From NCBI GenBank assembly GCA_903913145.1, contig CAIWKC010000148.1, forward strand, positions 1 through 36,726: a stretch of 36,726 bases of DNA. The letters are read 5' to 3'. The DNA comes from an uncultured Gallionellaceae bacterium. Lineage in GTDB: Bacteria > Pseudomonadota > Gammaproteobacteria > Burkholderiales > Gallionellaceae. The notes beneath the pieces were generated by a model that was not told the DNA's origin, did not search any database, and saw only the letters and a list, made by a program, of their open reading frames with translations. A program made the position numbers and the translations under genes. This document shows, one piece after another, positions 1-36,726 of this stretch (the first letter of the stretch is position 1; each line of letters opens with the position of its first letter).

Positions 1-720
1 CTTTAATCCGTTGTCAGCTTTTTCGGTATCCGTACTTACAAGCGGGGCACCGAACTTAATATTTACTTCCCTTTGTGCTTGATCGCTATCTGCGCCAAAA
101 CAACTGATTGTAAGTATCTTACAGGAATTCCTCAACTGCGGCGCAATATCATTACCGATCATTTTAATAGTTTCGGATTGTTTAAGGATTATATCAGATT
201 CATTTGTGGCATTCTGTCCGGTCGCTGGAATATGAAATATAATCGATTCTGCTAAAGAAGCCTTTGCACATATCGCCTGAGTCATTGCATGTATAATTTC
301 TTCAAATCCCTGAAAATGACGATCTATAATCTTTATGTCTCCGGCAAGTGAAGCCGCATTAAATATTTCTGGCTTTAACAAACTTGCTTTTCTTAATCGT
401 TCTTGATTTTTTTTAACAATATCTTCTATTGCATCCGTGCCATTCATAACCATTGTTGCATCAAGATTTATATTAGCGAACATAATAGACATCTGTTGAA
501 ACATTACGGGTAAAGAAGCGAGCATAATTTCATAATCATAAATCGCCTTTAAATAACCAATAAAATCACTTGTTGACCAGCCAAGTTGTTGAATAGCCGC
601 CCAGTAAGGTAAAGCATAAGGTTTTAACATACTTGCTCTTTGAGTATTAACTTTTTGAGCTCCCAGCGGAACATATATAAAATCAGGTTGTGAAATAGTC
701 AGTGAGGGTGATTTATGCAT
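1..720 (-). CDS. Hypothetical protein, C-terminus cut by window edge (at least 240 aa; start may be internal, e.g. the MLKPYALPYW methionine)
   Basis: Manual translation of the reverse strand from 720 to 1 is open for 240 codons without a stop (MHKSPSLTISQPDFIYVPLGAQKVNTQRASMLKPYALPYWAAIQQLGWSTSDFIGY...). Not in the ORF track because it runs off the edge. No family recognised. Confidence 0.65.
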   Translation of the reverse strand, partial: MHKSPSLTISQPDFIYVPLGAQKVNTQRASMLKPYALPYWAAIQQLGWSTSDFIGYLKAIYDYEIMLASLPVMFQQMSIMFANINLDATMVMNGTDAIEDIVKKNQERLRKASLLKPEIFNAASLAGDIKIIDRHFQGFEEIIHAMTQAICAKASLAESIIFHIPATGQNATNESDIILKQSETIKMIGNDIAPQLRNSCKILTISCFGADSDQAQREVNIKFGAPLVSTDTEKADNGLK

Positions 721-1044
721 TCAGAAAAACGCAAAGAAAGACGGGCAGTTTATACACATCAACCCAAAGGGAAGCTACAAGTCCTTCTTGGTGATCAAGC
801 TCTTGAAGTTTATACAGTAAAGGATGCTTCTCAGTCTGGTTTGCAGCTTGAAGTTGGCCACAAGGTAATTGCCGGAGAAAATATCCTAGTCAGATACCGT
901 AGTAATGAAGTCGACCTCAAGCTGAATGGAACCGTCATGTGGAGCAGGGTTTTTGTTCCTGAAACCCCGGATAGTGCTGCTCCTGAAAGTTTCCTTCTTG
1001 GGGTCAGACTTGCGAGTCCATCACTGTTACAAACCTTCTGGTAA
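715..1044 (+). CDS. PilZ-domain-like protein
   Basis: 109 aa; N-terminal SEKRKERR, VKDASQSGLQLEV and a G.V.W pattern resemble PilZ domains; GAGGG ribosome-binding-like motif just upstream. Confidence 0.6.
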   Translation: MHSEKRKERRAVYTHQPKGKLQVLLGDQALEVYTVKDASQSGLQLEVGHKVIAGENILVRYRSNEVDLKLNGTVMWSRVFVPETPDSAAPESFLLGVRLASPSLLQTFW

Positions 1045-1143
1045 TACAATGTTAATCAAAAGGGATGTGTCTGATCTAAAAAGAACCGGATATATTAATT
1101 CAAGCCGCGTTATACAAGTAAAACCGGTTTACCTTTAAAAAAT

Positions 1144-1535
1144 GCTATGTCCGTAAGTTGAGTTGGTCATTTTTTCAAAATATTTCAACTGGTATACGCA
1201 CACACCCCCTCCCCAACCCTGATGAACTAACTAGCCATCTCACTAAGCTGCAAAAAACGCAGCAAGTGATTGGCTATCCCCCGGTGCGAGAGGGGGAAAA
1301 TTCAACAACCAAACAAGTAGTTGCATTTAGCTTCCCTCTCCCACCGTGGGATAACCAGCGACTTGGCTGGTGACTTTGCCAGCCTTAGTCGAATGGCTAG
1401 CTAGTTCATCAGGGACTGAGGGAGGGGGTGAATTTTGGCGTTGTGACTAATCATGTTCGGATAATGCTTTATCACTTAAAAAGTCTATACACTGCACGAC
1501 TTGCGACATTTCCAACGCTATTTACGGACATAGCC
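1144..1535. repeat. MITE-like / long palindromic element with 13-bp terminal inverted repeats
   Basis: GCTATGTCCGTAA (1144-1156) and TTACGGACATAGC (1522-1534) are perfect inverted repeats; internal arms 1203-1238 / 1393-1430 and 1271-1298 / 1332-1357 are also inverted; flanked by TTAAAAAAT at 1135-1143 and 1536-1544. Confidence 0.75.
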
Positions 1536-1541
1536 TTAAAA

Positions 1542-1571
1542 AATAAAACCCGCTCTCGCGGGTTTTATTTT
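1542..1571 (-). terminator. Rho-independent terminator (for rpmBG; sequence is nearly symmetric)
   Basis: AAATAAAACCCGC-TCTC-GCGGGTTTTATTT hairpin with A/T flanks just downstream of the rpmG stop on the minus strand. Confidence 0.85.
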
Positions 1572-1592
1572 GCATAGCCTAATTCAGTCGAA

Positions 1593-1748
1593 CTACTTCA
1601 ATTTTGTTTCTTTATAGAGAACGTGCTTACGTGCAACAGGATCAAATTTCTTGATCTCGATCTTCTCGGGAGTTGTACGCTTGTTCTTGTTGGTGGTATA
1701 GAAATGGCCGGTACCGGCGCTGGATTCCAGTTTAATTTTCTCACGCAT
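1593..1748 (-). CDS. rpmG: 50S ribosomal protein L33
   Basis: Manual translation: [51 protein letters not shown] (51 aa, below ORF-track cutoff); adjacent to rpmB. Confidence 0.97.
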
Positions 1749-1760
1749 GATCAGTACTCC

Positions 1761-1997
1761 TTAGATATTTTGGCCATTCGCGCGCATTTCGAACAACACG
1801 GCATCAATTCCGTTTTTGTCGATGGTGCGCAACGCGGCATGGGTCAGGCGCAACGACCCCCAACGATTCTCAGATTCGCCCCACAGACGACGGCGCTGTA
1901 GAGTCGGCAAAAAACGACGCTTCGTTTTATTATTCGCGTGGGAAACATTATTACCCACCATCGGGCGTTTTCCTGTTACTTGACAGACACGTGCCAT
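1761..1997 (-). CDS. rpmB: 50S ribosomal protein L28
   Basis: [39 protein letters not shown], canonical L28. Confidence 0.98.
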
Positions 1998-2409
1998 GAT
2001 TCAACTCCAACCAGTTTTTCAAAGAGGCGCGATTCTACACTAAACCACTTTTCGGTTCAACAATTTATCGCGTCTAATATTACCGAACAGAAATCACGGC
2101 GTATTTACTCAAGCGGGCGAACTCAAGGTAGCCGTGAGCTGCTGCTATTTTTTTGAATTCAAGTTGAAGTTCAGGCATTATCAGCCTTGTGGCATATTTG
2201 CCGGATAAAACTGAGAAAATTTTATCACCAAGTACGCAGAGTAACTATAAATAGGTAAGATTTACAGAGATTAATTGAATAACCACAAGGATGATTCGGT
2301 TTTGTGCCCCTGGTCGTTATTTTTCTATGCGAACACAGTGTTCTGTGTGGCTTGAGCTGCATTTTTGAAGTGCCATTCTGCCGAATTTAAAGTTCCGCTC
2401 TTAATTTAG

Positions 2410-4401
2410 ATGAATAATTCTCTCCAACTTGTTTTAATCCTGCTTGCCGTCGCGGTTGGCGTGGTGGTGTTATGCCGTATTTTGCGTTTGCCAGCGATGT
2501 TAGGCTACCTCATCGTTGGAATTATGATCGGCCCGCATGCCCTTGCTTGGATCCCGGACGCTCCTGAAGCCAGACATCTAGCAGAATTCGGCGTTGTATT
2601 TTTGATGTTTAGTATTGGTCTGGAATTTAGCCTGGCCCGCCTGCGCGCCATGCAACGAATCGTCTTTGGTCTCGGCACGGCACAAGTGGTACTCACCATG
2701 GTGCTGGTCATGATTTCCTCGCTGTTCTTTACCTTGGATTGGCGCGAAGGGCTTGCTTTGGGAGGAGTGTTGGCGATGTCTTCCACAGCGATAGTAAGCA
2801 AATTACTGGTCGAGCGTGCCGAACTGAGTTCCGCACACGGCAATATAATTATGGGCGTCTTGCTATTCCAGGATTTGGCGGTTGTACCTCTCATTATTAT
2901 TATTCCCGCCTTGGGCAATAGCTCGGGCAACCTTACCGCTATTATTGCTTTTGCAATACTAAAAGCCGCATTGCTCTTGTCTGTCTTATTAATTTTCGGT
3001 CAACGCTTGCTGCGGCCCTGGTTCAATTTGGTCGCGCAACAGAAATCTTCCGAATTATTTATGCTCAACGTACTACTATTCACCCTTGGCCTTGCTTTTC
3101 TCACTGAGTTAAGTGGATTATCAATGGCGCTGGGCGCATTTGTAGCCGGCATGCTTATTTCTGAAACAGAATATCGTTTTCAGGTCGAAGAAGACATCAA
3201 ACCGTTCCGCGACGTCTTGCTTGGATTATTCTTTGTTACCATCGGAATGATGCTGGATGTGCGTATTGTTCTCAACGGCTTTGGTTGGGTGCTGCTGATA
3301 TTGCTCATCCTTCTGCTGTTCAAAGCAGCTGTTGTAGCTTTGCTGGTGCGCTGGTACGCAAAAGATTGGGGTATGGGCATTCGCACCGGCCTGGGATTGG
3401 CACAGGCCGGAGAGTTCGGTTTTGTCTTGTTGACGTTAGCCGGGGGCGCTCAATTGCTTGCACCTGAGGTGATGCAAAATGTCCTCGCGGCAATGCTTAT
3501 CTCAATGTTGATCGCTCCCTTTCTGATTCAGCACACCGAAACCATTGTGCGACGTTTGTCACCCGATGAGTGGATGAATCAGGCCATGCGTATACACCAG
3601 ATCGCCGTGCACACGATGCGCTCCGATTCGCACATCATAGTTTGTGGTTATGGGCGAAGCGGCAAGGCGCTGGGGCAATTCTTGGCGCATGAAGGCATTA
3701 AATTTATGGCCCTGGAGCTTGACCCCCGTTGCGTGCGCGAGGCCGCTGCAAAAGGTGAAAATGTAACTTATGGCGACGCCACCAAGCAGGAGGTTCTGCA
3801 AGCTGCAGGTCTCATGCGTGCCAAGGCGATTGTAATTACTTACGACGATTCACACTCCGCCTTGAAAATTTTGCACCATGTTGCACATGCGCGCCCGGGA
3901 TTGCCGGTTGTTGTGCGCACAGCAGACGATACACATGTGGAAGCACTCAAGCGCGCCGGAGCCGCTGAAGTCGTCGCTGAAGTATTGGAAGGTAGCGTTA
4001 TGCTTGCCTCCCAAGCACTATTGCTATCGGGGGTGCCACTTAATCGCGTGATCAGGCGAATTCAGGAAACCCGCGCCAAACGCTACAGCGTATTCAGCAG
4101 CTATTTCCGCTCTACTCAGGTTGCGGCAGGTGATGCAACTGAAACCCATCAAGCGCGCTTCAATAGCCTGGTGCTCAGCCATAACGATAACGCTATCGGA
4201 AAAACACTCGGGGAAATAAATCTCTCCGAAATCGGAGTTGAAGTGAATTCTGTGCGCCGTCATAACGTTGAAGACAGTCACCCTGCAACTGACATGATAT
4301 TGCGTGCAGGAGACGTGCTGATGCTGCTGGGTGAACCGGTGTCCTTGTCCGCGGCAGAAAAACGCCTGCGCGGAGAGAATCACAGTAGCCAAATTCAATA
4401 A
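2410..4401 (+). CDS. Kef-type monovalent cation:proton antiporter with RCK/TrkA-N and TrkA-C domains
   Basis: 663 aa; CPA2 transmembrane region (GYLIVGIMIGPHAL, GALGAFVAGMLISETEY) followed by SHIIVCGYGRSGKALGQFL Rossmann motif. Confidence 0.93.
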   Translation: MNNSLQLVLILLAVAVGVVVLCRILRLPAMLGYLIVGIMIGPHALAWIPDAPEARHLAEFGVVFLMFSIGLEFSLARLRAMQRIVFGLGTAQVVLTMVLVMISSLFFTLDWREGLALGGVLAMSSTAIVSKLLVERAELSSAHGNIIMGVLLFQDLAVVPLIIIIPALGNSSGNLTAIIAFAILKAALLLSVLLIFGQRLLRPWFNLVAQQKSSELFMLNVLLFTLGLAFLTELSGLSMALGAFVAGMLISETEYRFQVEEDIKPFRDVLLGLFFVTIGMMLDVRIVLNGFGWVLLILLILLLFKAAVVALLVRWYAKDWGMGIRTGLGLAQAGEFGFVLLTLAGGAQLLAPEVMQNVLAAMLISMLIAPFLIQHTETIVRRLSPDEWMNQAMRIHQIAVHTMRSDSHIIVCGYGRSGKALGQFLAHEGIKFMALELDPRCVREAAAKGENVTYGDATKQEVLQAAGLMRAKAIVITYDDSHSALKILHHVAHARPGLPVVVRTADDTHVEALKRAGAAEVVAEVLEGSVMLASQALLLSGVPLNRVIRRIQETRAKRYSVFSSYFRSTQVAAGDATETHQARFNSLVLSHNDNAIGKTLGEINLSEIGVEVNSVRRHNVEDSHPATDMILRAGDVLMLLGEPVSLSAAEKRLRGENHSSQIQ

Positions 4402-4403
4402 CC

Positions 4404-6416
4404 ATGATCCAATCTATCCCCGTCATGGATAATAAAAATTATATCCACGCTTTGCTCGGCGTATTGCCAAAGAATTTCACACCGGGGGAGGTTGCTTCAA
4501 TTCACCGGGCCTGCGAATTAGCTGAACCGTTTTATGCCGGTAAATTCGATCTGACCAATGCACCAATTTTGCAGCATGCGCTAGGCGCGGCTGAAATACT
4601 CGCTAAAATGAATATGGATTGCGCATCAATCACTGCTGTGATTTTACATGCGCTGCCCGAATATTTTAATGATTGGCGCGAAAAAATTAAAACTGAATTA
4701 GGCAGCGACGTGTGTGAGTTATTGGAAGGTATCTCGCGCATGGAACAGATTCGCCAGTTCAGCGAAATGGGCAACATACCCGACAATGAAAACAAAAAGG
4801 GTGATCAAGCACAACAGATAGAAACGCTGCGCAAAATGTTGCTGGCAATGGTACAAGATATTCGGGTAGTTATCATCAAACTCGCCGAGCGCACTCAGAC
4901 CATGCGCAATCTTTCCCGCGCCGCTTCAGAGCAACAGAAAATCATTGCGCGCGAAACTCGGGGCATTTTCGCTCCACTGGCGAACCGACTCGGTGTGTGG
5001 CAAATCAAATGGGAACTGGAGGACCTCTCTCTGCGTTATCTGGAGCCGCAGCTCTACAAACAAGTCGCCGGCTTGCTGGATGAACGCCGTGTTGACCGCG
5101 AACAATACATTGCAGATGTGCTGATATTGTTAAAGCACGAATTGGCTCAATCAAACATTCAAGCCGATGTGACGGGTCGCCCCAAACACATCTACAGTAT
5201 CATCAATAAAATGAAGCGCAAGCATATTGAGTTCAATGAACTTTATGATGTGCGTGCAGTGCGTATTCTTGTAGGTGATCTGCGCGATTGTTACACCGCG
5301 TTAGGCTTGATTCACAATCTGTGGCAACCGATACCGGGTGAATTCGACGACTATATTGCCCACCCCAAAAGCAACGGCTATCGCTCCTTGCACACAGCGG
5401 TGATTGGTCCTCGCGACTTGGCGATTGAAGTGCAGATACGAACCACTGAAATGCACCATCATTCCGAACTCGGTGTCGCGGCCCATTGGCGCTATAAAGA
5501 AGGCGGCAAGTCCGATGCCAAATTTGATGAAAAAATCGCATGGCTGCGCCAGATACTGGAATGGAAAGAAGATATCGCGGACAGTGGCGACATGCTGGAG
5601 CAGTTCAAGAGCGAGTTGTTTCATGATCATGTCTACGTGCTTACGCCGCAGGGCAAAGTGATCGACTTGCCCAAAGGCGCGACCCCGGTTGATTTTTCCT
5701 ACACCTTGCACACCGATCTCGGGCATCGTACGCGCGGTGCAAAAGTGAATGGCAACATCGTGCCACTGAATTACAAATTGCAAAATGGTCAACGTGTTGA
5801 GATTCTGACGTCAAAAATAGGCGCTCCCAGCCGCGACTGGATCAACCCTAACCTCGGCTATTTGCAAAGCGCACGCGCCCGCGCAAAAGTACGTCAGTGG
5901 TTTAAGATGCAAAATTTCGACGAGCACGTTGCACAGGGAAGAACACAACTGGATAAAGAATTGCACCGGCTTGGCGTCACCTCAATCAATCAGGACAAAC
6001 TCGCGCAGCGCTTGCACTTTAACAAGCTTGAAGATTTATTGGCTGCAATTGGTCGCAGCGAAGTTACCCAGCACCAAATTGTCAATGCGACTCAAGAAGA
6101 ATTACCGGGCAAAATAGAAGAAACCAAACCGGTTCTTCAGCGCGCCGTTATTACAAGTCAAACTTCCGCAGGCGTGCTGGTCGAAGGCGTTGGAAATCTA
6201 CTCACCAAAACTGCACAATGCTGCCATCCCCAACCGCCTGATACTATCGTTGGCTATGTCACACGTGACAGGGGAATCACGCTACATCGTAAAGACTGCC
6301 CTGCCATGAATAGGCTACCGGAAAGTCGACGCGACAGAATGTTAGAGGCGCAATGGGGTAGCAACCAGGGTGATGCGATTTTCCTGGCAAAAGTTCATGC
6401 ATTGAAAAAATCTTAG
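4404..6416 (+). CDS. relA: RelA-like (p)ppGpp synthetase, apparently lacking the C-terminal ACT domain
   Basis: Synthetase motifs YDVRAVRILVGDLRDCYTALG, PGEFDDYIAHPKSNGYRSLHTAV, EVQIRT..MH..SELGVAAHWRYKEG; TGS domain (HDHVYVLTPQGKVIDLPKGATPVDFSYTLHTDLGHRTRGAKVNG); HD-type hydrolase motif degenerate (ILHALPE); stops at 670 aa. Confidence 0.88.
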   Translation: MIQSIPVMDNKNYIHALLGVLPKNFTPGEVASIHRACELAEPFYAGKFDLTNAPILQHALGAAEILAKMNMDCASITAVILHALPEYFNDWREKIKTELGSDVCELLEGISRMEQIRQFSEMGNIPDNENKKGDQAQQIETLRKMLLAMVQDIRVVIIKLAERTQTMRNLSRAASEQQKIIARETRGIFAPLANRLGVWQIKWELEDLSLRYLEPQLYKQVAGLLDERRVDREQYIADVLILLKHELAQSNIQADVTGRPKHIYSIINKMKRKHIEFNELYDVRAVRILVGDLRDCYTALGLIHNLWQPIPGEFDDYIAHPKSNGYRSLHTAVIGPRDLAIEVQIRTTEMHHHSELGVAAHWRYKEGGKSDAKFDEKIAWLRQILEWKEDIADSGDMLEQFKSELFHDHVYVLTPQGKVIDLPKGATPVDFSYTLHTDLGHRTRGAKVNGNIVPLNYKLQNGQRVEILTSKIGAPSRDWINPNLGYLQSARARAKVRQWFKMQNFDEHVAQGRTQLDKELHRLGVTSINQDKLAQRLHFNKLEDLLAAIGRSEVTQHQIVNATQEELPGKIEETKPVLQRAVITSQTSAGVLVEGVGNLLTKTAQCCHPQPPDTIVGYVTRDRGITLHRKDCPAMNRLPESRRDRMLEAQWGSNQGDAIFLAKVHALKKS

Positions 6417-6520
6417 GCATTAACTTCGCTTTCAATTGCAGTGAACAACCTTGAACTTCATCAGAGCTATATTTTTTAATAACTTGCTAGCAGTTTGAAT
6501 TTCATTCCGGTTGGCATGTT

Positions 6521-7717
6521 TTATTTTTGAAATCCGCACTGGCTGATAACCAGCACTGCCGCATCATCGTTAGGGGCATTGCCATTCAAACTTTCCTTCC
6601 AAACCTGGTTAAAGATCTTGGTGGATAACGTATTTCCATATTCCTGAATAACGCCAAATACCCAGTCTTCACCCAAATTTTCCCCTGCGGCTCCTTGCGA
6701 CTCAAATACGCCATCAGTACAGGTCAGCAATACTGAATTTTCAGACCAAGGGGCGCTCATATATTTAAAATCGAGTTCACTTGCAGCCAAAATTCCAAGA
6801 GGAAGATTGCTGGAACTAAAAGCACGCATTTCGCCTCCATTGTTCAAATATACCTTAGGGGTTCCGCCAATCCATCCGGTCAATTTTGACGCAGCCGGGT
6901 CCAGATTTAGAAATGTCCCCGCCAGAAAATTTCCCGGTATCGAATATTCAAGCACTTTGTCATTTATTTCTGCGACGATACTATCCAATGCAAAGCCCTT
7001 TTTTGACATCGCTATGAAAGCCGTTATTGCAGGCATCAGATTGATGGCGGCATGTAAACCATGTCCCATTGCATCCAGCATCATCACATTTAATCCGCCA
7101 TCTGGAGTGGGCATAACTGAAATTGCATCTCCGCAAAAGCTGGGTGATGCCGACTCGATGGTGTATTCAATCCTTGGATCGTTCTGGCTCTTGTCCAAAT
7201 AATGATTCATGACCACTGAAGCTAGTGCGGCTTCTTTTTCTTGCACTTCTCTATATCGAGTGAGCTGAAGTTGCATAGTATGTACTCGGCCCATCACATT
7301 CATTTTTGCCAGGAGCTTTGTCGGATCTACCGGTTTAGAGAAAAAATCATCCCCCCCCACCTTTAACGCATGTAAAAAATCAGTATCGTCCGACAATCCG
7401 GAGAGAAAGATGATTGGCACCCATTCGTGGTGCTCGGCACGTATCACACTGGTCGTTTCATATCCGTTCAATCCGGGCATGATCACATCCATTAATACCA
7501 AATCCGGTTTGACCTGGCGGAATTTTTCAATTGCCTGTTCGCCTGAAAAAGCCAAATGTACTGTGTGACCATATCGTCCGAGCAACGCGGCAATCAGCAT
7601 CGCCTGTGATTCTTCGTCTTCCACAAGCAAAACGGAAAGCGCTTTCCCTGCAACGTCTTTTAAAAGACCAATCAGGTCTTCGTCGTTCATCGCTCGAATA
7701 AAATCGTTCATGCTCAT
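6521..7717 (-). CDS. Response regulator receiver with C-terminal PP2C/SpoIIE-type phosphatase domain
   Basis: SVLLVEDEESQAML, DLVLMDVIMPGLNGYE, K in FFSKPVDP; then AISVMPTPDGGLNVMMLDAMGHGLHAA (PP2C D-G pattern) and LLTCTDGVFE. Confidence 0.9.
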   Translation of the reverse strand: MSMNDFIRAMNDEDLIGLLKDVAGKALSVLLVEDEESQAMLIAALLGRYGHTVHLAFSGEQAIEKFRQVKPDLVLMDVIMPGLNGYETTSVIRAEHHEWVPIIFLSGLSDDTDFLHALKVGGDDFFSKPVDPTKLLAKMNVMGRVHTMQLQLTRYREVQEKEAALASVVMNHYLDKSQNDPRIEYTIESASPSFCGDAISVMPTPDGGLNVMMLDAMGHGLHAAINLMPAITAFIAMSKKGFALDSIVAEINDKVLEYSIPGNFLAGTFLNLDPAASKLTGWIGGTPKVYLNNGGEMRAFSSSNLPLGILAASELDFKYMSAPWSENSVLLTCTDGVFESQGAAGENLGEDWVFGVIQEYGNTLSTKIFNQVWKESLNGNAPNDDAAVLVISQCGFQK

Positions 7718-7881
7718 TTGTTTCCCCTTTCGATTCTAATTCGCGTGTGTTGAATTAGCGCGAAGGCAAAATGAATAGCTTTTCAGCGGAATAATGGCTT
7801 ATGAGAGGCTAATTTGGATAACCAGAATACTACAATTTTGCGCGCATCGGGCGTGGCTGCATTAAATACATTGCTACAGTT

Positions 7882-8739
7882 TCATGAAGTTTGTTTACTT
7901 TCTCCATCAACCAAGCTCCGCTCCACCAACAAAGAATGCAATCTGCGACTATCTGCCCGCAACACGGTAAATTGCCACTCTCCTAGCTGAATGATCTCAC
8001 TGCGTTTGGGGAGTTGGCCTGCGGCCTTGAGGACAAGGCCGCCTACGGTGTCACAGTTATCGTCGCTAAAATCCGTTCCAAGCGCTTCGTTAAAATCAGC
8101 GATTTCAGTTTCAGCTTTGACACGCCAATGCGCATCATCCTGGCGAATGATGTTGTCTTCGTCTTCATCAAAATCGTACTCGTCTGAGATGTCCCCGACA
8201 ATCTGTTCCAGCACGTCTTCAATTGTGACCATACCGCACACGCCACCATATTCATCCACAACCAGCGCAATGTGGTTGCGGTTGCTGCGAAAGTCCCGAA
8301 GGAGTACGTTAAGGCGTTTGGATTCTGGTACAAACACGGCAGGGCGCAGCATGTCGCGCACATCGAATTCTTCACCCGCGTAATAACGGAGTAAATCTTT
8401 TGCCAGCAAAATTCCGATAATGTTGTCTTTGTCTCCATCCGTAACGGGGAAACGCGAGTGCGCTGTTTCGATTACATAGGGAATAAATTCTTCGGGTGGC
8501 TGGCTGATGTCGATGACATCCATTTGAGCGCGGGGAAGCATGATTTCGCGCACCTGGCGCTCGGAGACCTGAATAACGCCTTCCATCATCGAGAGCGCAT
8601 CTGCGTCCAACAGGTTGCGCTCGTAAGCGCTGTGCAACAGTTCAATCAACTGTTCGCGATCTTCCGGTTCACGCAACAACAACATGGAGAGCCGTTCCAA
8701 CAGGGTGGGTTTGCTACCGTTACTTTCTGAACCGTCCAT
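7882..8739 (-). CDS. corC: CorC/YbeX-type CBS-domain protein (HlyC/CorC family)
   Basis: VREIMLPRAQMDVIDI, NHIALVVDEYGGVCGMVTIEDVLEQIVGDISDEYD; adjacent to ybeY. Confidence 0.93.
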   Translation of the reverse strand: MDGSESNGSKPTLLERLSMLLLREPEDREQLIELLHSAYERNLLDADALSMMEGVIQVSERQVREIMLPRAQMDVIDISQPPEEFIPYVIETAHSRFPVTDGDKDNIIGILLAKDLLRYYAGEEFDVRDMLRPAVFVPESKRLNVLLRDFRSNRNHIALVVDEYGGVCGMVTIEDVLEQIVGDISDEYDFDEDEDNIIRQDDAHWRVKAETEIADFNEALGTDFSDDNCDTVGGLVLKAAGQLPKRSEIIQLGEWQFTVLRADSRRLHSLLVERSLVDGESKQTS

Positions 8740-8749
8740 ACACCAAACA

Positions 8750-9202
8750 TTAACTAACGAGATAGGGCGCAGGATACCTTAATTTGAGCATTAACGCAGT
8801 TTCGCGCGACTCCATCCTTTCGGCTTCTCGCTTTTTTTCATGGTCGTAACCCTGAAGATGTAAAGCAGCATGAATAGTTAGATGGGCGTAGTGAGCTAGC
8901 AAGTCCTTACTTTGTTCTTTCGCTTCACGGTAAACAACGGGGGCACAAATGACAACATCACCGTAGAGCGGATCGGTATCGTTATAAACAAAAGTAAGCA
9001 CGTTGGTAGCATAATCTTTATTCCGATAACTTAGATTAAGCGCTCGCCCTTCGATCTCATCAACGATGCGCAAAGCGATTTGAACATCTTGCTCCAATGC
9101 AACTTTGACCCAACGCCGAAACTGTTGACGCGTCGGTAGTGTTCGAGCTTTAGAGGCATATTGCACCGACAATGAAAGTTGATGAACCTCGTTCATTTTC
9201 AA
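8750..9202 (-). CDS. ybeY: Endoribonuclease YbeY
   Basis: NVLTFVYND and [28 protein letters not shown], the H-x3-H-x5-GYDH metal motif. Confidence 0.94.
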
Positions 9203-10530
9203 TTTGCGCCGACCAATTCACCCCGTAAGGTATGCATAGATACGGCAACAATGGTCACTTCGACGAACTTGCCAACCATTTCGGCCGGACCAACGAAATT
9301 CACCACTCGGTTATTGTCAGTACGTCCAGCTAACTCACGCTGATCTTTTTTAGAAATACTTTCAACAACAACCCGTTGTGTCGTTCCCACCATTTTTTCG
9401 GCGACTGCATTTTCCAGTTCATCGATTCTGGATTTTAGCCGCTTCAAACGTGACATCTTGGTTTCGTAAGTCACTTCATCAGCCATTTCCGCTGCAGGAG
9501 TACCGGGTCTGGGGCTGTACAAAAAACTGAAACTGGCATCGAAACCCACCTCTTCGATCAATTTCATGGTTGCCTCAAAATCGCTTTCTGTCTCCCCGGG
9601 AAAGCCGACGATAAAGTCAGACGTAATGGATATATCAGGACGCAACGCGCGCACTTTGCGTATGATCGATTTATATTCTAACGCTGTGTACCCGCGCTGC
9701 ATTGCTGCAAGCACGCGATCCGAGCCGGATTGCACCGGCAGATGAAGATGGTTCGCAAGTTTCGGGGTATCTCCGTATAACTCAATCAGACGCGGTGTCA
9801 TTTCTCTGGGATGCGATGTCATGTAGCGCACACGCTGCATTCCTTCCAGGGCTGCAATCTCGCGAACCAAATATGCCAAGTCGACATTCTCGCCATCATC
9901 ATGCTCACCTGCATAAGCATTTACGTTTTGCCCTAACAAAGTGACTTCGCCCACGCCTTGTGCCACAAGACCTCGAATGTCGCGCATCACGTCTGCCAAG
10001 GGGCGAGAAAGTTCATTGCCACGTGTATAAGGCACCACGCAAAACGTGCAGAATTTGCTACACCCTTCCATAATGGACACATAAGCAGAACCGCTTGTCA
10101 TTTGGGGTGTTGGTAAGCTGTCGAATTTCTCAATCTCGGGAAAGCTGATGTCCATTTGCATACGTCCGCTGGTGCGCCGTGCAGCAATTAATTCCGGCAA
10201 TCGATGCAATGTTTGCGGGCCGAAAATGACATCCACATAAGGGGCACGCCGATAAATGGTTGCGCCTTCCTGACTGGCGACACAACCACCGACACCGATA
10301 ATCAAGTCTGGATTCGCCAACTTTAACGGACGCACCCGACCCAGATCCGAGAACACTTTTTCCTCGGCCTTCTCGCGTATCGAGCAAGTGTTGAACAGAA
10401 TGATGTCGGCATCTTCCGCTTTTTCGGTCAGTTCGATTCCTTCGCTTGCGCGCAAGACATCGGCCATTTTGTCGGAGTCATACTCATTCATTTGACAACC
10501 GAAGGTTTTAATAAAAAGTTTTTTTGTCAC
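9199..10530 (-). CDS. miaB: tRNA-2-methylthio-N6-dimethylallyladenosine synthase
   Basis: [19 protein letters not shown], radical-SAM [19 protein letters not shown] domain at C-terminus. Confidence 0.97.
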
Positions 10531-10737
10531 GCGAGGTCTCGACCCATTGCCGACAAGGTCAGCTGAAAGTTTTTGTTAGCGGGGGTGGCAACAAGTTGGC
10601 AAATGAGCGAAATGACAGCTACAGCCAAATAATCAACCAGGGTGGTTTGTTCAAATAATCCTTGCACCCGCACTAAATTATACTAGGATTACCGCTTAGG
10701 TTCGGAAGTTGCAATTATTGCCAAGGGATAATCAAAC

Positions 10738-10833
10738 ATGAGCACCATCATCACCATCGTCGCAATTATCATTTTCTTTGTCGTCATCGGCTTCGCACTG
10801 AATATGATCAAAGAGTTATTCAAAAGCAAGTAA
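10738..10833 (+). CDS. Candidate 31-aa single-pass membrane microprotein
   Basis: MSTIITIVAIIIFFVVIGFALNMIKELFKSK*; strongly hydrophobic helix followed by a basic tail; AAGGGA motif upstream of the ATG. Below ORF-track cutoff. Confidence 0.5.
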   Translation: MSTIITIVAIIIFFVVIGFALNMIKELFKSK

Positions 10834-10957
10834 GAAGTACATTACCAGTATAGGAGGTTCCATTTTATTCTTTTTGACCCTTCAATTTCGCTTTTCAACT
10901 TCGTCTTCAAGCATGAGTTTACGGTCAAACCGACTCCAGACATCTCCCTTCTGACTT

Positions 10958-11740
10958 CTAAAGTGAGTCAAATGAGAGCGACAGAATTGTCTTTACTACC
11001 CAACCGTCAGATGAATGAGTTAACCCTTTACCGACTCCGATATTGATTTCAGTTTTGCCTAATTTCTTATCTACCACGAGCATAGGTAATTCATATTGTT
11101 GCTGAAAAGGTAACCACTTTGCAATTGAACCCGCTTCGACAAAGTATTCAATTCCCACATGAGTTTGCATGTCTATTTGGCGGACAACTTTAGCGGATGG
11201 TTCGAAAGTCATTTGCCGATCAACTCCAGTAAGCGGAACTGTGATGCTGGGATTTAACACCAGATGCCACCCATTTATCCTAATACCAAGGACTGCCCTC
11301 CATTCAGACTGCCAAGACTCAGGCATACCGACAGGATTGATGAAATTGATTTCTGAACGCCCTCCCCAGTAGAATCCATTCGTTTCATCATGCGGTGCTA
11401 TGTATTGCAATTCAGTATTGAGCCCCGTTTCATACCATACGTCATTGACTTGTTCGACAGGCAACTGCAAGCTTGCTTCCCAATTTTCTGCAATGCCATA
11501 GGTTGGTTCTACAATTTCCTGAAATACGTTCCCTTTTCCTAAGCTTTTGTTAACTGCCGGCTGGGCAATGTTTGCTTGAAATTCAAGTCCAAATTTACCT
11601 TGTTCCAAAATATCATCAGTTACAACTCGCATATCTGCTGGCGCAGCACTTACAGAACCTATAAAAATTAGTGTTAGGAACAGTACTAAAGTCAGGCAAC
11701 TTCTTATAGATCGAGAATATTTTAATAAATATGAATGCAT
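10958..11740 (-). CDS. Secreted/outer-membrane beta-barrel-like protein of unknown function
   Basis: 260 aa with N-terminal hydrophobic signal ending SVSAAPADM; alternating aromatic/polar strands; C-terminal LSLSFDSL. Resembles the MetA-pathway phenol-degradation-like family by eye only. Confidence 0.55.
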   Translation of the reverse strand: MHSYLLKYSRSIRSCLTLVLFLTLIFIGSVSAAPADMRVVTDDILEQGKFGLEFQANIAQPAVNKSLGKGNVFQEIVEPTYGIAENWEASLQLPVEQVNDVWYETGLNTELQYIAPHDETNGFYWGGRSEINFINPVGMPESWQSEWRAVLGIRINGWHLVLNPSITVPLTGVDRQMTFEPSAKVVRQIDMQTHVGIEYFVEAGSIAKWLPFQQQYELPMLVVDKKLGKTEINIGVGKGLTHSSDGWVVKTILSLSFDSL

Positions 11741-11908
11741 AAACGAACCTCGTTACACCTATATTCATTTATTTGAATTGCCGCTCTTGTGCCAGATTTG
11801 TTTCATAAGGAGTTGAATCATGCAAAGTTACCTGCTGGCAGCTTGCGAGTATAAATTCCATCATCTGCCGTTTATCACAGTGCCGATTGAGACGCATATT
11901 TACTCTCA

Positions 11909-12637
11909 TTAAGCACCCAGATAGGCGCGTTGAATTGCATCACTTCCAAGCAATTCGTTTGCATCGCCCAAAAGGGTAATTTTGCCGCTTTCCAGTACGT
12001 AGCCGCGTTGAGATATTTCCAATGCCAATTTGGCGTTTTGTTCCACAAGCAGAATGGAAACTCCCTGGGCTGAAATTTCCCTGATCGTTTCAAATATTTT
12101 CGTCACCATCATCGGGGCGAGTCCCATGCTTGGCTCATCCAGCATCAATAGTTTCGGACGGCTCATCAACGCGCGCGCGATGGCAACCATTTGCTGCTCT
12201 CCACCTGAAAGTGTGCCTGCCAATTGAGTGCGCCGTTCGGCGAGACGGGGAAATAATTCGTACATGCGTTCGAGATCGGCGTTGATCTGTTTGACGTCAC
12301 TGCGGATATAAGCACCCATTTGCAGATTTTCTGCCACGCTGAGTCGAGCGAAAATACCACGCCCTTCGGGTACCAGTGCCATACCGGCACTGACACGCCG
12401 GTGCGACGGGATGTGATGCAGCGATTTGCCTTCGTAATGTAATTTGCCAACCGTGCAATGTATTAGCCCGGCAAGCGCTTTGAGCGTAGTTGTCTTGCCC
12501 GCACCGTTGCTTCCGATGAGTGCTACGAGCTCGCCAGTATTGATATGCAGATCGATTCCCTTAAGTGCATGGATACCGCCGTAGGAGACTTTGAGGTCGT
12601 GAACTTCGAGGATTGACGAAAACTTGGTTGGACTCAC
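11909..12637 (-). CDS. livF: Branched-chain amino acid-type ABC transporter ATP-binding protein LivF
   Basis: GSNGAGKTTTLKALAGL Walker A, LSGGEQQMVAIARALM signature, LLMLDEPSMGLAP. Confidence 0.93.
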   Translation of the reverse strand: MSPTKFSSILEVHDLKVSYGGIHALKGIDLHINTGELVALIGSNGAGKTTTLKALAGLIHCTVGKLHYEGKSLHHIPSHRRVSAGMALVPEGRGIFARLSVAENLQMGAYIRSDVKQINADLERMYELFPRLAERRTQLAGTLSGGEQQMVAIARALMSRPKLLMLDEPSMGLAPMMVTKIFETIREISAQGVSILLVEQNAKLALEISQRGYVLESGKITLLGDANELLGSDAIQRAYLGA

Positions 12638-13413
12638 GCGGCTTCTCCACCAAGATACGCCGCAATTACTGCCGGATCTCGGCGCACATCTTCCGGCCTT
12701 CCTTCGGCGATTTTTTTGCCGTAATCCAATACAGCGACGCGGTCACATAGGCCCATAATGAGTTTGACATCGTGCTCAATCAGCAACACGGTGATGCCAT
12801 CGTTGCGTATAGATTGCAGCAAGGTTTTCAGACTTTCAGTTTCTGTAGCGTTCATTCCCGCGACGGGTTCGTCGAGCGCCAGTAACTTGGGTTCGGTTGC
12901 CAAGGCGCGCGCGATCTCCAGCCTGCGCTGCTCCCCGTAGGAAAGATTTTTTGCCAACGTATTGACCGGACGTTGTATACCCACATAGTGCAACAATTCA
13001 CGGGCGCGCTCTGCAATATCAAGTTCTTCTGTGCGGGCAGATGAATTACGACTCAGGGCCCCCCAAATTCCGGTTCGCGTTCTCACATGCCTGCCAACCA
13101 TGATATTTTCCAGCACGCTCATATTGGCAAACAGACGTATATTTTGAAAAGTTCGTGCAATGCCCGCCTGTGCCAGCAAATGAGGCTTGCTTCGCTCAAA
13201 TACATTTCCGTCAAAGTTAAAAGTCCCATGATCCATTTGATATAGACCTGTGATGACATTAAACAGCGTGGTTTTTCCAGCTCCGTTAGGCCCGATTAAA
13301 CCGTAGATTTCACCCTCTTGAATATACAAAGAAACATCGGCCAATGCGGTTACTCCGCCAAAGTGTTTACACACGCCTGTCAACTCCAGAAGCTTTTTAT
13401 CTGGATGCGTCAT
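12634..13413 (-). CDS. livG: Branched-chain amino acid-type ABC transporter ATP-binding protein LivG
   Basis: GPNGAGKTTLFNVITGLY, NLSYGEQRRLEIARALATEP, LLALDEPVAGMN. Start taken at MTHPDKKLLEL (13413) rather than the track start at 13458. Confidence 0.92.
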   Translation of the reverse strand: MTHPDKKLLELTGVCKHFGGVTALADVSLYIQEGEIYGLIGPNGAGKTTLFNVITGLYQMDHGTFNFDGNVFERSKPHLLAQAGIARTFQNIRLFANMSVLENIMVGRHVRTRTGIWGALSRNSSARTEELDIAERARELLHYVGIQRPVNTLAKNLSYGEQRRLEIARALATEPKLLALDEPVAGMNATETESLKTLLQSIRNDGITVLLIEHDVKLIMGLCDRVAVLDYGKKIAEGRPEDVRRDPAVIAAYLGGEAA

Positions 13414-14497
13414 ACACCGTTTCCTGTTCTTGGTGCACAGTAGCTTCATCAGGCGCAAGTTCTCGACGATGCTGGCTGGATGGCCACAATCCCGCAGGTC
13501 GCCATAGCATCACCAGAATCAGCGCCAGTCCGAACATCAGCATGCGCAGGCTTTCCGGGTCAATCAATATCTTGCCTAATATTGCCTCCTGCAACGGGCC
13601 GGCTCCGTGCCGAAACGCTTCCGGCAATATCACCAGCAATACACCGCCCAGCACCACGCCGGTGATATTGCCCATGCCTCCCAACACCACCATACACAGG
13701 ATCATAACGGATTCCATCAGACTAAAACTTTCCGGGCTGACGAAGCCCTGAAAGCCCGCGAACAAGCCGCCGGAAAGCCCGCCGAAGGTTGCACCCATCG
13801 CGAAAGCGAGTAACTTGATATTGCGCGTATTGATGCCCATCGCCGAGGCGGCAATTTCATCTTCGCGTATTGCCATCCATGCCCGACCGATGCGAGAGTT
13901 TTGCAAACGCAGTGAAACAAATATCACAAGCAGGGTGAACCCCAGAAACAGATAGTAGTGCAGGTGTACTGTTGTGAAGTCCATGCCCAAGAACTCGTGT
14001 GTTTTGGCAAATGAAAAATCACCGATTCGCAGCGGATCGATCATGCTGATACCCTGCGGGCCGTTCGTTATGTTGACCGGTGCATTCAGATTGTTCATGA
14101 AGATGCGCACGATCTCGCCAAAACCCAATGTAACGATGGCCAGATAGTCTCCACGCAAACGCAAAGTTGGCGCGCCCAGCAACACTCCAAAAAAACAGGC
14201 CAGCAATGCACCTAATGGCAACACTATCCAGATTGGCCAATGCAGTCCGAATTGCGGCGAACAAAAAAGCGCATAAGTGTAGGCACCCACCGCGAAAAAT
14301 GCGATGTAACCCAGATCAAGCAAACCCGCATACCCCACCACGATGTTCAGACCTAATGCCAGCATGATATAGAGCAAAGCAAAGTCTGCAATTCGCACCC
14401 AGCCGTGTCCAAGCAACGCATCCGTGACAAAAGGAAATACGAGCAGCGCAATCACTAAAGCGGCGAACAGTGGTTTGGATTTTAGATTGAATTTCAT
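13397..14497 (-). CDS. livM: ABC transporter permease LivM
   Basis: LALGLNIVVGYAGLLDLGYIAFFAVGAYTYA, GDYLAIVTLGFGEIVRI. Confidence 0.93.
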   Translation of the reverse strand: MKFNLKSKPLFAALVIALLVFPFVTDALLGHGWVRIADFALLYIMLALGLNIVVGYAGLLDLGYIAFFAVGAYTYALFCSPQFGLHWPIWIVLPLGALLACFFGVLLGAPTLRLRGDYLAIVTLGFGEIVRIFMNNLNAPVNITNGPQGISMIDPLRIGDFSFAKTHEFLGMDFTTVHLHYYLFLGFTLLVIFVSLRLQNSRIGRAWMAIREDEIAASAMGINTRNIKLLAFAMGATFGGLSGGLFAGFQGFVSPESFSLMESVMILCMVVLGGMGNITGVVLGGVLLVILPEAFRHGAGPLQEAILGKILIDPESLRMLMFGLALILVMLWRPAGLWPSSQHRRELAPDEATVHQEQETVYDASR

Positions 14498-15417
14498 GCG
14501 CGCTCCGCAACTCGCTCACCGAGCAAACCGGTTGGCCGGAACACAAGCACCGCGATCAAAACGAAGAAAGCAAACACATCCTGATAATTGCTGCCAAAAA
14601 AACCTCCGCTCAGATCGCCGATATATCCAGCGCCAAGACTCTCGATCAAACCGAGCATCACGCCGCCCAACATCGCTCCGCGCAGATTGCCGATGCCGCC
14701 AAGTACCGCAGCGGTAAAGGCTTTCAGCCCGAGCATGAAACCCATGTAGTAATGCACGATGCCGTAATTGGCACTGACCATAAAGCCCGCCACTGCGGCG
14801 AGTGCCGAACCCAGCATAAAGGTGGCGGAAATTACGCGATTGATATCCACACCCATTAAAGCTGCGGCAGATGGGTTTTCTGCGACAGCACGCATGGCAC
14901 GACCGAAGCGGCTACGATGAATCAACAACATTAATCCCGACATCATCAGCAAAGCAACTATCACAATACCCAGTTGTACATCGGTGATGATCGCTCCACC
15001 CACGGCATGCAAACTGTTGGCGAAGGGCTGCGGGAAAGCGTGATATTCGCGCCCCCATATCATCATTGCCAATGTTTGCAGCACGATGGAAACACCGATT
15101 GCTGTGATCAAGGGCGCTAGGCGCGGGGCATTGCGCAAGGGGCGATAAGCGACTCGTTCGATTGTATAGCCGAGTGCCATACACGCAACGATTGCAACAA
15201 ACAAGCTGACCAAGATGGCCAGCACCGGAGCAACAGCTAATCCCAGCAAGACTTGGAGCGACGTCAGCGCAACCATCGCGCCGACCATTACCACTTCACC
15301 ATGTGCGAAATTAATCAGGCCGAGAATACCGTAGACCATGGTGTAGCCAAGTGCAACCAGTGCGTACACGCTGCCTTGTACCAAACCGTTGATGATTTGT
15401 TGTAGAAAAATATCCAC
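14494..15417 (-). CDS. livH: ABC transporter permease LivH
   Basis: LQQIINGLVQGSVYALVALGYTMVYGILGLINFAHGEVVMVGA. Confidence 0.94.
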   Translation of the reverse strand: MDIFLQQIINGLVQGSVYALVALGYTMVYGILGLINFAHGEVVMVGAMVALTSLQVLLGLAVAPVLAILVSLFVAIVACMALGYTIERVAYRPLRNAPRLAPLITAIGVSIVLQTLAMMIWGREYHAFPQPFANSLHAVGGAIITDVQLGIVIVALLMMSGLMLLIHRSRFGRAMRAVAENPSAAALMGVDINRVISATFMLGSALAAVAGFMVSANYGIVHYYMGFMLGLKAFTAAVLGGIGNLRGAMLGGVMLGLIESLGAGYIGDLSGGFFGSNYQDVFAFFVLIAVLVFRPTGLLGERVAERA

Positions 15418-15425
15418 GGATTATT

Positions 15426-15493
15426 CGTAGGGGCGTATGGCAATACGCCCCTGTTGGCATATCGGAAAAGGCGTATTGCCATACGCCCCTACG
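15426..15493. repeat. 24-bp perfect inverted repeat (hairpin) in the livH/substrate-binding gene spacer
   Basis: CGTAGGGGCGTATGGCAATACGCC (15426-15449) and GGCGTATTGCCATACGCCCCTACG (15470-15493) are exact reverse complements; each arm contains an internal GGCGTAT..ATACGCC palindrome. Confidence 0.9.
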
Positions 15494-15496
15494 CGA

Positions 15497-16708
15497 TCAA
15501 TGTGTTGCAGCCCCGCCCATTGTTTCTACTGCTTGCCACTTGCCCTGATGCACTTGATACATTGTCACCGCGCCGCCTTTTAGATCGCCCTTTTCATCGA
15601 AAGCGATCTTTGCGGTAACGCCGTCAAGTACCACCTTGCCCAGTTCTGGTAGGTATTTCGCCGGTTCAGCCGAGCCAGCTTTTTGCATGGCGGCTATCAT
15701 CACGTTTACCGCATCGTAGCAATACGGCGCGTACAGTTGGATAGGCTGTTTGAACTGCGCCTCATAGCGCGCCGCAAAATCGCGCCCACTCGGCATTTTG
15801 TCCAATGGTACTCCCGGCAATGAAGCATAGGCACCCTCGGCTGCAGCCGCCGCATTGTCTATAAACTTCGGGGTGTAACCGCCATCGCCCATCATGAACT
15901 GGGTCTTCATTCCCAAACCGCGCATTTGTTTGACCATGGGAGCGCCCTGTGGATCCATACCACCGAAGAAAATCAAATCAGGCTGTTTGCCTTTGATTGT
16001 CGTCAACACGGCAGCAAAATCAACCGCCTTGTCGGTTGTGTACTCACGCGCAATTATTTGCGCACCGTTGTTTTGAGCTGACTTTACGAATTCATCCGCA
16101 AGTCCTTGCCCGTATGCGGTACGATCATCAATCACTGCAATTTTGTTTGCCTTAAGGTTTTTTGCCGCGAATTCACCCAGCACTTTACCTTGCTGGCTAT
16201 CGTTGGACATCACGCGAAACGCAGTCTTAAATCCCTGGGCGGTGTAAGCAACTGCGGTGGCCGAAGGGGAAATTTGCGGAATACCATTGTCACTGTAAAT
16301 TCTGGAAGCAGGAATAGTTGTACCGGAATTCAGATGGCCAATAACGCCATTTACTTTTGCATCGACTAATTTTTGCGCAACGATCGTCGCCGTCTTGGGA
16401 TCAGTCTGATCGTCTTCGCTCAGCAATTCAAAGCGCACTTTCTTGCCACCTATGATCACGCCTTTGGCGTTGGCATCTTCTATTGCCATACGCGTGCCGT
16501 TTTCATTGTCTTTGCCGATATGCGCTTGCGGCCCGGTGAGAGGTGCCGATGCCCCTATTTTTACTACCAGTTCCGCGGCGTCATTTGAATGAGCAGACTG
16601 AGTTTCAGTTTTATTGCAACCCACCAAAGTGAACGCGGCAATCAGTGCAAACAATGTTGGAAATTTATTGGAAGGCATAGTGGTGTGTGGTAAGTTAATT
16701 GTATTCAA
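15497..16708 (-). CDS. livK: Branched-chain amino acid-type ABC transporter substrate-binding protein
   Basis: Lipobox-like LVGCN; KIGASAPLTGPQAHIGKDNENGTRMAIEDAN, VIGHLNSGTTIPASRIYSDNGIPQISPSAT. Confidence 0.92.
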   Translation of the reverse strand: MNTINLPHTTMPSNKFPTLFALIAAFTLVGCNKTETQSAHSNDAAELVVKIGASAPLTGPQAHIGKDNENGTRMAIEDANAKGVIIGGKKVRFELLSEDDQTDPKTATIVAQKLVDAKVNGVIGHLNSGTTIPASRIYSDNGIPQISPSATAVAYTAQGFKTAFRVMSNDSQQGKVLGEFAAKNLKANKIAVIDDRTAYGQGLADEFVKSAQNNGAQIIAREYTTDKAVDFAAVLTTIKGKQPDLIFFGGMDPQGAPMVKQMRGLGMKTQFMMGDGGYTPKFIDNAAAAAEGAYASLPGVPLDKMPSGRDFAARYEAQFKQPIQLYAPYCYDAVNVMIAAMQKAGSAEPAKYLPELGKVVLDGVTAKIAFDEKGDLKGGAVTMYQVHQGKWQAVETMGGAATH

Positions 16709-16778
16709 AGTATTGACGGCAGGATTATGCGTAGCCCCAAACTCCTTGTCAATTGGTGGCGGAGGGAATTCGAAACAT

Positions 16779-16802
16779 AAAAAAGGTCGGCTTACACCGA
16801 CC
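16779..16802 (-). terminator. Rho-independent terminator of the 16826-17311 cytochrome gene
   Basis: GGTCGG-CTTACA-CCGACC hairpin followed by a T-run in minus-strand sense. Confidence 0.8.
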
Positions 16803-16825
16803 GTTTAAATACGCTCACGAATTTC

Positions 16826-17311
16826 TTATTTGGCAAGTCCCAAAACAAACTGTACCAATTCTTTGATGTCTGTTTGTTTGATACCTTTGGCATCAATTGC
16901 GGGCATAGGCATGGAGCCCCAGTGACCTGATCCACCCAAAGATACCTTCATCATTAAACCTTCAACAAGTGGATATTCTTTACCGCCATATTCGAACTTG
17001 TCTGCGCCTTTATACTTTAGCGATACACTCATCCAAGCAGGACCAACAACCTTTTTATTGATCGCATGGCAAGCAGTGCAATTGTTTCTCGATGCAGCCG
17101 CAGGCATCCCAATTTCAAGAGTCGCACTTGGCACTACGTTAACTGCGTTAGCTTGTGAAAGCTGTGAAGCAGCGGCAGGTGCGGATTGCAAAATAGTCTG
17201 TTGAGTTGCAGCTTCAGCAGCTGGTTTTGGCTGTTGCTCTTTATCGCCGCAACCTGCCAAAATTGACACCAAACCGCCAATCAAAACAATTTTAATACAA
17301 CTATTTTTCAA
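16826..17311 (-). CDS. Class I cytochrome c, probable lipoprotein
   Basis: Heme motif CTACH (NNCTACHAINKKVVGPAW), distal M in MKVSLGGSGHWGSMPMPA; lipobox-like SILAGCGDK followed by an A/Q-rich linker. Confidence 0.9.
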   Translation of the reverse strand: MKNSCIKIVLIGGLVSILAGCGDKEQQPKPAAEAATQQTILQSAPAAASQLSQANAVNVVPSATLEIGMPAAASRNNCTACHAINKKVVGPAWMSVSLKYKGADKFEYGGKEYPLVEGLMMKVSLGGSGHWGSMPMPAIDAKGIKQTDIKELVQFVLGLAK

Positions 17312-17355
17312 TATACTCTCCTGATACCCGCAAATTGACCCTTCTTAAAGTCGAA

Positions 17356-17383
17356 AAAAGTCGATGATCTATCACCGACTTTT
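17356..17383 (-). terminator. Rho-independent terminator of the 17467-17811 cytochrome gene
   Basis: AAAAGTCG...CGACTTTT stem extended by TGAT/ATCA, T-run on the minus-strand side. Confidence 0.7.
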
Positions 17384-17466
17384 CTCTACTTTGCATCCTA
17401 TTCCTAATTTACCTTAGCAGGTCATAATTGAGGAATGGCTAGCTCATTCCCAGAATTACGTGCTTA

Positions 17467-17811
17467 TTAAAGCTTGAGAATTGCGGCAACGATCTTCGAG
17501 ATTTCCTCTTTGGATGGCTTGGAAGGATGCGGAGTCATGGCTACACCACCGGTAATCTTATCCCAGTTACCCTTGCCGCCCTTGATAACTTTTTCCACCA
17601 GCATCTCTTGTGCGCCGGCATTGCCCTTGTATTTCTTTGCCACTTCAGCCCAATCAGGACCAACTACTTTTTTCCCAATTGCATGGCAAGCCATACAGTC
17701 ACCGCCCGAAGCTTTAACTAATGCGATTGTATCTGACGCTTGATCTGCTTGAGCAATGCTAGAAATTGCCAATAATGTTGATGCGGCTATCGCTACGAAA
17801 GTTGCTTTCAT
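17467..17811 (-). CDS. Class I cytochrome c (c551/c552-like), periplasmic
   Basis: Signal peptide ending SIAQAD; CMACHAIGKKVVGPDWAEVAKKYKG; M ligand in GGVAMTPHP. Confidence 0.92.
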   Translation of the reverse strand: MKATFVAIAASTLLAISSIAQADQASDTIALVKASGGDCMACHAIGKKVVGPDWAEVAKKYKGNAGAQEMLVEKVIKGGKGNWDKITGGVAMTPHPSKPSKEEISKIVAAILKL

Positions 17812-18037
17812 TTTGTCTCCTCTTTGATTGATAAATTTTCTACTAACTCAATATTCGCATTTTAGTTCGTTTTGCAAATATTGCCCGATTTTCCTGAATT
17901 ATGGCCTGCTGTCAAGTCACAACAGAAAATTTAGCCCATCTTTAAACTAAAAAGTATCACTATTACCCTCAAATTCACTATTGACACCAAAAAAATGCTA
18001 CCCGGGGTGATCTAATTAAATAATTTCCGGCGCCCAA

Positions 18038-18649
18038 TTAATTATCGATCCATTTTATTAAATCAACCCACAAATCCAAATCCTGCTGAGCTACATAATG
18101 AGGCACATCGAAAATACTTTTGCCCTCAAACGCCGCATTTACATAAACCTGGGCTTCGCGCAAATAGGCCAGAATCGGCACCTCAAGCTGCGCCAGAAAT
18201 TGTTCAAGGGTCGCAACAGCACGGGTACGCGGAGCCATGCGCATGCCTACCACACCAATTTCCACTCGGCCTTTGCGAGCCGCCTTTTCTTCACTCAATT
18301 CCAGCAAAAAATCATAGCTTGCCTGAATGTCGAATAAAGACGGGGAAATTGGTACCACAATTTTATGAGCCAATTTGATTGCATGATCCAGATTTTTTCC
18401 GTGCAAGCCTGCCGGAGAGTCAATGACCAGTACGTCTGCTTGCACTGGTTTTTCATTTTCACTTTGCAAGGGCCAAATAATCGGCAAAGTGCTATCACGT
18501 TGCGCCAACCACAAATTGGCTGATTTTTGCCTGTCCAGATCAAGCATCGCCACGTGCTTACCCTTCGAGGCCAAATAACCCGCAATATTTGTGCTTAAGG
18601 TGGTCTTACCGCTACCGCCTTTGGGATTTGCCACAAGAATGGTTTGCAT
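18038..18649 (-). CDS. ParA family ATPase (orphan)
   Basis: MQTILVANPKGGSGKTTLSTNIAGYLASKGKHVAMLDLDRQKSA (deviant Walker A); no ParB-like gene adjacent. Start taken at MQTILV. Confidence 0.88.
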   Translation of the reverse strand: MQTILVANPKGGSGKTTLSTNIAGYLASKGKHVAMLDLDRQKSANLWLAQRDSTLPIIWPLQSENEKPVQADVLVIDSPAGLHGKNLDHAIKLAHKIVVPISPSLFDIQASYDFLLELSEEKAARKGRVEIGVVGMRMAPRTRAVATLEQFLAQLEVPILAYLREAQVYVNAAFEGKSIFDVPHYVAQQDLDLWVDLIKWIDN

Positions 18650-18769
18650 AAATCCCTCCAATTACTTATCGGATAAAATGATTCAGGCTGAAGAACTGTT
18701 TAACGATGCACTCGTCCGGCACAAAAATAATAAGACTCGAAAAGTATTGCGATACTCTTCGCCGCTATA

Positions 18770-20620
18770 TCAATCCTCAACTTGTGTTACATCCCTGACA
18801 GCACCCTTGTTTGCCGAAGTCACCATTGCAGCGTAAGCACGCAATGCTACCGAGACTTTACGTGGCCGCACTACCTCAGGTTTCCAAGCTTTATTACCCT
18901 TCGCTTCCATCTCGGCACGACGTTGTTCCAGTTCGCTTGCGGGGATTGCAAGATTAATGCCGCGATTCGGAATATCAATCTCGATTCGGTCGCCTTCCCG
19001 AACCAGACCAATCGCACCGCCGCTCGCCGCTTCGGGCGAAGCATGACCAATGCTCAATCCCGATGTGCCGCCGGAGAAGCGCCCGTCGGTAAGTAGCGCG
19101 CACGCCTTGCCCAAGCCTTTTGATTTGAGATAAGAAGTCGGGTACAACATTTCCTGCATGCCAGGCCCGCCTTTGGGGCCTTCGTAGCGAATCACGACAA
19201 CATCACCCGCCACGATCTGGTCGGCAAGAATTCCTTCAGTTGCGGCATCCTGACTTTCGAATACACGTGCACGTCCGCTGAATTTCAAAATACTTTCATC
19301 CACACCTGCCGTTTTGACAATACAGCCATCCAGAGCAATATTGCCATACAACACTGCCAAGCCGCCGTCTTTGGAATACGCATGCGCCATGTCGCGGATG
19401 CAACCCGTGCTGCGGTCAGCATCCAATTCGGGATAGAGCATGGATTGCGAAAAAGCGATGGTCGTGACAATTCCACCGGGAGCGGCGCGAAAGAATTTCT
19501 TTACGTATTCATCTGTGCTTTGCACAATATCCCAATGTTTGAGACCTTCACGCAAGGTCTTGCTATGGACGGTACCGACTTCTCCATGCAGCAATCCGGC
19601 ACGATCCAGTTCACCCAGAATGGCTGCTATTCCGCCTGCCCGATGCACGTCTTCCAAATGGTATTCAGAAGAAGGCGCAACCTTGCAAAGCGTTGGAACT
19701 TGGCGCGAAAGCCTATCCATATCTTTCATTGTAAACGCCACTTCTGCTTCGTGCGCAATGGCCAGCAAGTGCAGCACGGTGTTGGTTGATCCACCCATTG
19801 CGATATCCAACGTCATTGCATTTTCGAACGCTTTGAAACTGGCAATGTTACGCGGTAAAACGGATGCATCATCCTGTTCATAATAACGTTTGCACAATTC
19901 GACTATGGTCCGTCCGGCACGCAAGAATAGTTGTTTTCGCTCGGCATGCGTTGCCACCAACGAGCCATTGCCGGGCAAGGAAAGTCCCAGCGCTTCAGTT
20001 AAACAATTCATTGAATTGGCCGTAAACATGCCGGAACATGAACCGCAAGTCGGGCACGCAGAGCGCTCAATGGCTGCCACTTCCTCGTCGCTGTAATGGC
20101 TATCGGCTGCGGCCACCATCGCGTCAATCAGATCCAATCCTTTGGTTTTGCCTTGCCAAGTCACCTTGCCCGCTTCCATTGGCCCTCCGGAAACGAATAC
20201 CACAGGTATGTTCAGGCGCATGGCTGCCATCAGCATTCCCGGGGTGATCTTGTCGCAATTGGAAATGCACACCAGCGCATCGGCACAGTGCGCGTTGACC
20301 ATGTACTCCACCGAATCGGCGATGAGATCGCGCGAGGGCAGTGAGTACAGCATGCCGTCGTGCCCCATTGCGATGCCGTCATCCACCGCGATGGTGTCAA
20401 ATTCTTTGGCGATACCGCCCGCCTTCTCGATCTCGCGAGCAACCATTTGTCCCAAGTCTTTCAAGTGGACATGTCCCGGAACGAACTGGGTAAATGAATT
20501 TGCAATCGCAATAATCGGCTTGCCGAAATCTCCATCAGTCATGCCGGTAGCGCGCCACAAAGAGCGCGCGCCGGCCATATTGCGGCCATGGGTGGAAGTA
20601 CGGGAACGGTATTGGGGCAT
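18770..20620 (-). CDS. ilvD: Dihydroxy-acid dehydratase
   Basis: [79 protein letters not shown]. Confidence 0.98.
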
Positions 20621-20695
20621 AATTGTCTCTCTTGTAAGAATGTTGAAGCATGTTAACAAGTATAATCAGTAACCTAATTCTAACTCATTCGCCCC

Positions 20696-21493
20696 ATGCT
20701 CGTTCATCCACAATTCGACCCTGTCGCCATTCATCTCGGCTCGTTCGGCATCCACTGGTATGGACTCATGTATCTACTTGGTTTTCTGGCTTTCATCTGG
20801 CTGGGCAAAAAACGCTTGCGTGCATTGAATATGCATGGTTGGGATGAAAAATTCCTGGATGATCTTTTGTTTTACGGGGTGCTCGGTGTGGTATTGGGCG
20901 GACGCCTTGGTGAGGTATTGTTTTACAACCCCGGTTATTATTTTTCACATCCCTTCAAAATTCTTGCGGTTTGGGAAGGCGGTATGTCCTTTCACGGTGG
21001 ATTTCTGGGCGTGCTGTTTGCGATGGCTATATTTGCACGTAAACGGCAAATTGTGTGGTTGCAACTGATGGATTTCATCGCTCCGTTAGTCCCGGTTGGC
21101 TTGGGAGCCGGACGCATCGGCAATTTCATTAATGCCGAATTGTGGGGTCGCCCCACCGATGGGTGGTGGGGGATGATATTCCCAAATGTCGATAGCATAC
21201 CTAGACACCCCTCGCAGCTTTACGAATTTGCGCTGGAAGGCGTGGCACTTTTCACACTGCTCTGGTTGTTTTCAAATAAACCGCGTCCAATCGGCGCAGT
21301 TTCAGGACTGTTCCTCATTGGCTATGGAAGCTTTCGTTTCATTGGTGAATTTGCGCGCACGCCGGATGACGGAATTTTCGGTTTAATGACCTTTGGCATC
21401 AGCATGGGACAATGGTTGAGCTTGCCAATGGTATTGGCAGGTATTGTAATGATGGCATGGGCATTCAGGAAAAAAAATCTGCCCGGCTTGTAG
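20696..21493 (+). CDS. lgt: Phosphatidylglycerol-prolipoprotein diacylglyceryl transferase
   Basis: [62 protein letters not shown]. Confidence 0.98.
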
Positions 21494-21496
21494 CCT

Positions 21497-21562
21497 GAAT
21501 GTAGCGTAGCGGAATCCGGCGAATTCAAATTAGTAAATCCCGGATTCCGCTTCGCGGCATCC
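21497..21562. repeat. Dispersed-type inverted repeat hairpin downstream of lgt
   Basis: GAATGTAGCGTAGCGGAATCCGG (21497-21519) pairs with CCGGATTCCGCTTCGCGGCATCC (21540-21562) with a few mismatches. Confidence 0.8.
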
Positions 21563-21667
21563 ATACTACCGCTTATGAGACTGAGCCAGCTTGAACCAAC
21601 CCATCTCTTGACACCCCTCCGCACCTCCCCGATACTTCGAACATCATATTAGTACAGGCTTTATCCT

Positions 21668-22957
21668 TTGGACGAATTTTCACTGACTACGTTGTTTTTA
21701 GCCCTCGTTGTCATACTTATCCTGTCCGGATTTTTTTCTTCTTCCGAAACAAGCATGATGTCGCTGAACCGTCATCGCTTGAGTCATTTGGTTCGAAAAG
21801 GCAATAAAAGCGCAAAGCTCACTTCGAAACTGTTAGCTAAAACTGACAAATTGCTCGGCTCTATCCTGTTTGGCAATACGCTGTTAAATGTTGCCGCAGC
21901 CACCCTCACTGAAATTATTGTATTGCGCATTTTTGGTCGTGAAAACAGTACAGCCCTTATTTTAGGGTCGCTCATCATCACCTTCATTATTTTGATCTTT
22001 AGTGAAATATTACCCAAGGTCATCGCGTCAAGCCACCCCGAGAGGGTCGCACTATCGGCCAGTTACGGGCTTGCATTTTTTATCAAACTTTTTTATCCGG
22101 TAGTTTTTATCGCAACAGCAATTGTGCGCACAGCGCTCAGCTTGTTGCACATTAAGGTTCAAACTGACCAGAGTAAACAAACTGTTAGCCTGGAAGAGGT
22201 TCGAATGATGGTATTGGAAGCCGAACAGTTTCTACCCCATCGCCATCAGAAAATGCTGCTAAATTTGGTCGATTTGGAGCGAATCGTCGTCGATGATGTG
22301 ATGATCCCGCGCAATCAAATGGAAGCACTGGACATAAATGCCAACGAAGTCGTGTTGAAGCAACAATTGGCAACTTGCCACCACACTCTGCTTCCTGTTT
22401 ATGAAAACGTGCTGGACAACATCATTGGAATTTTGCACGTTCGCAAGACACTTTCACTACTTCAACGCGAACATTTCAGTGCGGACGATTTGCGAGAATT
22501 ATTATTCGACCCTTATTTTATTCCTGCTGACACTACACTCCTGATGCAATTGCAGCATTTTCAGGAACGCCAATTGCGCCTGGGACTTATTGTTGACGAG
22601 TATGGTGAATTGCTTGGCTTAGTGACACTAGAAAATATTCTTGAAGAGATCGTCGGCGACTTCACCACCCAATCTCCCGCGCAAACCGGCAAATTTTATC
22701 GGCAGGTGGACGGCAGTTTATTTATCGAAGGCAGCACGCTCCTGCGTGACTTAAACCGCAAAATGGGTCTACACTTCCCACTTAATGGTGCTAAGACATT
22801 GAATGGACTGATTCTAGAGCATCTTGAGGACATTCCGGAAGCAGGAACTAGTTTGAAAATCAGCGGATATCCAATTGAAATAATTCAGACTCAGGATCGT
22901 GTTGTAAAGATCGCAAAGATATTTATTGCGCCGCAAACTACTTCTCCCTCCAATTAA
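21668..22957 (+). CDS. CNNM/CorC-family transmembrane protein (DUF21 + CBS pair + CorC-HlyC domain)
   Basis: LSGFFSSSETSMMSLNRHRLSHLVRKGN, ILPKVIASSHPERVA, VDDVMIPRNQMEALDI, LGLIVDEYGELLGLVTLENILEEIVGDF. Apparent TTG start. Confidence 0.93.
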   Translation: MDEFSLTTLFLALVVILILSGFFSSSETSMMSLNRHRLSHLVRKGNKSAKLTSKLLAKTDKLLGSILFGNTLLNVAAATLTEIIVLRIFGRENSTALILGSLIITFIILIFSEILPKVIASSHPERVALSASYGLAFFIKLFYPVVFIATAIVRTALSLLHIKVQTDQSKQTVSLEEVRMMVLEAEQFLPHRHQKMLLNLVDLERIVVDDVMIPRNQMEALDINANEVVLKQQLATCHHTLLPVYENVLDNIIGILHVRKTLSLLQREHFSADDLRELLFDPYFIPADTTLLMQLQHFQERQLRLGLIVDEYGELLGLVTLENILEEIVGDFTTQSPAQTGKFYRQVDGSLFIEGSTLLRDLNRKMGLHFPLNGAKTLNGLILEHLEDIPEAGTSLKISGYPIEIIQTQDRVVKIAKIFIAPQTTSPSN

Positions 22958-23097
22958 ACTGATTAACTGGGGGAGCTTTACAAAGGATATAAAGCCAAGC
23001 ATGATACAAAATAACTTTATAATCCGGTCTATTGGGATAAAACTTGTGAATAAGCGCGATCACTTGTTATTTTGATTCTTGCAAATAGGGAAACGGA

Positions 23098-24312
23098 ATG
23101 GCTACTGCAAATAAGGCGACAAAAGAACTTCAATACAGCTGGGAAGGAAAAGACAAGTCTGGCAAAGTTGTCAAAGGCGACATGCGTTCCGCCGGTGAGG
23201 CTTCGGTATCAGCCCACCTTAGACGTCAGGGCATTACCGTTACAAAAATTAAAAAAAGCGCCGGAAGAGGCAAAGGTGTTTCAGAAAAGGATGTGACTCT
23301 TTTCACCCGCCAGCTTGCCACCATGTTGAAATCAGGCGTGCCGCTGTTGCAAGCTTTCGACATTGTGGGAAAGGGACACGACAATCCTTCTGTCGCCCGA
23401 CTATTACTCGATATCAAAACAGATGTTGAGACCGGTAGCAGTCTGGAGCAAGCTTTCCGCAAATACCCGCTTCACTTTGACGACCTCTTTTGCAACCTGA
23501 TCGGCGCAGGAGAGCAAGCCGGTATTCTGGATAGCCTGCTAGACAGATTGGCCACTTATAAAGAAAAAATTCAAGCTATCAAGAGCAAAATTAAATCTGC
23601 CCTGTTCTACCCTATTTCCATCATCGTTATTGCTTTTGTGATCACGGCAGTTATTATGATTTTTGTTATTCCCGCTTTTAAAGATATGTTCAAACAGTTT
23701 GGTGCCGATTTACCTGCACCCACTCTGGTTGTCATGGCAATGTCTGACTTCTTCGTTACTTGGTGGTGGGCCATATTCGGCAGCATCGGCGGTGGTTTGT
23801 ACTGGTTCTTTTATACCTGGAAACGCAGCAAAAAATTACAGCGCACGATGGATACTTTAATGCTCAAAGTACCTGTTTTCGGCCCACTGATCAGAAAAGC
23901 AACCATTGCCAGATGGACACGCACTTTGTCTACTATGTTTGCAGCGGGCGTTCCCCTGGTTGAGGCCTTTGACTCTGTTGCCGGTGCCGCCGGTAACGCT
24001 GTTTATTATGATGCAACAAAAGCAATTCAACGCGAAGTTACAACGGGTAGCAGTCTGACTGTTGCCATGCAAAATACCAACGTATTTCCCAGCATGGTTT
24101 TGCAGATGGTTGCCATTGGTGAAGAAGCAGGTTCCATCGATAGCATGCTATCCAAAGTGGCCGATTTCTTTGAAGCCGAGGTAGACGATGCAGTTGATGC
24201 GCTTGCCAGCTTGATGGAGCCCGTAATCATGGTAGTTTTGGGTACGCTGATAGGTGGTATGGTGATCGCTATGTATTTACCCATTTTCAAAATGGGGCAA
24301 GCCGTCGGATAA
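23098..24312 (+). CDS. pilC: Type IV pilus inner-membrane assembly protein PilC (GspF family)
   Basis: YSWEGKDKSGKVVKGDM, FTRQLATMLKSGVPLLQAFDIVGKG, RWTRTLSTMFAAGVPLVEAFDSVAGAAGN, two T2SSF domains. Confidence 0.96.
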   Translation: MATANKATKELQYSWEGKDKSGKVVKGDMRSAGEASVSAHLRRQGITVTKIKKSAGRGKGVSEKDVTLFTRQLATMLKSGVPLLQAFDIVGKGHDNPSVARLLLDIKTDVETGSSLEQAFRKYPLHFDDLFCNLIGAGEQAGILDSLLDRLATYKEKIQAIKSKIKSALFYPISIIVIAFVITAVIMIFVIPAFKDMFKQFGADLPAPTLVVMAMSDFFVTWWWAIFGSIGGGLYWFFYTWKRSKKLQRTMDTLMLKVPVFGPLIRKATIARWTRTLSTMFAAGVPLVEAFDSVAGAAGNAVYYDATKAIQREVTTGSSLTVAMQNTNVFPSMVLQMVAIGEEAGSIDSMLSKVADFFEAEVDDAVDALASLMEPVIMVVLGTLIGGMVIAMYLPIFKMGQAVG

Positions 24313-24331
24313 AGCTCTTAGTCCGCATAAC

Positions 24332-24358
24332 AGGCGCACCATTGTCATGGTGACGCCT
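24332..24358. other. Stable hairpin in the pilC-pilD spacer
   Basis: AGGCG-CACCAT-TGTC-ATGGTG-A-CGCCT; no strong U-tract. Confidence 0.6.
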
Positions 24359-24384
24359 TAATTACAAACTTATCCGATATTTCA

Positions 24385-25254
24385 ATGACTCTCATCCAAG
24401 AACTGCAAACCTACCCTCCCTTTTTCATTGCCTTGTCGTGCCTCATGGGTTTATTGGTTGGCAGTTTTCTCAATGTAGTCATCTACCGCTTGCCAAAAAT
24501 GATGGAACGCGACTGGAAATCGCAATGTACAGAGTTGTCCGGTGGAGAGCCGGTTTTGGAGGCGCCCTATAATTTGTATACTCCGGGTTCTGCTTGTCCA
24601 CATTGTAATCACAAAATTGGCGCGCTCGAAAATATCCCTGTTGTCAGCTATATGTTATTGCGTGGCAAATGCAAAAATTGTCACGCAGCCATCTCTATCC
24701 GCTACCCGCTAGTTGAAACTGTTAGCGCCCTGCTAAGCGCTTTCGCTGCTTGGCATTTCGGTTTTGGCATGATCGGACTGGCCGCTATATTGTTCATTTG
24801 GGCACTTATCGCGCTTACCTGTATCGATCTCGATACACAACTTTTACCAGACGATATCACCCTGCCGCTGCTTTGGTTAGGTTTGCTTTTCAACCTTTCG
24901 AATACATTTGCCAGTTTATCCAATGCAGTCATCGGTGCCATCTGCGGATACCTGATTTTATGGAGTGTGTACTGGATGTTCAAACTCGCCACCGGCAAAG
25001 AAGGCATGGGTTATGGGGATTTCAAATTACTCGCGGCGATCGGAGCATGGCTGGGTTGGCAAATGCTTCCGTTGGTCATATTGCTTTCATCGGTAGTGGG
25101 TGCAGTAGTGGGCATTACCCTGATCGTAGCCGTTAAGCGCGGCAGAGACATTCCCATTCCGTTTGGCCCTTATCTTGCGGGAGGTGGATTGATTGCATTA
25201 TTCTGGGGAACATATTTAACACAAAGTTATTTACAACTCTTCTCAGCACCATGA
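24385..25254 (+). CDS. pilD: Prepilin peptidase / N-methyltransferase
   Basis: GSFLNVVIYRLPKMME, CPHCNHKIGALENIPVVSYMLLRGKCKNC, GMGYGDFKLLAAIGAWLG. Confidence 0.97.
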   Translation: MTLIQELQTYPPFFIALSCLMGLLVGSFLNVVIYRLPKMMERDWKSQCTELSGGEPVLEAPYNLYTPGSACPHCNHKIGALENIPVVSYMLLRGKCKNCHAAISIRYPLVETVSALLSAFAAWHFGFGMIGLAAILFIWALIALTCIDLDTQLLPDDITLPLLWLGLLFNLSNTFASLSNAVIGAICGYLILWSVYWMFKLATGKEGMGYGDFKLLAAIGAWLGWQMLPLVILLSSVVGAVVGITLIVAVKRGRDIPIPFGPYLAGGGLIALFWGTYLTQSYLQLFSAP

Positions 25255-25260
25255 TTCTAA

Positions 25261-25902
25261 ATGGCGACAATTTCACCGTCCCCACTCAAAAAACACCTTC
25301 TAATCGGGCTCACCGGTGGCATCGGTAGTGGCAAAAGCACCGTAGCAACCTTGTTTGTGCAGCACGGTGCGCGCCTCATCGATACCGACGAAATTTCTCA
25401 TGCGCTGACCCGATCCGGTGGGGCCGCCATTCCTGAGATTCGTACTACTTTCGGTAATAGCTTCGTTGACGCACAAGGCGCTCTCGACAGAAGCAAAATG
25501 CGCGAATTGGTTTTCGCTAAACCGGACGCCAAAAAACAACTGGAATCAATCTTGCATCCGCTCATTCTCAATCTAGCCAAGCAGACTGCTTCTTCAGCCA
25601 CCTCCGCTCCTTATACTTTAATCGCTATCCCGTTGCTGTTTGAGTCGACACGATATCGGGACTGGCTGCATCGCACCCTTGTTGTGGATTGTCCGGAAGA
25701 ACTTCAGATTGCGCGCACCATGCAACGCAGCGGACTGGATAAAGCCCTGATTCAGTCAATAATAAACCAGCAAATATCAAGAAGTCAGCGGACGGCTTTG
25801 GCTAACGACATCATACTGAACGATAGCGATCTGGCCACATTGTCGACTCAGGTTGACGCACTCCATGTCCGATTTTTGACTATTGCTAATGGAAGCGATT
25901 GA
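25261..25902 (+). CDS. coaE: Dephospho-CoA kinase
   Basis: LIGLTGGIGSGKSTVATLFVQHGARLIDTDEISHALT. Confidence 0.96.
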   Translation: MATISPSPLKKHLLIGLTGGIGSGKSTVATLFVQHGARLIDTDEISHALTRSGGAAIPEIRTTFGNSFVDAQGALDRSKMRELVFAKPDAKKQLESILHPLILNLAKQTASSATSAPYTLIAIPLLFESTRYRDWLHRTLVVDCPEELQIARTMQRSGLDKALIQSIINQQISRSQRTALANDIILNDSDLATLSTQVDALHVRFLTIANGSD

Positions 25903-25963
25903 CGGCAAGCCCCACTCCATATATCTTTCCATACCAAATTAATCCTAATAACCCGACTATTCG

Positions 25964-26719
25964 ATGATCAGCTACGAGTTTCCTCTAAATGAACGCGTGC
26001 GCACACTATTGCGACTGGAGGATCTCTTCACTCGAATTGAAACACTGATTGCACGTTCAGACAGCATAGATCATCATTGTGCGCTCGGGGTTCTGTTTGA
26101 GTTACTCGAAGTTGCAGCGCGTGCAGACCTCAAGTCGGATCTGCTGCAAGAACTTGAACGACAAAAAAAAATCCTTTCTGCTTTACATTCAAATCCTGAG
26201 ATATCTGAAGATGCACTGGAGGTTATCCTAAATAGCATAGACATTGCCAGCACTGATTTATTGGCTATGAGCGGCAAGATCGGCCAACATTTGCGTGACA
26301 ATGAATGGCTAATGGGCATTAAGCAGCGTGCTTGCATTCCCGGCGGCGTATGTGAATTCGATCTCCCTTCCTACCATTATTGGCATCACCAGAGCAGTGA
26401 AATCCGACGCGCCCACTTATCTTCCTGGCTAAATCCAATGTTGCCCCTTCGCGAGGGTCTGTCCATCGTACTTAAACTATTGCGCGAAAGTGGCAAAGTG
26501 CATCACTTCACTGCTTTTCGCGGCAGTTTTCAACAGATGCAAGGCGGAAAAATAGCTCAAATGCTGTGCGTACACATCAACAAATCTTTACCCTGCTTAC
26601 CCGAAATAAGTGCCAACAAATACGCGCTGAATGTTCGTTTTGTTGCAGCCAATTACGCGGCCAAAACCACGCTTTATGATCAGGATGTTCCGTTCGACCT
26701 GACTTTCTGTTCTCTGTAA
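25964..26719 (+). CDS. zapD: Cell division protein ZapD
   Basis: [37 protein letters not shown]; position between coaE and yacG. Confidence 0.94.
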
Positions 26720-26913
26720 TGACAAATATAAATAAGGCACCGGTTGTTACTTGCCCACAATGCGGCAAGGAACACGTCTGGAACACCGCCAATCGTTATC
26801 GTCCATTTTGCAGCGAACGCTGCAAAATGATTGATTTGGGCAAATGGGCAAACGAAGAATATCGCGTAGAACAACGCGAACAGGAATTATCGGACGACGA
26901 TCACCACGCTTGA
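26719..26913 (+). CDS. yacG: DNA gyrase inhibitor YacG
   Basis: [41 protein letters not shown]. Confidence 0.96.
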
Positions 26914-27893
26914 CGCAATAAAGAAATGCCGTGAGCGCCATGTTGCCACGCCGTCTCCATGTCATTCTGCGTCAAACCGCCCAAGGCATAGATCGGAATA
27001 GTTGAAGCAGCCGAGATTGCTGCAAAACTTTTCCAGCCCAGATGCTTCGACCCAGGATGAGATTGGGTCGGCATCACAGGACTCAGCAGCGCAAAGTCAC
27101 AACCTAACTTTTCCGCTTGGCGTAACTCTTCGGCACTGTGGCAAGAAGCCCCGCACCAGTCCAGGGGCGGACGTTCGGATAATTCGGCAAGTTGCGTCGC
27201 GGTTAATTGCACACCGTCAGCGCCTACTTCTTGTGCCAGCACTATATCACCATTGAGCAATACCATTGCACCGCGTGCGTGTGCCAGTTCGATCACACGT
27301 AGCGCAAGTTCACGCAACTTACCGCGAGGGAGACTTTTTTCGCGTAATTGCACCAAACGCAGACCGACATCCAGCTTGGCTTGCAGACTGACTAGAAATG
27401 GCTCAATTCCGAGCTCGGCAGCATTACTGATGGCGTATAGGGTAGGCAATTCCAAAGCACGCAAGATGGGCGCATTGGCGGGAAGTATCGGAGACACCGA
27501 AACCTGCCCTTCTTCACTCCGGGGGGAGATTAGGGAGTGCGTGAAACTTGCTTTTTCTTGCCAGGCAAACTCCTGCCCCTCATGTGGATGTAATTCTCCA
27601 CTCCATGCGGTCACCCGAAAAAAATTCAATTTCACTGTCGCATGCGGATATGTAAATGCCCGTGTGAGCCAAGGATAAGCTTTTTCAACAATGATCCCTA
27701 ATTCCTCGTGCAATTCTCTCACCAATGCATCACGTGCTGTCTCTCCAGGCTCGACTTTGCCTCCGGGAAATTCCCAATATCCAGCCCATATTTTGTCGGG
27801 GGGACGTTGGGCCAGGAGGAAGGAACCATCGGGACGCTGCAAGACAGCGGCAGAAACTTCGACTATTTTTGTTTTTTCTATTCGCGTGCTCAA
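26901..27893 (-). CDS. Nudix hydrolase (MutT) fused to a thiamine-phosphate synthase-like domain
   Basis: Nudix box [25 protein letters not shown]-terminal ThiE/TenI-like barrel ([22 protein letters not shown]). Confidence 0.93.
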
Positions 27894-27940
27894 GATTTCA
27901 GCTTTAAATTTAGGTTGGGTAGGGGCGCCAATATCTCAAC

Positions 27941-28795
27941 CTATATTTTCCCGCACCAATCCTTCGCAAACTGACCCGCTACTCTCCCGCTGCGCGAACC
28001 TCTCATCAACGACCACTGTAACGCAGCAGTGCGTACTTCATCAGTAAGGCCCTGCTTCCAGCCATGATGGGCCAGCCAATGTGCAGCCACAGCCAGATAT
28101 TCATCTTGCGAAAAAGGGTAGAACGAAATCCACAAGCCGAATCTCTCAGACAGTGAAACCTTCTCCTCCACACTTTCAGCCGGATGAACTTCGTCACCAA
28201 CATGTTTGGCGGCAAGATTGTCCTGCATGTAATCCGGCATCAGGTGACGTCGATTGGAGGTGGCGTAGATGAGCAGATTGTCGGAGAAGGCGACCAGATC
28301 ACCGTCCAGAGCGGCTTTGAGCGCCTGATAGCCGGGTTCGTCGGCGCTAAAGGAAAGGTCATCGCAATAGAGAATGAAGCGCTCTGCACGCCCCTGCACC
28401 AAACCAACGATTTGCGATAGATCAACCAAGCCTTGTTTGTCGATTTGAATAACGCGCAAATTCTGCCCGGCAAATTCGTTCAGCAACGCTTTCACCAACG
28501 ACGATTTGCCTGTGCCGCGTGCGCCTGAAAGCAACACGTTGTTTGCCGTACCGCCACGCACAAATTGCAGGGTATTTTGCTGAATACGTTGTTTCTGATC
28601 GTCGATGCCATGAAGGTCGTCTAGGGCGATCCGCTGGAAATTCGGCACGGGAAGCAAGGTACGTTGCTGATGATCCCAACGAAAAGCGGCGGCTGACTGC
28701 CAATCCGGCGTTATTGGTTGTGCACCGGGCAACACCCTTTCAAGGCGGGCAAGCAGGCCTTCTGCCCGGGTGAGGAAGTAGTCGAGTTTATCCAT
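27941..28795 (-). CDS. DUF815-family AAA+ ATPase
   Basis: NNVLLSGARGTGKSSLVKALLNEF, FILYCDDLSFSADEPGYQALKAALDG, IYATSNRRHLMPD. Confidence 0.9.
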   Translation of the reverse strand: MDKLDYFLTRAEGLLARLERVLPGAQPITPDWQSAAAFRWDHQQRTLLPVPNFQRIALDDLHGIDDQKQRIQQNTLQFVRGGTANNVLLSGARGTGKSSLVKALLNEFAGQNLRVIQIDKQGLVDLSQIVGLVQGRAERFILYCDDLSFSADEPGYQALKAALDGDLVAFSDNLLIYATSNRRHLMPDYMQDNLAAKHVGDEVHPAESVEEKVSLSERFGLWISFYPFSQDEYLAVAAHWLAHHGWKQGLTDEVRTAALQWSLMRGSRSGRVAGQFAKDWCGKI

Positions 28796-28813
28796 TACTC
28801 AAAACCTTTTTTT

Positions 28814-28922
28814 CCGCAGATTCTTGCAGATTAAAACCCAAGACCATTGGGCTATTGAATAGCACTTAAACGACCGCGAACTATGTATGTACTTAATCTG
28901 CGTGAATCTGCAAAATCTGCGG
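28814..28922. repeat. Inverted pair of GCAGATT-type repeats between argJ and the DUF815 gene
   Basis: CCGCAGATTCTTGCAGATTA (28814-28833) versus TTAATCTGCGTGAATCTGCAAAATCTGCGG (28893-28922). Confidence 0.75.
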
Positions 28923-28932
28923 ACGAATATTT

Positions 28933-30150
28933 TTAGCTTCTATAACTCGCGTTGATCTTCACGTAGTCGTAAGAGAAATCGCATGTCCACAGCGTGGCAT
29001 TCAAGGCGCCCCGATTCAGAACCACACGGATAGTGATGTCGCATTGCTGCATCACACGCTGGCCGTCAGCTTCCTGATAGCTGGCAGCTCGTCCGCCATT
29101 CTCTGCAACCAGAACATCATCAAGATAAAGTTTCAGTGTTTCAACATTGAGGTCGCTTACGCCCGCATAACCAATTGCTGCGAGAATTCTCCCCAAGTTC
29201 GGATCTGACGCGAAGAAAGCAGTTTTAACCAGTGGCGAGTGAGCTATTGCGTAGCCTATTTTTTTGCACTCGACCTCGTCTTTTCCGCCCTCTACCTGGA
29301 TAGTGATGAATTTTGTTGCACCTTCGCCATCGCGCACGATAGCTTGCGCCAGTATTGTCGCTACTTCGGTAACCGCGACTTGCATTGCGGAGAGGTTGGA
29401 CTCATTGATGCTGACTCCGCTCTTGCCTGAAGCTATGAGCATTAGCGAGTCATTGGTGGAGGTGTCACCATCGACGGTGATGCAGTTGAATGAACGGTTT
29501 GCCGCTTCACTCACGATTAGTTGTAAAAGCGGTTGCGGAATTGCTGCATCGGTAGCGATGTAGCCAAGCATAGTCGCCATGTTTGGGTGAATCATGCCGG
29601 AGCCTTTGGACATGCCGGTTACGGTAATAGTCTTTCCACCAATCTGAACTTGGCGCGAGACGGCCTTGGCCACGATGTCGGTGGTCATGATTGCCTGTGA
29701 TGCATCGAACCAATTGTCTGCTTTCAAATTGGCAATCGCCTGCGGTAATCCGGCAATAATCTTTTCCACCGGCAATGGTTCCATGATAACGCCAGTGGAA
29801 TATGGAAGCACTTGTTCAGGTGCAAAACCCAATAATCTTGCAAGTTCTGCACAGGTCTTGAGAGCTGCGGCCAAGCCTTGTTCACCCGTTCCAGCATTTG
29901 CATTGCCTGTATTGACAAGCAGTGCACGAATGCCTTTATTTTCCGCCAGGTGTTTTTTTGCAACGATGACCGGGGCTGCGCAAAATCGGTTTGTGGTGAA
30001 TACACCCGCAACGGTCGTGCCTTCTTCCAGTTTGATCACCAGCAGATCTTTACGATCAACCCGCTTAATTCCGGCTTCAGCGATGCCCAAAGAAACGCCC
30101 GCAACGGGCAACAGATCTGCCGCAACGGGCGCTGAGAGATTCACTGGCAT
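28933..30150 (-). CDS. argJ: Glutamate N-acetyltransferase / amino-acid acetyltransferase
   Basis: [49 protein letters not shown] autocleavage site region. Confidence 0.97.
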
Positions 30151-30161
30151 GCTTGTTTCCT

Positions 30162-30659
30162 TTAGTAACGACCGTGAGTTTTATGGATGTAGTTGTTCAT
30201 TTCAACCGATTGGGTATTCATGCGGCGCACTATGCCGTGCACATGGCGCACGATACCGCGCATCACGTAATAAACGATAGCAGGCTGTGAATTCAGCAAT
30301 GATTCAAAACGTGAACGCTCCAGCACCAGCACTTTGCTGTCGGTCTTGGCAACGATGGTCGCGCTGATTTGCATTACATTGCCCCCGACAAAACCAATGA
30401 TTCCTGCGAGATCTCCCATTTGCAGCATGTGCAGGGTCATCTGTTCGCCACCAGTGGTCACTGTTGCCTCCACATCACCGCTACCTAAAATTAGCAGCGA
30501 ATCTTTTAGTGAAGTTTCACCCGGCTGGAGGATAAACTCTCCTGCTTTGTATTCGCGAATCGAAATCAAACTTGCCAGATGCTCTATCTCGGAATCGCGC
30601 AACTCTTCTGACAAAGCGGAATGACGCAGCGTATTTATTACCAGTTCATTCAATTCCAT
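30162..30659 (-). CDS. Cyclic nucleotide-binding (Crp/cNMP-like) domain protein without a recognisable HTH
   Basis: [48 protein letters not shown]; ends at 165 aa after the dimerisation-like helix. Confidence 0.85.
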
Positions 30660-30768
30660 TCGATTCTCCCAATTCCATCGGTTGTTTCAAGCCATAAACC
30701 AATTAAAACGAATGCCGCTCAGGTTTAAGTGGCTACCTGGAATTAGGACTCTTAAAGTAGTATAGAGT

Positions 30769-33483
30769 TCAACTCAGTTTTCCATGGCACTGCTTGTATT
30801 TTTTTCCCGACCCGCATGGACAAGGATCATTGCGACCGACCTTTTCACCTGCGCGCACAAACGGCTTTTGTTCTGCCACTTCCGCTTCACCCGATGCCAA
30901 AGCTTCTTCGTAGTCTGCGTGATGATACTGCACATTTTCCGGAGCATGAGGCGCTTCAACTGCCTCTACTTCTTCGCTGCTGCGTATTTGTACATTCATC
31001 AAAGTTTGGGTCACGTCGCGCTTGATGCTGTCCAGCATGGTGGAAAACAATTCAAAAGCTTCACGTTTATATTCCTGCTTGGGGTTTTTCTGTGCGTAAC
31101 CACGCAAATGAATACCCTGGCGCAAATGATCCAGAGCAGCCAAGTGCTCTCGCCAATGGGTATCCAAACTACCCAGCATCACGATACGCTCATAACCGTG
31201 CATCACTTCATTGCCAACCGGATCTATCTTGGCCTGATATTGTTTTTGTGCAGCTTCTGCAACACGATTACGCAAGCCAGTTTCATCCAGTGCTTTATCA
31301 TGTTCCAACCATTGCGCAACGGGCAATTGCAATTGATATTCTGCAGAAAAAGCTCTTTCCAAACCAGGTGCGTCCCATTGCTCTTCCATGCTTCCAGGCG
31401 GAATATATTCTGCTATCGTATCGGATAACACTCCCGCGCGCATCGCACTTATCGTCTCGGAAATATCATCGCTTTCCAGCAATTCGTTACGCTGCTGATA
31501 AATCACTTTGCGTTGATCATTGGCTACGTCATCGTATTCGAGAATTTGTTTACGCGTGTCGAAATTGCGTGCCTCAACTTTACGCTGCGCATTTTCGATG
31601 GCCCGTGTTACCCAAACGTGCTCAATCGCCTCGCCTTCCGGCAGTTTGAACTTGTTCATAATCGCTGAAACTCTGTCCGAAGCAAAGATACGCAACAGCG
31701 GGTCTTGCAGCGACAGATAGAAGCGACTTGAACCGGGGTCACCCTGGCGTCCTGCACGTCCGCGCAATTGGTTATCCACACGCCGCGACTCATGTCGCTC
31801 GGTTCCGATTATGTGCAAGCCGCCACTGGCAACAACTTGTTCGTGAATGGGTTGCCATTCTGCACGCAATTGCGCTACACGCTGTTCACGGGTTGCCGCA
31901 TCCAGACTTTCATCCATACGTACGCGTTCAATTGGCTTTTCGACATTGCCGCCGAGTACAATGTCGGTTCCGCGACCCGCCATATTGGTGGCAATAGTGA
32001 TCATCTTGGGGCTACCCGCTTGCGCAATAATTTCAGCTTCACGCGCATGTTGCTTGGCATTCAACACCTGATGCGGTAATTTTTCCTTGTCCAGCAAATT
32101 CGACAACAACTCGGAAGTTTCAATAGACGTCGTGCCAACCAGAACGGGCTGACCGCGTTCATAGCAGTCGCGCACATCGATGATCACCGCCGTGTATTTT
32201 TCTTCAGTCGAGAGGTAGACTTTGTCCATCATATCTTTGCGCACTGTCGGACGATGCGGAGGAATGATGACAGTTTCCAAATTGTAGATAGACTGAAATT
32301 CGTAAGCTTCTGTATCCGCGGTACCGGTCATCCCGGATAATTTGTTATACATGCGGAAATAGTTCTGGAAAGTGATCGAAGCCAGAGTCTGATTCTCTTT
32401 CTGAATCGACACACCTTCTTTTGCCTCAACCGCCTGATGCAAACCGTCCGACCAGCGGCGACCAGACATCAGGCGCCCGGTGAATTCGTCCACAATAATC
32501 ACTTCGCCGTCTTGAACCACATAATGTTGATCGCGAAGATATAGAACGTGCGCACGCAATGCCGCGTATAAATGATGAATCAAAGTAATATTAGCCGGGT
32601 CATACAGGCTGCCACCGGCTGGCAAAAGTCCTGCACGTGAGAGTAACTGTTCGGCATGCTCGTGCCCTGATTCAGTTAAAAGTATCTGGTGATTTTTCTC
32701 ATCTACGCTGTAGTCCCCTTCCCCTTCCTCAACCTGCTGGCGGGTCAAACCCGGAACAATTTTGTTCATGTGCAGATACACATCAAGATTGTCTTCTGCT
32801 TGTCCGGAAATAATCAGAGGGGTACGGGCTTCATCGATCAAAATCGAATCCACTTCATCCACTACCGCAAAATTTAAACCGCGCTGGAAGCGTTCGTCCG
32901 CCTCACCTGCCATGTTGTCGCGCAGATAGTCGAAACCAAATTCGTTATTGGTACCGTAGGTAATATCGGCCGCATAGGCAGCCTGTTTGTCGGCATGATC
33001 CATATTCGACAAAATCACGCCAACTGACAAGCCGAGGAATCGATACAAGCGCCCCATCCACTCCGCATCCCGTGCCGCCAGATAATCGTTCACTGTAACG
33101 ACATGCACACCTTTGTCGGATAGCGCGTTTAGATAAGCCGGCAAAGTCGCCATCAGCGTCTTACCCTCCCCCGTGCGCATTTCAGCTATTTTGCCGTAAT
33201 GCAGCACCATACCGCCGATAAGTTGCACATCGAAATGGCGCATCTGCAATACCCGCCGCCCACCTTCGCGCACGACTGCAAACGCTTCCGGCAACAGAGC
33301 ATCTAACGTTTCACCTTGTTTAACGCGTTGCTTGAACTCTGCAGTTTTGCTTTGCAACTGTTCATCAGTCAGTGTCGCCACACTGGCTTCGATTGCATTA
33401 ATAGCGTTTACATTTAGGCGGTATTGTTTAAGCAGGCGGTCATTACGGCTACCGAATACACTTTTCAGCAATTTGGAAATCAT
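30769..33483 (-). CDS. secA: Preprotein translocase subunit SecA
   Basis: [64 protein letters not shown]-terminal [17 protein letters not shown] zinc motif. Confidence 0.99.
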
Positions 33484-33522
33484 GTTCTATTTTTCTTACT
33501 CTTTAAACAATTACATCAAAAT

Positions 33523-33555
33523 AAAAAAGGGTGAGGCTAATATCTCCTCACCCTT
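33523..33555 (-). terminator. Rho-independent terminator downstream of the M23 peptidase gene
   Basis: GGGTGAGG-CTAATATCT-CCTCACCC with T-run on the minus-strand side. Confidence 0.85.
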
Positions 33556-33574
33556 GTTTCAAAACCAGCGAGCA

Positions 33575-34498
33575 TCAGCTGGCAGATCTTTGTATGAAAC
33601 GTACCGGGTTTTGGGCCATGCCTTTGTATCTCACTTCAAAGTGCAAATGCGGTCCGGTGGAACGCCCGGTACTTCCCGAACGAGCAATCTCTTGCCCGCG
33701 CCGCACCATCTGTCCGACCTTGACCAGCAATTTGGAAGTATGCGCGTAGCGCGTTACAATATCTTTACCGTGATCAATCTCCACCATATTACCATATTGG
33801 GGATGGTAATCGGCATACACAACCACTCCTCCGGCTGAAGCATAAACTGCCGTGCCTTCCGGCACCATAAAGTCTACCCCTTCGTGCATGGCATTTTTTC
33901 CAGTAAACGGGTCTATGCGCCAGCCGTAGTTGGACGAATACCAGGCATCAGTTGCTGGAGCCAAAGAAGGCAACATCTTTTTAGTCAAACTGTCTTGCAT
34001 CAGCAGCGTTTCCAAAGCAACTAATTTATCGCTGCGATCGCTCACCAGTGATGTGAGGCTATTTAACTGAACATCCATGCTGCTTAGCGATACGTCAGCT
34101 TGCGTTGGCGCAGGAATATATGGTCCACCCTGTGGCGGCATTTGCTCAAACGAGAACTCCTGGGGTTTCATGCCCGTCATTTTGGCCAGACGGGCACCCA
34201 AGGTATCAAGACGCAGCAACTGCGCTTGCATCTGGCCAAGTCGCTTGGCCATTGTATCCATACTTTCATGCAGGTAAGCCTGTTGCTTTTGTTGTTCATA
34301 CTGTTGAGCACTGGCTAGCCAACTCCTCAATTCGTCACTAATTCTATTCGGCTGCAAGCGCACTATTGCATACTGGGCAGTCAACACAGCACTCACAAAA
34401 AGAGCTGATGTCAAAATAGCAAGCACAAATAAATGTACTTTAGTTAACGTAAAGCTACGCGCTTTTGCCAACCGATTGGAAACTAGAATAATATCCAC
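33575..34498 (-). CDS. M23-family peptidoglycan endopeptidase-like membrane protein
   Basis: NYGWRIDPFTGKNAMHEGVDFMVPEGTAVYASAGGVVVYADYHPQYGNMVEIDHG...TGRSTGPHLHFEVRYKG. GTG start at 34498 preferred (AAGGAG 5 nt upstream) over track start 34570. Confidence 0.92.
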   Translation of the reverse strand: MDIILVSNRLAKARSFTLTKVHLFVLAILTSALFVSAVLTAQYAIVRLQPNRISDELRSWLASAQQYEQQKQQAYLHESMDTMAKRLGQMQAQLLRLDTLGARLAKMTGMKPQEFSFEQMPPQGGPYIPAPTQADVSLSSMDVQLNSLTSLVSDRSDKLVALETLLMQDSLTKKMLPSLAPATDAWYSSNYGWRIDPFTGKNAMHEGVDFMVPEGTAVYASAGGVVVYADYHPQYGNMVEIDHGKDIVTRYAHTSKLLVKVGQMVRRGQEIARSGSTGRSTGPHLHFEVRYKGMAQNPVRFIQRSAS

Positions 34499-34532
34499 AC
34501 TGTCTCCTTCTTCAATTTTTTCACTTGAAACT

Positions 34533-34961
34533 GTGCCACATCCACTAAATGCCTTTCTAAATTCCAGCAACGAACTTAATCAGCTTGCGACTAAAGCGCG
34601 GCAACTTATGGCGTTGCAACAGTTACTTGAACAGGTCATCCCGCCTTCTTTAAAACGCGGATGCCGCGTGATGCAACTCGACCAAAACACACTGACAGTA
34701 TCAGCAGAAAACGGCGCAATTGCTTCCAAACTGCGTCAAATGACAACAGAATTAGTCTCTAAATTGCACGTTATTGGAAGCGAGGTTACTTTAATTCAGG
34801 TAGTTGTGCAAGTCAGCACCCCGCCTTACATGCCACCAACCGAAAAACGTACTATCAGCCTGTCTGGCAAAACTCGGCTAGCCGAATTCGCAGAAAGCCT
34901 GAACGACTCACCGTTAAAGGATGCGCTTAACCGCTTGGCGAAGCGGCATGATCCTAATTAG
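34533..34961 (+). CDS. DciA-like / DUF721 family protein
   Basis: LMALQQLLEQVIPPSLKRGCRVMQLDQNTLTVSAENGAIASKLRQMTTELVSKL; divergent from the M23 gene and secA, as is common in betaproteobacteria. Start uncertain (track 34476 TTG; 34533 GTG suggested). Confidence 0.75.
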   Translation: MPHPLNAFLNSSNELNQLATKARQLMALQQLLEQVIPPSLKRGCRVMQLDQNTLTVSAENGAIASKLRQMTTELVSKLHVIGSEVTLIQVVVQVSTPPYMPPTEKRTISLSGKTRLAEFAESLNDSPLKDALNRLAKRHDPN

Positions 34962-35231
34962 CCTCGTCGGGACCAAGCTTCTAGTGGAGAGGCGATGGTT
35001 TAATTTAATACTAATGTTTTTCCCTTCTGCCAAATTATTTTTGCCGTTACCGCAACAAATTAAATGACAGGTATCGAGACGTTGCGGTCATTAGAAATGA
35101 CAAACAATTTAACTCTCGCTTTGGGCGGTAATAACCCAATTCGGTCATTACGCTGCGTGAATTGGTTGTCCGTTTACGGACGTTCGCAGGGGATGGCAAT
35201 CTCTATGAGGAATTCCCATATAGAGATTTAA

Positions 35232-35843
35232 CTACGAATGCGGTCCTTTTGCTTTGTGCCACTTGAGTTTTTTCTCGTCTATCATCACTCTCCAGTCAAC
35301 TTTGGTAAAAAGATAAACGAGTAGCAGAACTGCAATCTGCGTTAAAAAATAATAGACACTGAGATAATCCCCAAGAAGATTCGCATCGATATCAACGTGC
35401 TTGTAAGTCTGCTGTCCCAGAAAAATTGAACCCGAGTAGCTGACAAACCGGCCAAAAAAGAACGGAAAAGCAATTAATTTGATCGGTAACGCGGTAAGTC
35501 CGTAAGCTATATACAAGTAGTTTGAAGGTAGTGGGGTGAGTGAGTAAATAAGAAGTGCTCCTACGGTCTGGTTTTTTCTTTGCTCCAATGCGCTTTTGAT
35601 AACATCAATATTATCTTTGGCTTGTGCGGATAGAAACTTGTTTCGAATGATGTGCTGAGACAATTTTGCCAGAGTCATGCGCCCCAATGTGGAAGCAAAT
35701 GAAGCAATCAGTGCTAACGAAAGCAAGTTAAGTTCAGGGTATTTAAAACCGACGAATGAAAGAACTACCCATGTTGGAGGAGCAAATGCAGGAATGATGT
35801 TCAGTGCATAGACGGCTGCAAATACTACGATCAAATTATCCAT
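35232..35843 (-). CDS. Polytopic membrane protein, VTT/DedA-like
   Basis: 203 aa; IPAFAPPTWVVLSFVGF and TPLPSNYLYIAYGLTALPIKLIAFPFFFGRF resemble VTT-domain patterns. Confidence 0.55.
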   Translation of the reverse strand: MDNLIVVFAAVYALNIIPAFAPPTWVVLSFVGFKYPELNLLSLALIASFASTLGRMTLAKLSQHIIRNKFLSAQAKDNIDVIKSALEQRKNQTVGALLIYSLTPLPSNYLYIAYGLTALPIKLIAFPFFFGRFVSYSGSIFLGQQTYKHVDIDANLLGDYLSVYYFLTQIAVLLLVYLFTKVDWRVMIDEKKLKWHKAKGPHS

Positions 35844-35909
35844 ACATAAATTCCAGAAAAATACCGTGTTTTACAAAACTTGGATTGGCAAAATCAAATT
35901 CCCAATTGA

Positions 35910-36588
35910 TCACTTCGTTACCGGACAATGCTTACTGTAAACTGCTTTGTAAACCTCGAACCACAGAACGCTACCTAAACCTGCAGCAAAACTAAATGCG
36001 AGCTGAAAAGGCATTACCGGAGCGAAATGGAACACTTCGCGCAGGAAGGGCAGAGTCAACGCAAGCAGAAGAAAGCTGAACGCTCCGCCTATCACCCACC
36101 ACAATGCCGGATTCGGGCTATTGAGCGTGCGCAGGATACTGTGCTGCCACGAGCGATTGACAAGGATCAGGCCGAGGTTACCGATGACCAAAGTGAAGAA
36201 AGTCAGCGCTCGTGCTTCTGTTTCCGATGCACCCTGGTGGAGCGAATAACCCAGAATGGCAAGCGAGGCAAACAGCACAACCACACCTTGCAGGAAGCTA
36301 AGAAAAAGAATTTGTTTCCCAAATAGCGGTTCCTGTGGATTACGCGGTGGGCGATTCATTACTCCGGGTTCTGCCAGTTCGGCCTCGAAGGCAACGGAGC
36401 ATGCAGGATTGATAATCATTTCCAGAAATACGATGTGCACCGGGGCAAACACGGGCGGCCAACCAAGCAACAACGGAATCAGCGCCAATCCGGCAATGGG
36501 AATGTGTACGGCGAAGATGTAGGCCATCGCCTTGCGCAAGTTGTCGAAAATTCCACGCCCAAGGCGCACGGCATGCACGATGGAGGAG
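35910..36588 (-). pseudogene. C-terminal remnant of a cation-translocating P-type ATPase, 5' part missing
   Basis: SSIVHAVRLGRGIFDNLRKAMAYIFAVHIPIAGLALIPLLLGWPPVFAPVHIVFLEMIINPACSVAFEAE matches the post-hinge TM region of P-type ATPases; actuator, DKTGT and hinge regions absent; upstream sequence is the IS end. Confidence 0.85.
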
Positions 36589-36726
36589 GGTGTAAGAAAT
36601 TTTGTGTAAACGGTCATTTGGCAGGAAACTGCCATAACTTTGAAAGGAGTGAATATGACCGTAGCAAAGAAAGTCCCATCCCCCGATTTAATTGACCAGT
36701 TAATGGCGGGTTATCAGAAGCCTGAA
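36587..36726 (+). mobile_element. Left end of an IS256-family-like insertion sequence (truncated by window edge)
   Basis: GTGTAAGAAATTTTGTGTAAACGG terminal-repeat-like sequence next to the ATPase break; transposase start immediately downstream. Exact boundary (36586-36591) inferred. Confidence 0.75.
36655..36726 (+). CDS. IS256-family-like transposase, N-terminal 24 codons only
   Basis: AAAGGAG ribosome-binding site then MTVAKKVPSPDLIDQLMAGYQKPE..., resembling the ...LLSGYQKPEDLIGENGLLKQLTK N-terminus of IS256-type (mutator) transposases. Confidence 0.8.
   Translation, partial: MTVAKKVPSPDLIDQLMAGYQKPE

Follow-up and report, generated by a model that had tools for sequence, protein, structure and literature searches.

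A 393-bp non-coding element shortly downstream of the ribosomal-protein gene rpmG in an uncultured Gallionellaceae bacterium, a relative of iron oxidisers, is a member of a real and new MITE family that belongs to a known, ordinary class. Taken as a whole, the data are very probably best explained by a copy of a Gallionellaceae MITE family that was mobilised in trans by an IS1595-type transposase and whose central palindrome accumulated further repeats. The element is unusual mainly for two further hairpin-repeat layers in its middle. The stretch of DNA analysed (the window, 36,726 nucleotides) is contig C148 of a 3.6-Mb genome that is 93% complete and assembled in 439 contigs. Comparison of copies resolves the element and its flanks into the following features.

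1135-1142, no strand: left target duplication TTAAAAAA, from the sequence and the 13-copy comparison
1143-1535, plus strand: whole MITE, 393 bp, from the copy comparison
1143-1167, plus strand: left terminal inverted repeat (TIR) TGCTATGTCCGTAAGTTGAGTTGGT, starting with T rather than the G of other copies
1168-1202, plus strand: left subterminal arm, conserved in type-A copies
1203-1298, plus strand: left palindromic unit, G/C-rich (CCCCCTCCCCAACCCT ... CCCCCGGTGCGAGAGGGGG), enclosing a hairpin unit
1219-1279, plus strand: hairpin unit of 57-60 bp, CTCACT-stem variant, within the left palindromic unit
1299-1331, plus strand: linker joining the two palindromic units
1332-1430, minus strand: right palindromic unit, G/C-rich and in the opposite orientation to the left unit
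1349-1412, minus strand: hairpin unit of 57-60 bp, TCGACT-stem variant, within the right palindromic unit
1431-1510, plus strand: right subterminal arm, conserved in type-A copies
1511-1535, minus strand: right TIR, GGCTATGTCCGTAAATAGCGTTGGA as read on the minus strand
1536-1543, no strand: right target duplication TTAAAAAA, in the A/T tract that follows the terminator hairpin of rpmG

An earlier note on this DNA had described a ~391-bp non-coding palindromic MITE-like element at 1135-1544, with perfect 13-bp TIRs and a possible 9-bp target duplication. The element is real, but each of these dimensions is revised. The perfect 13-bp ends (1144-1156 and 1522-1534) form the core of a longer, imperfect TIR of ~25 bp, GGCTATGTCCGTAAATAGnGTTGGT, and an inverted repeat of 26 nt that is 85% complementary (1141-1166 and 1512-1537) extends this core. 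Direct copies of TTAAAAAAT are present at 1135-1143 and 1536-1544; the ninth base of this match, T1143, already belongs to the element as its first position, where nearly all copies have G, and the exact span of the element is therefore 1143-1535, flanked by the 8-bp duplication TTAAAAAA. Duplication lengths of 5-10 bp were compared with permuted flank pairings in 13 complete copies (12 from the window genome and one from G006), and a duplication of exactly 8 bp alone stands out: its identity is 84% versus 48% in the permuted pairings, and none of 2000 permutations reaches 84%. The duplication is perfect (8/8) in 5 of the 13 copies, and the duplicated targets are 96% A+T. The sole ORF in the element (1158-1373, 71 aa) has no Pfam match and, as its frame crosses the hairpins as well as the left arm, it looks spurious, as had been claimed.

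A blastn search of the window genome with the element, a check proposed in the earlier note, returned 80 matching pieces that range from complete copies to fragments, and the element is thus multicopy. The genome contains 12 complete copies of 186-418 bp, the simplest of ~190-200 bp, and ~15 partial copies with the same ends. With up to two mismatches, the 25-bp TIR pattern GGCTMTGTCCGTAAATAGNGTTGGT has 23 matches in this genome versus 0 for the reversed control, a copy number that excludes chance. Among 158 Gallionellaceae genomes, the pattern is found in five: the window genome (23 matches), G006 (8) and G007 (2), which are both congeners of the window organism, and G009 and G127 (1 each). 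Across 84,980 GTDB genomes, the exact inner pattern was matched in four Gallionellaceae or Nitrosomonadales contigs and in three unrelated contigs that look like chance matches, and searches of plasmids, phages and viral contigs returned no match. No two copies are identical, which counts against the preferred explanation as far as recent movement is concerned. The features by which bacterial MITEs are recognised are all present: the element is short and without a transposase gene, has TIRs and a duplication of fixed length, occurs as dispersed copies and is absent from the corresponding locus in relatives.

In the window, a PilZ-domain gene and rpmG/rpmB adjoin the element, which sits in the T-tract that follows the terminator hairpin of rpmG (about 1547-1568); this position bears out its earlier description as inserted next to this terminator. 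The insertion, which would have landed in the T-tract beyond the terminator, disrupted neither the adjoining genes nor the terminator hairpin, and the window copy is therefore probably a near-neutral passenger. No sigma-70 promoters were found within the element. The rpmG-rpmB region was located in 14 of 16 relatives searched, and in the 13 that were readable (6 congeners and 7 other Gallionellaceae) no TIR was found beyond rpmG; this search for an empty site, also proposed earlier, is not base-exact, as the genes on either side vary from one species to another, but it clearly shows that the element does not belong to the conserved makeup of the rpmG locus. The earlier reading of a non-autonomous mobile element is thus upheld by dispersed copies with the same ends, 8-bp A/T-rich duplications and absence at rpmG in relatives; neither of the outcomes that had been set against it, a single copy everywhere or conservation at the same locus in distant relatives, was found.

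The ends of the MITE have close counterparts among IS1595-family elements of the Gallionellaceae. A 1047-bp element of the congener G005 (L162 / L075), with the TIR GGCTATGTCTGCATTACCTGTTGA and the 8-bp duplication TTTTTAAA, has a 342-codon frame that is an IS1595 transposase according to both NCBIfam and Pfam, and appears to be an intact IS1595-family insertion sequence. G136 contains two 1081-bp elements whose transposase is 50% identical to that of G005, with TIRs such as GGCTGTGTTCGTAAATCATGTTGG and, in one of the two, the duplication TAAAGTTA. The MITE end GGCTATGTCCGTAAATAGCGTTGG equals the G136 TIR GGCTGTGTTCGTAAATCATGTTGG at 19 of 24 positions, a match with a probability of about 4e-8 for a single random 24-mer, and the MITE TIR equals that of the G005 element at 15-16 of 24 positions; beyond the TIR, no evident similarity was found between the MITE arms and IS1595 ends. 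Duplications of 8 bp are usual for published members of the IS1595 family, for which the groups IS1016, ISPna2, ISH4, ISSod11, ISNwi and ISNha5 are listed (PMC8101967), and ISApl4 of this family prefers A/T-rich target duplications (PMC12561309).

The window's own draft genome was searched for a full-length transposase-carrying element with the same ends, whose existence the earlier note had raised, and no transposase with MITE-type ends was found; the sole IS1595-domain frame contains a stop and has no MITE-type TIR. The assignment to IS1595 therefore rests on the ends and the duplication, and on this basis an IS1595-type element is the likely source of the family. Because the organism's own assembly has no matching transposase, mobilisation in trans is what we infer: an IS1595-family DDE transposase would recognise GGCTATGTCCGTAAATAG-type ends and duplicate 8 bp of A/T-rich target. 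Between two TIRs on contig C92 lies a 3.6-kb stretch that was considered as an autonomous element and rejected: its interior frames, which on reading we take to resemble a hemerythrin, a histidine kinase and a response regulator, do not look like a transposase, and the second of the two TIRs is part of another MITE, of 199 bp. The single TIR matches in G007, G009 and G127 were also set aside: none has a second TIR close by, and no adjoining frame was recognised as a transposase.

Comparison of sibling copies reveals constant ends and a variable central palindrome. Type-A copies have both subterminal arms in common and differ in the middle, which consists of a short C/G-rich palindrome only in C356, a longer palindrome in C240 and C175, and a pair of inverted G/C-rich units joined by a linker in C252, C154 and C333:1136. 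The 57-60-bp hairpin is found in both units of the window copy and C79 and in one unit of C231 and C143; the stretch that simpler copies do not contain is about 1220-1276. Copies C92, C333:26897 and C79:4139 have another central palindrome, of the CGCCCGACAAGTCGGCCTCCCAC type, and other arms with the same TIR, a combination that defines a second MITE subtype (L145, L147, L102, L146). In the window copy, the nested inverted arms noted earlier are real (1201-1247 and 1384-1430, a long inverted repeat, 77% complementary), and folding on both strands, which had likewise been proposed, is far more stable than in dinucleotide shuffles (DNA z −12.6; RNA z −16.2 for the plus strand and −13.7 for the minus strand). 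The earlier view that the interior folds into one long stem is correct as to the strong fold, but the interior is made of two nested layers of other palindromic repeats. As siblings with and without them suggest, the central G/C-rich palindrome would have gathered further palindromic repeats, among them the 57-60-bp hairpin unit, which appears to spread independently across the family Gallionellaceae; such accumulation would account for the 393 bp of the window copy versus ~190-200 bp in the simplest copies.

The hairpin unit occurs in the window at 1219-1279 (plus strand) and 1349-1412 (minus strand) and nowhere else. Two other inverted repeats are present in the window: a perfect 24-nt repeat with a 20-nt loop at 15426-15493 (CGTAGGGGCGTATGGCAATACGCC), and a 30-nt repeat, 80% complementary with a 20-nt loop and starting GTAGCCTGAATG, at 21490-21569, which looks like a separate palindromic repeat. 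In an alignment of 29 hairpin-unit variants, 93% of cells are paired, and two-sided changes in the stem number 37 versus 16 (sd 3) in shuffles, a margin to be read with the caveat that related sequences can beat such shuffles without structure. The pairing signal collapses when the partner is slid, and this control and the existence of two stem variants agree that the stem covaries. The unit may act as DNA or as RNA: a G-U pair retained in 28 of the 29 variants hints at RNA, but a DNA hairpin recognised by a protein would also fit.

Most of the sampled Gallionellaceae have matches to the hairpin stretch, whereas the 24 genomes that represent other families of the order have none. Across the Gallionellaceae, the unit also stands alone at many unrelated sites, and its contexts include G/C-rich palindromes, CTCTGTGTCTCTG-type repeats in several congeners and tandem hairpins in G005. 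At L056, L058, L059 and L061 (G003, G007, G001 and G004, respectively), it lies within a CTCTGTGTCTCTGTGGTG-type repeat that is unrelated to the MITE, and at L104 and L105 (G005) it forms tandem arrays in which different stems stand back to back with no gene between them. Rfam has no family near the gathering score for either the element or the hairpin unit. A hammerhead ribozyme, considered for a CTGATGA beside the hairpin, was rejected on this ground and for lack of a GAAA core on reading, and an attC/integron site was rejected because the core motifs RYYYAAC/GTTRRRY are absent on reading. A RAYT source was discarded because the window genome has no Y1 transposase domain (PF01797); in relatives, the presence of the unit has no link to Y1 transposases, with several genomes that have the unit and no Y1 transposase and several with the reverse. 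That the unit is a mobile element in its own right, spread across the Gallionellaceae by some enzyme, which favours palindromic or repeated targets, inserts with no evident duplication and thus rides inside MITEs, is a rather doubtful possibility.

These features bear on three other explanations. Both ISL3 and IS6 ends start with GGC/GG and generate 8-bp duplications, and two MITE copies begin GGCTCTTTCC or GGCTCTGTCC, which would suit a source of the ISL3 or IS6/IS26 type. However, the window genome contains no ISL3 or IS6-type (IS240) transposase domain, the scanned ISL3 and related loci of relatives have no such TIR pair, and the ends match IS1595 far better, which makes such a source very improbable. 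The strong fold on both strands and the covariation in the inner hairpin would also be expected of a structured RNA or regulatory element that is fixed downstream of rpmG rather than mobile. For the element as a whole, this proposal is already refuted and retains next to no probability, given the dispersal of copies at unrelated loci with target duplications, the relatives' rpmG loci without the element and the result of the Rfam search.

The third explanation concerns the nested layers, which might be not insertions but products of hairpin-templated duplication during replication, with the simpler siblings as deletion products. The left unit is related to the right one in inverted orientation, G005 contains tandem hairpin arrays, and long palindromes are prone to deletion, all of which this mechanism would accommodate. 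Against it, solitary hairpin units are found at many unrelated sites in the Gallionellaceae, and congeners have the unit within an unrelated repeat of the CTCTGTGT type. In addition, the two units of the window are different stem variants, CTCACT and TCGACT, so that they are not a fresh mutual duplication. We consider this origin of the layers unlikely, and accumulation of separate repeats within a MITE probably mobilised by an IS1595-type transposase is the preferred reading.

MITEs as a class are well known, as is a MITE with a REP that is targeted by another element (QMITE2, PMC5896051). What is new is this MITE family and, as the less expected part, the undescribed hairpin repeat nested inside it; a literature search in which few subscription journals were covered returned nothing on MITEs in Gallionella or on IS1595-linked MITEs. 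The family adds a MITE with a plausible IS1595 source to the uncultured iron-cycling Gallionellaceae and provides a clear example of nesting at three levels, with one short repeat in another and both within a third. Most worth following up is the hairpin unit that occurs across the Gallionellaceae: its stems covary, it has no connection to Rfam families or RAYTs, and its mobiliser, or an RNA function, can be put to the test.

Among known systems, the IS1595 family (for example, ISApl4) is the closest in its ends: the MITE TIR begins GGCT and is near-identical to Gallionellaceae IS1595 ends, and the 8-bp A/T-rich target duplications are shared. In contrast to these insertion sequences, the MITE has no transposase gene, and its subterminal and inner parts bear no relation to the IS copies that were found. 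Another small MITE, QMITE2 of Coxiella burnetii (PMC5896051), likewise contains a palindromic repeat, a REP that is itself the target of another element; its repeats are of 7-11 nt and its REP, of the GTAG kind, is targeted by IS1111, whereas the element described here has an 8-bp duplication and other nested repeats. With REP/BIME and REPIN sequences and their RAYTs (PMC3733652, PMC3116915), the interior shares intergenic, paired inverted palindromic units with a short linker and alternative complementary stems. It differs in that the window genome has no Y1 tyrosine transposase and the hairpin unit in relatives is not linked to one; no GTAG or CGTC tag was seen at the stem foot on reading the aligned units. 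Finally, the Correia elements of Neisseria (PMC10969869) have other ends, and no promoter was detected in the window element; like it, they are small, dispersed, intergenic MITEs with strong secondary structure.
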